A stretch of DNA of 64,000 nucleotides from Salipaludibacillus daqingensis (GTDB lineage: Bacteria > Bacillota > Bacilli > Bacillales > Salisediminibacteriaceae), in the NCBI RefSeq assembly GCF_029891575.1, contig NZ_JARZHF010000008.1, forward strand, positions 124,001 through 188,000, in the 5' to 3' direction. Shown here piece after piece: positions 1 to 64,000 of the stretch. The notes under the pieces are model-generated. The model saw nothing but the letters and a program-made list of their open reading frames with translations, was not told the origin of the DNA and did no database searches. The position numbers and the translations under genes are program-made. How positions within the stretch are numbered: position 1 is the stretch's first letter; each line of letters opens with the position of its first letter.

Positions 1-867
1 GAAACGTTCATAGGCATGCAAAAAGAAATTCGCGATCATGATGACCTACCTAGAGAAATCAAAGCAGCAATGATCGTACCATTGAAGCAAAAAGATGACA
101 TTGTCGGAACTCTGAAATTTTACTTTCGATCAGAAAAAGAAATCACTGTTTTAGAGAAAGAATTGGTTCAAGGTTTAGCGAGACTTTTAAGCACTCAGCT
201 CGAACTAGCAAAAGTGGAAGATTTAAAAAAGATTGCTCGGGAAACAGAAATCAAAGCGTTGCAAGCTCAAGTTAGTCCACACTTCTTATTTAATACGATC
301 AACATTATTGTCTCGATGATTCGAACAGACCCTGAACGAGCAAGAAAACTACTTCTTTCTCTCTCCAACTTCTTTCGGCAAAATTTAGCAGGAACAAATA
401 AAGCTTGGTCATCTTTAGGGGATGAAGTAAAACAAATCAAATCATATTTAGAAATTCAAGAAGCACGTTTTGCAGGAGAATTAGAAGTAGAATGGGACGT
501 TGATGAAGTCCTTTTACATTTGCAAGTTCCGACTCTTACGATGCAGCCGCTCGTGGAAAATGCCATCAAACATGGAAGAACCTCTAGCAACGAACCGCTG
601 CAAGTAAAAATAACTATTATGAAAGCAAATACTCTATGTTATGTCTCCATTGAAGATAACGGGAAGGGCATCTCTACCGAAAAATTATCTACATTAACGA
701 AACAACCAATCGAGTCAGACAAAGGTGCTGGAATTGGTCTTTACAATGTCCACCGCCGTCTATCGGATATGATTTCTCCAGATTCTGGTTTAACGATTGT
801 TAGTGAACCTTCTAAAGGAACAATCGTCTCTTTTTCATTAAAACATCATGATATAGAGGATTCCTAA
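1..867 (+). CDS. LytS-family sensor histidine kinase, C-terminal part
   Basis: The frame is already open at base 1, so the gene starts before the window and the membrane sensor (5TM-LYT in this family) is missing. The visible part begins with the end of a GAF-like domain. Next comes the His_kinase dimerisation motif QVSPHFLFNTIN, with the phospho-acceptor His at nt 280-282. An HATPase_c domain follows, with N-box QPLVENAIKHG, G-box DNGKGIS and GIGLYNVHRRL. Such kinases phosphorylate LytTR-type response regulators, and one lies 76 bp downstream. The following gene is a CstA-type transporter rather than lrgAB. By analogy with enterobacterial BtsS/BtsR controlling the pyruvate transporter BtsT, a carbon-source (pyruvate) sensing role is inferred rather than autolysis control. 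Confidence 0.92.
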   Translation, partial: ETFIGMQKEIRDHDDLPREIKAAMIVPLKQKDDIVGTLKFYFRSEKEITVLEKELVQGLARLLSTQLELAKVEDLKKIARETEIKALQAQVSPHFLFNTINIIVSMIRTDPERARKLLLSLSNFFRQNLAGTNKAWSSLGDEVKQIKSYLEIQEARFAGELEVEWDVDEVLLHLQVPTLTMQPLVENAIKHGRTSSNEPLQVKITIMKANTLCYVSIEDNGKGISTEKLSTLTKQPIESDKGAGIGLYNVHRRLSDMISPDSGLTIVSEPSKGTIVSFSLKHHDIEDS

Positions 868-943
868 CGTTTTATAAGGAAATAAATGGAATAAATCGAG
901 ATAACTTACGTGATACAAAAAACTCAGAGGGGAGCGTAGTTTC

Positions 944-1693
944 ATGGTAAAAAAACAAGTCCGCACTTTATTAATAGACGATGAACCTTTTAGTAGAGAC
1001 GAATTACGACATTTACTGTCTGCATACCCTGACTTTAACATCATTGGCGAAGCTCGGTCTGCAGAAGAAGGGTTGGAGAAAATTATTGAATTAGAACCAG
1101 ACGCGCTTTTTTTAGATATAGAAATGGGAGAAAGAAATGGTATCGAACTCGCTTCTACGATTCAAAAGCTTAAAAAAGTCCCGCTTATCGTGTTCGCTAC
1201 AGCCTATCCTGATTTTGCTGTGAAAGCTTTTCGCGTTCAAGCTTTAGATTATGTACTAAAACCATTTGATGAAGATCAAATCTTTGAAGCTGTTAAACGT
1301 ATTCGAAAAGCATTTCCAGATGAAAGCGAGCAAAAGTCAAAACTTCATTTCTCTACTGAGGATACTTTGAAGCTAGCTGTTCAGCAAGATGAGACGATCC
1401 ACTACATCTCACCAAAAGAAATAGATTATATTTTTCGCGAAGGAAACGTCACAAAAGTCATTAGCCAAGGAGTGGAGTACATCACACGTTATCCTTTAAA
1501 AGAAATAGAAGAGAAATTAGTTGATCATTCTTTCTTCCGAACACATAAAGGGTATATTGTAAATTTAAATCACGTGGAAGAGATTACCCCATGGTTTCAC
1601 GGAGCGTATCAATTGAAACTTACAAATGTGGAGCAACATATCCCTGTTAGTCGAAATTATGTAAAGCATTTACGTCAGCGGTTGGAACTTTAG
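944..1693 (+). CDS. LytTR-family response regulator
   Basis: The 249-residue protein has an N-terminal receiver (LLIDDEPFSRDEL; phospho-acceptor D58 in LFLDIEM; conserved Lys in VLKPFD) and a C-terminal LytTR DNA-binding domain (about residues 145-249, with FFRTHKGYIVNLNHVEEI and IPVSRNYVKHLR). The ATG follows a GAGGGGAGCG ribosome site. It forms a pair with the kinase just upstream. The regulator most likely activates the cstA-type gene downstream, whose promoter has a good -10 but no recognisable -35, as expected for an activator-dependent promoter. Confidence 0.93.
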   Translation: MVKKQVRTLLIDDEPFSRDELRHLLSAYPDFNIIGEARSAEEGLEKIIELEPDALFLDIEMGERNGIELASTIQKLKKVPLIVFATAYPDFAVKAFRVQALDYVLKPFDEDQIFEAVKRIRKAFPDESEQKSKLHFSTEDTLKLAVQQDETIHYISPKEIDYIFREGNVTKVISQGVEYITRYPLKEIEEKLVDHSFFRTHKGYIVNLNHVEEITPWFHGAYQLKLTNVEQHIPVSRNYVKHLRQRLEL

Positions 1694-1709
1694 TATGATG
1701 TCATTGCAT

Positions 1710-1736
1710 CTTAACCGATGCTTTTAGCATGTTAAG
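1710..1736. promoter_or_regulatory. Inverted repeat between lytR-like gene and cstA
   Basis: CTTAAC(CG)ATGCT, loop TTT, AGCATGTTAAG: an 11-bp dyad with a 2-nt bulge, 17 bp after the regulator stop codon. It is not followed by a strong T-run, so it may be a weak terminator/attenuator or an operator for the adjacent LytTR regulator. LytTR sites are usually direct repeats, which argues against the operator reading. Confidence 0.4.
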
Positions 1737-1806
1737 TTCTATTATCAACATCATAATAAGAGAAACACCTACCCAACCACCTTTCAAGCTATAATAAATT
1801 CAACAT

Positions 1807-1820
1807 TGAGAGCGTTATCA
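1807..1820 (+). promoter_or_regulatory. cre (CcpA) site at cstA promoter
   Basis: TGAGAGCGTTATCA matches the consensus TGWAARCGYTWNCW at 13 of 14 positions. It lies just downstream of a TATAAT -10 box (1790-1795), i.e. over the expected start of transcription, the usual place for CcpA repression. There is no good -35 upstream, so a separate activator is expected. Confidence 0.65.
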
Positions 1821-1842
1821 TCCATTGAAAGGTGAGGGTATT

Positions 1843-3285
1843 ATGATTACATTTTTAATTTCCATTGTTATTTTAGTCGTCGGTTATTTTACGTACGGAA
1901 AATTTGTAGAGAAAGTGTTTGGTGTGAAAGATGAGCGAGTCACTCCGGCCATGAGTCAAGGCGACGGTGTCGATTATGTTCCGATGGGCACAAAACGAAA
2001 TTCATTAATTCAGCTATTAAATATTGCTGGTGTCGGACCGATTTTTGGTCCAATTATGGGCGCGCTATATGGACCAGTTGCCTTTCTTTGGATCGTTCTT
2101 GGGGCAATTTTTGCCGGGGCTGTTCACGACTATTTAACCGGAATGATTTCTATTCGAAATCGTGGTGCGCATTTACCTGAACTTGCAGGAAAGTTTCTAG
2201 GAAAAGTGATGAAACACGTCGTCAATGGTTTTGCCGTTCTTTTACTCCTTTTAGTAGGTACGGTTTTTGTTACAGCTCCAGCCGCGCTCATTTATAACAT
2301 GGTCCCTGGTTGGGTCACATTAAGCATGATTATTGGATTAATCTTCTTATACTACGTCATTGCAACGATGCTTCCGATCGATAAAATCATCGGACGAGTT
2401 TACCCAATTTTTGGCGGATTGCTTCTCATTAGTGCATTAGGTATTGGCGGTAGCATGGTTATCACTGGTGCACCGATCCCTGAAATGACATTAACGAACA
2501 TGCATCCAGACGGATTGATGATCTTTCCGCTGTTGTTCTTAACGATTTCTTGTGGTGCACTTTCTGGGTTCCATGCAACGCAATCTCCGATCATTTCTCG
2601 CACAACACAACGAGAAAAAGACGGACGAAAGATCTTTTACGGCATGATGATAACAGAAGCAGTTATTGCTATGATCTGGGCTGCTGCCGCAATGAGCTTA
2701 TTTTATGGGACAGATTTAAGTGCATTGATCAGTGAAGGTGGACCTGCTGCTGTTGTTAGTGACGTTTCGCTGATGATGCTCGGTGGTATTGGTGGAACAT
2801 TGGCTATTCTCGGTGTTATTATTCTTCCAATCACGTCAGGTGACACAGCTTTCAGAAGTGCACGAATGATCATTGCTGACTATTTTAAAATTAAGCAAAT
2901 GAAAGTTCGCAACCGATTGATGATTGCTATTCCATTATTCGTCATTTCCGTTGCATTAACACAAATGGACTTCACTATCCTTTGGCGTTATTTCTCTTGG
3001 GCCAACCAGTCCACTGCGATGATCGCCCTCTGGGTTGGTGCGATGTATTTAGGATTACAAAAGAAGAATCATTGGATTTCAAGTATTCCTGCTGCATTTA
3101 TGACAATGGTAACGTTTACTTACATCCTTAACGCACAAATTGGTTTTGGATTATCCATGCCTATCTCTTATGCTGGTGCAGCTGTAGGAACCGTTATTGT
3201 CATTATCCTTTTTGCAAAAAAATTGAAACACGAATTGGAAACAAAACAAATTGAAGTCGATGCAAATGTTGATAAAGTAGCATAA
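1843..3285 (+). CDS. cstA: CstA-family carbon-starvation / pyruvate transporter
   Basis: This is a polytopic membrane protein of 480 residues, the short Gram-positive form of CstA (the E. coli protein is about 700). Family hallmarks are the early GDGVDYVPM and LLNIAGVGPIFGPIMGALYGP segments, FAGAVHDYLTGMISIRNRG, and the later ITSGDTAFRSARMII. CstA and its paralogue BtsT take up pyruvate and peptides during starvation. The start at 1843 is chosen because AAAGGTGAGGG (1828-1837) sits ahead of it; an in-frame TTG at 1825 would place this site inside the gene. It lies directly downstream of a LytS/LytTR pair and carries a cre site, so activation by the two-component pair and CcpA repression are inferred. 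Confidence 0.93.
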   Translation: MITFLISIVILVVGYFTYGKFVEKVFGVKDERVTPAMSQGDGVDYVPMGTKRNSLIQLLNIAGVGPIFGPIMGALYGPVAFLWIVLGAIFAGAVHDYLTGMISIRNRGAHLPELAGKFLGKVMKHVVNGFAVLLLLLVGTVFVTAPAALIYNMVPGWVTLSMIIGLIFLYYVIATMLPIDKIIGRVYPIFGGLLLISALGIGGSMVITGAPIPEMTLTNMHPDGLMIFPLLFLTISCGALSGFHATQSPIISRTTQREKDGRKIFYGMMITEAVIAMIWAAAAMSLFYGTDLSALISEGGPAAVVSDVSLMMLGGIGGTLAILGVIILPITSGDTAFRSARMIIADYFKIKQMKVRNRLMIAIPLFVISVALTQMDFTILWRYFSWANQSTAMIALWVGAMYLGLQKKNHWISSIPAAFMTMVTFTYILNAQIGFGLSMPISYAGAAVGTVIVIILFAKKLKHELETKQIEVDANVDKVA

Positions 3286-3300
3286 TGTTAACTCTTATAT

Positions 3301-3332
3301 AAAGCCCCTAGCCTTCGAAGGCTGGGGGCTTT
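3301..3332. terminator. Bidirectional terminator cstA / CHY protein
   Basis: AAAGCCCC-TA-GCCTTC followed by GAAGGC-TG-GGGGCTTT forms a strong hairpin between convergent genes. The flanking A/T bases are compatible with termination on either strand. Confidence 0.8.
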
Positions 3333-3336
3333 GCGT

Positions 3337-3675
3337 TTAATCCGTATCCATTACAAAATACAAGTGGTGATGGAGGTGGCATCCTGGGTTAAAAGAGGCC
3401 TTGCAAGAAGGGCATTGGTCATTTGCCTGCATATATTCTTCGATCGTTAATTCTGTTCCACACGATCCACATAAGACAACTTGTTGTTGCCGTTCATGTT
3501 TTCCCCATCGCTCAACTTGGTGGTCAACCGCTTCGTTGTGGCAATGAATGCATGGATAATACGTATTGCAGCACTTGAATTTAATTGCGATACGATCACT
3601 CTCTCCATGATAATGCTCACAACGCGTTTCTCCGTCAATGACTTTTCCTTTTACATTTATTTGATGAATGAGCAT
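3337..3675 (-). CDS. CHY-type zinc finger protein
   Basis: The 112-residue cytoplasmic protein is packed with metal ligands in the CHY zinc-finger order: CEHYHGESDRIAIKFKCC, CIHCHNE, DH, W, LCGSCG, CPSCK, and FNPGCHLHHHLYF. The eukaryotic version occurs in CHY/RING ubiquitin ligases; the bacterial stand-alone form has no settled function. The start is set at 3675 because AAGGAGGGG lies 5-6 nt before that ATG; a longer frame to 3720 has no ribosome site. It is divergent from the thioesterase gene and convergent with cstA. Confidence 0.88.
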   Translation of the reverse strand: MLIHQINVKGKVIDGETRCEHYHGESDRIAIKFKCCNTYYPCIHCHNEAVDHQVERWGKHERQQQVVLCGSCGTELTIEEYMQANDQCPSCKASFNPGCHLHHHLYFVMDTD

Positions 3676-3729
3676 GTTTTTGCCCCTCCTTATTAATACT
3701 TTGCCACTTCTAGTAATCACCCTGATTTC

Positions 3730-3757
3730 TTGATTATTAATGAATGGATGGTATACT
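3730..3757 (+). promoter_or_regulatory. Sigma-A type promoter of thioesterase gene
   Basis: TTGATT (3730-3735), 16-bp spacer, TATACT (3752-3757), 42 bp upstream of the chosen ATG. Confidence 0.5.
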
Positions 3758-3799
3758 GTTAAAAATCTACTTATTTATCCTTCAGGAGGCTCAACGACT

Positions 3800-4318
3800 A
3801 TGTTAGAAAAACTATGTAAAGATTCAAAAGTGATAAAAACGGGACGAGTTTTCCCTCAAGATACAAATAATCATAACACGCTTTTTGGCGGAAAGTTAAT
3901 GAGAGATATTGATGATGTTGCTTCGATTTCAGCCGCACGACATTGTCGAACTGAATGTGTCACTGCTTCCACAGACTCTGTCGATTTTCTTCACCCGATA
4001 CGTCAAACAGACTCCGTTTGCTTAGAATCCCATGTGACATGGACAGGAACGAGTTCCATGGAAGTATTCGTAAAAGTGATAGCGGAAGATCTACTTACTG
4101 CTGATCGACGAGTAGCAGCAACTAGTTTCTTAACATTTGTTGCACTTGATGAAACAGGACGACCGACCAACGTTCCAAAAGCAATTCCAGAGTCCGAAGA
4201 AGAAGTTTATTTACACGATACTGCTCCGGAGCGATTTAAAGTGAGAAAAGAAGGCCGCAAGCAAAGTAAAAAGCTGGCAAAAATTCTTTCTGATTTAAAA
4301 CCTTGGGAAAACTGCTAA
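3800..4318 (+). CDS. Acyl-CoA thioesterase, YkhA-like hotdog protein
   Basis: A 172-residue hotdog-fold protein with the YkhA/cytosolic acyl-CoA hydrolase signature: TGRVFPQDTNNHNTLFGGKLMRDIDDVASISAARHC (catalytic-region Asp/Asn and GG), then VDFLHPIRQTDSV and ATSFLTFVALDETGRP. Such enzymes hydrolyse medium- to long-chain acyl-CoA to fatty acid and CoA as hexamers in the cytosol. The start at 3800 follows AGGAGG (3784-3789); the frame extends to 3740 without another ribosome site. The basic C-terminal tail (RKEGRKQSKKLAK) is typical of the Bacillus members. Confidence 0.9.
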   Translation: MLEKLCKDSKVIKTGRVFPQDTNNHNTLFGGKLMRDIDDVASISAARHCRTECVTASTDSVDFLHPIRQTDSVCLESHVTWTGTSSMEVFVKVIAEDLLTADRRVAATSFLTFVALDETGRPTNVPKAIPESEEEVYLHDTAPERFKVRKEGRKQSKKLAKILSDLKPWENC

Positions 4319-4337
4319 CAACCTTCTAGATACCTAG

Positions 4338-4374
4338 AAAAGCCGTGCGACTTTCTCTGTGCCGCACGGCTTTT
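4338..4374. terminator. Bidirectional terminator
   Basis: AAAAGCCGTGCG and CGCACGGCTTTT arms around a 13-nt loop. It lies between the convergent thioesterase gene and the small membrane-protein gene and has A/T runs on both sides. Confidence 0.85.
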
Positions 4375-4406
4375 CATGTATGATTTATATTGTTTCATTC
4401 TATTTG

Positions 4407-4664
4407 TTAATCTCCGCCTTCATTTCCTCCATTGTTGCCATCTCCATCTAAGTTTCCGTCGATTTCGACGTTAATGGTATTATCGTCACCACCGCCGCCA
4501 TCTCCATCGCCACCTGGGAACATTGGCATGAGGTAATTCACGATAAAGAACAATATGATAAGCGTTATGACTGTAATAAATGCGTATTTAATAAAGGTTG
4601 AACCAACTTTGCCCGGTTCTTCTTTTCTTTCTACTTTTTCTTCTCGTTTGTAATCGTCACTCAT
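4407..4664 (-). CDS. Small single-span membrane protein with Gly/Asp-rich tail
   Basis: The 84-residue protein has a charged N-terminus (SDDYKREEKVERKEEPGKVG), one membrane segment (about residues 25-48) and a C-terminal tail of Gly, Asp and Asn (GGDGDGGGGDDN and similar), probably extracellular. I do not recognise a family. The start at 4664 is placed by AAAGGAG 9 nt upstream. It is a paralogue of the gene immediately upstream (4744-4902): the first 50 residues are nearly the same and even the ribosome-site leader is conserved, so the pair arose by tandem duplication, one copy gaining or losing the tail. Confidence 0.7.
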   Translation of the reverse strand: MSDDYKREEKVERKEEPGKVGSTFIKYAFITVITLIILFFIVNYLMPMFPGGDGDGGGGDDNTINVEIDGNLDGDGNNGGNEGGD

Positions 4665-4743
4665 ATGCGAAAGCTCCTTTATTTGTGTCTTTAATTTCAA
4701 CTACTATTTCATAAGTTTTCATTTATACATCTTGATGATCAAG

Positions 4744-4902
4744 TTACTGCCCAGGAATTAATGGTATAAGGTAGTTTGCGATAAAATATAAAATGATTAG
4801 CGTGATAATTGTAATGAAGCCGTATTTAATGAGAGTGGCTCCTACTCTACCTGGTTCTTCTCTTTTTTCTACTTTTTCTTCTCGTTTAAAATCGTCACTC
4901 AT
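4744..4902 (-). CDS. Small 52-residue membrane protein, paralogue of neighbour
   Basis: A short gene encoding SDDFKREEKVEKREEPGR, then VGATLIKYGF and a single membrane helix ending IPLIPGQ-stop. The ATG is preceded by AAAGGAGC with the same spacing and flanking sequence as the downstream paralogue. High residue identity with frequent synonymous differences indicates an expressed, maintained gene. Function unknown; the amphipathic charged head plus one helix suggests a small envelope-associated protein, possibly forming hetero-oligomers with its paralogue (inference). Confidence 0.65.
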   Translation of the reverse strand: MSDDFKREEKVEKREEPGRVGATLIKYGFITIITLIILYFIANYLIPLIPGQ

Positions 4903-5070
4903 ATACGTAAAGCTCCTTTATTTGTGTCTTAGTGGAATTGATTCCCGGACATAAATATTTCAAACATATAGGTAGTAGAAAACCGATGTAAAAGTATGTA
5001 AGCGCTATTTTGAGGTTTTGTTCGTTTGTGAGTTAGGTAGGTAGATTGTTTGTTTTAGTGGGGTGGAGTG

Positions 5071-5229
5071 GGGTTAGTTACCTTTCTTTTCATAAATTGC
5101 TTGTTTAGGGGCACTAAGCGCCGCCTTTACTGACCCTTCTTCCCCAAAATCAACTCGCATGGTGCACTAGTCAGGCCCTCTAGTGACCATAACCCCCCAA
5201 AAAAAGCTCATTTAAGGTCACTAACTCAG
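5071..5229 (+). repeat. 53-bp tandem repeat array 1 (three degenerate units)
   Basis: Units begin at about 5071, 5124 and 5177, exactly 53 bp apart. Each unit has a (TTAC/TGACC)CTTTCTT-type start and a GG(T/G)(G/C)CACTA-type end about 20 bp later. A fourth, decayed unit may follow to about 5290. The same period and landmarks occur in the arrays at 13402 and 35701. It fills most of the 497-bp gap between divergent genes (4903-5399), which holds no other recognisable gene. Confidence 0.65.
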
Positions 5230-5399
5230 TGCTTGCTCCATAGCTCCACAGTTTCATCCGTTCTCCCACAAAAAAACTCGTTTAAAGGAACGAAATCGAA
5301 GAAAAAAAGGACAACCCTTGTCTTTTTTTGGCATAAAAAGAACTCTCTTCAAATATATTCATCTTATACGATGAAATTGAAGGGGGAATCTGCATTTCC

Positions 5400-6254
5400 A
5401 TGAACGCATTAAAGGATCATTCATTTACGATATCTTTGTTTGGATCATCCATTCTATTAGAACCAACTAGTAAACGTTTGAAAGTGTATAAACTCCCGGC
5501 AAGTGAGCAAATGGAGCCGTTTATCCGCTCTCTGAAACAATTAGGTAAACAACATCAATGTGATAAACTCATTTTTTATGTGAAGCTTTCCGAACAACCT
5601 ATGATTCATCCTTATTCAACGAGATATGAAGGGATGATTGAGTCTTTTTTTGACGGAGAAGATGCTCATATTTACGCTATATTTCTAGATCCACAAAGAG
5701 GGCAAACTCATCTGTCTGAGCAAGAAAAAAATGTGTTTCGGCTCGTCCATCGAAAACGAGGAGAAGGTCCAACACATCGATTCCAACTACCAGCTGGCTT
5801 TCATATGAGGTGGGGAAACAAACGTGACGCGCAGCAAATGGCAACCTTATATAAAACAGTATTTAAGTCGTACCCAACACCTATGAATGACCCTGAGTTT
5901 ATTAAACAGATGATGGACGATGACGTTTATTTTCTAATCGTTCAACATAACCGCGACATCGTTAGTGCTTGTTCAGCTGAACTATTGAAAAAGTTTCGTG
6001 CTGCAGAGCTTTCGGATTGTGCCACATACAGAGAACATCGCAGTAAACAACTCCTGTCTTATCAAGTTGCTCATCTTTTTCCGAAGCTTAAAAAGGTTGG
6101 TGTACGCACATTATTCTCCTATTCCAGATCGAAGTCAGCTGGGATGAATTTAGTTAACGCTAAACACGGTTTTCATTTTGGCGGTCGAATGATTAAAAAC
6201 AGCAATATTTCTGGAAGTATCGAAAATATGAATATCTGGTATAAAACCCTATGA
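5400..6254 (+). CDS. ablB: Beta-lysine N-acetyltransferase-like GNAT (AblB family)
   Basis: A 284-residue GNAT protein resembling AblB/YodP. The C-terminal half carries the acetyltransferase fold (MRWGNKRDAQQMATLYKTVFKSYPTP, then AELSDCATY). The family's ending AGMNLVNAKHGFHFGGRMIKNSNISGSIENMNIWYK is clear. AblB makes the osmolyte N-epsilon-acetyl-beta-lysine after lysine 2,3-aminomutase (KamA/AblA) makes beta-lysine. No aminomutase gene is in this window, so either it lies elsewhere or this homologue has another amine substrate. The start is not well fixed: the GGGGGA ribosome-like site is about 13 nt away and no other in-frame start exists. A terminator follows, so it is not co-transcribed with the ATP-grasp gene. 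Confidence 0.8.
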   Translation: MNALKDHSFTISLFGSSILLEPTSKRLKVYKLPASEQMEPFIRSLKQLGKQHQCDKLIFYVKLSEQPMIHPYSTRYEGMIESFFDGEDAHIYAIFLDPQRGQTHLSEQEKNVFRLVHRKRGEGPTHRFQLPAGFHMRWGNKRDAQQMATLYKTVFKSYPTPMNDPEFIKQMMDDDVYFLIVQHNRDIVSACSAELLKKFRAAELSDCATYREHRSKQLLSYQVAHLFPKLKKVGVRTLFSYSRSKSAGMNLVNAKHGFHFGGRMIKNSNISGSIENMNIWYKTL

Positions 6255-6270
6255 GTGGTTGAGAATCTTA

Positions 6271-6305
6271 GGGGACGATTAATTACCTATCGTTCCCTTT
6301 TTTTT
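6271..6305 (+). terminator. Rho-independent terminator after ablB-like gene
   Basis: GGGGACGAT / ATCGTTCCC stem (one G-T pair) with an 8-nt loop, followed by a run of eight T (6298-6305). Confidence 0.9.
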
Positions 6306-6439
6306 GGGTGAAAAAATACGTATATTTTTCCAAATATTATTCTTATTATCATCGAATAATTTTACTCTTTTTAGAAAATCATGATAGGTGTGAGTTCGTG
6401 CATTCAATATTGATTTGTAAAGAGAAGGGGAGGACAAGC

Positions 6440-7783
6440 ATGCCGTTAAATGACCGAGTAAAAGACCTATCATTTAAAGCAAATGACCGACAAGACCGAC
6501 AAGTTTTACAACGAAGGAAAACAGGACCTAAACGGTTAAATCATAAGAAAAGAGATGAACAGAAGAAAATTGCGCTTATCGGTTGGAGCATTCCTTCGAT
6601 TGAGGCGCTAGATTATATTCAGCGGCCATATATCGTCGTGAGTCTTCCAGAGTTTGAAAGTTATGCAACGGAGCATCAAATTCCGTTTACGAAATGGAAC
6701 TTCGACCGAAACCTTAGCTATGACGATATTTACGACCAATCGAAAGAGTTACACGATATTTTAACGGAACAAGATGTGGATCATGCCATTCCTATTTTTG
6801 AAGAAACGGTTGAGTGGGCTGGGGCATTGAATTCCCATTTTCGTAAAGACCCTGAGCTTTATGATCACTCGATCCTATTTAGGGACAAGGCGATGATGAA
6901 ACGAAGAGCTCATATGGGTGGTCTGAAAGTGGGTGTTTTTGAAGAAGGGGAATCAAAAGAGGACGTTCGACGATTCTTTAAACGGATCAATCACTCGTTA
7001 CTACGCCATCGCGACGAAGATCCTGAGCCTATTCATGTGAAGGCGTTAAATAAAGCAGGAGCTGCCGGTCACCGGATTATCCGATCAGAAAAAGATATTG
7101 ATCATAAATTGTCAGATGGGAATTTCCCTTGTCTCATGGAAAGTCACTTAGAAGGGGTGGAAATTTCTTGTGAAGCCTTCATTCAAGGTGGGAAAGTAAG
7201 GTTCTTGAATATTACGGAGTACGTTGTATTCGGCTACTCGATGATGGTACCTCCTTCCCCTGAAATTGAGGCACTCCGTCCTGAAGTTCGTGACGAAGTG
7301 CAAAAGGTAGTAGACGTGTTCGACATTGACCACGGCATCATACATCCCGAATTTTTCATTTCCAACGATGGCACTCTTTATTTTGGCGAAGTGGCTTACC
7401 GTATTCCAGGAGGTCATATTTTCGATTTAATGAAAAAAACGTATGGATTTAACCCTTATGAAGCACATATTCTTTGCTCGGATCCAAACACGACCGAAGA
7501 GGAGCTAGAAGGCGTATTTCCTGATGAGAAAAACCATAACGGTCACGCTGGTAGCTTTCTCGTGTATCCAAAATCGGAATATATTTCAGGAATCAATATT
7601 CCTCCTGAGTTAGAGGATCACCCTAGTTTTGAGAAACATACTTTATTTAGGCCTGGTGTGAGTAAAGTTCAAGATCAAGAAGGCTATGGGAATCACCTAG
7701 GAACGGTGTTTTTCTATCATGAGGATAGTGAACATGTAAAGCAACCATTAACTGATTATGTGGATCATAATTTCTTTATGTAA
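6440..7783 (+). CDS. ATP-grasp domain ligase, unknown substrate
   Basis: A 447-residue protein with a basic N-terminal leader (to about residue 45). A pre-ATP-grasp Rossmann-like region follows (KIALIGWSIPSIEALDYI, then FEETVEWAGAL). The ATP-grasp domain has LFRDKAMMKRRAHMGGL, VKALNKAGAAGHRII, LMESHLEGVEISCEAFIQGG and the metal-binding stretch IIHPEFFISNDGTLYFGEVAYRIPGGH. This is the layout of carboxylate-amine/thiol ligases (carnosine-synthase-like). The start at 6440 follows GAAGGGGAGG; the longer frame from 6308 lies over a non-coding leader. Operon with the next gene (38-bp gap). The product (peptide, amide or polyamine conjugate) cannot be told from sequence. Confidence 0.85.
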   Translation: MPLNDRVKDLSFKANDRQDRQVLQRRKTGPKRLNHKKRDEQKKIALIGWSIPSIEALDYIQRPYIVVSLPEFESYATEHQIPFTKWNFDRNLSYDDIYDQSKELHDILTEQDVDHAIPIFEETVEWAGALNSHFRKDPELYDHSILFRDKAMMKRRAHMGGLKVGVFEEGESKEDVRRFFKRINHSLLRHRDEDPEPIHVKALNKAGAAGHRIIRSEKDIDHKLSDGNFPCLMESHLEGVEISCEAFIQGGKVRFLNITEYVVFGYSMMVPPSPEIEALRPEVRDEVQKVVDVFDIDHGIIHPEFFISNDGTLYFGEVAYRIPGGHIFDLMKKTYGFNPYEAHILCSDPNTTEEELEGVFPDEKNHNGHAGSFLVYPKSEYISGINIPPELEDHPSFEKHTLFRPGVSKVQDQEGYGNHLGTVFFYHEDSEHVKQPLTDYVDHNFFM

Positions 7784-7821
7784 TTCGCTCATCTAGAAAC
7801 CGACGGAAGGGAGACATTAAT

Positions 7822-9795
7822 ATGACGTTAGACGTAAACACTTCAAACACGGAAGCTTTCAAAAAAGCCTTTCATACGATGGAAGAAGCGTTCCCTTACG
7901 CAAAAAAAATGTATCAATCTGATGCATTACAGGCTGCTGCAAAAGTCATGGAAGACGTAGATGGAATGAAATTTCTGTATCAGTATGCTGATCGATTCGA
8001 TGCAGCGGGCTTGTTCGAAGGGGGACCTTGGGCGGAACCATCAAAGCTTGAACCTCGTCTCGTATCAGGTTCTTTAATGGCTAGCGGAATGACAAGCATT
8101 GTGGAAATTTTAAGTGAACTTCGCATGGTTTCCATAGCGAAAGGGAATCACGAACATGAAACGGTAACGAAAGAAAAGGCAAAAGATTTCTTAGATTCTG
8201 TAATGGCGTTAAATATCGATATTTTATTTCCTGAGGAAACAGAAGCAGCTAGAATCGAAGGAAAAGGGAAAGAAAAAAATCGTGCAGAAAAGCTCTTTCA
8301 TTTTTTAGCAGAGGAACTGTCCCTCACCTCTATTGCTACCACCCTCATTAAAGAGATCGATGGTCTTGTTGCCCAGCGACCGATCATGGTCAAACGGACC
8401 GTCTCGATGATTAAAGATGCCGAACAACTTCTCAACAATCCGATTAACGCTCAAGACAAAAAAGCGATTAAAAAATATGTTCAAGCCCTTTCTGGATCTG
8501 CAAAATTGTGTAAAGAGGTTAAGGAACCATGCGATTACAGAAAACGTTTAAAAGACGCGACCGATAAAGAGTTGAAAGAAGAAGCAAAAGCCTTTGCAAA
8601 ATCGATGCATGAAACAGGGCTTGTATCTGATCATCATGTCGTTCTCGTCCGTTACTTTAACCGGGAGAAAAAAGATCTACTACCTATTGCTCTCGGGTTA
8701 AGTAAAAAAGGAATCGCCCACCTTGATGAGCATTTTGATACAGTAAGTGGATTAATAAAGGTAGCGATTCATCCGCCGATGCGGCAGTCGTTATACGGTT
8801 TAGCACTCTTGTTAGAACGCGGTGTTTTATCATCTAATCCTGTTATTCCAGGACTACGCCGATTAATTGAGCTTGATTTACAACCAGATATTCGAAAATT
8901 ATTGTTAAACTCTATCAATCCTAATGAAGGTATCACCGCCAATGATATTCTCGTTGCCGGCGTTATCAGTGTGTTAGGACAACCACTTGGGATTGGTCAA
9001 GGTATGAACCCAACGTGTCAGACAGCCCGAGGCATCAGCCTTTGGTCTTTGCATGCTCCCGGTCACTTATTAGAGTTAATCCCTCGTGCCGCTCGAGATG
9101 GAGATGTGGATGTCATGTTTGAAGGGCAGATGATTCATTCCAAAAACCTACGGGAAGGGTTAGTGGATGATTTACATGAAGAATTAGATCCCGTTTCGTT
9201 AGTACTCGTTCCTCACATGGACCGCATATACGGTGAACTTGTTCGTCGAGCTGGCTTCCGCGGTGATGATGTTCATAAATGGGTAAATCCAGCCTTCTAT
9301 GGAAACTGGGTGAACAATGGATTCAGCTCTGCTCTTGATCCTATAACAGGATCTGTCACTGACTTTTCAGGATTTGTAAGACTGTTTTACTCGACGCACC
9401 ATCCTGAACTTAATGAAGGTCATGAGTTGATCTATCCAAACCCAGTTGGTATCTTCATTACTAACTCGTTTGGCCACTTGCTTGGGTTGCACGCTGTCTC
9501 TATTCAGCGAGTTGCTAAAGACCCAGATGGGGAGTATCGAATTTACATGTATAACCCGAACAACGATAGCTCACAAATATGGGGGCAAGGAATTGAACCG
9601 AGCGTTTCTGGACATGGTGAAATCGCTGGGGAATCATCGTTACCATTCCATCAATTTGTTGCGCGGTTGTATGCTTTTCATTACAACCCGTATGAGCAAG
9701 GAGACGCTTATGCTGTTGACAAAGAAGAAGTGGAAAAAGTCGAGAAATTGGCTCGTGAAAGCTGGGGCGAAAAATATACGTGGGTTGACCTTTAA
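7822..9795 (+). CDS. Large protein with papain-like catalytic pattern, unknown function
   Basis: A 657-residue soluble protein with no signal peptide and no family I can name. The N-terminal half is helical. In the C-terminal part, Q393 and C399 lie in GQGMNPTCQTARG with the same 6-residue spacing as papain Q19/C25. H557 lies in LLGLHAVSIQRV, and N578/N580 in YRIYMYNPNND. This is the Gln-Cys-His-Asn order and local context of papain-like hydrolases and acyltransferases. The gene follows an ATP-grasp ligase with a good AAGGGAGA site and a 38-bp gap, so the two probably act on the same amide- or ester-containing compound. That reaction is an inference. Confidence 0.75.
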   Translation: MTLDVNTSNTEAFKKAFHTMEEAFPYAKKMYQSDALQAAAKVMEDVDGMKFLYQYADRFDAAGLFEGGPWAEPSKLEPRLVSGSLMASGMTSIVEILSELRMVSIAKGNHEHETVTKEKAKDFLDSVMALNIDILFPEETEAARIEGKGKEKNRAEKLFHFLAEELSLTSIATTLIKEIDGLVAQRPIMVKRTVSMIKDAEQLLNNPINAQDKKAIKKYVQALSGSAKLCKEVKEPCDYRKRLKDATDKELKEEAKAFAKSMHETGLVSDHHVVLVRYFNREKKDLLPIALGLSKKGIAHLDEHFDTVSGLIKVAIHPPMRQSLYGLALLLERGVLSSNPVIPGLRRLIELDLQPDIRKLLLNSINPNEGITANDILVAGVISVLGQPLGIGQGMNPTCQTARGISLWSLHAPGHLLELIPRAARDGDVDVMFEGQMIHSKNLREGLVDDLHEELDPVSLVLVPHMDRIYGELVRRAGFRGDDVHKWVNPAFYGNWVNNGFSSALDPITGSVTDFSGFVRLFYSTHHPELNEGHELIYPNPVGIFITNSFGHLLGLHAVSIQRVAKDPDGEYRIYMYNPNNDSSQIWGQGIEPSVSGHGEIAGESSLPFHQFVARLYAFHYNPYEQGDAYAVDKEEVEKVEKLARESWGEKYTWVDL

Positions 9796-9804
9796 AACGT
9801 TGTA

Positions 9805-9839
9805 GAAAAGAATGTTGAGAAATTCTCATCATTCTTTTC
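9805..9839 (+). terminator. Terminator of ATP-grasp/papain-like operon
   Basis: GAAAAGAATG..GAGAA / TTCTC..CATTCTTTTC long stem directly after the stop codon, followed by TTTT. Confidence 0.75.
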
Positions 9840-9939
9840 TTTTAGTAATAATAGAGCAATTCTCGAACGAATTGACCGGTGGAGCTTTAAGGAATCTTTC
9901 TTATGAGCTCTATCGCTACATTCCTTTTCGTTAAGTTCT

Positions 9940-9967
9940 TTGATAATATCGCGTCATCTACTATAAT
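9940..9967 (+). promoter_or_regulatory. Promoter of SRAP gene
   Basis: TTGATA (9940-9945), 16-bp spacer, TATAAT (9962-9967), 34 bp before the ATG at 10002. Confidence 0.55.
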
Positions 9968-10001
9968 TAAGAAAAAGATACACGGAACGGAGTGGATGAG
10001 C

Positions 10002-10676
10002 ATGTGCGGACGATTTTCTCTTAGTAAAATAGATGGTTTAGATGAGCGCTTTGCGATTGCCCAAGATTTCCTTCCAGATCAGATGGAGGTCTCCTATAAC
10101 ATTGCTCCAAGTCAGCAAATTCTCTCCGTCATACATGATGGGAATAAGCGACGCATGGGACACCTTCGTTGGGGACTCATTCCTCGCTGGGCAAAAGATG
10201 AAAAAATCGGTTATAAACTTATGAATGCACGAGCTGAGTCATTAGCCGAAAAACCAAGTTTTAAAAAAGCATTTCAAACTCAACGCTGTCTCATTATTGC
10301 TGACGGCTTTTATGAGTGGAAAAAACAAGGTGGGGAAAAACAGCCTTATCGAATGACGTTAAAAGACGAAGAACCATTCGCCTTTGCTGGCTTATGGGAA
10401 AAATGGCGTTCGCCCTCTGGCCACCAAGTTTTTTCCTGTACAATTATTACGACAGAAGCCAATCCATTATTACGGGACATTCACGACCGGATGCCGGTCA
10501 TCTTGAAACAACAAGATGAAGCAGCATGGCTTGATCCAAACCAAACAGATACAAGCGAACTTGAACACTTGTTGCAACCTTTCCCAGATGAAGACATGAC
10601 GGCGTATCCCGTATCTCAACAAGTGAATTCTCCGAAAAATAATCGACCTGAGTTAATCGAACGAATATCTCTGTGA
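10002..10676 (+). CDS. SRAP-domain abasic-site protein (YedK/HMCES family)
   Basis: A 224-residue SRAP protein. The catalytic Cys2 is exposed after Met removal in MCGRFSLS, which fixes the start at 10002. Other family landmarks are YNIAPSQ (conserved Asn), LRWGLIPRWAKD, NARAES, CLIIADGFYEWKK (Glu) and DIHDRMPVIL (catalytic His). These proteins form a stable thiazolidine crosslink with abasic sites in single-stranded DNA and shield them during replication. The longer frame from 9903 would bury Cys2 and overlap the promoter. Single-gene unit with its own promoter and downstream hairpin. Confidence 0.95.
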   Translation: MCGRFSLSKIDGLDERFAIAQDFLPDQMEVSYNIAPSQQILSVIHDGNKRRMGHLRWGLIPRWAKDEKIGYKLMNARAESLAEKPSFKKAFQTQRCLIIADGFYEWKKQGGEKQPYRMTLKDEEPFAFAGLWEKWRSPSGHQVFSCTIITTEANPLLRDIHDRMPVILKQQDEAAWLDPNQTDTSELEHLLQPFPDEDMTAYPVSQQVNSPKNNRPELIERISL

Positions 10677-10690
10677 ATGCTTACTAAGAA

Positions 10691-10722
10691 ACAACTCCGC
10701 TTGTTTCCAAGGTCGGAGTTGT
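10691..10722. terminator. Terminator hairpin between convergent genes
   Basis: ACAACTCCG / CGGAGTTGT stem, 14-nt loop, 14 bp after the SRAP stop codon and 34 bp beyond the end of the opposing LysM gene. T-runs are weak on both sides. Confidence 0.6.
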
Positions 10723-10756
10723 TCAGAAATTATTACTATAAAAAAGCGAATCAGCT

Positions 10757-11983
10757 TCAAACGTCAATCGATACGAGAGTAGGCTTTCTTTTATCTTGAT
10801 AAATGATAGTAACTTTCTCATCAGTAAGTTTATCAAATTTTTCAGACATACCAAACGGCACATCTAACACCAAATATTGACCATGAAGCTCAAACTCTAC
10901 AGAAGAACGATCTACTGCCCCTTTTAAAACAGCTTCCGTTGATACTAAGTTCGAACTTTCAATAACGAGATCTTGTCCAATTAGGATAAAATCATCTTCC
11001 ATGTCATTCATTGTTTTTAGTTCTTCTACGGTCAAATTTAAACGACTTGCGACACTCCACAGTGTTTCCCCTGGGGCCACCGTATAAATCGCTCGATCGA
11101 CAGATTTCTCCTCAAGTTCTACATCCTCTACTTCCATAGGTGGAAGATATATTGTCTGCCCAGGATAGATGATATTCGCATGGATAGTATCTCCATTTAC
11201 TTCTTTGATTTCCTTTACAGATACGCCATGATTTTTGGCTATTCTATACAACGTATCTCCTTGTGCTACTTGATAGACCGTTCTCTTTTCTTCCTTTGCG
11301 GAAGGATCCTCAATGCTAGCTTTCGTTACGCTTGGAACTAGAATCTTTTCTCCTACAAAAATCCGATCATTTGTTAATCCGTTCATATTTTTCAAGACTT
11401 TCACACTAACATTAAACTGCTGTGCGATAGAATATAATGTATCTCCCTTTTCAACATCATAGATGCCATTCGAGTCTTCAAGGCTATTCCCAACCTGTTT
11501 AAATTCATCTGCATGGAGTGGAACATACAATTTTTCTCCGACTTGAATAAGGTCTGATGACAAACTATTGGCTTCCTTGATCGTTGTTACAGTCAGCCCA
11601 TGCTGTTGTGCTATGCGGTAAAGAGTGTCCCCCTTTTTTACCGTGACACGTTTATATGTAGCCGCCTTTTCTCCTGGTACTGTTATCTGTGCACCAGTAT
11701 AAATCCTGTTTGAATCGAGACCGTTTACATTTTTTAGCTGATCGATCGAAACATTATATTTTTTACCAAGACTGTAAAGAGTATCTCCCTTCTTAACGGT
11801 ATATAGTTGTTCCGTCGCACTCACTTCTAATGCCTTCCCACCACTGAATAAGGCACCCGCCGCAACCGTACTTGCCAACGCATATCCCGCCACTTTTGTT
11901 TTGCGTTTTTTACTTAATTTGTTCCGTTCTTTCGTAATTCGTTGTTTTCGAGTAGATTGTATAAGCTGCAATTCCTGGTTCAT
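10757..11983 (-). CDS. Exported protein with five LysM repeats
   Basis: A 408-residue protein with a long basic N-terminus and a membrane/signal segment (VAGYALASTVAAGALFSGG, about residues 31-49). Five LysM cell-wall-binding domains follow (roughly 59-102, 112-155, 174-217, 238-282, 300-343; each with YxVxxGDTLYxI-like starts). The last 60 residues form a small beta-rich tail (EFELHGQYLVLDVPFG). There is no catalytic domain (no NlpC/P60, 3D or amidase motif). It probably binds peptidoglycan or chitin-like glycans in the wall as a scaffold or spore/cell-wall protein. The ribosome site CAGGGGGAGC sits before ATG 11983. Confidence 0.9.
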   Translation of the reverse strand: MNQELQLIQSTRKQRITKERNKLSKKRKTKVAGYALASTVAAGALFSGGKALEVSATEQLYTVKKGDTLYSLGKKYNVSIDQLKNVNGLDSNRIYTGAQITVPGEKAATYKRVTVKKGDTLYRIAQQHGLTVTTIKEANSLSSDLIQVGEKLYVPLHADEFKQVGNSLEDSNGIYDVEKGDTLYSIAQQFNVSVKVLKNMNGLTNDRIFVGEKILVPSVTKASIEDPSAKEEKRTVYQVAQGDTLYRIAKNHGVSVKEIKEVNGDTIHANIIYPGQTIYLPPMEVEDVELEEKSVDRAIYTVAPGETLWSVASRLNLTVEELKTMNDMEDDFILIGQDLVIESSNLVSTEAVLKGAVDRSSVEFELHGQYLVLDVPFGMSEKFDKLTDEKVTIIYQDKRKPTLVSIDV

Positions 11984-12252
11984 TTTTGCTCCCCCTGATT
12001 ATTCGGTTTATTTCCTGTTTTCACCAACATGTATAATGTTAGCCTTTCGTATGAAAGGAAAAAAGAGATAAACCGTAAAAGAGGAATGAAGCACCGTACT
12101 TATCTGACAATTCAGGATGATTAGCCTATTGAGAAATCTCAAAAAAGCAATGGTTTTGCATAGAAAGTATTAGTTATAAACTTGATATGATTATAAATAA
12201 GCAATACTTTCGTATTTTCTCAAATTTTTTTTCGTTGCATTACTCCTCATTT

Positions 12253-12633
12253 TCACCTAACAGGCGTTTTCACTAAAAAATCTAGGGCTTCAGACTGATT
12301 ATTAAAATGAAGTTCTGTTTCGTGATTTGATTGTTTTGCCGTTCTTTTCAACTGCATTTTTGCAATACTACTACTCACAACAACTGCCGCTCGTTGCATT
12401 CCGCTTTCTATAAGCCACTCTTGGTGAAGAACCAGTTCCTTTTGCGTTTCAGGAAAAAGAACTGTAATTTCATTCATATCAACCAATACATCAAACCCTT
12501 TTGACTGATATGGCTTGATGAGTTCAGCCAATTTACCATTTGCTTCATGAATATCTTCTGGCGTCACTTTCCCAATCCAACTAATCCCAATTATCTTATG
12601 TTGTTTATTTATTACTTTTACTTCATGCATCAT
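12253..12633 (-). CDS. SpoIIAA/STAS-like small protein
   Basis: About 126 residues with alternating strands and helices (KIIGISWIGKVTPEDIHEANGKL, FDVLVDMNEITVLFPETQ, MQRAAVVVSSSIAKMQLKR) matching the STAS-like fold of single-domain cytosolic proteins. No classical phosphorylatable Ser motif of anti-anti-sigma factors is evident, so a role in partner switching is doubtful. The start is either ATG 12633 or ATG 12630 behind AAGGAG; an in-frame GTG at 12639 overlaps the ribosome site. The approximately 270-bp AT-rich gap towards the LysM gene shows no other feature. Confidence 0.65.
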   Translation of the reverse strand: MMHEVKVINKQHKIIGISWIGKVTPEDIHEANGKLAELIKPYQSKGFDVLVDMNEITVLFPETQKELVLHQEWLIESGMQRAAVVVSSSIAKMQLKRTAKQSNHETELHFNNQSEALDFLVKTPVR

Positions 12634-12808
12634 ACTCACTCCTTATATCATGATATAATAGTCTTGCTTATTTATACTTACATATAACCATTTACTAACT
12701 TTTTGAAACCTACTTTATTTATTTTTTGAAAAATAACATTCATTTGATCTGAAGTCAGAATTTTTAAATTATTTTTTTCGTTAAAAAAGGCGATTCTTGT
12801 TCTGTATA

Positions 12809-12817
12809 TGGTATAAT
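12809..12817 (+). promoter_or_regulatory. Extended -10 promoter of DUF4870 gene
   Basis: TGG-TATAAT (TGn extension plus perfect -10), 43 bp upstream of the ATG; no clear -35. Confidence 0.5.
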
Positions 12818-12859
12818 TAATTCGTTATAACATTTGTTTTTCAAGAAAGGAGGAGCATC

Positions 12860-13210
12860 ATGGACCAAGAGAAATTATCAGCTGGAAAAAGTTCCACAGG
12901 TCTTGATGAAAATTTAGGAGGGCTTCTTGCTTACTTAGCTACATTTGTTACAGGCATTATTTTTATCATTATTGAAAAGGAAAATGATTTCATTCGCTTT
13001 CATGCCATGCAGTCCATTTTCTTGTTCGGAGGATTACTCATCCTCAATATTGCTATCGGAATGATCCCATTTATCGGTTGGATTTTCAATTTACTCTTCG
13101 CTCCAATTTTCTTTGTTTTGTGGATTGTTGCGATGTACAAAGCATACAAAGGGGAAAGATATAAATTTCCTATCGTTGGTGATTTAGCAGAGAACCAACT
13201 AAAAAAATAA
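12860..13210 (+). CDS. DUF4870 membrane protein
   Basis: A 116-residue protein with the DUF4870 layout: TGLDENLGGLLAYLATFVTGIIFIIIEKENDFIRFHAMQSIFLFGG, then two further hydrophobic spans and a YKGERYKFPIVGDLAENQL ending. Three to four membrane helices. Function unknown for the family. AAGGAGG before the ATG is well spaced. Confidence 0.9.
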   Translation: MDQEKLSAGKSSTGLDENLGGLLAYLATFVTGIIFIIIEKENDFIRFHAMQSIFLFGGLLILNIAIGMIPFIGWIFNLLFAPIFFVLWIVAMYKAYKGERYKFPIVGDLAENQLKK

Positions 13211-13224
13211 CTCTGTTTATTAGA

Positions 13225-13247
13225 AAGAGAGCAGATCCTGTTCTCTT
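13225..13247 (+). terminator. Terminator after DUF4870 gene
   Basis: AAGAGAGCAG / TGTTCTCTT stem with short loop, followed by TTTTTT. Confidence 0.8.
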
Positions 13248-13401
13248 TTTTTATTTTGATTTATATTTTATCAATGGAATTGAATGATGATGATATCCAG
13301 AGGACATTAAAAAAACAATTTAGGGTTTCAATCCTGTCTCTTTTTTCTAAATTTTAAATGGTTTTTGGACAGCTTATTACCTTTTTTATTCATGCCAAGT
13401 A

Positions 13402-13984
13402 CTCTAGTGACCTTTCTTTTGGCTAAATGCTCGGTTAGGGTCACTAGTTTACGGCTTTACTGCCCCTTCTTTTGCCTAAATACTCGTTTAGGGTCACTAG
13501 TCGGCAGCTCTACTTACCTTTCTTTTAACAAAATGCTTGTTTAGGGTCACTAGTCGGCGGCTCTACTGACCTTTCTTTTACCAGAATACTCGGTTAGGGG
13601 CACTAGTCGGCAGCTCTAGTGCCCTTTCTTTTACCAAAATACTCGTTTAGGGTCACTAGTCGGCAGCTCTACTTACCTTTCTTTTACCAGAATACTCGTT
13701 TAGGGGCACTAGTCGGCAGCTCTACTGACCTTTCTTTTACCAAAATACTCGGTTAGGGTCACTAGTCAGGAGCTCTACTGCCCCTTCTTTTGCCTAAATA
13801 CTCGTTTAGGGTCACTAGTCGGCAGCTCTACTGACCTTTCTTTTAACAAAATGCTTGTTTAGGGTCACTAGTCGGCGGCTCTACTGACCTTTCTTTTACC
13901 AAATTGCTTGTTTAGGGTCACTAGTCACATACTCTACTGACCCTTGTTTTACCAAAATACTCCGTTAGGGTCACTAACAGTCCA
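13402..13984 (+). repeat. 53-bp tandem repeat array 2 (11 units)
   Basis: Eleven units start at 13402, 13455, 13508, 13561, 13614, 13667, 13720, 13773, 13826, 13879 and 13932, every one exactly 53 bp apart. A unit reads CTCTACTGACCTTTCTTTT, then an ACCAAAATACTCGTTTA-like stretch, then GGGTCACTAGTCGGCAG. Adjoining end and start segments form near-palindromes such as GGGGCACTAG..CTAGTGCCC. There are no unique spacers, so this is not a CRISPR array. It occupies the gap between convergent DUF4870 and nagZ genes; no other gene is visible in 13248-14017. Confidence 0.9.
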
Positions 13985-14017
13985 GGCACTCATTCGCCTG
14001 ATTTCATTCAACTAAAA

Positions 14018-14055
14018 AAGATTTGGAATGACTGTAACTAGTCATCCCAAATCTT
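14018..14055 (-). terminator. Terminator of nagZ
   Basis: A 16-bp stem (minus strand AAGATTTGGGATGACT and its near-perfect complement) with a 6-nt loop and a T-run (complement of the A-run at 14014-14019), 8 bp beyond the stop codon. Confidence 0.9.
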
Positions 14056-14062
14056 CGGTCAA

Positions 14063-16186
14063 TTAGTTTAAATGTAATCCATGTCCGAACTCGTAAAGAA
14101 CGTTACCATCATAATCTGGAATCGTAATTGGCAACTGGCCGGAAGGTGCATTTTCACCAAATATCGTTGCTGCAGTAGCCTCAAAACTAGCGCTTCTAAA
14201 TCCGTATTGGGCAACATAAGCATCTACTTCATTATGATATGCCATTATATCGTAGGGGTTTCTAAATCCGACTGCGATAAGTGGAGCATCTGTTTCACCC
14301 GAGAGATCTCTCACCATCGTCATTTGTGGACTAGATTCTGCTCTCTGAGCGACAGTAGCGGTGGTCGTTCCAACGATCACTTTATCAGCCTCTCGAATCT
14401 CTTCCCACTGCTCGTCAGAAATATCATCACTTGAAGATGCCCGAATGACTGATGCATCAGGATAATAATTCCGAACTGCATCTCCGAGACTACCGATATA
14501 GCTACCTCCTAAGACGACGATGCTTTCATCTTCATTCATATCTAATGGCAGCACCTCATCGCTGTTTTCCACTAATGTGACGGCTTTCTCCGCCACTTCT
14601 TTTTCTGTCATTTTGTGTTCTTCAGAGCCGACCACTGCTTCCGCGTTAGTAATTTTATCTTCCAACGCTTCTGGCGTTTCTTCTTTTAAAATTCCTCGGT
14701 TCATTTTAAGGGAAAGAATCCTTTCTACAGAAGCTTCTACTCGATCTTCTGTGATCTCTCCATTATCTACAGCATCAAGTAACCCTTCAGCTACTTCTCC
14801 TAAACCTACAGGCATCAACACTATGTCAGACCCAGCTTTCACCGTTCGGATCGCAGCATCGACAGGACCAAAATGATCACTGATTGCCTGCATGTTCATC
14901 GCATCCGTAATAATAACACCTTCATATGCCATCTCTTCTCTCATTAATTCTGTTAAAACGGTATGAGAAAGCGTTGCAGGTAATGCAATTTCTTCTCCAG
15001 TTGCTTCTGATATAACTTTTGTATCGTCAATTTTTGGAAAAGTCACATGAGCCGTCATGATCGCATCAATATCTGCGTCCATCGCTTGTTGAAATGGATG
15101 CAACTCTACTTCAAATAAACGGTCAATATCGTGCGGTACTTCTGGTAACCCTAGATGAGAATCCACATCTGTATCACCGTGACCAGGGAAATGTTTAGCA
15201 GTTGCGGCAACCCCGCTATCTTGAAGCCCTTTCGTATAAGCAACGCCCAATTTACCAACCAAATCAGGATCTTCACCGAATGAACGAACTCCGATTACTG
15301 GGTTGTCCGGATTATTATTTACATCAAGAACAGGTGCCAAATTCATATTGATGCCTAGAGAGTTTAGTTCTTCTCCTATGTCATGTCCAACATCATATGA
15401 TAATTCTTCCGAGCGCGTTGCCCCTAACGCCATGTTCCCAGGGAAATCCGTGCCCGACTGTAACCTCGTTACAATCCCACCTTCCTGGTCAATTGTCATA
15501 AGTAGACCAAATTTCTCAGCCGCTTCTTGGTAATCAGATACGAGTTCAGCGGTTTGGTCTGTCGTCACCACATTTTCAGCGAATAAAATAACGCCTCCTA
15601 GATGATACTCTTGCACAAGTTCTTCTATTTCTGGAAGCATTTCTGTTACATTTTCACCATCCCAATTACGAAAATCTGGCATAAGCATCTGACCGATTTT
15701 TTCTTCGATTGTCATATTTTCGATCGCGTGACCAATCATATCGTAGCGTTCTCCTTCTTCCTTAATTAAAGAAGGTTTCGTATCAGGTTTCCCCTTGCTA
15801 CTTGAGCTTCGGTCCTTTTTACTATGAATGGCTATTCTGTCCGTGTATTCACCATCTGTCACTTCAATAAATGTTCTACCCGTCTGGCCCGTCATCTTTA
15901 CTGTTCCATCATCTACACTAGCAACATTTTTGTTTGATGATTCCCATGTTAACTGTTCTGATTTAACAGAGAAATGACCTCCTTCGTAAACATTAAGCGC
16001 TTTCAAATCTATCCGATTGTTTTCAAAGGTTCCATCTGCTTCCGGTACATTTTGAAAAATAATCAGATCCTTTACACCGTCTTCTGCGGCTTGCACTGTT
16101 TGCCCTGCCATACCTGTCATTAGGTGAGACATAGCTAAGATGATTGCTAGAAACGATAACGTCACTGTCTTTTTTACTGATTTCAT
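14063..16186 (-). CDS. nagZ: Secreted beta-N-acetylhexosaminidase (GH3, NagZ/YbbD type)
   Basis: A 707-residue exported enzyme. It has a signal peptide (about residues 1-33), an N-terminal Ig-like (BIG2-type) domain (about 38-122), a Ser/Lys linker, a GH3 barrel (about 150-500; IDQEGGIVTRL, LAPVLDVNNNPDNPVIGVRSFGEDP) and a C-terminal GH3 domain. NagZ hallmarks are KHFPGHGDTDVDSH, with the Asp342/His344 acid-base dyad, and nucleophile D428 in VIITDAMNM. It releases N-acetylglucosamine from muropeptides in wall turnover. Longer than the B. subtilis enzyme because of the Ig-like domain. Stands alone with its own terminator. Confidence 0.93.
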   Translation of the reverse strand: MKSVKKTVTLSFLAIILAMSHLMTGMAGQTVQAAEDGVKDLIIFQNVPEADGTFENNRIDLKALNVYEGGHFSVKSEQLTWESSNKNVASVDDGTVKMTGQTGRTFIEVTDGEYTDRIAIHSKKDRSSSSKGKPDTKPSLIKEEGERYDMIGHAIENMTIEEKIGQMLMPDFRNWDGENVTEMLPEIEELVQEYHLGGVILFAENVVTTDQTAELVSDYQEAAEKFGLLMTIDQEGGIVTRLQSGTDFPGNMALGATRSEELSYDVGHDIGEELNSLGINMNLAPVLDVNNNPDNPVIGVRSFGEDPDLVGKLGVAYTKGLQDSGVAATAKHFPGHGDTDVDSHLGLPEVPHDIDRLFEVELHPFQQAMDADIDAIMTAHVTFPKIDDTKVISEATGEEIALPATLSHTVLTELMREEMAYEGVIITDAMNMQAISDHFGPVDAAIRTVKAGSDIVLMPVGLGEVAEGLLDAVDNGEITEDRVEASVERILSLKMNRGILKEETPEALEDKITNAEAVVGSEEHKMTEKEVAEKAVTLVENSDEVLPLDMNEDESIVVLGGSYIGSLGDAVRNYYPDASVIRASSSDDISDEQWEEIREADKVIVGTTTATVAQRAESSPQMTMVRDLSGETDAPLIAVGFRNPYDIMAYHNEVDAYVAQYGFRSASFEATAATIFGENAPSGQLPITIPDYDGNVLYEFGHGLHLN

Positions 16187-16641
16187 ACGACGACCTCCTA
16201 GTTATTAATATGGTTCACTCCTACCTCCAGTCTTATTAATATATTAAAGAGATAAACTCTCTTTATAACATAAATGTAATGAGGTAAATTTATTACCAGC
16301 TTTCTACCTTATCTTAAGACTACTGAATTTTATATATAGTTGTCTATACCACTTAAGTGCTAGAATACTAGGTTTTTATAAGCAGATATACCTTTAGTCA
16401 TAGTTACTTGTATTTATTCCCACCATACTAACATCTGTTTTAAATAAAATCGAGATTACTCATGTAGATAAAAACATTGTATATCCGACGTCTTGTCTAG
16501 CTATTAAACCTTTTTACCTATTAATCTAATCAAAGATTTTATATACAGTTTAATTGCATAAAAGTCACATCTTACAGTTGAAACATTTTTTTTAAAAATT
16601 ATTCAATATAATCACAAAAATATACACGAAGGATTTTCGAT
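16187..16641. other. AT-rich intergenic region, no gene seen
   Basis: 455 bp upstream of nagZ with no supportable coding frame and no strong hairpin. The nagZ promoter must lie in its left part. Many short TATA-like runs make a specific promoter call unreliable. Confidence 0.6.
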
Positions 16642-16863
16642 TTATAATAACTTAAAGTGAGTTTCGTTCCATAAATCATCCCTAAATGACATGAAATATT
16701 TCCCTTTCCTTTTAGAGAATAATCTGGGAAACGTCCGGTCTAGAGAAAGAAATTGTTTTTTGTAATTTATGGCAAGACTGATAGCCATTTTTTCAAAATC
16801 CTTGTTCTCAAACTCAATTTCATTAATAACTACATGGGGATACTCTCCCCGACCTCTCCGCAA
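16642..16863 (-). CDS. Doubtful short ORF or gene remnant
   Basis: A 73-codon frame opening with TTG and no proper ribosome site. The composition from residue 11 (VVINEIEFENKDFEKMAIS.., KGKYFMSFRDDLWNETHF) looks protein-like but matches no family I know. It may be the tail of a degraded gene in this decayed stretch rather than an active gene. Confidence 0.25.
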   Translation of the reverse strand: MRRGRGEYPHVVINEIEFENKDFEKMAISLAINYKKQFLSLDRTFPRLFSKRKGKYFMSFRDDLWNETHFKLL

Positions 16864-16976
16864 TTATTTCGTAGTAATCTCAAACAATCCTTTGACTCTC
16901 ATCCTCTGATCCCTTCCTTTCATGCTCCACCTTTCCAGTAACATTATCTTCTAAAAATCGCTCACATATTAACTTC

Positions 16977-17249
16977 TTACAATCGCTCCCATAGTAAAGA
17001 TAAATAAGACAGTGATGAATGATTGTAAGTGTGTTTTTTATCAGTTTTCCCAGTAGATTTACTGATTTCTGCTAAAATCGCTACATAAAAACCCGATAGT
17101 ACTATTAAAACAGAAGACCACCTGTAAATTGGATTTCTCATTAAGATATGGTTTAGGTCTCCATCCGTGACCCATAAGAATAGGAGCATTCCTGGTATTA
17201 ATATTGCACCAATAACAATCTGAATTCTCGTCCAAGTTTTCTTTTCCAT
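16977..17249 (-). CDS. Small two-span membrane protein
   Basis: 90 residues: KKTWTRIQIVIGAILIPGMLLFLWVTDGD (helix 1) and IYRWSSVLIVLSGFYVAILAEISK (helix 2), then a polar tail. GGTGAG precedes the ATG. No family recognised. A broken second copy lies just upstream (17337-17550), showing that this gene was duplicated and one copy is decaying. Confidence 0.55.
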   Translation of the reverse strand: MEKKTWTRIQIVIGAILIPGMLLFLWVTDGDLNHILMRNPIYRWSSVLIVLSGFYVAILAEISKSTGKTDKKHTYNHSSLSYLSLLWERL

Positions 17250-17336
17250 GACTCACCAACTTTCATTCAGCCCTATTACCTTCTCGACTTTACGCCAACA
17301 CCACTAAAAGTATAAATCCTAGGGTTATAAGTACTT

Positions 17337-17550
17337 TCAATGCCGTATACTTGTCCCGTTATTTTTACCCATTTCCGCTAGAACAAGAATGAAAAAATGA
17401 GAGGATAAATAGCATATTGCAAGCGGCCATTTATAACTTAGGGTTGTAATCAGGAAATGGCTGTTCTCCGTCTATAGCCCACTCTACTAATTAAAACCCA
17501 GTTCCAAATATTAAAACTATAAATAGCTGAATTCTTAACCATGTTTTCTT
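17337..17550 (-). pseudogene. Decayed paralogue of the small membrane protein
   Basis: Reading the minus strand from 17550 gives KKTWLRIQLFIVLIFGTGF, a stop, LVEWAIDGE.., a second stop, then after a frameshift VLAEMGKNNG. These align in order with KKTWTRIQIVIGAILIPG, WVTDGD and ILAEISKSTGK of the gene at 16977-17249. Two in-frame stops plus a frameshift mark it as a pseudogene from tandem duplication. It accounts for most of the 367-bp gap 17250-17616. Confidence 0.7.
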
Positions 17551-17616
17551 TAAAACTAGTGACTAACACAGCGACATTAAAATGATACTAGTTACTGAAT
17601 AGTGATTGTATTTCTT

Positions 17617-18282
17617 CTAATCAAAAACATACTCCCACGAACTCCATCCTGTTAAATCGGCAAATGAAACACTTAATCCTACCCCTTTTTGATCAATATC
17701 TTCAGAAAGAGTTGGCATCATGGAAGAGTATTCGGTTGTGTTATATTCCGTCGAAGTCATAACTTCGACCCTTAAGTCCTCATTAAATAATGTTATTTTA
17801 CTACCTGTAACTATAGCGTTATTTTGTTCAAGGACCTTCTCAACAACATTAATCACAGATGGTAACGAATCGTTGATACTTTCACTTATTTCACTCCGCA
17901 AATGATTGTTCGTTGTTAATTCATCATTCAAAACATTGTTTATAGCACGAATTTCTGTCTCAGTAGTTGATAAGTATCCATGTGACGTTTCTAGACTTTC
18001 GATTTCTTCCTCTATTTTCTCAGCTAGCGTTTCTTCTTCCTCTTCCAATAAACCTAATATACCAGGAGGTTCATAATCACTAATCACATCTTTTATTGAT
18101 TTATAAACTTCACTTGATGCGGCCATACTGGCCTGGTCGGCAGCTATATTGGCTTGATTTTTCACAACATAGATATTCACTATATTAAATGTTAATATCA
18201 GCAACATCCCCATCAAAAAGAAACCCCAAATTAAATAAAACACTGTGCTTCCGTTCTGATTATTAATATACCTATTCATCAT
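17617..18282 (-). CDS. TadG/TadE-like pilus assembly protein
   Basis: 221 residues; N-terminal membrane helix (NQNGSTVFYLIWGFFLMGMLLILTFNIVNIYVV) followed by the typical QANIAADQASMAAS segment of Tad minor-pilin-like proteins and a long polar extracellular part with a Glu-rich coiled stretch (about residues 78-100). The processing-site Glu5 seen in pilins is absent (G-STVFY), so it may not be cleaved. Last gene of the Tad operon; overlaps tadE by 4 bp (ATGA). Probably a minor pilin or pilus initiation factor. Confidence 0.7.
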   Translation of the reverse strand: MMNRYINNQNGSTVFYLIWGFFLMGMLLILTFNIVNIYVVKNQANIAADQASMAASSEVYKSIKDVISDYEPPGILGLLEEEEETLAEKIEEEIESLETSHGYLSTTETEIRAINNVLNDELTTNNHLRSEISESINDSLPSVINVVEKVLEQNNAIVTGSKITLFNEDLRVEVMTSTEYNTTEYSSMMPTLSEDIDQKGVGLSVSFADLTGWSSWEYVFD

Positions 18283-18683
18283 TCTAATAACCTACCTGAA
18301 GTAGAATGTGAAAAGTTAATGGATGTATTTTCTCGCCAAATTTCCGGAATAAAAATTAAACCGTGTACAATTTCTATTTCCAAGTCATATTCATTACTAT
18401 TTATTCCTGGATCTATGTTAAATGAATGCATGCTCACAATATCACTATTTCCTATAATGTCAGAAGCTACTGCTTGCGCCTCCGTATAATTTTCAGTAAG
18501 TGAATACGTTTTGGAGGCTTCATTCAACGCATTCTGAGTGGTAACGACAGCAATTCCGGAAGCAACTACTTGCCACAATAAAACAAATATTAAAAAGAAA
18601 TAGGGTAATACGCCTATGAATTCAATGGTCATAGAACCATTTTGTTTCTGTAGATATCGCTTTAATATTTTCCGAATTGCCAA
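18279..18683 (-). CDS. tadE: TadE-like pseudopilin
   Basis: 134 residues with the TadE signature QNGSMTIEFIGVLPYFFLIFVLLWQ: prepilin-like site G followed by SMTIEF with conserved Glu5 and Phe6, then a hydrophobic helix and a short extracellular domain. TTG start (18683) behind AAAGGAGTGGAG. Part of the Tad operon. TadE is a minor pilin needed for Flp pilus assembly. Confidence 0.82.
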   Translation of the reverse strand: MAIRKILKRYLQKQNGSMTIEFIGVLPYFFLIFVLLWQVVASGIAVVTTQNALNEASKTYSLTENYTEAQAVASDIIGNSDIVSMHSFNIDPGINSNEYDLEIEIVHGLIFIPEIWRENTSINFSHSTSGRLLE

Positions 18684-18706
18684 CAGTCTCCACTCCTTTA
18701 TTCATT

Positions 18707-19132
18707 TTAGTCCGAGTAATATTCTTTATTGACTTTATACTGCAAATAAAAAGGTCCAAATAAAAGTGTCCACACAAATCGTGTTTTCTTCGTTTCAAAC
18801 GTATCATTAAATATTTTACGTGTTACAAAGCTTAGATAAACGATAACAGCCATGCCTCCATAAGTAAGCGGAGTATCAATAACATCAACCGTAGACTTCA
18901 ATTGATCGCTATAATCTATAAAGTATGCAGATGTATAAAAGCATGCCTGAATCGAATAAATAACTAACACTATGTAGGGCATTACTAAAGGAATCATTTC
19001 CTGCCCCGCTCTTTCATTAATAGCTTTGCTTCTAGATATAAACCAATACGGAAGGTAAACGCCATACGTCACTAAAGATATAATCACTCTTAGAAATACT
19101 GATGCTTTTTTAAAATCATGTTCATAATCCAT
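18707..19132 (-). CDS. DUF4234-like membrane protein
   Basis: 141 residues with four predicted membrane spans; VIISLVTYGVYLPYWFISRSKAINERAG resembles the DUF4234 opening. Function unknown. The ATG follows GGAGAATAACG, and the site overlaps the stop of the preceding lipoprotein gene, so the two are translationally close. Located inside the Tad operon, so an accessory role in pilus biogenesis is possible. Confidence 0.6.
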   Translation of the reverse strand: MDYEHDFKKASVFLRVIISLVTYGVYLPYWFISRSKAINERAGQEMIPLVMPYIVLVIYSIQACFYTSAYFIDYSDQLKSTVDVIDTPLTYGGMAVIVYLSFVTRKIFNDTFETKKTRFVWTLLFGPFYLQYKVNKEYYSD

Positions 19133-19134
19133 CG

Positions 19135-19677
19135 TTATTCTCCTCTACTGTCAGTAATCGTTATGCCATGCTCTTGAACCATCGTATCTATCACACTTAA
19201 AAATTCAACTAACTGTTCATCTGATTGTGTATAATACTCATCCCTAAGAGCAAGTTGTTCCTTTATTTCATTTTCATCATGATCTTCTGGATTCTCTAAA
19301 AAGGTCCTTAACGCTTCGTCCTCTATTTCAACAGCTTTATGGATAAATTGAATTTCTTGTTTCAATAACTCATTTAACTCTCCAACCTCTTCTGTTTTTA
19401 TATCACTTTCATATTTTTCTATCATTGAAAGCATTTCTGACACTTGAGGCTGAAGATAAGTTTCATTTACCTCGAACATCCCTTCTTCATCTCCATTCAA
19501 AGCCGCCTCATGATACATATTGTAGTAGTCTATTAATTCGTGATATAACTCTGTCCACGGGATATACATGGTATTTAGATAATCTTTCAAATCTTTCTCT
19601 ACAGAATCGATGTTTTGACACCCTGTAACTAAAATCAAGTTCACAATAAGAATAGAAATTAAAATAGTGTGTTTCAT
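19135..19677 (-). CDS. Lipoprotein within Tad operon
   Basis: 180 residues with a lipoprotein signal peptide (KHTILISILIVNLILVTGC, lipobox VTGC) and a helical, acidic extracellular domain (DLKDYLNTMYIPWTELYHEL, then repeated Glu-rich helices). The start is set at 19677 by GGGAG 8-9 nt upstream; the longer frame to 19737 runs over the upstream gene. No family recognised. Probably anchored on the outer face of the membrane near the pilus base. Confidence 0.65.
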   Translation of the reverse strand: MKHTILISILIVNLILVTGCQNIDSVEKDLKDYLNTMYIPWTELYHELIDYYNMYHEAALNGDEEGMFEVNETYLQPQVSEMLSMIEKYESDIKTEEVGELNELLKQEIQFIHKAVEIEDEALRTFLENPEDHDENEIKEQLALRDEYYTQSDEQLVEFLSVIDTMVQEHGITITDSRGE

Positions 19678-19696
19678 ACTAAACTCTCCCTCATTA

Positions 19697-20389
19697 TTAA
19701 GTTTCCAATCTAGTGAAGCTTTGGGGTGACCATTCATAATAATGAAGCGTCATGACAAACACAAATAAGGGAACCATAAAGACATTTAGTAACATTCTTA
19801 AAATAATAAAAGTGATTAAATCTGTTGTAAATTGCATTGTCGTCCATGATAACCCAAACCAAATCAGCATATTTGCACTTATAAAAACAATAAGAATAAG
19901 TATCATTTGAATGCAATGATTTTTACTAATTTCAAACATTTTTTTAATAGCTTTCTTTCCTTTTAAATTATCAATAATTTTTACATAAGGGTAAAAAATT
20001 GCAAATGTAAGAAAAATTATTCCAGGTACAATTAATAATAGCGTCCCAGGAAGTACTCCTGTTAAATAAAGTGTGCTGAGAAATCCAATAGGTACGAAAC
20101 ATTTAATGAATAGTAAAAGTGCATAGCGAAGATCCACTTCTTCGTTAATGATTGAATGACTTGCAATCCAAATATAAGGTATTTGAATAAGAATAACCCC
20201 AACACCTGCCACTATAAACATACCGATCGTTCCGATTAAAGTTAACCCTAAGTAATCAAAAAAAACAAAAACAAACACCGTTAAAAAATATTCACCAAAC
20301 TGTAAGGGTAATCCTATTACAAGAGTAATGAACAAAATGTGGTGAAAACGGCTCAAATATAAACTAAATGCTTCATTTAAATAGGACAT
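19697..20389 (-). CDS. Six-span membrane protein of unknown function
   Basis: 230 residues, about six hydrophobic spans, with an opening (MSYLNEAFSLYLSRFHHILF) and a TLLLIVPGIIFLTFAIFYPYVKIID segment reminiscent of the DUF975/YciC-like permease-like families, but I cannot assign it firmly. GAGGAG before the ATG. Embedded in the Tad operon between two other unknown membrane proteins. Confidence 0.55.
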   Translation of the reverse strand: MSYLNEAFSLYLSRFHHILFITLVIGLPLQFGEYFLTVFVFVFFDYLGLTLIGTIGMFIVAGVGVILIQIPYIWIASHSIINEEVDLRYALLLFIKCFVPIGFLSTLYLTGVLPGTLLLIVPGIIFLTFAIFYPYVKIIDNLKGKKAIKKMFEISKNHCIQMILILIVFISANMLIWFGLSWTTMQFTTDLITFIILRMLLNVFMVPLFVFVMTLHYYEWSPQSFTRLET

Positions 20390-20462
20390 TTAGTCAACTC
20401 CTCATAAAAAATATATGACTATGTTTATATAATCTTTAGGTACTGTCTTACTTTCTTGATTT

Positions 20463-21071
20463 TTAGTCATTCTCGTCTTTGACAATAGTCCATAGCCCTG
20501 AATAAAGCATATTTAAAAATATACTAACAAAAATACCAGCAACGCTATACCGGAGTTGCGTAATTTCCTCACCATATAAGCGCACGCTCGCTTGCATAGA
20601 TGCATATGAGCTACCACCTGCAATTAATGCTGCTAGACAAAACACGCCAAAGAAAAGAGGAAATATTTTTTTACTTCCCTTCCCCCCCCATATTGCACCG
20701 AAAAATTCTTTCCGGTAGATGTATGGAATGATAGTAGAGGAAAGATAGATGATAAGAAAAAGAACACCGATAAAACTAATTGCTCCAAAGTATCTCCAAA
20801 CTCCAACCATAATTAAACCAGTCGCCACATAGTTACAAATAATATAATGTAGTTGAATCCAACCAATTATTTTCCATTTTTTCATGATTACCCCGTAAAT
20901 TGTCCATAGAGTGAGTGGGACGACGAAAATGAGGCTTGCTACTCCATAAATTAATGATAGCTCAGGATTCGCAGTAGCAATTGCTCCCCCCAAAATAGGC
21001 ATGAATAACATTACCCAAAATATACGAACATTTTCCTCCGCTTCTTTAGCAACATATTTTTTTTCCCTCAT
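20463..21071 (-). CDS. Membrane protein of unknown function in Tad operon
   Basis: 202 residues with five or six membrane spans (FWVMLFMPILGGAIATANPELS.., LIFVVPLTLWTIYGVI.., FFGVFCLAALIAGGSSYASM). GGGGGATC ahead of the ATG. Only 13 bp separate it from the secreted repeat protein upstream, so it may assist that protein's export or immunity (inference from position alone). Confidence 0.5.
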   Translation of the reverse strand: MREKKYVAKEAEENVRIFWVMLFMPILGGAIATANPELSLIYGVASLIFVVPLTLWTIYGVIMKKWKIIGWIQLHYIICNYVATGLIMVGVWRYFGAISFIGVLFLIIYLSSTIIPYIYRKEFFGAIWGGKGSKKIFPLFFGVFCLAALIAGGSSYASMQASVRLYGEEITQLRYSVAGIFVSIFLNMLYSGLWTIVKDEND

Positions 21072-21084
21072 TTAAGATCCCCCA

Positions 21085-22542
21085 TTAATTAAATAATCCA
21101 CCAAAGAAATTACCTACGGTTTCACTAGCTTTATTAACTTTGTCCGAAGTCCAATCCTTAACGTTTTTAGCTGTATCAACAGTCCAATCCATTCCAGCTT
21201 TCACACCTTTTTGTATGCCATCTCTCAACTTCCTTCCAGGTGTCGTACTCATAAAGGCACCAACCCCTAACGCTACGGTAAATCCAGCTACCGTACCTAT
21301 ACCAGGAACTACAGATCCCGCTGCTGCTCCTGTTAACGCTGCTCCTGCGGCTCCCCCTGCCGCCCCAGCTACCGCTGCTCCTACGCTAGCGGCAAAGCCG
21401 GTAATAGCTGCACCTATCCCTATATCTGTAACCAAAGATGAAGCAAAACCTGTACTGGCATACCCTTCATCTGCATTCTCTCCAATACCGCTATAGTCAA
21501 CGAAACTATTTATTGAATCTATAGCAATGCCAACTAATCCTCCACCTGTAATATTATTTTTAACAGAGTAAAAGTTTTTGTTTAGAAAATTATATGAATC
21601 ACTCATAGTCGATCGAATCGAACTAGTAGCCCCTTTACCTAATTCATGAATCCTTTTAGAACGATTTGTATCAGCTGTATAATAATTAAAGTTAATATCG
21701 CCAATATACCTTTGATATTGATCGAAACTGAATTGGGCAATTCTCCCATCACCCATAGGTTTATTTTTTCCATATTTAACGTAACCGTCATCCCTTATTT
21801 TTATAGCAAATCCATTTGGTATAGACATCCCGGCAGGTAATACCTCCATCCCAAAATCGACCACTCTAGTTGCAATATCCAGGCCCGTACCGGTATATTT
21901 AATTGTGTCTGCTATTGCATAATTCCCTTCTTCTAAATCACCACTACCGAAACCATCACCATTTCCGATCACTCCATTGTCTAAACTATCATACCACCAT
22001 GGATTTGCTGAATCTAATACTCCTCCATTTATACCATCTAATTGAAATGGACTTCCCGGTCCAAATTCTCCACTTTCAAAACTCGTCCCCGGAGTCATTT
22101 CACCCCATTGTAGTGCTTCGCTCTGCAATGGGATCCCAACTGTAATCGGGCTTCCAGAATTAATTGATTCCCCTGGACTCATTGTATTTCCTGGACTAAT
22201 GGGGTTCCCTGGGTTAATCGGGGTTCCAGGATTAATTCCTGGTCCTGGATTGATTGGGGTTCCCGGGTTGATTGGAGTCCCCGAATCTATTCCCTGTCCT
22301 GGATTAATTGGACTTCCCGGAAAAATTGGTGTCCCAGGATTGATCGGATTTCCAGGGTCTATTCCTGATCCCGGGTCTATTGGAGTTCCAGGTGAAATTG
22401 GCGTTCCGGGATTGATTGGTGTTCCTGGATTAATCACTCCAGCACTTACATAGGCTGCGGGTAATACGTTTATACAAAGAATTGCAGCGGCACAAAGTCC
22501 TGCGATTTTTGATTTTAACCTATTAGGAGTATTCAGATTCAC
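21085..22542 (-). CDS. Secreted hexapeptide-repeat and glycine-rich (toxin-like) protein
   Basis: 485 residues, GTG start behind AAGGAGAGGG. Signal peptide (about 1-34, ending AAYVSA). A long run of imperfect six-residue repeats of the type INPGTP follows (about residues 36-135, 15 or more copies), then a polar central region (about 150-330). Near the C-terminus is an Ala/Gly stretch (AAVAGAAGGAAGAALTG) followed by VVPGIGTVAGFTVALGVGAFMSTTPGRKLRDG, resembling the membrane-inserting or scaffold C-termini of LXG-type toxins. It is not collagen (no Gly every third residue). No known family. Its place in the Tad operon suggests a pilus- or surface-associated protein, adhesin or toxin. Confidence 0.6.
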   Translation of the reverse strand: MNLNTPNRLKSKIAGLCAAAILCINVLPAAYVSAGVINPGTPINPGTPISPGTPIDPGSGIDPGNPINPGTPIFPGSPINPGQGIDSGTPINPGTPINPGPGINPGTPINPGNPISPGNTMSPGESINSGSPITVGIPLQSEALQWGEMTPGTSFESGEFGPGSPFQLDGINGGVLDSANPWWYDSLDNGVIGNGDGFGSGDLEEGNYAIADTIKYTGTGLDIATRVVDFGMEVLPAGMSIPNGFAIKIRDDGYVKYGKNKPMGDGRIAQFSFDQYQRYIGDINFNYYTADTNRSKRIHELGKGATSSIRSTMSDSYNFLNKNFYSVKNNITGGGLVGIAIDSINSFVDYSGIGENADEGYASTGFASSLVTDIGIGAAITGFAASVGAAVAGAAGGAAGAALTGAAAGSVVPGIGTVAGFTVALGVGAFMSTTPGRKLRDGIQKGVKAGMDWTVDTAKNVKDWTSDKVNKASETVGNFFGGLFN

Positions 22543-22585
22543 TACTGCCCTCTCCTTTCCTGGTAATTAAATAAACACGTCATCA

Positions 22586-24349
22586 TTAATGCTGTTCAAT
22601 CCAGACCTCGACTCTCCGATTTTTCGCACGCCCCTCTTCCGTATCGTTATCTGCAGTCGGCCGCGTTTCACCAAATCCTTCTTTCGTAAATGTCACATTG
22701 TTCAACCCTTCTTCGCCTTCAAAAAACGCTTTCACCGCTTGCGCTCTTCGTTCAGATAATGCTTGATTGTAGTCCGCATCCCCATCACTATCTGTATGAC
22801 CATGAATATCCACTTCTGCCCCGTCTAACTTAACCAAAGCATCCGTTATCTCATCCAAAACTTCCTCCGCTTCCGGTTTTAAAGTATCGTCATCATAGTC
22901 AAATAAGAATGTCTCATCGATTTCAAGCATGACAAATTCATCCTCTTCTTCAATTACAACTGGCTTGCCTGGTAACGCAAGTTGACCCGCTATTTTCCCT
23001 AATACCGCTCTGTAATTATGCTCGTTTTCTTCTGTTAATCTCTCAACTTCAATATCTAGTTTCTCTCCAGTAAAAACTCTTCTCTCGCTATTCCTATCAC
23101 CTAAAAAATTACGTGATTCACGATCTATATAATCTTCTCTATATAAATTACCAATAATATTTCTCATATTTGACATCTCAAGTCTTTGACTTTCATACCA
23201 TGAACTACTGAAATCTGATATTTTATACTTATTCTCTTGTCTATTGGAAAAAGCCGACCTCTCCTCTTTCTTTTTCCAACTTATCCATTCAGAAGTAAAT
23301 TCACGGGTCCGTTTTAACCCTTCTTCGATCTCTTCTTCAGAAGACGCAGGAATGTATATACCGCCTCCAACATCGGCAACATCTTCCAATATCTCCTTAT
23401 CTGTCTCCCCCACATTAACACCAATCACATTCAGAATAATATCTGACCCCACTCCCTCCCATAATTCATTCACACCTTTCACCAAGTCATTGTCACACGT
23501 ACCCACCCCATTCGTGAGAAGATAAATGACATTTGTATTCATATCAGAAGGATAATTATCAAAATCTTTTATTGCCTCTTCAAGTGCATGAATTAGGTGC
23601 CCCTCTTCTCCTAACGACAATTCATTTAAAATTTCAGGTATATCGAAGTATCGATCTAATCCACTTCCAGAAAAATCGTAAATAAGTTCAGTTTCCCCAC
23701 ATTCAGAAAGCCCCTCTCCTCCCACCGTTCTCACTCCGAGATGGGGAGAGACGGCTGTAGGTAATGTCTTATCCAATAATTTAATTGACTCTTTAGCTAT
23801 ATGTAAGTCCGATTCAGTCATTGTTTCTCCTATATTCAAAACGGTCAAAACATTCAATTGACCCTCCATCACGTACCAGACACCTTCAATTTCCGAATCA
23901 AATTCCCCCAATTCATATTCTTCGACCAGTCCATCTACCGGCATAAAGTCTTTCGCAAATAAATAAAGAAGCGATTCCCAATAGTGCTGCATTTCCTCCT
24001 CAGAAGCACCTTTTAAAGAAGGGAGCTTATCTTTAACAATATCCATTATTTTTTCTTCATCATCATCTCGGTCCAAATGTGCTAACTTTCCTTCTCCATA
24101 AGCAATCACTTCTTCGTATGTCTTTGGTTCAGACGGTGCTTCTGGAATAAACGGATTCAAATCGTTTTCTTGTCCCATAGTATCGTTTGCGGAATTTGTC
24201 ACATTGGTTTCTAGTTCAAACTCACTCTCATCGTTTTCAACATTATTCTCCACTTCCTCATCATCTTCACTATTACATGAAATAAGAATAAAAAATGATA
24301 TGAAAAAAAGTAACATCTGTAACTTTCGGTCTTTTTTGATTAGTTTCAT
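22586..24349 (-). CDS. Lipoprotein with vWA-like and OmpA domains
   Basis: 587 residues. Lipoprotein signal peptide (FFISFFILISC), acidic linker, a von Willebrand A-like domain (about 165-355), a charged helical region, and a C-terminal OmpA-like peptidoglycan-binding domain (about 470-585; FLFDYDDDTLKPEAEEVLDEI, HGHTDSDGDADYNQALSERRAQAV, RAKNRRVEVWI). The metal-ion motif DxSxS expected in vWA is replaced by NIGETM, so metal-dependent ligand binding may be lost. OmpA folds are uncommon in single-membrane bacteria but are seen in their Tad loci, where they may anchor the pilus to the wall. AAAGGAGG before the ATG. Confidence 0.85.
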   Translation of the reverse strand: MKLIKKDRKLQMLLFFISFFILISCNSEDDEEVENNVENDESEFELETNVTNSANDTMGQENDLNPFIPEAPSEPKTYEEVIAYGEGKLAHLDRDDDEEKIMDIVKDKLPSLKGASEEEMQHYWESLLYLFAKDFMPVDGLVEEYELGEFDSEIEGVWYVMEGQLNVLTVLNIGETMTESDLHIAKESIKLLDKTLPTAVSPHLGVRTVGGEGLSECGETELIYDFSGSGLDRYFDIPEILNELSLGEEGHLIHALEEAIKDFDNYPSDMNTNVIYLLTNGVGTCDNDLVKGVNELWEGVGSDIILNVIGVNVGETDKEILEDVADVGGGIYIPASSEEEIEEGLKRTREFTSEWISWKKKEERSAFSNRQENKYKISDFSSSWYESQRLEMSNMRNIIGNLYREDYIDRESRNFLGDRNSERRVFTGEKLDIEVERLTEENEHNYRAVLGKIAGQLALPGKPVVIEEEDEFVMLEIDETFLFDYDDDTLKPEAEEVLDEITDALVKLDGAEVDIHGHTDSDGDADYNQALSERRAQAVKAFFEGEEGLNNVTFTKEGFGETRPTADNDTEEGRAKNRRVEVWIEQH

Positions 24350-24445
24350 TCTAGGCCTCCTTTAAAATAGATTAATACAAACCTTAAATAAATATGTAAA
24401 CTTACTTCACTCTATACAAAAAACTTGTAAAATTATATAAAGAGA

Positions 24446-24479
24446 AGCTCAAGCACCCAAATATAGAGATACTTAAGCT
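24446..24479 (-). promoter_or_regulatory. Hairpin between flp pilin gene and downstream Tad genes
   Basis: Minus-strand AGCTTAAG / CTTGAGCT stem (one wobble) with an 18-nt loop in the 145-bp gap after the pilin gene. It could partially stop transcription or protect the pilin mRNA end, giving more pilin than downstream products. No T-run directly follows. Confidence 0.4.
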
Positions 24480-24494
24480 ATAATTTTTAAAAAC

Positions 24495-24704
24495 TTATAA
24501 TGATCTATTTATTTTATCAAATATTCCGTCTATAATATCTGTTACACCATTTGAGACTATTCCCTCATTCAAGACTGTCCCTACAATACCCACTACCATA
24601 ATCAGAACAGCTGCAATTCCGAGCCACTCCAATGATTGTGCTCCTCTTTCGTTATTGATGGCACCAGTTGCTTTTGCATACATACTTAATATTAAATTCA
24701 TCAT
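24495..24704 (-). CDS. Flp-type major pilin
   Basis: 69 residues; leader MMNLILSMYAKATGAINNERG, then the mature start AQSLEWLGIAAVLIMVVGIVG. The cleavage site G followed by five residues ending in Glu5 is the Flp prepilin site; position 6 is Trp instead of the usual Tyr/Phe. The remainder is a hydrophobic helix and a short tail, as expected for a structural Flp subunit. No TadV/CpaA prepilin peptidase is in the window, so processing must use an enzyme encoded elsewhere (e.g. ComC). Confidence 0.85.
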   Translation of the reverse strand: MMNLILSMYAKATGAINNERGAQSLEWLGIAAVLIMVVGIVGTVLNEGIVSNGVTDIIDGIFDKINRSL

Positions 24705-24786
24705 TCATATTACCTCCCGAAGATTTTTTATATTATCTGACCATGTACTTTTCTTTTTTCACCTCCTAAGAAGTACAGATCGAGTA

Positions 24787-25725
24787 TTAACCAAATAAGT
24801 CCATCATGTTGTTTTCACCCATAAACATATTCATAATCATTAATCCACCTATTAAAAACATAGCAGTCGGCATCAATATAAACGTGGTTACTAAAGTAAT
24901 TTTCGGTGATGCTTTAGCTGCTTTTTCCTTAATTTTCTCTTTTTTCAGTTTTCGCATTTCTTCTGCTTGTAACTTAAATGTTGTGGATACTGGTACCCCT
25001 AATTGGGAACCTTGGATAAGTGATTTTATTAATAATTGGAATTCAGGACTTTCATTTCTAGTCAATAAATCTCGGTAAGCCATTTCTCGAGGAACTCCCA
25101 ATTTTATTTTTTGTGAGTATCGGCTGAATTCTTCATTAACTGGACCATCGAAATAAGGTGCAATCTCTTCAATCGCTTGATCTAGCGAAACTCCTGCTTG
25201 TAGCGTGACACTCACGGTATCCAGAAAGTCTGGCAAAACAAAACCCAGTTCCTCTTGTCGCGCCTTTGCCTTCGACTTTAGCCAGATGATCAGTGTCATA
25301 TAACCCGCAAGTGGAAACGCAATTAAACCAAATTGAGAGAAAGGAAATCCGATAATAAAAAGAAGTGACCCCATGATAAAACCTGCAATTCCTAACACTA
25401 TTTTAGTTCCCTGGAAACGGTCGACATTCAAATTATAGGGATATGCAGCTTGCATAAGTAGACGTTCAATATCGTGTGATTCACTAAAAAAATTAATACG
25501 ATGACCTAATGATGAAAAATCATCTGCATAATGAAAAATTCGATTTACTATATTTTTGCTAAAAGATTTATTGGCGCTTGTAATACGCTGTTGTTTGTAT
25601 GTTGATATCTCAAAAATATGTTGTCTCACTTCTTCTTTGCTTTTTGCGAACTCAAACCATGATATAGCAAAGACAATGAGAAAAACCATTGACAGCAATG
25701 TTGTTATTAGAATCAGACCATCCAT
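24787..25725 (-). CDS. tadC: TadC, pilus assembly inner-membrane platform protein
   Basis: 312 residues, T2SSF-type platform fold: N-terminal helix, two central helices, the cytoplasmic helical bundle (DFLDTVSVTLQAGVSLDQAIEEIAPYFDGPVNEEFSR.., SLIQGSQLGVPVSTTFKLQAEEMRKLKKEKIKEKAAKASPKIT) and a C-terminal helix. Works with TadB to transmit the motion of the TadA ATPase to pilin extraction. Starts 3 bp after tadB ends. Confidence 0.92.
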   Translation of the reverse strand: MDGLILITTLLSMVFLIVFAISWFEFAKSKEEVRQHIFEISTYKQQRITSANKSFSKNIVNRIFHYADDFSSLGHRINFFSESHDIERLLMQAAYPYNLNVDRFQGTKIVLGIAGFIMGSLLFIIGFPFSQFGLIAFPLAGYMTLIIWLKSKAKARQEELGFVLPDFLDTVSVTLQAGVSLDQAIEEIAPYFDGPVNEEFSRYSQKIKLGVPREMAYRDLLTRNESPEFQLLIKSLIQGSQLGVPVSTTFKLQAEEMRKLKKEKIKEKAAKASPKITLVTTFILMPTAMFLIGGLMIMNMFMGENNMMDLFG

Positions 25726-25728
25726 TGT

Positions 25729-26655
25729 CTACACCCTTACATCCGTTATTTTTTTAATAATTATAAAGGTCACCACAATTCCTAAAATAAAGACCGTTAA
25801 TAATATTAAACCTACTAATGTGAAGAGTGGCTCAAGGAAACCTTCCATAATGTTGTTCATGATAAGAAGAAGAAATACAGGAATAACTGGAATAATATAC
25901 GAAATGTACTTTTGTTCTGAAGTCATAGTTTTGGTTTCTTGAACGAGCAATCTTCTCTCATCCAATGTTTTTCCCATTTCACTTAAAACCGCATGAATAT
26001 TACCTCCTGCCTTCTTCTGAATCTTTATTGTTGCAATAAATAGTTTGTAATCACGCGTTCTTACTCTTTTCTCAAAGTCGTTTATTGCTATGTTAAAATC
26101 TACACCCAATCGAAGTTCACTTGCTAAACGTGTAAATTCTTCTTTCGAAGGCTCTTCTATTTCTTTCGCTGCTAAATCAATTGCCTGTGTAAGTGTCATT
26201 CCTGAGCGAGTAGAGTTGGCAAGAATACGACATATTTCAGGGAGTTGCTCATTCATCCGGTCATAATATTTATTTCGTCTAATATAAAACAAACTGCGTC
26301 TAGTAATCTCTACCATGATAACTGCAATCAAAATGTTGAAAGGAAAAATGATGTTAAAAAAAATGCTTAACATATAGGCAAATATCATTCCGCTGACTAT
26401 CATCATTGCATAAAACTCTGAAGCCATTAGTGGCATATTCGCTCTAATTAATTTTCTTTTAACTCGCAGACCATGGTTTGTCTGATCAAATTTTTCTCCC
26501 CAGACCATGATCTTACTTTTTCTGTTGCTTTTCGTGTCATACCATTCTTCTACTTTATTTTTCCATTCGCGTTTTATTGATCGGTAACCAAGATATTGAT
26601 ACCCCGAACACAAAAGAAATAATATCGCAAATGACCACAAGATGGATATTGTCAT
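25729..26655 (-). CDS. tadB: TadB, pilus assembly inner-membrane platform protein
   Basis: 308 residues; N-terminal helix, two spans, T2SSF domain (LPEICRILANSTRSGMTLTQAIDLAAKEIEEPSKEEFTRLASELRLGVDFNIAI.., IQKKAGGNIHAVLSEMGKTLDERRLLVQETKTMTSEQKYISYIIP) and a C-terminal helix pair. Partner of TadC; ATG 7 bp after the tadA stop codon. Confidence 0.92.
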   Translation of the reverse strand: MTISILWSFAILFLLCSGYQYLGYRSIKREWKNKVEEWYDTKSNRKSKIMVWGEKFDQTNHGLRVKRKLIRANMPLMASEFYAMMIVSGMIFAYMLSIFFNIIFPFNILIAVIMVEITRRSLFYIRRNKYYDRMNEQLPEICRILANSTRSGMTLTQAIDLAAKEIEEPSKEEFTRLASELRLGVDFNIAINDFEKRVRTRDYKLFIATIKIQKKAGGNIHAVLSEMGKTLDERRLLVQETKTMTSEQKYISYIIPVIPVFLLLIMNNIMEGFLEPLFTLVGLILLTVFILGIVVTFIIIKKITDVRV

Positions 26656-26662
26656 TTTTTAT

Positions 26663-28009
26663 TCAATCCCCCTGTTTGACACGAAAGATAGCTTCGTCAA
26701 TATTCGCTCCGTAAACTTGCATACGCCGTAAGCATTTTGGAATCACACCTGTCGGTTCAAATTGTCCTTCATTTTCTCCAATTTCATTAATCCCAGTCCT
26801 TTTAAATTTAAATATCTCTTGGATATGAACATTGCCATCCAAATCAGTTACCACTTCTGAAATCGCAACAATCTTTCGTTGTCCATCTTGCAACCGCTCC
26901 CCTTGCAAAATGATATCTAATGCACCAACGATATATTCTCGTACTATTTTCGTTGGAAGATCCATTCCAGCCATTACAACCATCCCTTCTATCCGACGAA
27001 TCGCATCGGTTGGGGCGTTTGCATGAACAGTTGTCAGGGAACCTTCATGACCAGTATTCATCGCCTGCAACATATCAAAGGCTTCCGCGCCTCTAACCTC
27101 ACCGACGATGATTCGATCTGGTCTCATTCTTAGCGCGTTTCTTACTAGTTGACGGATACTGATTTCTCCACTCCCTTCAACATTTGCTGGACGAGATTCC
27201 ATGCCAACTACATTCGGTCGATCAATTTTCAACTCAGCAGAGTCTTCTATCGTTATGACACGTTCCCCCACTGGAATTGTTCCAGCTAATGCATTCAATA
27301 ATGTCGTTTTACCACTGCCTGTCCCACCGGATATTAAAATATTTAGTTTTGATTTGACCGCCGCATCTAAAAATTTCTTCATTTCTTCATTTAATGACTG
27401 ATATTCAATCAAATCACTCATCATAAAAGGTTCTTTCCGAAATTTACGAATCGATACTAATGGACCGTCAAGGCTGATTGGAGGGATCACTGCGTTAACA
27501 CGACTCCCATCCGGTAACCGTCCATCAACCATAGGAGAACTTTCATCAATTCGTCTCCCTATCGGCGCTACTACTCGATCAATAATGTGTCTGACATGCG
27601 CACCATCGCGAAATTTTAAACTTGTCAATTCCAATTTTCCTAGCTTCTCAATATAAACTTCATCGTGCCCATTAATTAAGATTTCCGTAATTGCCGGATC
27701 CGTCAGAAGAGGTTCTAATGGTCCAAATCCTACAGATTCATCGATTAATCTTATTAATAGTTCCTCTTTATCACGATGAGGGATGATGACCTTCTCCTCA
27801 CTCATAAACTGGCTAATGATTCTTTCAATTCGAAGCCGCATTTCACCTTTATCCATATTTGTTAGCTTTTCTAAATTGGTTTCATTAAGTAAGCGGGCTT
27901 TATAATGTTTACTCAGTTGATCAATATATGAGTTGTCATAGGAGGAGGAGTAAGACATTTTGTTTTCATTCTCTACTGCTCTAGTTGTTTTCTTTTGAAA
28001 TAAAGACAT
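26663..28009 (-). CDS. tadA: TadA/CpaF pilus assembly ATPase
   Basis: 448 residues of the VirB11-like secretion ATPase family. Walker [20 protein letters not shown], Asp box, Walker B ([34 protein letters not shown], including the His box) and [18 protein letters not shown] in the N-terminal domain. Hexameric motor that powers Flp pilus polymerisation (and retraction in bifunctional homologues). ATG behind AGGAG. Regular length. Confidence 0.96.
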
Positions 28010-28037
28010 TTTTTGGCTCCTCTCATGACCTTTATCC

Positions 28038-29213
28038 TTACTTTAGTTTTGATGACACCCATTTACGAACATCTTTCGCTACAAGTGGTATCTTTCTTTC
28101 ACGGACCTTTTGACGAAGAGGAACACCTTTATTTACTGCACCTTGTACGCCTTTCATATCTCTACGAATTTCTGTAGCGACAGGTAAGGGAATAAATTCT
28201 TGAAGATCCTTTGCATTCAACTCGTTATTTCGCTCTTTTTCATTAATGACTATTTGAATACGATCCGTTGTATCCATACCTAATCTATCAAAAAGGGCAT
28301 CGACATGTTGATAGACTCTAATTGACGGTGTATCTAGTTTCATCACATAATAAATCAAATCTGATTCCTCAAGAACAGCATAAGTTTTAGCATTCATTTC
28401 AGTTGGTAAATCAATGATTACAAAATCAAATATCCTTCGGCAAGACCGAATGAGTTGAGTAACATGTTCATCCAAAATACTTTCTGCTGCTTCTGCATCC
28501 TGAGGACTAAGTAGTAACTCTAGTTTGGATAACGGTTCTTTCTCACTCACATTCCTTATATGATTTTCATTAAGCTCGTTTATAACAGGTTTTAAATCGG
28601 CTAAAGACCGGTTACTTTCAATACCTAAAAAAGTCTCCACACCCCCGAATTGTAAATTTAAGTCTATTAGTAATACTTCGGCGGTCGATTCAAATTTTAA
28701 TGTCTGCGCAAAGGTAGAGGATAGTAAAGTTCTTCCTACTCCCCCTTTACCGCTATAAAACGAAATAACCTGTCCTCTTCCTCTCTTTAATGCCTTTCCA
28801 GATGTAGCAGCAGTTTCTTCCACAGACTCTTTTTGATTCTTCACGACTTGCTGTATCTTCTCAAATCGTTCGTTAAACTGGTGAAATTCATCAGGAAAGA
28901 CAAAAAAATCAGAGGCTCCAGCTCTTATGACATCCCTAAGCTGCAGAAAATTTTCTTCTTCCGTTACAAATAGAATGACAGGTGTACGAAAGCCCTGTGA
29001 TTCATTATTTATATATTGAATTAACTCTACTTCTGAACCATTGTTAGGAGCGACGAAAATAACAACATCAGGAGCTATTCTACCAATCTCTTTTTTTACT
29101 TCTTTTGATGAATTGATCTCAACATTGTCATTTGATTGTAACGTTTCTTGAATTATACGATTACGTATTTCCTCTTGATCACAGATTAATAGAATTTTAT
29201 TATCAACACTCAC
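28038..29213 (-). CDS. tadZ: TadZ/CpaE pilus localisation ATPase
   Basis: 391 residues: N-terminal receiver-like domain (KILLICDQEEIRNRII.., RAGASDFFVFP) without a clear phosphorylation site, then a ParA/MinD-like ATPase (VISFYSGKGGVGRTLLSSTFAQTL, LLIDLNLQFGGVETFLG, DFVIIDLPTEM). The deviant Walker A signature Lys is kept (SGK) but the P-loop Lys of GKT is Arg, so hydrolysis may be weak. Start set at GTG 29213, 9 nt after GGAGGGG; the longer frame to 29231 overlaps that site. Directs the Tad machine to its cellular position. Confidence 0.9.
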   Translation of the reverse strand: MSVDNKILLICDQEEIRNRIIQETLQSNDNVEINSSKEVKKEIGRIAPDVVIFVAPNNGSEVELIQYINNESQGFRTPVILFVTEEENFLQLRDVIRAGASDFFVFPDEFHQFNERFEKIQQVVKNQKESVEETAATSGKALKRGRGQVISFYSGKGGVGRTLLSSTFAQTLKFESTAEVLLIDLNLQFGGVETFLGIESNRSLADLKPVINELNENHIRNVSEKEPLSKLELLLSPQDAEAAESILDEHVTQLIRSCRRIFDFVIIDLPTEMNAKTYAVLEESDLIYYVMKLDTPSIRVYQHVDALFDRLGMDTTDRIQIVINEKERNNELNAKDLQEFIPLPVATEIRRDMKGVQGAVNKGVPLRQKVRERKIPLVAKDVRKWVSSKLK

Positions 29214-29234
29214 GAATGCATTCCCCTCCACTCT

Positions 29235-30080
29235 TTATTCATTGTCATTATTGTTATTCGATTCATTCTCATTTTCTTCGTTATTTGTTTCATCTTCATT
29301 GTTTTCTTCGTTCTCATTGGTTTCGCTGTTTGTTTCATTTTCGCTGTCTTCGTTATCGTTATTTTCATTTTCTTCTTCACTATCCTGACTTTCCTCATCT
29401 GTTTCTTGTTCTGGGTCACCATTTTCATGTGAATTTTCTTCTAAAGAATTATCTAGTGGACTAATCCCATCGGTCCCTACATTAGCCTTCAGTATTCGTA
29501 AACTACTTGCAAAGTTTTGCATATGGATAAGTTCTGACGCTGCATCCAAAGAAACCTCAACAGCAACTCCGCTAAAGGAGTTACCCTCTCTTGAAACCAT
29601 GGCTACTGGCACATCTTCCATAAATACTTCCGTCATACTTTCACCCTCAAACCCATGCGAAACAACGATGTCTATTCTATCCATAACTTCAAGTTCTTGA
29701 TCAAAATGGATTTTGTCCGATGAATACAAAGCAACGATTCGATTTCCATCTTCGGTTACATTAGAGTAATCTCTTAACATATTATGTGTAATCAAATTCC
29801 CCTCTGATAGTGGAACCACCGATACCTTCCCATCCAAGTGTTCTAATTCCGTAATATGACTCTCCGTCACAAAACGATTAGGAAGTTCCATCATTGTAAT
29901 ATGGTCTGATATAATTAATTCACGCGAAGATATATCTGTATTAGCAATATAAACTTCCGTCATTCCTCCAAGTTCTGACTGAAGATCCTGAACCTTATTA
30001 AGGATTAAAACTCCCGCAATTCCAGCAAAAATTATTGATAACGTTAAAAATATAAGTGCTCTTTTTTTCGACTCTAACAT
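29235..30080 (-). CDS. cpaB: CpaB/RcpC-like pilus assembly protein with acidic tail
   Basis: 281 residues: N-terminal membrane helix (KKRALIFLTLSIIFAGIAGVLILNKV), SAF domain (about 40-105; VYIANTDISSRELIISDHITMMELP, LSEGNLITHNMLRD) and the RcpC/CpaB domain (HFDQELEVMDRIDIVVSHGFEGESMTEVFMEDVPV). From about residue 212 the protein is a low-complexity tail of Glu, Asn, Asp and Ser (about 70 residues). In diderms CpaB interacts with the secretin; here there is no secretin, so the acidic tail may instead reach through or bind the wall. First gene of the 14-gene Tad operon. Confidence 0.88.
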   Translation of the reverse strand: MLESKKRALIFLTLSIIFAGIAGVLILNKVQDLQSELGGMTEVYIANTDISSRELIISDHITMMELPNRFVTESHITELEHLDGKVSVVPLSEGNLITHNMLRDYSNVTEDGNRIVALYSSDKIHFDQELEVMDRIDIVVSHGFEGESMTEVFMEDVPVAMVSREGNSFSGVAVEVSLDAASELIHMQNFASSLRILKANVGTDGISPLDNSLEENSHENGDPEQETDEESQDSEEENENNDNEDSENETNSETNENEENNEDETNNEENENESNNNNDNE

Positions 30081-30710
30081 CCCTGCTCCACTCTCTTTCT
30101 AATTAACAAAAAACTAATAGATTTATTTCTTAGTAAATTTTCCCTTGCCTCTTAAATCTTGTTACCTACTAGGTAATTCACTGATCTTTTTAACAATTCA
30201 ATTGAAATAGGTTTTAGTAATTTTAGTCTGATAGATTCAACTTTTTATCTATCAATCTATTTGTGTCTAATCAGTGAACACTACCCTTCTTTTACCACAA
30301 AGCAAAGGAGTTGCCAAATCCATCCAATTATTGAGTAGTATAATATAACTAATCCTATTAGACTAAAATGGGTGATTTTACCTCATTTTATTGATTATCT
30401 GTCTTTTTTAAATCAAAAGTCCTTAGTTTTACGTCTCAAATATTATATTTATGGAATAGTCAATGATACCAACTAGTAAATGATATCTAGTCAGCTAATG
30501 AAGCGTTTAAATTTGCGTTTGAATGAAAACGATAAAAAAACATCTATCGTAAGTCTTATTTGATTTACATAATTCGACAACCACATAAAATTTTGTCGAT
30601 ATAAGAATCATTTCCGTTGAAACCTAATTACTGAAAAATAGGTTCTAGCCTTCTATCCATCGTTAAAAACTTGAATGAAAGCCACGTTAAACATTTTATT
30701 TCATACAAAA
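30081..30710. other. 630-bp control region upstream of the Tad operon
   Basis: No gene is seen. It contains a perfect 15-bp palindrome TTACCTACTAGGTAA (30162-30176), an 8-bp dyad TGATAGAT / ATCTATCA spaced by 10 bp (30229-30254), and two Spo0A-box-like sequences (30573-30600, listed separately). AT-rich; several weak promoter-like hexamers but none convincing. Confidence 0.55.
30573..30600. promoter_or_regulatory. Possible Spo0A boxes upstream of Tad operon
   Basis: TTCGACAA (30573-30580, perfect complement of the 0A-box core TGTCGAA) and TTGTCGAT (30593-30600, one mismatch) in opposite orientation, 12 bp apart. Short motif, so chance occurrence is quite possible. Confidence 0.35.
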
Positions 30711-30746
30711 AAGACCCACACCCTTTTATTCAGTGGTGTAGGTCTT
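30711..30746 (-). terminator. Terminator overlapping 3' end of SelL-like gene
   Basis: Minus-strand AAGACCTACACC / GGTGTGGGTCTT stem; the left arm contains the last sense codons. Six T follow (complement of 30707-30712). Confidence 0.85.
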
Positions 30747-31289
30747 CGTCACTTGGTTTTTAATTTCATTAATAGAGGCGTGATCGTCTGGCATTTTATC
30801 AATATGTTTCCAGATCACCTTTCCATTTTCATTGAAAAACCATGTTCCTCCTTGAATATATACATCTTGTGTTTTCATGGATTTTTTTACGATGGCGTTC
30901 TGGCTTGCTTCTTTCGGAAGGAAATTTTTCACTTTTCCAGTAACAAAGGCAAAGGCAGCCATGGAAAGTAATTTCAGTTTGGGAGCGGTTTGATGCCCCA
31001 TCTCTCGGTATGCGTGACGCTTCGGATCACCGTAAAAAGGAAACGGATATGGCCCAAATGCATCGAGAAACTGGCTAACAAACGACCCTTTCGAAGGTGC
31101 AATCACGATAATTTGTACTTCTTCTTTTGTAATCTCATCTTCGTGCTCACGCAACTGCGCGAGATAATCTCGACATATCGGTCAACCGAGGTGTCGGACA
31201 AATACAACTAATGAGCGTTGATTTTCGATGAGCTGTTGTAATAATACTTCTTCTCCATCTGTTGACTCTAAATGGTAGGCTAGATTCAT
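30726..31289 (-). CDS. SelL-like/AhpC-TSA_2 redox protein with in-frame UGA (probable selenocysteine)
   Basis: A 187-codon frame from ATG 31289 (AAGGAG 8 nt upstream) to TAA 30726, interrupted only by TGA at 31182-31184 (codon 36). Around it the protein reads VVFVRHLG-U-PICRDYLAQL, the peroxiredoxin-like thioredoxin-fold motif where relatives have GCPxCR. UGA thus sits exactly at the first redox cysteine. Downstream reading stays in frame and family-like (IIVIAPSKGSFVSQFLDAFGPYPFPFYGDP, GGTWFFNENGKVIW). A hairpin of bSECIS geometry follows. Either a selenoprotein or, less likely, a nonsense-mutated gene; a conventional caller would give only 30726-31154. Confidence 0.75.
31146..31163 (-). promoter_or_regulatory. 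Bacterial SECIS-like hairpin
   Basis: Minus-strand CTCGCGC-AGTT-GCGTGAG: a 7-bp stem (one G-U pair) with a 4-nt loop having G at position 2 and U at position 3. The loop begins 26 nt after the UGA, within the 16-37 nt window described for bacterial SECIS elements. Confidence 0.6.
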
Positions 31290-31362
31290 TTCTCTCACTC
31301 CTTACCTGAATTCCAAGATATGACTAGCTTATACCATATAGGAAAGAATTGTAAAACAATTG

Positions 31363-31530
31363 TTATCGTTTCATTGATTTAGGAATCAGAAAAATGGCTA
31401 ATAAGGCAACGACAACATGAATGGCATGAGCAGCCAACGAAACGGAATAAAAAAAGCATCACAACAGCTGAAACCGCAATGATCCCTCCATTGATGACTC
31501 CCGCTCTGCAATACGCCGAAAAACGTTTTC
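31363..31530 (-). pseudogene. Remnant of a small membrane protein gene
   Basis: On the minus strand INGGIIAVSAVVMLF is followed, after a frameshift in an 8-T run, by SVSLAAHAIHVVVALLAIFLIPKSMKR and a stop. Both halves look like membrane helices, but there is no start or ribosome site. It fills the gap between the nmrA-like gene and the SelL-like gene. Family not identified. Confidence 0.4.
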
Positions 31531-31541
31531 GGTCCTCCAGT

Positions 31542-32426
31542 CTATTTGGCCTTCTTTTCCAATTCTACCAACGGTGACCACTTCGATTGATGATCGATAA
31601 CAAATTGCCTGAATGACGTTGGTTTTCTTTTTAGTAGTACCTCTAAATCATTCGTTACTTTCTTGGCATTGCCCATTTTCGTAATGGCGTAAAGCATCGT
31701 CATAACGTTGGCGAACTCTTTTTTTACTCCTAAAGCGATTTGTTCCTTTCTAAATGCGAGAAAACCTAGATCTCGATACGTAATTTGTCTTCCTAGTACT
31801 CTTGATAACGTGGAAGCCACTGTCTCATAAGTTATCGCATCTTCTCCTGTTAACGTATAAATGTTATTTACATGTTCGTCCGCGTCTTGTAAGCAAATTG
31901 CAGCCGCTTCTCCTATATCTCTCGTATCAATAAAGCTCGTTGTCGCTTTGCCCACAGGAACGGCTATTTCATCACGAAGGGCAATGTCGTCTCGATGCGT
32001 TGTGCTTAAATTTTGCATGAAAAAACTCGGTCGTAAAAACGTGTGTGGAATATCAAATTCTTCTATCATTTTCTCGATTTTTTTGTGAGGGGCAATCGGA
32101 TTCTTCTCCACTCCTAATAACGAGATAAAGACGAGATTTTTTATGTTCATTGCGCTTACCTTGTTGAGGAACGGTACCATATCGCGCTTGGGTTTTGCTA
32201 ACTGCGGCGGTCGAACGAGAAAGATACGATCCACCCCTATCAGCGCTTCATCAAACGTATTTTCATTTAAAAAATCAAACGGAACTTCTTCATGATGATC
32301 ACTGATTCGTGTTCTTTTTGATGCATGCCATGAGCCTGCAACTGTGTCCTCTCCTTTATTGACTAACTGTTCTACGACATGCCGACCGATATTACCAGTT
32401 GCGCCTGTAACGAATATTTTTCCCAT
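31542..32426 (-). CDS. NmrA-like NAD(P)-binding protein
   Basis: 294 residues; Rossmann opening KIFVTGATGNIGRHVVEQL, conserved RPSFFMQNL and DTRDIGEAAAICL of atypical short-chain dehydrogenases (NmrA/YtfG/AzoB-like). These bind NAD(P)H as redox sensors or quinone/azo reductases. The start at 32426 is behind GAGGAGG; the frame upstream to 32477 runs through the operator. It lies directly downstream of a marR gene and has its own copy of the putative MarR operator, so induction by an electrophile or quinone-like ligand is likely (inference). Confidence 0.88.
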   Translation of the reverse strand: MGKIFVTGATGNIGRHVVEQLVNKGEDTVAGSWHASKRTRISDHHEEVPFDFLNENTFDEALIGVDRIFLVRPPQLAKPKRDMVPFLNKVSAMNIKNLVFISLLGVEKNPIAPHKKIEKMIEEFDIPHTFLRPSFFMQNLSTTHRDDIALRDEIAVPVGKATTSFIDTRDIGEAAAICLQDADEHVNNIYTLTGEDAITYETVASTLSRVLGRQITYRDLGFLAFRKEQIALGVKKEFANVMTMLYAITKMGNAKKVTNDLEVLLKRKPTSFRQFVIDHQSKWSPLVELEKKAK

Positions 32427-32465
32427 TAGATAGTCCTCCTCGATTTTATCTATGTTCTTTCGATT

Positions 32466-32485
32466 ATAGTTAGTCAACTAACTAT
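32466..32485. promoter_or_regulatory. MarR operator copy upstream of nmrA-like gene
   Basis: ATAGTTAGT-CA-ACTAACTAT, the same half-sites as the larger palindrome in front of marR (32977-33004). It lies in the 78-bp gap between the two genes. Confidence 0.7.
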
Positions 32486-32504
32486 ATTGTTAAAAATTTT
32501 TACC

Positions 32505-32945
32505 TTATAAGTCATACCTTTTTTCAACGATTTTTTGTAGGACTTTCTGAAAAACGTCAGCTTCCTCTTTTTCCACATCATTCATTAACGTTTGAATCGT
32601 TCGATCTGCTTCTTGTTTCAATTTTGGTATCAGATCCCGGGCTTCGTCCGTTAACGAAACCAGCTGTGAGCGACCATCTTCAGGGTTCGATCGCAAGATG
32701 AGGAAGCCTCTTTTTTTCAGTCGTTTTAAAATGGCCGTCACCGTTGGACGATCAGAATGCATTCTGTCAGCAATATCTTTTGGCTTCACACTAGAATGTC
32801 CGAACTCTAATTGAATATATATGTCCAATAACACACCCCACTGCGCGGCGGTAACATCGTGTTTTTCCAACGCATCATTTAGTTCTGCTTTCGATACAAG
32901 TGCTGCTTTTGATAGTAAATAACCAGTATTATATCGTCGATCCAT
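32505..32945 (-). CDS. MarR-family transcriptional regulator
   Basis: 146 residues with the winged-helix core VTAAQWGVLLDIYIQLEFGHSSVKPKDIADRMHSDRPTVTAILKRLKKRGFLILRSNPEDGRSQLVSLTDEA and flanking dimerisation helices. Winged-helix repressor. The perfect 13-bp-arm palindrome just upstream of its start and a second copy ahead of nmrA indicate autoregulation and control of that gene. Confidence 0.93.
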   Translation of the reverse strand: MDRRYNTGYLLSKAALVSKAELNDALEKHDVTAAQWGVLLDIYIQLEFGHSSVKPKDIADRMHSDRPTVTAILKRLKKRGFLILRSNPEDGRSQLVSLTDEARDLIPKLKQEADRTIQTLMNDVEKEEADVFQKVLQKIVEKRYDL

Positions 32946-32976
32946 GACAAGACATCCTTTACTTCATACTTTCTTA

Positions 32977-33004
32977 CAATATAGTTAGTTTACTAACTAT
33001 ATTG
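32977..33004. promoter_or_regulatory. MarR operator upstream of marR
   Basis: Perfect inverted repeat with 13-bp arms CAATATAGTTAGT and a 2-bp TT centre, 31 bp upstream of the marR ATG. Confidence 0.8.
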
Positions 33005-33011
33005 TTCCTTG

Positions 33012-34019
33012 TCAAGTTGATGGCGGTGGATCTGAAACGTCAGCTTCTTTTACAGATTTAGATGGCGTTTCTTTTTCCTTTGACTTTTTGAACATTTCCT
33101 TGAATTTCGACGATACATTCAACAGTTTTTGCTGCAAATCAATGCTTGGTTCCATGTCTCGAATGTTGATTTGATAAGACCGAATCATCGCCACTGTGCA
33201 GATTGGATCGATGAGAGCTCGTTTTACTGCGGTTGTGATCACATACGCTGCAACAACCGCAAGAAAACCAAGAAACGACGCCGCCTCATTGTTGTCCGCG
33301 ACTGCAGAGCCAAGTGCCATTAGTGGAAATACGGTAACGAGAAACACGGTGATGTTTAAAATATATATAAACACAACGAGTCCTGCTGCAGTCGTCAATA
33401 CTTTCTTCCATCCTTGAGCGTACATGACAACACCATCACAGGCCGATTTCCAAACGGTTTCTTCCTCTCCCTCTTTTTTGCGAAGCATAATGTAACTTAA
33501 TACCGCTTCATCGATGTAGCGAAGGCTAATATTCATAACTCTGCTAACAATTGCCATGATGTTCTTCGCACCTGGCATAAAGCTAAAATAATTGCCGATT
33601 CGAAATAACCATCTTTGAATTTGTCTAACAGCTCTGTAAACGAGTTTATCAACGACAAAACATACGTTAGCCGAACCGAAATGATTCACGACCTGTTCTT
33701 TACCATAACTGAGCTGCCCTTTTCCGTCAGGCACTTCTCCATTGCGTAATAGTTCCGTCAAAACGGAAATGTGACCGACCTTCACCATATACAGCACGTA
33801 TCTTTCCAAAAAACGGAGACCTGCTAATACACTAAAAAATGATAGAAGAATGATGAAAATGAAAAATCCTGCGGCAAATTCAAACATGTTAAACAAAAAG
33901 ATGCTGACTCCAAGCATAATGCCTAAAAAAATGAATGATACCAAGGCAAAAATACCATATACAGCAATTCTAAAAAATATAAATGGTAACGTCTTCGTAA
34001 GCAGTTGCAATATTGACAT
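33012..34019 (-). CDS. Polytopic membrane protein of unknown function
   Basis: 335 residues with four to six hydrophobic spans in two groups (about 10-70 and 205-270), an amphipathic middle part (about 95-200) and a charged, Lys/Glu/Pro-rich tail (KEMFKKSKEKETPSKSVKEADV). Reminiscent of bacterial proteins related to choline-transporter-like folds, but I cannot assign it. Its end abuts the marR operator, so its transcript may run into the marR control region. Confidence 0.55.
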   Translation of the reverse strand: MSILQLLTKTLPFIFFRIAVYGIFALVSFIFLGIMLGVSIFLFNMFEFAAGFFIFIILLSFFSVLAGLRFLERYVLYMVKVGHISVLTELLRNGEVPDGKGQLSYGKEQVVNHFGSANVCFVVDKLVYRAVRQIQRWLFRIGNYFSFMPGAKNIMAIVSRVMNISLRYIDEAVLSYIMLRKKEGEEETVWKSACDGVVMYAQGWKKVLTTAAGLVVFIYILNITVFLVTVFPLMALGSAVADNNEAASFLGFLAVVAAYVITTAVKRALIDPICTVAMIRSYQINIRDMEPSIDLQQKLLNVSSKFKEMFKKSKEKETPSKSVKEADVSDPPPST

Positions 34020-34116
34020 ATAAAATCCCCCTCCTCTGCATTTTTATGACGCTTGAAAGGGGAATATCACCATTAATTCGTTATATAAGTTTTGGGTGTT
34101 CGTTATAATATTTTCA

Positions 34117-34476
34117 TCATCCAATTAGTAAAACATAAAGTAGCAACGACAACATGACTACACCTACGAGCGTGCTTGTTATGATAACTATCCACGATGA
34201 AGATTTAAATTGTTGCTCATTTATTGTTCGCTTATTTTTGAAAAATAGCCACGTTCCAAGGATAAGTACTGTCATTCCTGCAACAAAAGAAATCACACTT
34301 AGCATCGTAGCTAAGTTTCTACTCATTGGTGAACTTACTCCCGCTGTTAATTCGATACCAAAAATGAGAAATCCAATACCTTTCATGGCTAAAGCACTCC
34401 GAACCCATGCGAGAAACGTTCGTTCATTGGCAAGGTGTTGCTGAATATACGATGAGTCAATTGTTGGTTCTGCCAT
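34117..34476 (-). CDS. DUF202 (YidH-family) membrane protein
   Basis: 119 residues; DUF202 signature DSSYIQQHLANERTFLAWVRSALAMKGIGFLIFG followed by two further helices. Function unknown in bacteria; related domains occur in eukaryotic VTC complexes. Confidence 0.9.
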   Translation of the reverse strand: MAEPTIDSSYIQQHLANERTFLAWVRSALAMKGIGFLIFGIELTAGVSSPMSRNLATMLSVISFVAGMTVLILGTWLFFKNKRTINEQQFKSSSWIVIITSTLVGVVMLSLLLYVLLIG

Positions 34477-34669
34477 TTCAATCCCTTCTTTTCTACGAGA
34501 TAAGATTTCTTTCCTTTATTATCATACATGACTACTCGATTTTTGAAAAATGAACCTTTTACTTTTGATCGGCTGACGTGCAGCCTTTTTCTGTGATACC
34601 AACATTCTCCTCTCATACTCTCCCTTGTTTTGCGAAAAATACGATGGACACGTCTCAAGGAGGTTGTTA

Positions 34670-34855
34670 ATGGACAGTCAACGAGTAAAACAAATCATTG
34701 AATCACCCGTATTAATTAATGTCACCTACCACGGAATCCCCGTGTATATTGAGGAATTAGATGAAGGAAACCAATTGGCATCTGTTTTTCCACTTGAAAA
34801 CATGGATGCTCATCAAGAAGTCGATATAGACGGCTTAGTGGAAGAAGGACCATAA
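34670..34855 (+). CDS. sspH: H-type small acid-soluble spore protein (first copy)
   Basis: 61 residues with the SspH pattern: QRVKQIIESPVLINVTYHGIPVYIEELDEGNQLASVF. Minor SASPs of this class are made in the forespore under SigG and are packaged in the spore core. The start at 34670 follows AAGGAGG. GTGATA (34593-34598) and CATACTC (34614-34620) upstream resemble a SigG promoter, but the 15-bp spacer is short. More divergent than the second copy. Confidence 0.82.
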   Translation: MDSQRVKQIIESPVLINVTYHGIPVYIEELDEGNQLASVFPLENMDAHQEVDIDGLVEEGP

Positions 34856-34875
34856 ATGGAAGGGAGGTTATCACC

Positions 34876-35073
34876 ATGCATAGACAACGAGCAGAGGAAA
34901 TTGCTCATTCTCCAGAGATGCACCATGTCACTTATAACGGAAAGCCCATTTACATCCAACACGTAGACATGGATAACCAGACAGCGCTCGTATCAACTCT
35001 GGACGAGCAAGAGAATGAGTATGAAGTGCACGTAACAGACCTGATTGAGAGTAAAAGCGAAGTTGATTTATAA
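34876..35073 (+). CDS. sspH: H-type small acid-soluble spore protein (second copy)
   Basis: 65 residues; RQRAEEIAHSPEMHHVTYNGKPIYIQHVDMDNQTALVS matches SspH more closely than its upstream neighbour. AGGGAGG ahead of the ATG; 20 bp after the first copy's stop codon, so probably co-transcribed. The tandem arrangement indicates duplication. Confidence 0.85.
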   Translation: MHRQRAEEIAHSPEMHHVTYNGKPIYIQHVDMDNQTALVSTLDEQENEYEVHVTDLIESKSEVDL

Positions 35074-35087
35074 AGGAGACGATTTTC

Positions 35088-35116
35088 TTGACTCGCATGG
35101 TCGATTCCTCTACCTT
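35088..35116 (+). promoter_or_regulatory. Possible promoter of dinB-like gene
   Basis: TTGACT (35088-35093), 17-bp spacer, TACCTT (35111-35116), 38 bp before the TTG start. Confidence 0.4.
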
Positions 35117-35154
35117 AAAAGTAGTGCATCATATTCATTAAGGAGGGGTTTCTT

Positions 35155-35610
35155 TTGAGTCAAAGCAGTCATATTAAAGATCGTTTTTTATCACACCGGT
35201 TGATCACGAATGATTTGATCGGAAAAATCAAAACAGAACACTTCGACTATAAGCCAACACCTACCTCGATGTCAGCACACGAACTGGTTGTTCATATGTT
35301 AACGTCGTTTTACCATCTTGCATCTGCGGCCGCTAAACAACGACCAAAGACACTCCACGATAAGGACGATGATAAGAATTTACCATTGCTTGCCCAACGG
35401 TACACGGATGAATCGGTCAAACTCATTGAATCGTTATCAGAAGAAAGGCTCGATGAGTTTGTTGACCTTTCAGATTCGATGGGAATCAATGTTCCTGCTC
35501 GAACGTTGATAGATATGGCTATTGATCACGAAATTAATCATAAAGGCAATCTATTTGTGTATGTGCGCGAAATGGGCCATGAAAAGTTACCAATGTTTGT
35601 GAAAAAGTAA
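35155..35610 (+). CDS. DinB-family protein
   Basis: 151 residues forming the DinB four-helix bundle with the usual three metal-ligand positions (HELVVHMLTSFYH and DHEINHKG). DinB/YfiT-like proteins are metal-dependent thiol transferases or stress proteins. TTG start behind AAGGAGGGG. Stands between SASP genes and a repeat array. Confidence 0.85.
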   Translation: MSQSSHIKDRFLSHRLITNDLIGKIKTEHFDYKPTPTSMSAHELVVHMLTSFYHLASAAAKQRPKTLHDKDDDKNLPLLAQRYTDESVKLIESLSEERLDEFVDLSDSMGINVPARTLIDMAIDHEINHKGNLFVYVREMGHEKLPMFVKK

Positions 35611-35700
35611 GAATAAAACTCACTCAAGATGATTGAATAGTCATTTTACGTGTCGTTTTCTTATCACGGGACTAATTAGTGGAATTATTACCCTTTTATG

Positions 35701-36066
35701 GTGATTTCGACTAACTAGGTCACTAGTCACATCTACTAGTGACCCTTCTTTTGCGATTTCAACTAACTAGGGGCACTAGTCACATCAACTACTGACCCTT
35801 CTTTTGCGACTTTAGCTAACTAGTGGCACTAATCACATCAACTACTGACCCTTCTTTCGCGATTTCAACTAACTAGGGGCACTAGTCACATCAACTAGTG
35901 ACCCTTCTTTTGCGATTTCAACTAACTAGGGGCACTAGTCACATCAACTAGTGACCCTTCTTTTGCGATTTCAACTAACTAGGGGCACTAGCCATATCAA
36001 CTAGTGCCCCTTCTTTTGCGATTTCAACTAACTAGGGCACTAGTCACACCAACTAGTGCCCCTAAC
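35701..36066 (+). repeat. 53-bp tandem repeat array 3 (seven units)
   Basis: Units start at 35701, 35753, 35806, 35859, 35912, 35965 and 36018 (spacing 52 then 53 each). A unit has GCGATTTCAACTAACTA, then GGGGCACTAGTCACATCAA, then CTAGTGACCCTTCTTTT. Same period, same outer motifs and same orientation as arrays 1 and 2, but a different inner segment. End and start segments form short-loop palindromes GG(T/G)CACTAGT..ACTAGTG(A/C)CC. Fills the gap between convergent dinB and thuA-like genes. Confidence 0.9.
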
Positions 36067-36080
36067 TCATTAGTATTTGG

Positions 36081-36806
36081 CTATTTCATTTTTGCTTCTA
36101 TCTGTTCAATCGGTTTTACATTTCCATAGACAGGTTTTGTTCTTGGTGTAGGTGCGGCCCAACGCACAGCATTTTTGATAACTCGCTGGATTTCTTCATT
36201 ATGATACGTAGGGTACGTTTCATGTCCTGGTCTGAAATAAAATACCTTTCCTTGCCCTCTTCGATACGTGCATGCACTTCTAAACACTTCGCCACCTTCA
36301 AACCAACTCATCATAAGTAACTCATCTGGTGCTGGAATATCAAAGTGTTCCCCGTACATTTCTTCTTTTTCCAACTCGATGTATTGTCCTATTCCATCCA
36401 TAATCGGATGGCTCGGTTCAACAACCCATAACCGCTCTTTTTCATCTGCTTCACGCCACTTCAAATCACAGGACGTTCCCATTAGCTTTTTAAAAATTTT
36501 AGAAAAGTGCCCTGAATGTAAAACGATCAAACCCATTCCGTCCAGCACTCGTTGCCTTACTTTCTCCACAATAGTATCATCCACTTCATCGTGGGCCATG
36601 TGTCCCCACCATAGTAATACTTCTGTATTATTTAACACCTCATCTGTTAAACCGTGCTCCGGTTCATCGAGCGTTGCCGTGTTTACGTCAAGCGACTCCT
36701 CTTTCAAAAAAGAGGCAATGGCCCCGTGAATCCCTTCAGGATAAATATCTGCTACAACAGAATTTTGCTTCTCATGACGGTTTTCATTCCATACTGTTAC
36801 TTTCAT
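36081..36806 (-). CDS. ThuA-domain protein
   Basis: 241 residues with the ThuA/glutamine-amidotransferase-like fold: [97 protein letters not shown]. ThuA proteins take part in trehalose or other sugar catabolism, possibly as keto-sugar converting factors. A perfect cre site 26 bp upstream indicates catabolite repression, in line with carbohydrate use. Confidence 0.9.
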
Positions 36807-36831
36807 TTCTTATCTCTCCTTATTCGAATTA

Positions 36832-36845
36832 AGCAAACGTTTTCA
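36832..36845 (-). promoter_or_regulatory. cre (CcpA) site upstream of ThuA gene
   Basis: Minus-strand TGAAAACGTTTGCT fits TGWAARCGYTWNCW at all 14 positions. A second related palindrome GTAAACGTTTAC (36875-36886) lies 30 bp further upstream; it fits cre at about 12 of 14 positions and could be an auxiliary cre or a LacI-family operator. Confidence 0.75.
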
Positions 36846-37078
36846 CTCACCATTCAAGTTTAACAGAAAAATGCGTAAACGTTTACTCACACTCAAAACT
36901 TTTTCCATATATAACTTTATACCTATTTTTAAAATCGAGTAATTTGATAAGTTGTTGTCATTTCTAAGCATTAAAAGGGGAATTAATTCGCCTTTTGCCT
37001 TATACTAATAGTAACTTAACATTCCGCCCCAAAAAAAACAGCTTGTGTGTTCACTATATAGAAAAGGACTGTAGACCT

Positions 37079-38632
37079 ATGAGAGAAGTTCTCCTCCCGA
37101 TTATCATTTATATTTTGCCGCTTTTTATTTTATTTCATATGGCCGTTGATGTTTTTCAAAGAAACCCTAAACGAACGGAGAACCGGTTACTTGCCATTTA
37201 CTTTGTCTGTTATGGAATGCTATTTCTAGAAGAGTACATCCGCCAGTTGGTTCCTATAGAATATAGTCCCGCATTGGTCACATATTGGTTTGGAAATGCT
37301 GGTATTTTAATCCCAAGCCTGTTTTTTCATTTCACGTTCAAGCTGGCCGGTTTTGATAAAAAGATGCCTAAATATTTATATCCGTATATTTTTTATGTCA
37401 CACTTATTCCGATTCTGTTGACATTTATTTTCCGAGAAAACATCATGAACAGCCAAGATTTTGTTCAAGTTGGAATGTGGATTTACCCAGAGTTTAATTC
37501 AGCATATATCATGACATTAACTATTGCTAATTTCTTCAGTGCCTTTATTATCGGTTTTATGGTCTATTTGCACCGACGAAGCGCTTCAGAAGCAAAAAAA
37601 CAGATGTTTACGCTCCTTATCATTGTCGCTTTCATCGCTTTTATTTGGAATATTATTTTCGGCTACTTCGAATTTCGTGGAGTGATGCCTCCATACCCGT
37701 ATATATTTGCCGGTCTATTCTGGGCTGTCGCCTTAGGATATGCGACGAGAAAATTTGATTTCCTTGCTTCTTACAATAAACGGTTTGCTACTTTGTATAA
37801 TTTAAATCCTGCATCCATTATTCTTGTTAATAAAGATGGAATCATAGAAAGTTCCAACCCAGCTGCAAAAAATTTGTTGCATGTCGATTCCTTAAGCAAT
37901 CAATCGTTCCATCAATTTTTTCCTGACAAAAAGAAACAAACGTGGTTGGATCACTTCAAACGACATTTTTCTGAAAACGAAAAATTTTATGAGTTTGAAA
38001 CTAAACTTCAAACGAGGGACGGCATTGAGAAATACGTGTTGATAGATGGTGACTACGTGTTTATTGATCAAGAACCTCATAACATGTTGATTATTCGTGA
38101 TGTGGATGAGAACAAAGAAGCAGAAAACACGATTCGTTTCCTTGCCTATCATGATGCCCTGACCAAGTTACCTAATCGCCGTTACTTTTATGAACAAGCT
38201 CCTTTAGTCATTTCAAAACAACATCCATTAGCCATTGTCGTTATCGATTTAGATGGTTTCAAGCTAATCAATGACACCTATGGCCATCAAACCGGTGACC
38301 ATTACTTGATTCATACGGCGAAACTTTTAGAACACAGCATCAAGAATTCCGGTATGGCTTCGAGAGTCGGTGGTGACGAGTTTTATATGTATTTCTCTTA
38401 TGAAACTCAACCAGAGGTCATTGCATTTGCTACAAACTTGCTTGACTTATGCAAAAAACAACCGTTCCAAGAGAATGATGTTTCGATTCCAATTCACATT
38501 AGCATGGGAATTAGCCTTTCCCCTAACCATGGGAATGACTTAGAAACGCTAATCCATAAAGCTGATCAAGCGATGTACCAAATGAAGCATAATGGCAAAA
38601 ATGGTTACCATATCTATTCTAAAAACTCTTGA
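37079..38632 (+). CDS. Membrane-bound diguanylate cyclase (7TM-PAS-GGDEF)
   Basis: 517 residues: N-terminal seven-helix sensor (about 1-220, HisKA_7TM-like), PAS domain (about 235-340; ASIILVNKDGIIESSNPAAKNLL) and GGDEF domain (about 355-515; HDALTKLPNRRYF, VVIDLDGFKLINDTYGHQTGDHYL, SRVGGDEFYMYF). The intact GGDEF and metal Asp residues indicate active synthesis of c-di-GMP. The inhibitory RxxD site is missing (NSGM at the place), so product inhibition is not expected. The start at 37079 is behind AAAGGAC; the longer frame to 36995 has no ribosome site. Confidence 0.9.
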   Translation: MREVLLPIIIYILPLFILFHMAVDVFQRNPKRTENRLLAIYFVCYGMLFLEEYIRQLVPIEYSPALVTYWFGNAGILIPSLFFHFTFKLAGFDKKMPKYLYPYIFYVTLIPILLTFIFRENIMNSQDFVQVGMWIYPEFNSAYIMTLTIANFFSAFIIGFMVYLHRRSASEAKKQMFTLLIIVAFIAFIWNIIFGYFEFRGVMPPYPYIFAGLFWAVALGYATRKFDFLASYNKRFATLYNLNPASIILVNKDGIIESSNPAAKNLLHVDSLSNQSFHQFFPDKKKQTWLDHFKRHFSENEKFYEFETKLQTRDGIEKYVLIDGDYVFIDQEPHNMLIIRDVDENKEAENTIRFLAYHDALTKLPNRRYFYEQAPLVISKQHPLAIVVIDLDGFKLINDTYGHQTGDHYLIHTAKLLEHSIKNSGMASRVGGDEFYMYFSYETQPEVIAFATNLLDLCKKQPFQENDVSIPIHISMGISLSPNHGNDLETLIHKADQAMYQMKHNGKNGYHIYSKNS

Positions 38633-38751
38633 ACTAACTTATTTTCTTGAGACAGGCAATGCTGTTTATTTTAAGGATTGAGTTTCGCTGCCATGCGTGA
38701 CTCTAGCACGAAGAAGTCACCATTACTGATGTATTCCATCCTCGTTATAAG

Positions 38752-38803
38752 AAAAAGCAGTTCTAGAAAGGTGAATGAGATTCATCTTCCAGGACTGCTT
38801 TTT
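38752..38803 (+). terminator. Long hairpin, probable terminator of GGDEF transcript
   Basis: AAAAAGCAGT..CTAGAA..GTGAAT / ATTCAT..AGGACTGCTTTTTT, an imperfect extended stem followed by T-run, about 120 bp after the stop codon. Between stop and hairpin no gene is seen. Confidence 0.7.
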
Positions 38804-38930
38804 TATTTGTAGAGCACGATTGCCAGCATTCCATTTGAAGGAAAAGTAGCTATTTGTGAAACTTTTCGTTTTGTTGCTCGTATGAAAAGAAGGACCTATT
38901 TTAAAGGAAAATATTGGAGGAGGCATCATA

Positions 38931-39206
38931 ATGTTCGAAATCGACGTATCAACATCTCGCTCTCATCTTATTATTCAATGGCAACTATCGAATATAAAAG
39001 TGCCTATTAAAGAAATTACTGAAATAAGTCATGATGACAGCTACGGTGGAGTGAATCAACCAGGGATTAGAATTGGGACACCTTCTGATTCAACGGATCG
39101 TTTAGTAATTAAAACACCCTCTAGAAACTTCATTCTATTTACTTCAAAGGGACCTCAGCTGGAAAATAAATTGAATTCTATCATGAAATCTTTAACGAAG
39201 CCCTAA
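38931..39206 (+). CDS. SunI/YnzG-like PH-domain protein
   Basis: 91 residues with the bacterial PH-like pattern of the SunI/YnzG family: VPIKEITEISHDDSYGG, IRIGTPSDSTDRLVIKTPSRNFILFTSKG. SunI gives immunity to sublancin in B. subtilis, while YnzG-type paralogues have no known role. This copy lacks the N-terminal membrane helix of SunI and has no bacteriocin gene next to it, so an immunity role is not supported here. GGAGGAGGC ahead of the ATG. Confidence 0.7.
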   Translation: MFEIDVSTSRSHLIIQWQLSNIKVPIKEITEISHDDSYGGVNQPGIRIGTPSDSTDRLVIKTPSRNFILFTSKGPQLENKLNSIMKSLTKP

Positions 39207-39246
39207 ATACTTAATGGGCTTCTTCTTCATTTATTAGAAAAACTTG

Positions 39247-39483
39247 TTAAATTTCTTTTCTTTTATTTGAGTCTCTCTTCGATTTCACATTTAATAGAAA
39301 GTTTACGGAAAAGGTAGCCAATAACCCTATCCAAAAAATAACTGTAGAAGATAACACCTCGTTGTCATTCAGATAAATATAGATTGTATCGACAAATAAT
39401 AGTATAAGAAAAGTATAAAAGCCAAAAATAGCTGCTTTTCTCCAATTCTTATCTTCAACTTCTGTACTATTTCTGAAAAACAC
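39247..39483 (-). CDS. Small two-span membrane protein
   Basis: 78 residues from GTG 39483, which has AAGAGGAGGAG 7 nt upstream; a longer frame to 39531 would put this site inside the gene. Polar N-terminus (FFRNSTEVEDKNWRK), two helices (AAIFGFYTFLILLFVDTIYIYL and STVIFWIGLLATFSVNFLL) and a basic tail. No family recognised. Confidence 0.55.
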   Translation of the reverse strand: MFFRNSTEVEDKNWRKAAIFGFYTFLILLFVDTIYIYLNDNEVLSSTVIFWIGLLATFSVNFLLNVKSKRDSNKRKEI

Positions 39484-39620
39484 GTTAATCTCCTCCTCTT
39501 GAGTTTTCCCGCAATCATGATCATTTACCATTTTATTTCGCTAAAGAGTTAGCTGTTTCCTGCTCTAATCTATCTATTTTTAAGTTAATGAATGGGGAAA
39601 ATCTATTTAAACCACAAAAA

Positions 39621-39647
39621 AAACCGCGCCACTAAAGTGAGCGGTTT
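39621..39647 (-). terminator. Terminator of htpX
   Basis: AAACCGC..CACT / AGTG..GCGGTTT stem; on the minus strand followed by eight T (complement of A-run ending at 39623). Confidence 0.85.
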
Positions 39648-39655
39648 GTCTGGTA

Positions 39656-40570
39656 TTAGCGCTGTTCAAGTCTTGCAATTCTTTCATCTAAGTCAGGGTG
39701 AGATGAAAACAACTTCATCATACTCCCTTTCCCACTTATCTTCATCGTTTGGATTGCTGAATCGTCGGTACGATCCTTTACGGTTGCTCGATTTACGTGT
39801 GTTTTCAGTGAGCGAAGAGCATGAGCCATTTTATCTCGACCAGCTAAGTCAGCTCCCCCGCGATCGGCGTGAAATTCTCTGTGTCGGGAGTAAGCACTGA
39901 CAACAATGCTTCCCAATATGGAGAATAAAATTTGGAAAATGATAATCGCCGCAAAACGAACAACAAATTGCATTTCAGAACGTACTAAACGTGATACAAG
40001 AATCGCAGCGATCCTTGAGAGGAATACGACAAAGGTATTCACAACACCTTGCAATAACGTCATCGTTACCATGTCACCATTGGCTACGTGCGCCACTTCG
40101 TGAGCAATAACACCTTCAACTGAATCGTCATCCATATTTTGCAATAACCCTGCAGATACACAAACGAGTGACCGTTTTTTCGAAGGTCCAGTAGCAAAAG
40201 CATTTACTTCAGCTGATTGATAAATTCCAACCTCCGGCATATGCATTAAACCAGCAGCTCGAGAAAAACGATGAACCTTCTCCACTACAGCACGTTCTTG
40301 CCGAGTAAGTTGATCATCTGGATCTAATACTTTTACCTTCATCATTTTCTTTGCCATCCAGCGTGATAACGCCAATGAGATAAAAGAACCCCCGAAACCT
40401 ATGAGCAAACTGAAGATCATGAGAGTAGTATAATTAATTCCTAATCCACCACTACCATCTTGAATAGATGGATCAATGTTTGTAAATGTTGTGATAAGTG
40501 TCCATGCAATCACAAGTGTTGTCATTACAAGTATGTTTGTAATAATAAAAAATAAAACTCTTTTTCCCAT
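39656..40570 (-). CDS. htpX: HtpX-type M48 membrane metalloprotease
   Basis: 304 residues: two N-terminal helices, zinc motif HEVAH (in [23 protein letters not shown]), a second helix pair, and the third zinc ligand region [34 protein letters not shown] is the usual substrate-groove strand. HtpX degrades misfolded membrane proteins under stress. The start at 40570 follows GGAGG with 7-8 nt spacing; upstream in-frame Met codons lack a ribosome site. Confidence 0.95.
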
Positions 40571-40813
40571 TTCGTAAGCCTCCATTTTCATGATGTACTC
40601 GTACATTTTACCATGATTCTATTAATATGAAAGTAAATAGATTAAAATGTTAAGATATCTCGTCTGTTAAAACTCCAAACTACTTTAATTAGAAACAATG
40701 CCAGCAAATCTATCCCTATTTTTCTTTAAATCTTTTCCATAGTTCGCGAGTTTTTCTATAATGTCATATCTCATATTGACGAGAATGATCGGTTGTTATT
40801 TTAGCACGATAAA

Positions 40814-40838
40814 AGACTGAGCTACAATCACCCAGTCT
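40814..40838 (-). terminator. Probable terminator of deacetylase gene
   Basis: AGACTG / CAGTCT stem with 13-nt loop; minus strand then reads TTTTATCG. It lies about 77 bp beyond the stop codon, in the otherwise featureless 344-bp gap between htpX and this gene. Confidence 0.5.
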
Positions 40839-40914
40839 CTATCTATTTTATGAAATACTTCGTTATATAGATATTTTCAACTATTTATCTCAAAAATGGA
40901 AATGTTTTATAAAA

Positions 40915-42054
40915 CTAACGAACAATCGGTTTATTTGCTAATCGATTTTGTACCATGTCGTTTAATTCTTCGTCCGTAATATCTCTAAACGTACGGAACT
41001 TATATCCTTCTTCTTTATAGAATTCGATGACTTTCGGTAGAATATCTGCTGTCGCTTGGTTAGGTGCCGTGTCGTGAAACAGTGCTACGACGAGATCTTT
41101 GCCTCGCGAGGAATGTTTGATTTGGTCTAGCATTGCTTCAGGTTGTTTAGAAAGCCCTCCAGCATCTCCTGAGGAAACGTTCCAATCAATGTAGTGATAG
41201 CCACGCTCTTTTATGTCTTCCGTCAACCGAGGCATAAACTGCTTCCCACCATAGTCAAAAGAGCTATGATTGGATGAACCCCCAGGAAAACGAATAATTT
41301 TCGGTGCTTCAAAACCTAGAACATTTTCATATGCTTCTTCTGCTAATTCTAAATCATTATAAAATCGATCAAAACTCTCATATATTGCATAATCGTGCGT
41401 ATAAGAATGTGTTAAAATCATGTTTCCATCATAATACGTTCGTTGTGCAATTTCCGGGTGTTTTTCCATCCTTTGCCCGATCGTAAAAAAAGTTGCGTTC
41501 ACATCATATTCATTTAATGTGTCAAGAATATCTGGAGTCGTTGTCGTTGGTCCATCGTCAAATGTTAAAAAAACTTTCTTGGACCCATCAGTTTCTGGGA
41601 TATTCACAAATTGGTGATTCGACTGGTTCGACTCCGATTCATTAGACGAATTTGAAGATGTTTCATTTAGTTGCCTTTGCAACTCATCTAACTCTTCTGT
41701 TTTTTCTGTGTTGGATTCTTCTAGACTGGAAATCTCAGCTTTTTTTTCATCTAATCTACTTTTTAAGTGTTCATTTTCTGCCTCTAATTCCTCCAATGAA
41801 GCTATTTGCTTCTCAAACTCGTCGATCTCTTTCTTTGAACGTTGAAGGTCTTCTTTTAATTGCTCTATTTCCTCTTCAGACTGTAAAACATCTTGTTCTA
41901 GTCGTTTCAATTCTTGTTCACTTTCTTGAAGATTTTTCTCCATCAATGTTCTATCATCAGTATGAGATGCCTTTCCAATCCAAAAAGATGTACTGATTAA
42001 ACTGAATAGGAGTATGAGTGCTAAGACAACTTTAAAATAACGATTTTTCATCAT
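40915..42054 (-). CDS. Coiled-coil polysaccharide (peptidoglycan) deacetylase
   Basis: 379 residues: N-terminal membrane anchor/signal segment (YFKVVLALILLFSLISTSFWIG), a long Glu/Lys coiled coil (about 35-135), a Ser/Asn linker and a NodB domain with all motifs: FLTFDDGP (catalytic/metal Asp), HSYTH (metal His), RFPGGSSN, DWNVSSGDAGG and LFHDT. Carbohydrate esterase family 4, removing N-acetyl groups from wall glycans. The coiled coil is unusual and may set the distance from the membrane or drive dimerisation. The start at 42054 follows GAGGAGGG. Confidence 0.92.
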   Translation of the reverse strand: MMKNRYFKVVLALILLFSLISTSFWIGKASHTDDRTLMEKNLQESEQELKRLEQDVLQSEEEIEQLKEDLQRSKKEIDEFEKQIASLEELEAENEHLKSRLDEKKAEISSLEESNTEKTEELDELQRQLNETSSNSSNESESNQSNHQFVNIPETDGSKKVFLTFDDGPTTTTPDILDTLNEYDVNATFFTIGQRMEKHPEIAQRTYYDGNMILTHSYTHDYAIYESFDRFYNDLELAEEAYENVLGFEAPKIIRFPGGSSNHSSFDYGGKQFMPRLTEDIKERGYHYIDWNVSSGDAGGLSKQPEAMLDQIKHSSRGKDLVVALFHDTAPNQATADILPKVIEFYKEEGYKFRTFRDITDEELNDMVQNRLANKPIVR

Positions 42055-42153
42055 CTTTGTGTCCCTCCTCTCCTGCCTTGTTACTACATTAGACGTGATG
42101 AGTAAGGGATTTGTTACATATAGTCGAAAATTAGGACAAGTCCGCGAATAAAA

Positions 42154-42193
42154 TAAAGCCATTCGAGTTCATGTTTTACCTCGAGTGGCTTTA
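42154..42193 (-). terminator. Terminator of small membrane protein gene
   Basis: TAAAGCCA.TCGAG / CTCGA.TGGCTTTA stem with 12-nt loop, 11 bp beyond the stop of the gene at 42205-42405 and upstream of the deacetylase gene. Confidence 0.75.
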
Positions 42194-42204
42194 TGGCTCA
42201 TTCG

Positions 42205-42405
42205 TTATCGATCCTCTTTTATTTCTAACGGATCCATCGTTTCGTCTAACGGAATTCCTTTTTCTATTTTTAGTTTCTCCAATTCAATTCGCCGCTCTTC
42301 TACTCTTAACTCTTTCTCTTTATACTTGTATTTCTTCTTACTTTCATATCCAATATATAAATAATAAATGGCAACAATAATGACGATATAAAACCAAAAA
42401 TCCAT
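42205..42405 (-). CDS. Small membrane-anchored coiled protein
   Basis: 66 residues: an N-terminal membrane helix (DFWFYIVIIVAIYYLYIGY) and a highly charged helix (KKKYKYKEKELRVEERRIELEKLKIEKG). AGGAGG before the ATG. Similar small proteins are common in Bacillaceae; function unknown. Confidence 0.65.
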   Translation of the reverse strand: MDFWFYIVIIVAIYYLYIGYESKKKYKYKEKELRVEERRIELEKLKIEKGIPLDETMDPLEIKEDR

Positions 42406-42515
42406 CTGTGTATTCCTCCTTTATCTCTTCATTTCCTGCATATATTATACCATAATTTCCCGTCTATGTAGGTCCGTTTGCTCCTTTATTGTCGGCGTTT
42501 CATCTCGAAAAAAAT

Positions 42516-42548
42516 GACGATCATTTGTCTAGTAGACAAGTGATCGCC
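42516..42548 (-). terminator. Terminator of the peptide gene
   Basis: Minus-strand GGCGATCACTTGTCT / AGACAAATGATCGTC stem with 3-nt loop, followed by a T-run (complement of 42508-42514). It sits 13 bp after the peptide stop codon, supporting a dedicated short transcript. Confidence 0.9.
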
Positions 42549-42560
42549 TTGTTTTTATAA

Positions 42561-42671
42561 TTATCCATGAGTATACTTTGGCGGTGCATCCGGAGTAGTA
42601 TCAATCGCGTAGGCATTTAGTGGCAAAGTCATCATAACTGTTACTGCCAAAACAACAAGTACTTTTTTCAT
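42561..42671 (-). CDS. Secreted signalling pro-peptide (PapR/NprX/Phr-like)
   Basis: 36 codons too short for most callers. AAGGAG lies 11 nt before the ATG. Lys-Lys then a hydrophobic signal core (VLVVLAVTVMMTLPLNAYA), signal-peptidase site AYA, and a short tail ending APPKYTHG-stop. The layout matches pro-peptides of RRNPP quorum-sensing systems, whose active 5-8 residue signal is the C-terminus (candidate PPKYTHG or shorter). It is divergent from a PlcR/NprR-like receptor gene 170 bp away and has its own terminator. The sequence of the tail is unlike PapR or NprX, so it would be a new pherotype. Peptide identity is inference. Confidence 0.72.
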   Translation of the reverse strand: MKKVLVVLAVTVMMTLPLNAYAIDTTPDAPPKYTHG

Positions 42672-42799
42672 AATAGGAACAACTCCTTAAGATTTTATCT
42701 TATTGTTACATAATTCATCCTCATATGCTTCGGGCAATATATTTAATATTCTGAAAATAATACGGTATTATAATGAATATACTAGTGATTTCTCACGTG

Positions 42800-42819
42800 G
42801 TTATTAACATATTAATATT
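42800..42819. promoter_or_regulatory. AT-rich dyad upstream of receptor gene
   Basis: GTTATTAA-CATA-TTAATATT, 21 bp before the receptor ATG. Its TATTAA-N4-TTAATATT core is shared with the dyad ahead of the subtilisin gene (43779-43798). Candidate binding site of the HTH regulator; a further half-site TTAATATT is at 42743-42750. Confidence 0.45.
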
Positions 42820-42840
42820 TTTATAGATGGAGATGGTCAA

Positions 42841-43725
42841 ATGGACTATTTATTAGGTGAAAGAATCAAAGATTTACGAGAACATTTACATATATCACAA
42901 AAAGGTCTTTGTGAAGGGATTTGTACGCAAGGATTGATTAGTAGAATTGAAAGAAACACAGCTACCCCGACAGCCCCTTTACTCCATCAACTCGCTCTTC
43001 GGTTAGGTGTCGACTTGAACTATTTCTTTGACGACATCTCTCGAAACGGGATCAATTATGTGAAAGAAACGATACGCAATATCGACAGCCAAATTCGTGA
43101 TCACAAATATGAAGAAGTCATGCAAACGGTCCATTTAGAGAAAAAGAATCCTCTTTTTAGAGAAAAACATTTAAAGCAGTATTTGTTATGGAGAGAAGGA
43201 ATTTGTGTCTTTCATATGTATGACGATAGTGAACGAGCACTGAATATCCTTGATCAAGCTCTTCAACTACAGCAAGGGAATGAGAGAAATTATACAGAAA
43301 CAGAAATGGATATTTTAGCTTCAAAAGCAATCATCTATAGTATCATCAATAAACTTGATGTTGCTGCTGATATTTACAAAATACTTTTAACTCATATAGA
43401 ATCTCTATCCATGCTCAAACAAAACCGGTTAATCATTCGAATCTTATTTAATGCGAGCAGAAATGCGTATGACAGAAAAAAATATCGTGAATCGTTGTTT
43501 TACGCTGATAAAGCTATCAAAATTTGTTTAGAAGAAGAACATCTTTACTTGTTAGGTCAACTATATTTCCAAAAAGGTTGCTCGTTATTTGAATATGATC
43601 GTGCCTATAAGGAAGAAAGTCTTGAATTGCTGCATAAAACGTTATGGATATATGAATTAAATCCCGTCCCTGAATTAATCGAAGACTTAAAAGAAGAAAT
43701 CAATTACATTCAAAATAGTCAATAA
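42841..43725 (+). CDS. HTH-TPR quorum-sensing regulator (PlcR/NprR-like, RRNPP family)
   Basis: 294 residues: N-terminal XRE-type helix-turn-helix (LGERIKDLREHLHISQKGLCEGICTQGLISRIERNTATPTAPLLHQLALRLGV), then helical TPR repeats (about 75-290; RNAYDRKKYRESLFYADKAIKICLEEEHLYLLGQLYFQKGCSLFEY). This is the architecture of PlcR and PlcR-like receptors, which bind an imported signalling peptide and then activate exoprotease and virulence genes. GGAG 8 nt before the ATG. Flanked by a divergent pro-peptide gene and a downstream subtilisin gene, it completes a plausible signalling cassette. Confidence 0.88.
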   Translation: MDYLLGERIKDLREHLHISQKGLCEGICTQGLISRIERNTATPTAPLLHQLALRLGVDLNYFFDDISRNGINYVKETIRNIDSQIRDHKYEEVMQTVHLEKKNPLFREKHLKQYLLWREGICVFHMYDDSERALNILDQALQLQQGNERNYTETEMDILASKAIIYSIINKLDVAADIYKILLTHIESLSMLKQNRLIIRILFNASRNAYDRKKYRESLFYADKAIKICLEEEHLYLLGQLYFQKGCSLFEYDRAYKEESLELLHKTLWIYELNPVPELIEDLKEEINYIQNSQ

Positions 43726-43778
43726 TCTTACCTATTTTGAATGTCTTTGTTAAGGTTTTCATCCTTTCGTTTTCAAAA

Positions 43779-43798
43779 AATATTAATAAGTTAATATT
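43779..43798. promoter_or_regulatory. AT-rich dyad upstream of subtilisin gene
   Basis: AATATTAA-TAAG-TTAATATT, a perfect 8-bp dyad with 4-bp centre, 184 bp before the protease start. Nearly the same sequence and spacing as at 42800-42819. AT-rich, so coincidence must be excluded. Confidence 0.45.
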
Positions 43799-43981
43799 CT
43801 TTTTCGTATCCTCTCCTAAATCTAAGGTGTCGTGGATGAGAAAACAGTTCATTGTCCGCATAGACTCAAATTGAAGTTTTATTATTTAGAATTTTTAGAT
43901 TACTATAGTTCTAGACTAAACATCATGCAACCAATCACCTGTGAATGTTTGGTACATACAACCTATAAGGAGAGGATTACA

Positions 43982-45115
43982 TTGAAAAAGTTATTCTTAT
44001 CATGGATCGTAGTTACCCTTATTCTTTTACCTAGCCAAGTTGGTCTTGCCGCTGGTGAAAAAGATGACGCAGATGACTATCTCGTAAAATTTAACGGACC
44101 TGCACAAAAAGGATTAGTACAAGCCTTTGGAGTAGATGACGAAGATATTATTCACGAATATGAAAACTTACCAGTCATGCACCTTCATTTAACTGTTAAT
44201 CAAGTGAACGCTTTAGAGAGACATCCTCAAATTGAAACTGTCGAAGAAAACGGTGAAGTGGAAGCATTGGGTCAAGAGGTTCCTTGGGGTATCCCTCATG
44301 TTCAAGGCACCGCTGCTCAGGACCAAGGGTTCACTGGCGAGAACGTAAAAGTAGCTATTCTGGACACTGGTGTAGACAACACTCATGAAGATTTGGCGGC
44401 TAACGTGAAAGGCGGACACTCCGTTTTTGACGATGCTGACAACAGCGATCCTTATTTCGATGCAAACGGACACGGAACACATGTAGCAGGTACGGTTGGT
44501 GCCGTTGATAACGACTTAGGAGTGATCGGAGTTGCTCATGAAGCGGACTTATATGCTGTAAAAGTATTAAATAATGATGGAAGTGGAACATTAGCAGGTA
44601 TTGCAGAAGGAATTGAATGGTCCATCAATAATGATATGGACATCATTAATATGAGTTTGGGCGGATCACAAGGTTCTACGATTTTAGAAGACTTTAGCGA
44701 CCTAGCATACGATGAAGGTGTCCTTGTTGTTGCTGCTGCAGGTAATAGTGGAAACAGAGGTGGAAATAACGATACAGTTGGTTATCCTGCCAATTATGAT
44801 TCAGTCATTGCTGTAGCGGCAGTTGATGAAAATAATAACCGCGCTACGTTTTCCAGTACTGGTCCTGCTGTTGAATTATCTGCACCAGGAGTAGACACAT
44901 TAAGTACGACACCAGGGGATAATTATGCATCATTTAATGGAACATCGATGGCTTCTCCCCATGTCGCAGGTGTTGCAGCTCAAATACTACAAGCAAAGCC
45001 TGATTTATCGAATGTTGAACTTCGAGCGCTTCTCCAAGAGACAGCTCAAGAGCTTGGCTCATCTCACCAATATGGCCATGGTCTCGTTCAATCATTGGAT
45101 GCTATTGAAAATTAA
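43982..45115 (+). CDS. Subtilisin-type alkaline serine protease (S8A)
   Basis: 377-residue pre-pro-enzyme. TTG start behind AAGGAGAGG, signal peptide ([22 protein letters not shown]), I9 pro-peptide (about 25-97; [15 protein letters not shown].., [12 protein letters not shown]) and the mature enzyme from about residue 98 ([11 protein letters not shown]). Catalytic D128 (ILDTGVD), H164 (NGHGTHVAG), oxyanion N255 (AAGNSG) and S322 ([11 protein letters not shown]). Length and sequence resemble high-alkaline subtilisins of alkaliphilic bacilli. The frame extends upstream to 43832, but that part overlaps the promoter region. Probably controlled by the peptide-responsive regulator upstream. Confidence 0.96.
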
Positions 45116-45130
45116 CAGTTAGCTTATATG

Positions 45131-45156
45131 AGTCCCTATCTTGATTGATAGGGACT
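45131..45156 (+). terminator. Terminator of subtilisin gene
   Basis: AGTCCCTATC / GATAGGGACT perfect 10-bp stem, 6-nt loop, then TTTTTT; 15 bp after the stop codon. Confidence 0.93.
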
Positions 45157-45266
45157 TTTTTAGTTTTTCAGCGCTTCTGATAGTACCTCACGCATGGAAG
45201 TAAGGCGCTATTATAACTCCTTCGATCTCACACTGGTTAGCACGATAAAATTACTTTTTTCAAAAA

Positions 45267-45295
45267 AACACTTAGAGCAAATAGCCCTAAGTGTT
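45267..45295 (-). terminator. Terminator of gdhA
   Basis: AACACTTAG / CTAAGTGTT stem; minus strand followed by TTTTTTT (complement of 45262-45268). Confidence 0.85.
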
Positions 45296-45355
45296 CAAAA
45301 TCGAACCTTTATGGAAGTTACTTATCGAGACATCGACAAATATCAATCATTCTGA

Positions 45356-46750
<1,395 letters not shown>

Positions 46751-46900
46751 TCATGTTTCTATAAATTAAAATGGACAAATTGTACATTTATATTAGATTC
46801 TCACTATTCAGTATTTTATAATTAAGTTAATCATCTAATCAATATCAATAATCGATAGAATCAATGCTTATTTGAGATTGATCTTTTTGGAGGAAAAACG

Positions 46901-47806
46901 ATGGAAATGAGACAGATCCAATATTTTATAGAAGTAGCGAACCGAGAGCACATGACAGAAGCCGCTGTGGCCTTGCATGTCGCCCAATCAGCGGTAAGTA
47001 GACAGATCGTTAATTTGGAAAATGAATTAGGAGTGGATTTGTTTATTCGAGAAGGTCGAAGAGTAAAATTGACTCCTCTTGGTAAAATTTTTCTTAAAAG
47101 AATCACCCATGCGATGAACGTCATTGATGATGCCACTAGAGAAGTGAAAGAATATTTAGATCCTGAAAAAGGAACGATTCGCATTGCTTTTCCAATCAGT
47201 TTAGCAGCTCATACGCTCCCAACAGCTATTTCTTCGTTTCGAATGTACTATCCAGAAGCGAAATTTCAGTTGAAACAGGGTCTTTACAATGACTTGATTG
47301 ACGGTGTAGCATCAGGTGATTTCAATATGGCTTTAATCGGTCCTGTACCAATGGAAGAAAAAAAAGTAAACAGAAAAATTTTATTTACTGAAAATGTCGT
47401 GGCCTTATTACCCATTCACCATCCACTTGCCGATCGTGAAACGTTAAGATTACGGGAGTTAAAAGACGATCCGTTTGTGTTATTACCAGAAGGTTTTGTT
47501 TTTCGCGATATCGTCATCAATGCTTGTAAAGATATTGGTTTCGAACCTCAGATTGCTTTTGAGGGGGATGATATTGATGCGTTAAAGGGGCTTGTTTCAG
47601 CAGGGCTTGGCGTTACGCTAATGCCAGAGGTGACACTAATGGAGAGTTTGTCTCGTTCAACAGTGAAAATACCTCTTGTCGAACCAAATGTTACCCGCAC
47701 CGTCGGGGTGATTACACCTAAGGAGCGGGTACTATTACCAACTGAGCAGCTTTTTTATCAATTTCTGCAAGATTTCTTTGCTCGTTTAAGTTATTTCAAA
47801 GAGTGA
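46901..47806 (+). CDS. LysR-family regulator, GltC-like
   Basis: 301 residues: winged-helix N-terminus (EMRQIQYFIEVANREHMTEAAVALHVAQSAVSRQIVNLENELGVDLFIREGRRVKLTPLGKIF) and periplasmic-binding-like effector domain (GTIRIAFPISLAAHTLPTAISSFRMYYPEAKF.., VSAGLGVTLMPE). Very similar in plan to GltC. Shares a 168-bp divergent control region with gdhA, implying control of glutamate formation in response to 2-oxoglutarate/glutamate. TTTTTGGAGG before the ATG. Confidence 0.9.
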   Translation: MEMRQIQYFIEVANREHMTEAAVALHVAQSAVSRQIVNLENELGVDLFIREGRRVKLTPLGKIFLKRITHAMNVIDDATREVKEYLDPEKGTIRIAFPISLAAHTLPTAISSFRMYYPEAKFQLKQGLYNDLIDGVASGDFNMALIGPVPMEEKKVNRKILFTENVVALLPIHHPLADRETLRLRELKDDPFVLLPEGFVFRDIVINACKDIGFEPQIAFEGDDIDALKGLVSAGLGVTLMPEVTLMESLSRSTVKIPLVEPNVTRTVGVITPKERVLLPTEQLFYQFLQDFFARLSYFKE

Positions 47807-47834
47807 AAGGTATGTGTCTATCGAGACCCTGTGC

Positions 47835-48788
47835 TTAATGTCCATTGGATACGACCGACACTCGTTCATTGACCCACGATACAACATCTTCATAGACTTC
47901 CTCTTTATTTGTTTCATTTAATAGTTCATGCCTTCCGTCTTGATACAACTTACATTGCACATCTTGTAACTTTGCCACTTTGTAAAACTTACTCAATTTT
48001 TTAACTAAACGACCGTAATTTCCAACAGGATCTCGATCCCCTGCGATGATAAAAATAGGAAGATCTTTTGGAATTTTAGCTAACCGCTCTTTCACGTATA
48101 GTTGGGAGAGACCTTCGAAAAAATAATAGAAAAATCCTGAAGTAAATAACGTTCCACAATACGGATCATCTTCGTATTTCCTCACTTCATCACGGTTTCG
48201 ACTTAGCCAAGCAAATTTCGATTGGCTGTCTTTAATCCTTTTGTTATAGCGGCTAAAACTTAAGTAATCAAGAAGGCGACTTTGATTTCTTTCTCCAAAA
48301 AGGTATTTTTCAATCGAAGCTACCTTTTTTCCAAGAGAAACTTCAATCCCCGTTCTTGCTGCTGAACCACACAAAACGACGCCCGCCACGTCCTTACCGT
48401 ATCGAATGATAAATTCTTGTGCGAGGAATGAGCCAAAACTGTGCCCGAAAATAACGATCGGTAATTGTGGATGCTTCGACCTAATTTCCTCCATAATCGC
48501 GTGTTCGTCTTCCACGATTTGGTTGAATCCGTCTTCCCCAATATATCCAAGTTCCTCAATGCTTTCTGCTGTTTTTCCGTGTCCTCTATGGTCGTCTGCA
48601 AACACGATGTATCCTTGACGATTTAAATGCTTTGCGAAATTTTCATATCTCTTTGCATGTTCTGCCATTCCATGAAAAATCTGAACGACTCCTTTCGGCT
48701 CGGAAACTTCCTCCCAACAATAAACAAAAACGTCTGTTCCGTCAGACCCTTTTATTAAAAAGCTTTCGTTCGAATCCTTTTTACTCAT
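47835..48788 (-). CDS. Alpha/beta hydrolase, lysophospholipase/monoacylglycerol lipase type
   Basis: 317 residues; oxyanion region QIFHGMAEHAKRYENFAKHLNRQGY, ADDHRGHGKT, nucleophile elbow IFGHSFGSFLAQEF (Ser), acidic residue in IIAGDRDPVGNYG and final His in YQDGRHELLNE. Cytosolic esterase on monoacylglycerols or lysophospholipids. GGGGAG precedes the ATG. Monocistronic. Confidence 0.92.
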   Translation of the reverse strand: MSKKDSNESFLIKGSDGTDVFVYCWEEVSEPKGVVQIFHGMAEHAKRYENFAKHLNRQGYIVFADDHRGHGKTAESIEELGYIGEDGFNQIVEDEHAIMEEIRSKHPQLPIVIFGHSFGSFLAQEFIIRYGKDVAGVVLCGSAARTGIEVSLGKKVASIEKYLFGERNQSRLLDYLSFSRYNKRIKDSQSKFAWLSRNRDEVRKYEDDPYCGTLFTSGFFYYFFEGLSQLYVKERLAKIPKDLPIFIIAGDRDPVGNYGRLVKKLSKFYKVAKLQDVQCKLYQDGRHELLNETNKEEVYEDVVSWVNERVSVVSNGH

Positions 48789-49107
48789 CTTTTTAACTCC
48801 CCTTTACTGCAAACTTCAGATACTATTGAGTCATCTTATAGTCTCTATTTCTAGTAGTATTCCTTAGTAGTATAACATCCATCTCTTCACAAAATTTCCA
48901 CTATCATTTAACAATTGTGTTCACAACAGATCTAGTATCACCAATTTTTTACAGACACTAAATTGTCACTTACATAACGAAAACTTGATGACAGATGTCA
49001 CTATTAATATCATTCCTCATTGATACAATAAACGATAAGATGCTTTTAAGGAATTCTTTGGGGAAGTTATTTAAACGTATCTACTACTGAAGAGATGAGG
49101 GATTTTA
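48789..49107. other. 319-bp divergent control region with two short palindromes
   Basis: No gene. Contains TTGTG-TT-CACAA (48915-48926) and TGACA-GA-TGTCA (48989-49000), the latter near an additional TTGTCAC half-site. Both resemble operators for small dimeric repressors ahead of the nitronate monooxygenase-like gene; no regulator gene is adjacent. Confidence 0.4.
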
Positions 49108-50076
49108 ATGAATTTTCCAAAACTAAAAATTGGAAAGATGGAGCCTAAAGTACCAATTATTCAAGGGGGAATGGGTGTTGGTATCTCATTAAGTAGCTTA
49201 GCTGCAGCTGTAGCAAATGCTGGTGGAATAGGAACCATTTCTGGAACTGGAATTCCAATTGATGAGATGCGAAGCCATATTCGAAAAGCTAGAGAACTTA
49301 CTCAAGGAGCAGGTTATATTGGCGTGAATGTTCTTTACGCGATGACAGACTTTGCTGAAACAATGAGAGCCGCACTTGAGGAAAAAGTTGACTTTATTAT
49401 TTCTGGAGCTGGGATTTCTAGAGATATGTATTCTTGGGGAAAAGAATACAACATACCAGTCATCTCTATTGTTTCTTCCGGGAAATTAGCTAGGATGTCT
49501 CAACGATTAGGGGCATCAGCAGTTGTTGTAGAAGGATTTGAAGCAGGTGGCCATTTAGGAACGGACCGCCCTCTTTTCGATATCTTACCTGAAGTCGTCG
49601 AAGCTGTAGATATACCCGTAATCGCTGCAGGTGGTATTCTTAGCGGGACCGATATGAAAAAAGCAATAAGTATGGGTGCTTCTGGAGTCCAAATGGGATC
49701 AAGATTTGTCGCAAGTGTTGAGTGCGATGCTCCCGATTCTTTTAAAGATAAATTTGTGCAAAGTAAAGAAGGCGACGCTACTTTAATAAAGTCAGTCGTT
49801 GGTTTAGAAGGTCGAGCGATTAGAAACACTTTCACTGATAAAATAAGTGATAATAAAAGTGTAAAAATCGATAAATGTTATCAGTGTTTAAAAAAGTGTT
49901 CCCACAGATATTGTATCTTGGATCATTTGTTGCAATCAAAGAATGGTAATGCAGAAGATGGTCTTGTATTTTGTGGATCAAGAGTTCATGAAATCAACAA
50001 TATTTTACCAACGAAAAAAATCATTGATAACATTATGAATGAGTATACTGAATTAAGTGCCGTTGTTTCTCACTAA
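49108..50076 (+). CDS. NAD(P)H-dependent flavin oxidoreductase / nitronate monooxygenase-like
   Basis: 322 residues, TIM-barrel FMN enzyme: PIIQGGMGVGISLSSLAAAVANAGGIGTISG, FIISGAGISRD, VVVEGFEAGGHLGTDRP, IPVIAAGGILSGTDMKKAISMGASGVQMGSRFVAS. The C-terminus carries a cysteine cluster (DKCYQCLKKCSHRYCILDHL) and VFCGSRVHEI, seen in the YrpB/FabK-related subgroup; it may bind metal. Could act on nitronates or as an enoyl reductase-like enzyme; substrate uncertain. Confidence 0.85.
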   Translation: MNFPKLKIGKMEPKVPIIQGGMGVGISLSSLAAAVANAGGIGTISGTGIPIDEMRSHIRKARELTQGAGYIGVNVLYAMTDFAETMRAALEEKVDFIISGAGISRDMYSWGKEYNIPVISIVSSGKLARMSQRLGASAVVVEGFEAGGHLGTDRPLFDILPEVVEAVDIPVIAAGGILSGTDMKKAISMGASGVQMGSRFVASVECDAPDSFKDKFVQSKEGDATLIKSVVGLEGRAIRNTFTDKISDNKSVKIDKCYQCLKKCSHRYCILDHLLQSKNGNAEDGLVFCGSRVHEINNILPTKKIIDNIMNEYTELSAVVSH

Positions 50077-50176
50077 AAAATGACAAATAGTTAAAAGGCC
50101 TCAAAGTGGTAACAAGCTCCGCTTCCTTTTAAAAACTTTATTAGCAAGAGAAAAAAACGAAATGTTTAACTAATTG

Positions 50177-50195
50177 CATCGCATTTTTTGCGGTG
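50177..50195 (+). terminator. Terminator after flavin oxidoreductase gene
   Basis: CATCGC / GCGGTG stem (with a G-T pair) around ATTTTTT, followed by TTTTTTGTTTTTT; about 100 bp after the stop codon. Confidence 0.7.
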
Positions 50196-50289
50196 TTTTT
50201 TGTTTTTTAAATTTTTTTGAACAATGGACATTGGTAAACGTTCAGAGTCTCTAATATGAATAATAGCATTAGCCTAGAAATTAAAAAAA

Positions 50290-50310
50290 GTCCCTCCTAG
50301 ATGGAAGGAC
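50290..50310 (-). terminator. Terminator of ASCH gene
   Basis: Minus-strand GTCCTTCC / GGAGGGAC stem, 5-nt loop, then seven T. Confidence 0.8.
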
Positions 50311-50319
50311 CTCGATGAT

Positions 50320-50664
50320 TTATTCGTTACTGTCTAACATTGAAAACTCATGTACCCACACTTGCATGGTAGCTTTCCAAGGCATACCTGGGTGAATCGA
50401 CAAGATGGAATCTTTATAAGCCTCGAGGTTTTCATACCCTTCTTGCACGGCAATCTCATCCGTCAAGTCTCCTAGTGTTTGTCGGTAAACACGATCTACT
50501 TTGAACGATTGCCCCTCAAGAACCATGACTTCACCTGGATCGGCATACCTACCGTTTCTTCTCGTTGCTGTTTTCTTTCCTTTAAGAACCTTTTCTACAT
50601 CTTCTGGTTTTGTAACCATTCTGTCTATTTCACATGTCTTTGGTGGTAATACGTTGTCTGTCAT
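50320..50664 (-). CDS. ASCH-domain protein
   Basis: 114 residues with the ASCH (PUA-like) pattern: VTKPEDVEKVLKGKKTATRRNGRYADPGEVMVLEGQSFKVDRVYRQTLGDLTDEIAVQEGYENLEAYKDS. The KKTATRR segment is the usual substrate/RNA contact. ASCH proteins include RNA-binding proteins and small amidohydrolases acting on modified nucleosides; no function known for this one. AAAGGGGG before the ATG. Confidence 0.85.
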   Translation of the reverse strand: MTDNVLPPKTCEIDRMVTKPEDVEKVLKGKKTATRRNGRYADPGEVMVLEGQSFKVDRVYRQTLGDLTDEIAVQEGYENLEAYKDSILSIHPGMPWKATMQVWVHEFSMLDSNE

Positions 50665-50827
50665 TTTTATCCCCCTTTACCCATATCCCATTTTATACTA
50701 ATTATTACTTTATGAGAACTTTAAAACATCTATAGTATAAGATTATTTTCTAAAAGATATGAATTCCCCTAAATAAAAAGACATGGTATCAAATGTTTTT
50801 AAAAAAGTACCGCTCGCTTCCAGCCTA

Positions 50828-51373
50828 CTAGCCTTGACCTTCTGCCGTTAATACTAATTGCCGAATGTTTCGTTTTCTTGTATAGTCAACTGGCATCGAA
50901 TAAGCAGCAAGCATTCCATTTTCATCTTGAACTAATTTTATTTTCAGTCGTTTCTTTATCGTTATTTTCCACTTTAGTAATGTCATTAAGATTTTATCGA
51001 TAGGAGTTAACTTAGTGAAATCAAAGCCTCCACGTAGATAAAAAAAAGAAACATTATCTCGCAAATCGGAAGGGATATTTTTATCTCTTACTTCATGCAC
51101 GACATCTTTTCTTGCAGGGGCGACACCTGTAGCAAAAACAATAAGCTTCTTCTCAGTAAGTTTGTTTGCGTTTGCGATTATAAACTTAACTCCGTGAATA
51201 CCAGATGCATAAAGTCCCCCTCCATAAATAATCGTATCGTATGTTAAAAGAGTATTTACATCGACTCTTTTAGCTGTCATATCAATTAAATCTGCATGTA
51301 GTTCTTCTGAAATCCACGAAGCATACCTTTTCGTAAATCCCGATTTAGATTTAAATAACACTACTGTTTTCAT
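50828..51373 (-). CDS. Flavodoxin-domain protein (HemG-like)
   Basis: 181 residues; flavodoxin opening VVLFKSKSGFTKRYASWISEEL (phosphate loop), DTIIYGGGLYASGIHG and IVFATGVAPARKD, plus a C-terminal basic region (LLKWKITIKKRLKIK). It resembles the HemG-like flavodoxin-domain group. Redox partner or protoporphyrinogen-type oxidase role cannot be decided. GAGGTG ahead of the ATG. Confidence 0.82.
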   Translation of the reverse strand: MKTVVLFKSKSGFTKRYASWISEELHADLIDMTAKRVDVNTLLTYDTIIYGGGLYASGIHGVKFIIANANKLTEKKLIVFATGVAPARKDVVHEVRDKNIPSDLRDNVSFFYLRGGFDFTKLTPIDKILMTLLKWKITIKKRLKIKLVQDENGMLAAYSMPVDYTRKRNIRQLVLTAEGQG

Positions 51374-51543
51374 TAGCTACACCTCTCAAATGAAATGAAT
51401 ACTTTGTATCCATTCCACATCCAGGAGAGAAATCCCTGTTCGATTGTATTCTATTTGAAAATTATTCAGCAAAGTTTTTTTAGTTAGACACAATTAGCTT
51501 CGTTTGAATTCGTAAAACAAGTACAACCTAGTTTTGAACAGTA

Positions 51544-51572
51544 TTGACAAATAAGAGCATGCAAAATATGAT
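51544..51572 (+). promoter_or_regulatory. Sigma-A promoter of ABC-F leader transcript
   Basis: TTGACA (51544-51549), 17-bp spacer, TATGAT (51567-51572): perfect -35 and near-perfect -10. Transcription would start near 51580, about 400 nt before the ABC-F start codon. Confidence 0.8.
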
Positions 51573-51608
51573 AAGAGTAATCTAAAGAAAAGGAAGGTAC
51601 CTTATACG

Positions 51609-51620
51609 ATGAAGCAATAA
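51609..51620 (+). CDS. Three-codon leader ORF (Met-Lys-Gln)
   Basis: ATG AAG CAA TAA with AGGAAGG (51591-51597) 11 nt upstream, about 30 nt into the predicted transcript. Very short leader ORFs occur in attenuators of antibiotic-responsive ABC-F genes, where drug-stalled ribosomes alter RNA folding. Supported by the combination of promoter, ribosome site and downstream hairpin; no protein function is claimed. Confidence 0.5.
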   Translation: MKQ

Positions 51621-51671
51621 TCCTATTTCACAGACATGATTTTGATCGTTAATCATTTTGTCTAGATAGGA
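51621..51671 (+). promoter_or_regulatory. Leader hairpin directly after the three-codon ORF
   Basis: Nested arms TCCTAT / ATAGGA, AGAC / GTCT and ATGATT / AATCAT around a 9-nt loop. It begins on the base after the leader stop codon. A ribosome paused on the leader ORF would mask its left arm, suiting an attenuation switch. Confidence 0.5.
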
Positions 51672-51776
51672 TTAGTGTGACCATTTTTAGGTAGCTTTCG
51701 ATTACGGACAGTAAGCGAAAAATCTCCCCTTTTATTTTGGCTATGTTAAAGAATATTGTTGATTATGAAAATAGGC

Positions 51777-51880
51777 TCGCTTGCCGTGGACAAGACTTCA
51801 GCTTCCTCGAAAAATCAACCTGCGGGATCTTCAGCTCTTACTTTTCCCACAGGCGTCTCGCTGATTTTTCAAAATTAACA
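51777..51880 (+). repeat. Hairpin-forming intergenic repeat element
   Basis: About 100 bp with GACTTCAGCTTCCTCG, GAAAAATCA..CCTG and CAGG..TGATTTTTC inverted arms (51809-51817 and 51862-51870). I recognise this as a common intergenic repeat type in alkaliphilic Bacillus genomes. An ORF across it is not a gene. Inside the ABC-F leader it may have been recruited as part of the terminator/antiterminator. Confidence 0.6.
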
Positions 51881-51978
51881 AGGAAGATTAACAAGCCTTT
51901 AATTTTTAAAAGGACGGTTTATTTGCGTATACCTAACTCAAACACTTTTCCTCTCTAGCTTAATAGGGAGGTTTATTT

Positions 51979-53592
51979 ATGCTTTTATTACAAGCAACAA
52001 ATATTGAAAAAAATTACGCGGATCGACTGATCGTAAAAGTACCACAACTACAGATTTATGATGGAGACAGAATTGGACTTGTCGGAAAAAACGGCGAAGG
52101 AAAGACTACATTATTAAAAATCCTATACGGAGAATTGGAACCTGATAGCGGACACATTCATCGTTTCGAAACTGGGGCATATATTCCTCAGTTAGAAATC
52201 ATTGAGAACAAAAAAGAAAACAAATTTGATGATCATAAATGGCATGTGCGTGGCAGTGACTTTTTAAGCGGTGGGGAACAAACGAGAAAGAAAATCGCAG
52301 CTGCATTCGCTTCTGGCACCAAGCTAATTTTTGCAGATGAACCGACTAGCCACTTGGATGTTCAGCGAGTCCATCAATTCGAGAAGGAGATGTTGTCTTT
52401 TAACGGAGCTTTTGTGATTATCTCACACGACCGTGCTCTTCTCGATCACGTATGTACATCCATTTGGGAAGTAGAAAGTGGTGATGTTCATATTTACGAA
52501 GGTAATTACTCTGACTATGTCATTCAAAAAGAACGAAAAAATCAGAGACATCAGTTCGAATATGAACAGTATATAAAAGAAAAAGATCGCTTAACTGCTG
52601 CAAAACAAGAAAAATCTCAACATGCGAAATCTTTACGAAAAGCCCCTAAACGGATGGGGAATTCAGAAGCACGCTTGCACAAACGAAGCGTCGGTCAAAA
52701 GAAGGCGAAACTTGATAAAATCGGAAAATCCATTCAGTCGCGCATTGACCAACTTGAAAAAATTGAAAAACCTAAAACCGTGACAGATATCAACTTTGAC
52801 CTTACCGAATTTCCGATGATTCATAGTCGAATGGCCGTTTCGTTCGATAAACTCAACGTGAATGTCGGTGATCGCTTGTTAATTAGTAACTTTACCGCCT
52901 CCATAAAACCTGGAGCGAAAATAGCGATTACAGGAGCGAATGGTGCTGGAAAATCGACGTTATTGAAAACAATTGTCCAAAGGAGAGAAGGAGTTCGAAT
53001 AGCTAAACCAGCTCAGGTCGGCTTTTTCTATCAACAGTTAGAAAACCTTCACGAAGACCGAACGATTTTAGAAAATGTGATGCAAACAAGTCAATACGAA
53101 GAAACATTTATTCGAACCGTTCTTGCAAGACTTTTAATTAAACGTGACGATGTATATAAACCGATATATAAATTAAGTGGTGGAGAGCGTGTAAAAACCG
53201 CCTTGGCCAAAGTATTTCTCGGTCACTATAACATCTTGCTCTTAGATGAACCAACAAACTTTTTGGATTTACCTACAAAAGAAGCCCTTCAAGAAGTGTT
53301 AAGAGAATATCCTGGCACGATCCTCTTTGTCACACACGACCGCTATTTGATTCAACAATTAGCTAGTGATGTTCTCCATATAAGCGATGGACGTGCGATT
53401 TTGAAAAAGAGAAACATCGATGACCGAAAAGATAAATCACCTGCAACGAATGAAGAAGAGATTAGTCTCCTCTCCATTAATATGAAGTTATCGGAAGTTA
53501 TAAGTAAATTAGGGGAAGTTTCGGATGAACACGAAAAGGTAGCTCTTGAGGAAGAGTTTAGCGAATTGTCGAAAAAAAAGCAGAATATGTAA
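51979..53592 (+). CDS. ABC-F ATPase, Vga/VmlR-like ribosome protection type
   Basis: 537 residues with two ABC domains and no membrane span. Domain 1: Walker A GLVGKNGEGKTTLLK, signature LSGGEQTRKK, Walker B KLIFADEPTSHLD. Basic linker (about 190-260; KEKDRLTAAKQEKSQHAKSLRKAPKRMGNSEARLHKRS), the tip that reaches into the ribosomal E/P site. Domain 2: ITGANGAGKSTLLK, LSGGERVKTALAK, ILLLDEPTNFLDL. The shortened domain-1 region and C-terminal extension resemble VmlR/Vga/Msr-type factors that dislodge lincosamide, streptogramin A or pleuromutilin drugs. The long attenuator-like leader supports an antibiotic-induced resistance role. Confidence 0.9.
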   Translation: MLLLQATNIEKNYADRLIVKVPQLQIYDGDRIGLVGKNGEGKTTLLKILYGELEPDSGHIHRFETGAYIPQLEIIENKKENKFDDHKWHVRGSDFLSGGEQTRKKIAAAFASGTKLIFADEPTSHLDVQRVHQFEKEMLSFNGAFVIISHDRALLDHVCTSIWEVESGDVHIYEGNYSDYVIQKERKNQRHQFEYEQYIKEKDRLTAAKQEKSQHAKSLRKAPKRMGNSEARLHKRSVGQKKAKLDKIGKSIQSRIDQLEKIEKPKTVTDINFDLTEFPMIHSRMAVSFDKLNVNVGDRLLISNFTASIKPGAKIAITGANGAGKSTLLKTIVQRREGVRIAKPAQVGFFYQQLENLHEDRTILENVMQTSQYEETFIRTVLARLLIKRDDVYKPIYKLSGGERVKTALAKVFLGHYNILLLDEPTNFLDLPTKEALQEVLREYPGTILFVTHDRYLIQQLASDVLHISDGRAILKKRNIDDRKDKSPATNEEEISLLSINMKLSEVISKLGEVSDEHEKVALEEEFSELSKKKQNM

Positions 53593-53707
53593 AACCGTAA
53601 ACGTTTAAAATGACTATTCGAAGGATATGAGTAACTGAGTCTATGTTTTAATCTCCTCATTTGTGGTACTCCGTATGATAGGGAACCATAAATGAAGGAG
53701 GCAAGAA

Positions 53708-54007
53708 ATGCCTGATATTTGGGATAAAAAAGATCAGTTGGATGTGAAGGCAGGACGGTTTCGGCTATATTTCAAAAAGAGGTATAGGCTAATAACAACC
53801 GTAAATGATTTATTCATCGGTATATTTTTCGTATGCGGCAGTATTCTTAATTTCTTCTCGTCAGCGGAAATGATTGGTATGATTTTATACTTATGCGGTA
53901 GTTTGTTACTTGCAAGCCGCCCGGTGCTAAGAATCATGCACGATGCGCAACTTCGTAATGAAATGAAGGATTCTGAAAACTATAACCCAACGAAACGGCA
54001 AGAGTAA
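53708..54007 (+). CDS. YrhK-like membrane protein
   Basis: 99 residues: KAGRFRLYFKKRYRLITTVNDLFIGIFFVCGSILNFF, then a second helix (MIGMILYLCGSLLLASRPVLRIM), matching the YrhK domain. Two membrane helices; function unknown. GAAGGAGG before the ATG. Confidence 0.78.
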   Translation: MPDIWDKKDQLDVKAGRFRLYFKKRYRLITTVNDLFIGIFFVCGSILNFFSSAEMIGMILYLCGSLLLASRPVLRIMHDAQLRNEMKDSENYNPTKRQE

Positions 54008-54051
54008 AGGTAGAGGTGAACACGAAAGCCCTCTACCTTCTTCTTATTTTC

Positions 54052-55134
54052 TTACTTGATAAAACCAAGATCTCCCCAATTATCTGCATCGGTAATCATT
54101 TTTTTCAACAAATCAAAACCTTGCTTAAAGTCGCGTAAGTGAGCAACTTCCACAGGTGAATGGGAATAGCGACGTGCAAATGTAATCGCCCCGGCAAGCA
54201 CCCCTTCTCGCTCAAGATGAACAGCCGCTAAATCTGTTGTTGCGCCAGTCATCACCGCCATTTGGTATGGAACATCTAGCTCGTTTGCGTAATGGATCAA
54301 CAAATTCTTAACTTGTGGAGACATAATATTCCCACGAACACCACCTCCAGCCAATGCTGGAAACACAGGTCCTCTGCCAATACCTACTGGGTACCCGCTC
54401 CCAATGCTATCGGGCGTATCTGCGCAAGGAATCGTATCTAAAACTAAAGCGAAGTCTGGGTTTACTTTATACGTGGCTACCTTAGCTCCTCGCAGTCCCA
54501 CTTCTTCTTGAACGGCAATGACGCCGACAAGTTTTCCTGCAAAATTTTTCTCAGTAAATAACTCTTTAAAAAGTTGTAAAAGTAAGACACAACAAGATCT
54601 ATTATCGATAGATTTGCCACAAATGAGGTCTGCATTTGTAAATGTCTCTATATCACTAATATAGCTAATTGGGTCGCCAATTTGTATCGTCATATTATGT
54701 ACTTCTTCTTTTGACGTCGCGCCAACATCGACGTAGAGATCATAGATCGATGGAATCGTTTTTCTTTCTTCTGGCGTTTGCAGGTGACCAGCTTTTACAC
54801 CAACGACACCAAAATGCCCATTAACGTTGACTTTCCGACCGATAAGTAAGGATTCAATCATTCCACCCGTTCGTTCTATTCTTAAAAAACCATTGTCATC
54901 AATGTCACGAACGACGCAGCCAATTTCATCTGAGTGAGCTGATACCATCATCGTTGGCCCCGGTTTACTTCCATGAATCGTTGCATAAATGTTCCCCATG
55001 TGATCGATTTCCACCTCATCGGAATACGGGGATATTTTCTCCACTAACGATCGGACCACTTTCATTTCCTGGCCAGGCGTCCCTTGAATAGCGGCAATAT
55101 CTTTCAGTTCTTCTAGAAATTCGTCTTTATTCAC
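54052..55134 (-). CDS. M42-family aminopeptidase (YsdC/FrvX type)
   Basis: 360 residues; metal-site motifs VSAHSDEIGCVV (His), KSIDNRSCC (bridging Asp), VQEEVGLRGA (catalytic Glu plus ligand Glu), VLDTIPCADTPDS (Asp) and RRYSHSPVEVAHLRD (His). Dodecameric tetrahedral cytosolic aminopeptidases that trim peptides. GTG start (55134) with AAGGGGAAG upstream. The gene ends 44 bp from the convergent yrhK-like gene. Confidence 0.93.
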   Translation of the reverse strand: MNKDEFLEELKDIAAIQGTPGQEMKVVRSLVEKISPYSDEVEIDHMGNIYATIHGSKPGPTMMVSAHSDEIGCVVRDIDDNGFLRIERTGGMIESLLIGRKVNVNGHFGVVGVKAGHLQTPEERKTIPSIYDLYVDVGATSKEEVHNMTIQIGDPISYISDIETFTNADLICGKSIDNRSCCVLLLQLFKELFTEKNFAGKLVGVIAVQEEVGLRGAKVATYKVNPDFALVLDTIPCADTPDSIGSGYPVGIGRGPVFPALAGGGVRGNIMSPQVKNLLIHYANELDVPYQMAVMTGATTDLAAVHLEREGVLAGAITFARRYSHSPVEVAHLRDFKQGFDLLKKMITDADNWGDLGFIK

Positions 55135-55204
55135 TCTATCTTCCCCTTTACTGAAAACGATTACTTTCTATTTTATCATACGTTCAATGGAACACACTTA
55201 CTTG

Positions 55205-56056
55205 CTATGCTCTCATCCATTCCGTTAGTCGTTGATCATGCCTTTGTGCATCACCATAACCTAGTTCATATAAAGCAAGAAGTTTTTTCTGATTTCTTTC
55301 AAAACTGCTAATAGGAAGATCCACACTCGGTTGGATTAAAAATATGTTTCCTTTTTCTTGCTCTGTTTCCATGAAAGATAAAACTTCATTATACGTAATC
55401 AATCTTTTTTGAAGTGAATCTGCTACAGCTGGATATTTTCGATATAAAAGTTTCATGAACGAAGAAACTTTACTTGGTTTTAATCGGTTATTATCCCCTT
55501 TTGTCATGATGACTACATTTTTTTGATTACCATCAGCAAACGCTTTTTTTATTGGAATCGGATCTACGAGACCACCGTCTAGCAAAAGCCTTCCGTCATA
55601 CTCCACTGGTGGTGCGATAAACGGCAACGAACTAGATGCTCTAATAATTTTTAAGATGTCTTTGCCGTGATCTTGTTTGTTATAGTAAAGTGCTTCTCCG
55701 GTATGGCAATCAATCGTACCAATGAAAAATTGCTCTTCACTCGTTGCAAAGGAGTGGAAATCAAACGGAACAATATTGTTTGGAATCTCGTCGAATAAAA
55801 AGTCCATGCCAAATAACTCTCTTTTTAAAATAAGGTTACGCCACGATAAATAGCGCGAATCACTCACGAGTCCAATATTCACTTTTTTATTTCGCCCCTT
55901 TTGCCTTGATAAGTAAGAGGCACCCATACAAGCACCGGCGGAAACACCTATCACATAGTTAAAGAATACTTTTTTTTCGAGGAAGTACTCCAACACGCCC
56001 GCTGTATAGAGCCCTTTCATTCCTCCACCTTCTAACACTAGTCCACAATTATGCAT
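55205..56056 (-). CDS. Patatin-like phospholipase (YjjU type)
   Basis: 283 residues; oxyanion loop LEGGGMKGLYTAGVLEYF, nucleophile VIGVSAGACMGASY (GxSxG Ser) and catalytic Asp in LLLDGGLVDPIP. Cytosolic lipid acyl hydrolase of the YjjU branch. The start codon is 2 bp after the stop of the preceding methyltransferase gene, so the two are in one transcript; the functional link is unclear. Confidence 0.92.
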   Translation of the reverse strand: MHNCGLVLEGGGMKGLYTAGVLEYFLEKKVFFNYVIGVSAGACMGASYLSRQKGRNKKVNIGLVSDSRYLSWRNLILKRELFGMDFLFDEIPNNIVPFDFHSFATSEEQFFIGTIDCHTGEALYYNKQDHGKDILKIIRASSSLPFIAPPVEYDGRLLLDGGLVDPIPIKKAFADGNQKNVVIMTKGDNNRLKPSKVSSFMKLLYRKYPAVADSLQKRLITYNEVLSFMETEQEKGNIFLIQPSVDLPISSFERNQKKLLALYELGYGDAQRHDQRLTEWMRA

Positions 56057-56057
56057 A

Positions 56058-57038
56058 TCAAACGTCCTTTGCTAGCCATTCATTTCGCTTGCAAACGAGT
56101 ACTTCTCGTGCAAACGTTTTATTTTTACTTGCGATACATCGATCAACTATCTTGAATCCTGATTTTTTCAACGCTTCATCTACTGATTCAATTGTGACGA
56201 CAACGATTTTTTTCGCAAACATTCTCGCACTCTTGAACATATCTACCTTTTCTTCCTCTGTAATAACCGAACACAAATTGTACGGCATGTCGATAATTGC
56301 CACATCATAGTCTCCGGTGATTGTCTTCATATCTTTGATTGTGACCTTCACGTCCACCCCGAAATGAGCAAGATTTTCACGAAGACCTTTCATAACTAGG
56401 GGATTTAAGTCACTACCTTCTATGTCTATCCCCATCGAACTAGCCTCAATCACAACCGTACCAATGCCACAGCAAGGATCAATCACCTTTATCCCACGAG
56501 GATCAGGAACTGCAATGTTTACGACACTTCTCGCTAACCTCGTACTCAGTGCTGTTGAGTAATTGTGTGGTTTTTTTTCATGATGAAACCAGATTGATTT
56601 ACTAAGAAAAAGTTCACCAAACACCCAACGTTGATTCACGTTCATCATAGCAAATAATTGCTCAGGATTAGTTAGATCTACTTGTCTAGAAATTGCCAAT
56701 CCAACTCCTCGTTCCATTGCTTGTCTTTCTATAAATGTCGGATTAATTTCTGACGGATTTTTCACAAAAATCAATTTAAAGGTCTGATCAGACTGGGGTA
56801 ATTCATTCACTTGGCTGATTAATTCCTCTATCGAACCGGCTTCATATAAGACGTCAATCCGCTCTTTTATGAACGGACTCCTACTCGGGTCCACTCGAAT
56901 GGAGCTTTCTAGGATATTTAATTTCGTATCACGACCAAAAAAAGCATGCATCTCCAACTGACACAAATCATGCTCTTCTGCCTTGTATGTATAGGTATAG
57001 ATGGACCTTCTTGTTTCGTATTGGTAATTCTTATTCAC
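56058..57038 (-). CDS. Trm11-like RNA (guanine-N2) methyltransferase-type protein
   Basis: 326 residues: N-terminal THUMP-like/ferredoxin-like region, then a Rossmann methylase with VIDPCCGIGTVVIEASSMGIDIEGSDLNP (SAM loop) and the catalytic IIDMPYNLCS (DPPY-type motif). It resembles TRM11-family proteins of Firmicutes that modify tRNA or rRNA guanine. Substrate not determined. Confidence 0.82.
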   Translation of the reverse strand: MNKNYQYETRRSIYTYTYKAEEHDLCQLEMHAFFGRDTKLNILESSIRVDPSRSPFIKERIDVLYEAGSIEELISQVNELPQSDQTFKLIFVKNPSEINPTFIERQAMERGVGLAISRQVDLTNPEQLFAMMNVNQRWVFGELFLSKSIWFHHEKKPHNYSTALSTRLARSVVNIAVPDPRGIKVIDPCCGIGTVVIEASSMGIDIEGSDLNPLVMKGLRENLAHFGVDVKVTIKDMKTITGDYDVAIIDMPYNLCSVITEEEKVDMFKSARMFAKKIVVVTIESVDEALKKSGFKIVDRCIASKNKTFAREVLVCKRNEWLAKDV

Positions 57039-57160
57039 TCTCGTTCATCCCTTTTTGATTCTAACGATCATTTCTTGTTTCATTAAACGATATCGTTAAT
57101 AGGAGAAAATAGCAAAGAGAAAAGATTGATTTGATGATTTTTCAGTTCTTATTCACAAAA

Positions 57161-57196
57161 ACGCCTCTTCAGGAATTTCTTATCCTGAAGAGGCGT
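57161..57196 (-). terminator. Terminator of the sulfate/siroheme operon
   Basis: ACGCCTCTTCAGGA / TCCTGAAGAGGCGT perfect 14-bp stem with an 8-nt loop, 6 bp after sirC; followed by TTTT on the minus strand. Confidence 0.9.
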
Positions 57197-57201
57197 TCAC
57201 T

Positions 57202-57816
57202 TCATCTATTCCCTTTATCGGAATGGGGCGCAGGAAAGTGAGTAATCGCTTCTAACAACGCTCGTCGCTTTCTGGCGTTTGGTTCATTTTCATGTAAAAG
57301 CTTTCGGATAATCTCTAATTGTTCCACATATTCTCGGTACTCAGGGCCAATCGAATGCAACAAGTGTTTCTTAATTTTTTTAGCCAAAATAGGACTCGCG
57401 CCAGACGTAGTAACTGCAATCTTTAAGAGACCTCGATCCACCACTGACGGGAAAAAGAAGGTGCTTAGCTCTTGATTGTCAACAACATTAATTAATGATA
57501 TAAATTGGCCAAGCTTCTTGGCAAACGTTTCATTTAACTGAAAAGAGTCCGTCGCAATCACAACTAAGAAAAAATCGCGCCACTGCAAATTCAGACGGGG
57601 ACAGCTTTCTTGATTCACATCCGATTCAGCCAATGCTGTCTGTACATAGTCAATATTCTCCCTGTGCTGCCGCAAACCTTCCGTTAAATCCGGACTAACC
57701 ACCGTTACGGCTGCACCTTCCGTTACTAAGTGATTGATTTTTCTTTCAGCAACCGTCCCACCACCGATAACGAGGCAGCGTCTATTTTTTAGTTGAAGAA
57801 CGAACGGACTACTCAT
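57202..57816 (-). CDS. sirC: Precorrin-2 dehydrogenase (SirC)
   Basis: 204 residues; NAD-binding Rossmann start RRCLVIGGGTVAERKINHLVTEGAAVTVVSPDLTEGL, FFLVVIATDSFQLN, FFFPSVVDRGLLKIAVTTSGASPILAKKIKKHL. Oxidises precorrin-2 to sirohydrochlorin with NAD. It corresponds to the N-terminal CysG domain as a separate protein, the usual Bacillus arrangement. Last gene of the operon. Confidence 0.93.
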   Translation of the reverse strand: MSSPFVLQLKNRRCLVIGGGTVAERKINHLVTEGAAVTVVSPDLTEGLRQHRENIDYVQTALAESDVNQESCPRLNLQWRDFFLVVIATDSFQLNETFAKKLGQFISLINVVDNQELSTFFFPSVVDRGLLKIAVTTSGASPILAKKIKKHLLHSIGPEYREYVEQLEIIRKLLHENEPNARKRRALLEAITHFPAPHSDKGNR

Positions 57817-57881
57817 TCCACCAATTCCTTTCCATCAATACGAGAAGATCAGACCAATCCTCTTAAAGGCAATTCGTATAC

Positions 57882-58640
57882 TTACCTTTTTGCTAACGCA
57901 GATTTCACTTGATCGTCTATCCACTTTGAAACGAGGGGATGAGGAAGGTACGTTTTCCCTTCCCATTTATAGCTAAGGCCGTCTAACCGAGCAGGAACAA
58001 CTTTGTTGGTAAAGTATCCTTCGCATAAAAATAACGGAAGCACTAAAATCGTTGAGTCGCTCGGTAACGATTCAGCCGTTTCTCTTAAGTTGTCCGGATG
58101 CAGGGTACCATGAACAACTTTCTGAAAAGAGAAATGTTGAGCGATGTTTAGCTTGATTCTTTCCAGTAAACTCTCCCATATCTCATGAAAGTTTGGTTCA
58201 TCACTTCCGTGCGCGACGATCAATAGAGACTCGTTTTTCGGCTCAACGGACAAGGAGTTCACTCGTTCCGCAAGCAATTCCAACACGGCGGGGTGGTCGT
58301 CCATTGGATCGCACCAAATAAGGTGACAATTAGTGTTGATTCGGGTCAAGTCTGTATCAATCGGTGTATTTTCGATGACTCCTAAAGCATACTTGATTTC
58401 ATCAATATGAGTGCTTCCTGATGAAATAAAAATCGGAATCGCGATAATCGTTTCGATCCCTCGATTTTCAAGTTCTCTTACGCCTTTTTCAATCGTCTTC
58501 TCTTCTGTGAACTCCAAATAACTGACGACAATCGGAAGCTTTGTTTCCACTTGATCGATAGCATACTCTATATCTTTTTCCCATCTTGGGTTACTAGAAC
58601 CATGGGCAATAAGGAGAACACCAGTATGATTAGAACTCAT
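57882..58640 (-). CDS. sirB: Sirohydrochlorin ferrochelatase (SirB/CbiX type)
   Basis: 252 residues with duplicated CbiX-like halves: VLLIAHGSSNPRWEKDIEYAID.. and SLLIVAHGSDEPNFHEIW.., each carrying the metal-binding His of HGS. IPIFISSGSTHIDEIKYALG and LPLFLCEGYFTNKVVPARLDGL are the second-ligand regions. Inserts iron into sirohydrochlorin to make siroheme for the sulfite reductase encoded upstream. Confidence 0.92.
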   Translation of the reverse strand: MSSNHTGVLLIAHGSSNPRWEKDIEYAIDQVETKLPIVVSYLEFTEEKTIEKGVRELENRGIETIIAIPIFISSGSTHIDEIKYALGVIENTPIDTDLTRINTNCHLIWCDPMDDHPAVLELLAERVNSLSVEPKNESLLIVAHGSDEPNFHEIWESLLERIKLNIAQHFSFQKVVHGTLHPDNLRETAESLPSDSTILVLPLFLCEGYFTNKVVPARLDGLSYKWEGKTYLPHPLVSKWIDDQVKSALAKR

Positions 58641-58655
58641 TCACAGTCACCTCTC

Positions 58656-59453
58656 CTATACGTTTATTGCTTCTTGAAACAAAGCGGAATCTTCTAACTT
58701 CGCTTCGAACCATGCAAGTTCGTCTCGCAGTCTAACAACTTCTCCCACAACAATGATCGCAGGTGAGGCAATTGTATTCGTTTTTAAATCTTCGACAATC
58801 GTCGCTAATTCTCCTGTCACCGTTTTTTGAACATCACACGTTCCCCATTGAATAATGGCGATAGGAGTACTTGGCGAACGCCCATGGAGGATAAGCTTTT
58901 CTTGGATTATTTGTATTTGTTTCACTCCCATGTAAAACACAAGCGTATCCACTCCAGTCGCCAACCCTTCCCAATGAATCTCATCTTTTCTACCATCTTT
59001 TCGGCGATGTGCCGTGACAACGGCAAATGAAGAACTCAACTCTCTATGGGTTAAAGGAATTCCAGCATATGCTGGAGCCGCAATTCCAGAAGTAATCCCA
59101 GGAACAATTTCAAAGGATAGACCATGTTGGCGACATGCGGCGGCCTCTTCCCCTACGCGACCAAAAACCGCAGAATCGCCGCCTTTTAAGCGTACAACCT
59201 TAAGCCCTCTTTTCCCGTGAAAAACAAGGATATCATTAATCTCATCTTGAGAAATACACTTCACCTCGGGTTGCTTTCCGCAATAAATCAAGTCAGCACC
59301 TTGTTTCGCGTGTTTCAATAATTCTACGTTTACGAGTCGATCATATACAATCACATCGGCCTCTTGCAATAATTCTGCCCCTCGAAGAGTCAAAAGCTTC
59401 GGGTCACCGGGGCCTGCTCCAACAAAATAAACTTCTCCTTTATTCCTATTCAC
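58656..59453 (-). CDS. cobA: Uroporphyrinogen-III C-methyltransferase (SUMT)
   Basis: 265 residues; VYFVGAGPGDPKLLTLRGAELLQEADVIVYDRLVN, VRLKGGDSAVFGRVGEEAAACRQHGLSFEIVPGITSGIAAPAYAGIPLTHR, VFYMGVKQI and TPIAIIQWGT are standard SUMT motifs. Uses two SAM to make precorrin-2. The start is set at GTG 59453, preceded by GAGGAGG; a frame extending to 59486 overlaps the DUF3906 gene and contains that ribosome site. Confidence 0.94.
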   Translation of the reverse strand: MNRNKGEVYFVGAGPGDPKLLTLRGAELLQEADVIVYDRLVNVELLKHAKQGADLIYCGKQPEVKCISQDEINDILVFHGKRGLKVVRLKGGDSAVFGRVGEEAAACRQHGLSFEIVPGITSGIAAPAYAGIPLTHRELSSSFAVVTAHRRKDGRKDEIHWEGLATGVDTLVFYMGVKQIQIIQEKLILHGRSPSTPIAIIQWGTCDVQKTVTGELATIVEDLKTNTIASPAIIVVGEVVRLRDELAWFEAKLEDSALFQEAINV

Positions 59454-59466
59454 GCCTTTTCCTCCT

Positions 59467-59679
59467 CTAGTTTTCATCATATCCAATTACAAATGCTGCT
59501 TGTTTCGCAACAATTCTAGTGTCCATTAATGACAGTTCTTCTATGATTGGTGTTTTCAAATACGATTTTTCTAATTCTACTTCAGCGGCGTCAAACGCCT
59601 CGTTTTCACTTTCTGCTACAACGATAACCGCTACATCATGGTCTCGATTGACTCTAGCCTCAAATCTGTAAAGTTTCAT
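59467..59679 (-). CDS. DUF3906 family protein
   Basis: 70 residues: KLYRFEARVNRDHDVAVIVVAESENEAFDAAEVELEKSYLKTPIIEELSLMDTRIVAKQAAFVI. A small cytosolic protein found in Bacillaceae sulfate assimilation clusters. Function unknown; position between sulfite reductase and siroheme genes suggests an accessory role in reductase maturation. Confidence 0.88.
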   Translation of the reverse strand: MKLYRFEARVNRDHDVAVIVVAESENEAFDAAEVELEKSYLKTPIIEELSLMDTRIVAKQAAFVIGYDEN

Positions 59680-59713
59680 CTATCATTTCTCCAATCAATC
59701 TTAGAGCATTCGC

Positions 59714-61330
59714 CTACGACGCCTGCTGATCAATAATATCCGTCAATTTTTCCTGCAAAGGATCTATTCCGATTCGTTGATAAAAATCATGGAAATTCTC
59801 TCCATCTTGCTTCGTTTCTGTGAAATAAGATATGAATTTAAGAAGAACCTCTTGTAACACTGGAGCCTCAATTTTGCCTTTCAGCTTTTCATTGAACTGC
59901 GCACCATGAGTCAACGTACCTCCGACATAAATTTCAAATGCTTCAACGAGCTGTTTCTCTTTATTTTTCATCTTAATCCCTTGCAAACCAATATCTGCAA
60001 TTTGCCTTTGTCCACAAGCATTTGGGCAACCGACCATATGAATACGAACCGGCACATCTACTTTTAAATGATCATCTAAATAATTGGCGATATTTCGCAT
60101 TCTTTCCTTTGTTTCTACAAGAGCCAAGTTGCAATATTCGATCCCTGTACAAGACACAGACGATCCGATAAAAGGTTTTGGTTCGATGTTCAAACGCTCT
60201 AATAAGTCTTCTTTTAATAAAGCATCCACATCAGCGTCAGCAATATGAGGGATGACGATGTTTTGAGAATTACACGTGCGAATTTCTCCATTTCCATATT
60301 TCTTCGATATACGAGATAGTTCAATCAGTTCATCTGAGTACAATCGTCCGACAGGAATATTCAAACCAACATAATTTAACCCAGCTTGTTTTTGAGGATG
60401 AACACCATAGAAATATCCAGCATTCCAAGCTTCAAAAAGATTCGTTCCTTTCGATGGTAATTTAATAAACTCTTCCATCTTTTCCTTAAAGGCTTCCGGT
60501 CCCCAGTCTGCAAGTAGAAACTTCAAGCGAGCACGGTGACGTTTTTCACGGTAACCGTAGTCACGAAAGATCGTTGTTATGACTTTGGTTACTTCTTTCA
60601 CTTGATCAGGCGTAACGAACACATCAAGCTCTTGCGCCAAATATGGTTTCGCTGACAGTCCACCACCAACGTAAACGTGAAAACCATCAGTGACTTCTCC
60701 TTTTATTTCTTTCGTAGCAGGAGTAAACGACAAGCAGTTTATTTCAGCGTTTTGTGCGTTATGGATGTTTGATGAGATGGACACTTTAAACTTTCTCGGT
60801 AAGTTTGAAAAATCACGGTTATGCTGGAAATAGTCATAAACGTCGTTTACGATTTCTTTCGTATTAATTCTTTCATTTGGATCTACTCCAGCTAAAGGGT
60901 TTCCAACAATTGTTCGCATAATATCCCCGCATGCACCAACGGACGATAACCCCACTTTTTCTAACCTATGATAGATATCTGGAATGTCTTGAATTTGTAG
61001 CCAATGAAACTGAATCGCTTGTCGCGTCGTAATATCAATCACATCTCGACCATACACTTTGGCAATGTCGGCCAAAGCTAATGATTGCTCTTGATTGAGA
61101 ATACCTGATGGAACATTCACTCTCATCATAAAGTAGCCGTCTTCTTTCGGTTTTTGTAAATAAAGCCCAGCCCATTTAAATAATGACCACTCTTCTTTAG
61201 GAATGGATTCAAACCCCTGCTCTGCATAAACGGGGATGTCATCTAATATATCCAATCCATCTTTTTGTAGCTTTGCTTTTTCCTCTTTACTCAATTTTTC
61301 ATTATCAGCCCAAACTTTCGTGTATGCCAT
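59714..61330 (-). CDS. Ferredoxin-type sulfite/nitrite reductase (siroheme, 4Fe-4S)
   Basis: 538 residues, single-chain NirA/Sir family: two ferredoxin-like half domains, TRQAIQFHWLQIQDIPDIYHRLEKVGLSSVGACGD, HRARLKFLLADWG and the 4Fe-4S/siroheme cysteines SCTGIEYCNLA and GCPNACGQ. Context (sat, cysC, cysH, siroheme genes) points to sulfite reduction to sulfide, replacing the two-subunit CysJI of B. subtilis; nitrite activity is not excluded. No NADPH flavoprotein partner is in the operon, so ferredoxin or another donor is expected. Confidence 0.92.
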   Translation of the reverse strand: MAYTKVWADNEKLSKEEKAKLQKDGLDILDDIPVYAEQGFESIPKEEWSLFKWAGLYLQKPKEDGYFMMRVNVPSGILNQEQSLALADIAKVYGRDVIDITTRQAIQFHWLQIQDIPDIYHRLEKVGLSSVGACGDIMRTIVGNPLAGVDPNERINTKEIVNDVYDYFQHNRDFSNLPRKFKVSISSNIHNAQNAEINCLSFTPATKEIKGEVTDGFHVYVGGGLSAKPYLAQELDVFVTPDQVKEVTKVITTIFRDYGYREKRHRARLKFLLADWGPEAFKEKMEEFIKLPSKGTNLFEAWNAGYFYGVHPQKQAGLNYVGLNIPVGRLYSDELIELSRISKKYGNGEIRTCNSQNIVIPHIADADVDALLKEDLLERLNIEPKPFIGSSVSCTGIEYCNLALVETKERMRNIANYLDDHLKVDVPVRIHMVGCPNACGQRQIADIGLQGIKMKNKEKQLVEAFEIYVGGTLTHGAQFNEKLKGKIEAPVLQEVLLKFISYFTETKQDGENFHDFYQRIGIDPLQEKLTDIIDQQAS

Positions 61331-61334
61331 GCGA

Positions 61335-61958
61335 TCAAACTCCTTTTTCGTCTAAGATGTCCTGCTTAACTAAATAGTTGATAATTGTCTGCACTGACTG
61401 TTCCACAGACGTTTCATCCGTTGAAATCGTTAATTCTGGTGCTAAGGGTGCCTCATAAGGTGCACTGATTCCTGTAAACTCAGGAATTTCTCCGCTGCGA
61501 GCTTTCTTATAAAGCCCTTTCGGATCTCTGTTCTCACATTCTTCTAACGAACACTTCACATAGACCTCTACAAACTCCTTATCAGCAACCATCCCTCGGG
61601 CAAGGTCTCGATCAGATCGGTAAGGTGACACAAAAGCGGTAAGAACAATGCTGCCACTATCAACAAAAAGTTTGGATACTTCACCGATACGGCGAATGTT
61701 TTCTTGACGATCTTCTGGCTTAAAACCAAGATCGCGGTTTAACCCGTGACGTACGTTATCACCATCAAGTACATAACTATGAATACGAGATTGGTAGAGT
61801 CGCTGATCCAACGCGTTCGCAAGCGTGGATTTTCCAGAACCCGATAATCCCGTAAACCAGACGATACAACTTTTATGATTGCGAAGCTTCTGCCGCTCTT
61901 CTTTTGTTACAGCAGAATCATGCCAATGAATGTTTTCCGTCGCTGTTTGTTTTGTCAT
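61335..61958 (-). CDS. cysC: Adenylylsulfate kinase
   Basis: 207 residues; P-loop [47 protein letters not shown] and the [29 protein letters not shown] lid. Phosphorylates APS to PAPS. Its start overlaps the sat stop by 4 bp (ATGA), so the two are translationally coupled. Confidence 0.96.
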
Positions 61959-63094
61959 ACGCTCACCTTCATTCCTTTAATGAGCACTTGAACCACTTCC
62001 GGTCGACTAAATTCAACTGGTGGCGTTTCGCCTTTTCGAAGCAATTCGCGTACTTTTGTTCCTGATAAAATGACGCGATCTTCCACATCATGCGGACACG
62101 TTTTCGTGGAAGCCATGTTCTCACATTTGTTGCAATAAAAACTATGTTCAAAGAACAGTGGTGTTATTCCTAATTCTGCTTCTGTAAATTGGGTAAAAAT
62201 TTCTTGCGCTTCATACGTTCCATAATAATCTCCTACACCTGCATGATCTCTTCCGACAATGAAGTGGGTGCACCCATAATTCTTTCGAACCATCGCATGA
62301 AAAATTGCTTCGCGGGGACCTGCATAACGCATCGCTGCAGGAAACACTGCTAGGAATACGCGGTCTTTAGGATAGTAGTTCTCTAATAGAACTTGGTAAC
62401 TTTCCATCCTGACATCAGCTGGAATATCATCGGCTTTCGTTTCACCGACAAGAGGATTCAAAAATAACCCATCTACAATTTCCAAAGCCGCCTTTTGAAT
62501 GTATTCATGCGCTCGGTGAACAGGGTTTCTCGTTTGGAAACCAACGACCTTTTTCCATCCTTTTTGTTCAAACGTTTCCCGTGTTTTCGACGGATTCAAA
62601 TAGAAATGGGAGAACTGGTCTTTTTCTGGGGATCGAACCAACGTTACCGGTCCTGCCAAATACGTATCCCCTCTCTCAAACATCTTTTTCACACCTGGGT
62701 GTGCTTGATCATTTGTTTTATAGACATGAATCGCTTCTGTCTCTTGGTCTGGTGTGAAAATCTCTTCTAGCTGTAAAACTCCGTAAGTGACCCCTTCAAA
62801 CGTCAAACGAACCGACTCTCCTGCTTTCAGACTTTCCGCTCGTTTTTTCGTAACTGGTAATGTAATCGGTAAACTCCAAACGTTTCCATCGGATAAACGC
62901 ATATTGTGAACGACTTTTTTGTAATCTTCTTGGCCGAGAAAACCGGTTAATGGGCTATACGCTCCATTGGCTATGAGTTCTAAATCTGATAATCCTGTTT
63001 TGTCTAATTCGACCGTTGTTTGAATCGTGGATACGTCATACTTTTCATCTAGTCGATTAATTAATGTACCTCCGTGAGGGATGCTTATGGTCAC
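61955..63094 (-). CDS. sat: Sulfate adenylyltransferase (ATP sulfurylase)
   Basis: 379 residues, homo-oligomeric type: [22 protein letters not shown] (QTRNPxHxxH), [41 protein letters not shown] and a C-terminal zinc-type [15 protein letters not shown]. Makes APS from sulfate and ATP. First step of the pathway encoded here. Confidence 0.97.
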
Positions 63095-63100
63095 CGTGAA

Positions 63101-63838
63101 TCACTCCTTGTTTGGATTTGGTTTTACATGTAAGCCACATTCTGTTTTTTGTTGCCCTGCCCACCTTCCTGCTCGGTGATCTTCTCCATTTTTCACAGCA
63201 AACGTACAAGGCTCACAGCCAATACTCGGATAGTGTTGATCATGAAGAGGATTGTATGGAAGGTCGTGTTCGTGAATATAATCCCATACGTCCTGCCAAC
63301 TCCAATGAATCAGTGGACAAACTTTTACGAGTTGGAATTTATCATCTTGATTGACAAACTCTGTATTCGCCCTTGTCGGTGATTGTGCTCTCCTTAACCC
63401 TGATAACCACGCCGTACTTCCTTGCAATGTTTTCTTTAAAGGGATATTTTTACGAATCTCGCAGCATTTATCTGGCTGTCTTTCCCATAGGCGGTCACCA
63501 TACTCCGCCTTTTGTTGTTCAAGAGTTAACTCTGGTTGAACCATATCAATTTGAAGCGTCGGGTACGTCCGCTTCACTTTTTCAATCAATTCATATGTTT
63601 CTTTGAAGTGAACGTGCGTATCAAGAAAAACGATACGAGCATTCGGCCTAATTTTTGCAATCATATCAATGAGCACGATGCCTTCTGCCCCAAAGCTGCA
63701 TGCATACGTGAGCTTCTCGTTAAATAGTTCATATGCCCACGTGATCACGTCTTCTGCCGTTAAATGTTTCAATCGTTCTTGGAAAAAACGGTAGTCATTT
63801 TCGGTAAACGACTGGTAAGACTTAGCTTTTTCTGTCAT
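63101..63838 (-). CDS. cysH: APS/PAPS reductase (CysH)
   Basis: 245 residues; YACSFGAEGIVLIDMIAKIRPNARIVFLDTHVHFKETYELIE, CCEIRKNIPL, YPSIGCEPCTFAV and the C-terminal redox Cys in KTECGLH. The CC..CxxC set is the 4Fe-4S signature of the bacterial APS-reducing branch; Bacillus CysH accepts both APS and PAPS. The start at 63838 follows GGAAGGAG; an ATG at 63862 lies upstream of this site. Confidence 0.94.
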   Translation of the reverse strand: MTEKAKSYQSFTENDYRFFQERLKHLTAEDVITWAYELFNEKLTYACSFGAEGIVLIDMIAKIRPNARIVFLDTHVHFKETYELIEKVKRTYPTLQIDMVQPELTLEQQKAEYGDRLWERQPDKCCEIRKNIPLKKTLQGSTAWLSGLRRAQSPTRANTEFVNQDDKFQLVKVCPLIHWSWQDVWDYIHEHDLPYNPLHDQHYPSIGCEPCTFAVKNGEDHRAGRWAGQQKTECGLHVKPNPNKE

Positions 63839-63871
63839 ATTTGAAACTCCTTCCTTTTTCATACATTCTTT

Positions 63872-64000
63872 CTATTGTTGAACGGTTTGTTGCTCAAGTC
63901 TTACAGATTTATATAAATTCAGCGTCCCGATTGTCGCAACAATGATTGCAAGGACGATGACCATCATGTATGGATTTGGATGTAAAAAAACATGAATCAA
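63872..64000 (-). CDS. C-terminal end of a membrane protein (partial), possibly sulfate permease
   Basis: The last 42 codons of a gene cut by the window end: PNPYMMVIVLAIIVATIGTLNLYKS is a membrane helix followed by a short tail ending QQ-stop. It lies 33 bp upstream of cysH on the same strand, so it is probably part of the operon. In Bacillus a sulfate transporter (CysP, PiT family) is encoded next to cysH, so a sulfate permease is likely by context only. Confidence 0.5.
   Translation of the reverse strand: MIHVFLHPNPYMMVIVLAIIVATIGTLNLYKSVRLEQQTVQQ

Follow-up and report, generated by a model that had tools for sequence, protein, structure and literature searches.

The window analysed here, a 64,000-nucleotide stretch of the Salipaludibacillus daqingensis genome, carries on its minus strand a reading frame of 187 codons (30726..31289) that runs from an ATG at 31289 to a TAA and contains one internal stop, a TGA at codon 36 (31182..31184, minus strand). 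The TGA lies within the motif HLG-U-PIC, in which U denotes the predicted selenocysteine (Sec), and 151 codons remain in frame downstream of it. The sequence AAGGAG, recognized by eye as a ribosome-binding site, is positioned 8 bases upstream of the ATG (31298..31303, minus strand). The second residue of the UxxC motif, Cys39, is encoded by TGT (31173..31175, minus strand), and a SECIS-like hairpin with a 7-bp stem and an AGUU loop follows at 31146..31163 on the same strand. As read from the translation, Sec36 and Cys39 would be the sole selenol/thiol residues of the protein. A plain ORF caller returned just a 142-residue piece with a TTG start (30726-31154). The preliminary description of this DNA had put forward the frame as a gene with a good ribosome site that automatic annotation would shorten; its frame, coordinates, TGA position and downstream codon count were all borne out, as were the ribosome site and the truncation. 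The window also contains, at 26663-30080 on the minus strand, three genes unrelated to this one, which we take to resemble a Tad/Flp pilus cluster (CpaF-, CpaE/TadZ- and CpaB-like).

The full-length translation was compared with protein family models. It passed the Pfam cut-offs for Redoxin (PF08534, 50.5 bits against 26.6), AhpC-TSA_2 (PF13911, 47.9 bits against 27) and AhpC-TSA (43.4 bits). The best NCBIfam match was the SelL-related redox protein model NF040769, with 106.4 bits over residues 6-179, below the cut-off of 120, and each of the 25 aligned members matched this model with an E value of 0.001 or lower. Among 10 solved sequences, prostamide/prostaglandin F (PGF) synthase (PDB 9us9) came closest, with a match over profile positions 11-180 of 187 and an E value of 4.7e-10. 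The initial assignment as SelL/AhpC-TSA_2-like was therefore right in substance. These matches suggest a thioredoxin-like fold of the peroxiredoxin-like-2/AhpC-TSA_2 group, to which prostamide/PGF synthase belongs. Judging from its sequence, the protein is a predicted peroxiredoxin-like (AhpC-TSA_2) protein with a UxxC motif, distantly related to prostamide/PGF synthase.

We also compared substitutions on both sides of the TGA in close pairs of orthologues. After the TGA, pN was smaller than pS in all seven pairs (0.020 against 0.396 for L039/L043 and 0.175 against 0.735 for the window and L036, for example), indicating that selection acts on the read-through product. Before the TGA, where changes were few, the same was observed in six of the seven.

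Conservation of the TGA codon and distribution of Sec decoding

In a family sample of 35 genomes, 20 contained a strong match (E below 1e-40), each with a TGA inside. SelB was found above the cut-off in 29 of the 35, and all 20 carriers of the gene were among these 29. Six further weak rows of this sample corresponded to redoxin-like genes of other kinds, of which five have Cys and the sixth TGA. The last (L059, G022:C21:70447-70710) is a second, different redoxin-like gene with the motif UPNC, in a genome that also harbours the main gene.

The order sample comprised 397 genomes. Orthologues (E 1e-15 or better) were present in 70 of them and all 70 rows had the TGA; no Cys orthologue was found in this sample at this threshold. 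Eight rows contained a second TGA, and reading of all eight identified it as the terminator at the gene end. TGA was likewise found in the five named loci, from two Alkalibacillus, Alkalicoccus luteus, Alkalihalophilus pseudofirmus OF4 and A. marmarensis. When named loci, family sample and order sample were combined and duplicate records dropped, 80 distinct genomes were obtained, and the aligned codon was TGA in every one of them, one being a decayed copy. The decayed copy, one of the 70 of the order sample, is L125 (G206:C6:1604151-1605280), which has a stop at about residue 80 while SelB is still encoded in the genome; here the gene is disappearing although the Sec trait persists.

In a phylum sample, 17 of 398 genomes gave a match at E 1e-8, corresponding to 21 rows. 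TGA was present in 17 rows, two of which had already been counted as orthologues, and the four remaining, distant rows had Cys. The preliminary description had placed the TGA where relatives have Cys; this holds for distant relatives, whereas close relatives have UGA themselves. Among distant members from the phylum, two genomes (G780, L126/L141; G648, L127/L142) have paired adjacent Prx-like genes, each with a TGA; one gene has UxxG, and a 7-pair hairpin with an AGUU loop follows the TGA in all four.

The presence of the gene was related to that of SelB. In the order sample, SelB was detected in 179 of the 397 genomes and in 70 of the 70 that carry the gene (Fisher 6e-29, uncorrected for kinship); Bacillus subtilis, included as a control of the SelB survey, gave no SelB. 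Sec decoding is thus common, not rare, in this order, the Bacillales. The case had originally been considered notable on the grounds that most Bacillus lack Sec decoding; across the order, the count is higher than would be expected from what is usually assumed for Bacillus.

In terms of gene context, no conserved neighbour was found in flanks of about 1.5-3 kb, the largest cluster of similar neighbours covering 11 of 47 loci. As no neighbouring gene is conserved across the family, locus context does not indicate a substrate. A plasmid search gave no match.

A SECIS-like hairpin downstream of the TGA codon

The hairpin consists of the arms CTCGCGC (31163-31157) and GCGTGAG (31152-31146), enclosing the loop AGTT (31156-31153). 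The loop begins 26 nt past the A of the UGA and has G at its position 2. Stem length, loop, spacing and G position had been given in the preliminary description, and on re-reading the coordinates all proved correct. The folding energy of the 50-nt stretch was no better than that of its own shuffles (z -0.62; 48 of 200 were as good), and the structural case therefore rests on comparison, not energy.

In an alignment of 25 sequences, 24 of them distinct, 97.6% of the stem cells were paired and the covariation score was 0.245 against 0.159 when shuffled; neither this pairing nor this score was reached in any of 500 shuffles. No slid register came near the true one in pairing or covariation score. 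Weaker measures gave less separation: the number of cells changed on both sides was reached by 5 of the 500 shuffles and that of further pair types by 23, while two pairs changed on both sides, a number that 40 shuffles attained and that the +3 slide exceeds with three. Across the 80 orthologue rows, 553 of 560 pair cells were paired, with all seven pairs in 73 rows. The loop was AGTT in 78 rows and AGGT in two, and the distinct hairpins numbered just 18.

In order to separate RNA from protein constraint, codon bias was examined in 55 codon columns using the 19 rows left after removal of six near-duplicates from the 25. The five most biased columns were L46, R47, E48, L43 and Q45, all inside the hairpin, and L46 was TTG in 18 of 18 rows. 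Codon 44, the sixth hairpin codon, varies between Ala and Thr and lay outside the 55 columns. A hairpin downstream of the UGA, the criterion for a SECIS, is supported by this comparative evidence, energy alone being not significant.

With Rfam, the region 30400-31600 yielded two matches (E up to 1), which scored well under their respective gathering thresholds. When a covariance model of the family hairpin was run against the genome itself, the gene studied here scored 75.4 bits and the next two of the 24 matches listed scored 18.8 and 17.6 bits. The CAGTTGC core was absent around both runner-up matches, and the model accordingly does not serve to find SECIS elements in general. When both strands of the window were scanned for a TGA together with an AGTT loop on a stem of 6 bp or more, two sites emerged, the present one and another at 35427 on the plus strand.

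Sec decoding machinery and other selenoprotein genes

The genome, a 4.58-Mb draft in 27 contigs, was searched for the Sec decoding machinery. A tRNA-Sec was detected above the Rfam cut-off and by ARAGORN, with the anticodon TCA, together with SelB (364 bits), SelA (525 bits) and SelD (406 bits). All four of selA, selB, selC and selD, which the preliminary description had singled out for a search, are therefore present. They form a cluster on contig 12 in which a SelW-like Rdx protein with a CxxU motif is also encoded. The gene for the latter (L034:8521-8769, minus strand) lies between selA and selD and has its TGA at 8733; SelD (L034:8850-9959) itself contains an in-frame TGA. The gene after SelD within the cluster (L034:9980-10903) may encode a LysR-type regulator.

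A stem with an AGUUU loop is found downstream of each TGA in the SelD and SelW-like genes. Two FdhA genes (L151, C1:126935-128953; L152, C13:53106-55121) were also identified, each with a TGA at the Sec site followed by HAP. By eye their apical loops differ, GGUCU in one and AGUUU in the other. Minimum-energy folds of the 60 nt past the TGA of SelD and of the FdhA gene with the AGUUU loop did not show the AGUUU hairpin. Counting the gene in the window, two FdhA, SelD and the SelW-like gene, the genome contains at least five selenoprotein genes. With this machinery in the genome and TGA in 80 of 80 distinct orthologues, the original proposal of a candidate selenoprotein is upheld.

Alternative explanations of the TGA codon

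We weighed UGA recoding against three other explanations. The gene might encode an ordinary Cys protein, with the TGA due to a nonsense mutation or to a sequencing error, an idea favoured by the Cys found at this site in distant relatives of the same fold. However, the same TGA occurs in 80 of 80 orthologues from independent genomes, which excludes a sequencing error, including one at 31184 as the preliminary description had contemplated, and is not the pattern of Cys in close relatives with TGA in a single strain that it had also considered. The pN/pS relation in the codons past the TGA (seven of seven pairs) and the covariation of the hairpin also argue against this explanation, whose probability we consider negligible. 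Splitting of the gene would give two products, a short peptide ending at the UGA and a 142-residue protein initiated at TTG 31154, as the mechanical ORF 30726-31154 would have it. But this TTG codes for Leu46 within the hairpin (78 of 80 orthologues have TTG here and two have GTG), no ribosome site is visible by eye at the TTG, the Redoxin and SelL-related profiles span the UGA, and the codons before the TGA are themselves under apparent constraint (six of seven pairs, on few changes). Two products are extremely unlikely. Split genes were thus rejected on comparative evidence, along with nonsense mutation and sequencing error.

Read-through of the UGA with no involvement of selenium, for instance by a near-cognate tRNA-Trp giving a Trp form, deserves mention as UGA leakage is known in Bacillus. 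In the order sample, however, the gene occurs only alongside SelB (70 of 70), the hairpin with SECIS geometry is conserved, and other genes in the genome display a TGA with a downstream hairpin. A Trp at the redox site of a thioredoxin-like fold would presumably also be useless. We regard this reading as very improbable. Recoding of the UGA to Sec, taken together with the identity as a redox protein, is by contrast strongly favoured by the sequence comparisons. As the stop codon appears to be decoded as Sec both in this bacterium and in its relatives, the gene product is almost certainly a full-length redox protein.

The partner residue Cys39 and a proposed mechanism

The codon at +3 from the TGA was TGC in 37, TGT in 34 and TAT in 9 of the 80 orthologues, giving Cys in 71 and Tyr in nine. 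The change from Cys39 to Tyr occurred in two lineages, and two trees, one constructed without the window row and one with the window row and the +3 residue masked, both require two separate changes; these were quick searches with long-branch warnings, the OF4 clade being long-branched. In seven of the nine Tyr proteins, the region between the beginning of the match and the stop codon is devoid of Cys.

On the basis of these results, the following sequence of events can be proposed. The ribosome would reach the UGA at codon 36, where SelB with Sec-tRNA-Sec would bind the AGUU-loop hairpin just 3' of the UGA and Sec would be inserted. Translation would then continue to the TAA, giving a product of 187 residues that is probably cytosolic, a leader not being seen by eye. 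The Sec36 selenolate may attack an oxidized substrate, either a peroxide or a disulfide, and subsequently pair with Cys39 as a selenenyl sulfide, which a thioredoxin-type or bacillithiol-linked reductant would reopen. In the Tyr39 forms, Sec would be resolved by an outside thiol, for which we assume bacillithiol to be a candidate. We consider the chemistry of Sec36 and Cys39 somewhat likely to take this course; chemistry, substrate and reductant are all deduced.

A variant that is not exclusive of this scheme is a one-Sec enzyme in which Cys39 is dispensable and Sec is resolved by an external thiol, for example bacillithiol. The loss of Cys39 to Tyr at least twice in the quick trees and the seven orthologues without Cys in the matched stretch are in its favour. 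On the other hand, Cys39 has been kept in 71 of the 80 orthologues, the present protein included, and is therefore probably useful where present; we judge the variant rather unlikely. In addition, we tentatively raise the possibility of a Bacillales-wide family locked to Sec, having no Cys orthologue and relying on Sec alone where Cys39 is gone, as a one-Sec enzyme whose recycling would depend on bacillithiol or some other external thiol; we consider this less likely than not.

Discussion

Given that the ORF caller truncates the gene and that 70 of the 397 sampled genomes carry an orthologue, a redox enzyme fairly common in this order may be overlooked in many annotations. The Cys form was not found in the order sample, yet Cys39, the partner residue, has been lost on at least two occasions, so that the contribution of selenium is directly testable. 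Specialists may take particular note of the apparent restriction to Sec and of the disappearance of the partner Cys. The 80 natural hairpins with their near-fixed AGUU loop also constitute a data set for signal recognition by SelB in this group.

Selenoproteins of related kinds have been recorded. A 2026 review (PMC13188914) includes Prx-like (UxxC/UxxU), Redoxin (UxxC) and peroxiredoxin-like (UxxS) selenoproteins, and the same three kinds appear in the available portion of PMC9312934. In the main text of the review, the terms Bacill, Firmicutes, Bacillota, NF040769 and UxxY are not mentioned. A survey from 2006 (PMC1794560, as far as the available text extends) put the number of Cys-to-Sec events in the Prx-like family at three, which implies that Cys forms exist in that family. 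It also counted three selenoproteins of three families in Bacillales, and Sec use in this order is therefore not new. Among the matches listed from the open-licence literature, judged by title and start of the abstract, a description of the subfamily was not found, which is weak evidence of absence.

The protein is close to the SelL-related proteins in that NF040769 is its best NCBIfam model, although its score stays under 120. SelL proper has a UxxU motif with a diselenide, whereas the orthologues described here have UxxC or UxxY, and UxxU in none of the 80 rows. As a peroxiredoxin-like protein with UxxC, it resembles the Prx-like thiol:disulfide oxidoreductases (UxxC, UxxU) and Redoxin (UxxC) entered in Table 1 of PMC13188914. 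The Prx-like family, however, has Cys forms according to the available text of PMC1794560, whereas no Cys orthologue was found here in the order sample at E 1e-15. With prostamide/PGF synthase (9us9), it shares a colinear profile match in which the GCxxC of the synthase is aligned to the Sec site. The synthase nevertheless has Cys instead of Sec and is distant in sequence, and its substrate is not transferable. As for the RNA element, the bacterial SECIS is a stem-loop shortly past the UGA with a G within the first two loop positions. The hairpin found here likewise comes soon after the UGA and has G among its first two loop bases, but is distinguished by a compact 7-bp stem with an AGUU tetraloop (78 of 80), whereas one FdhA of the same genome has GGUCU.
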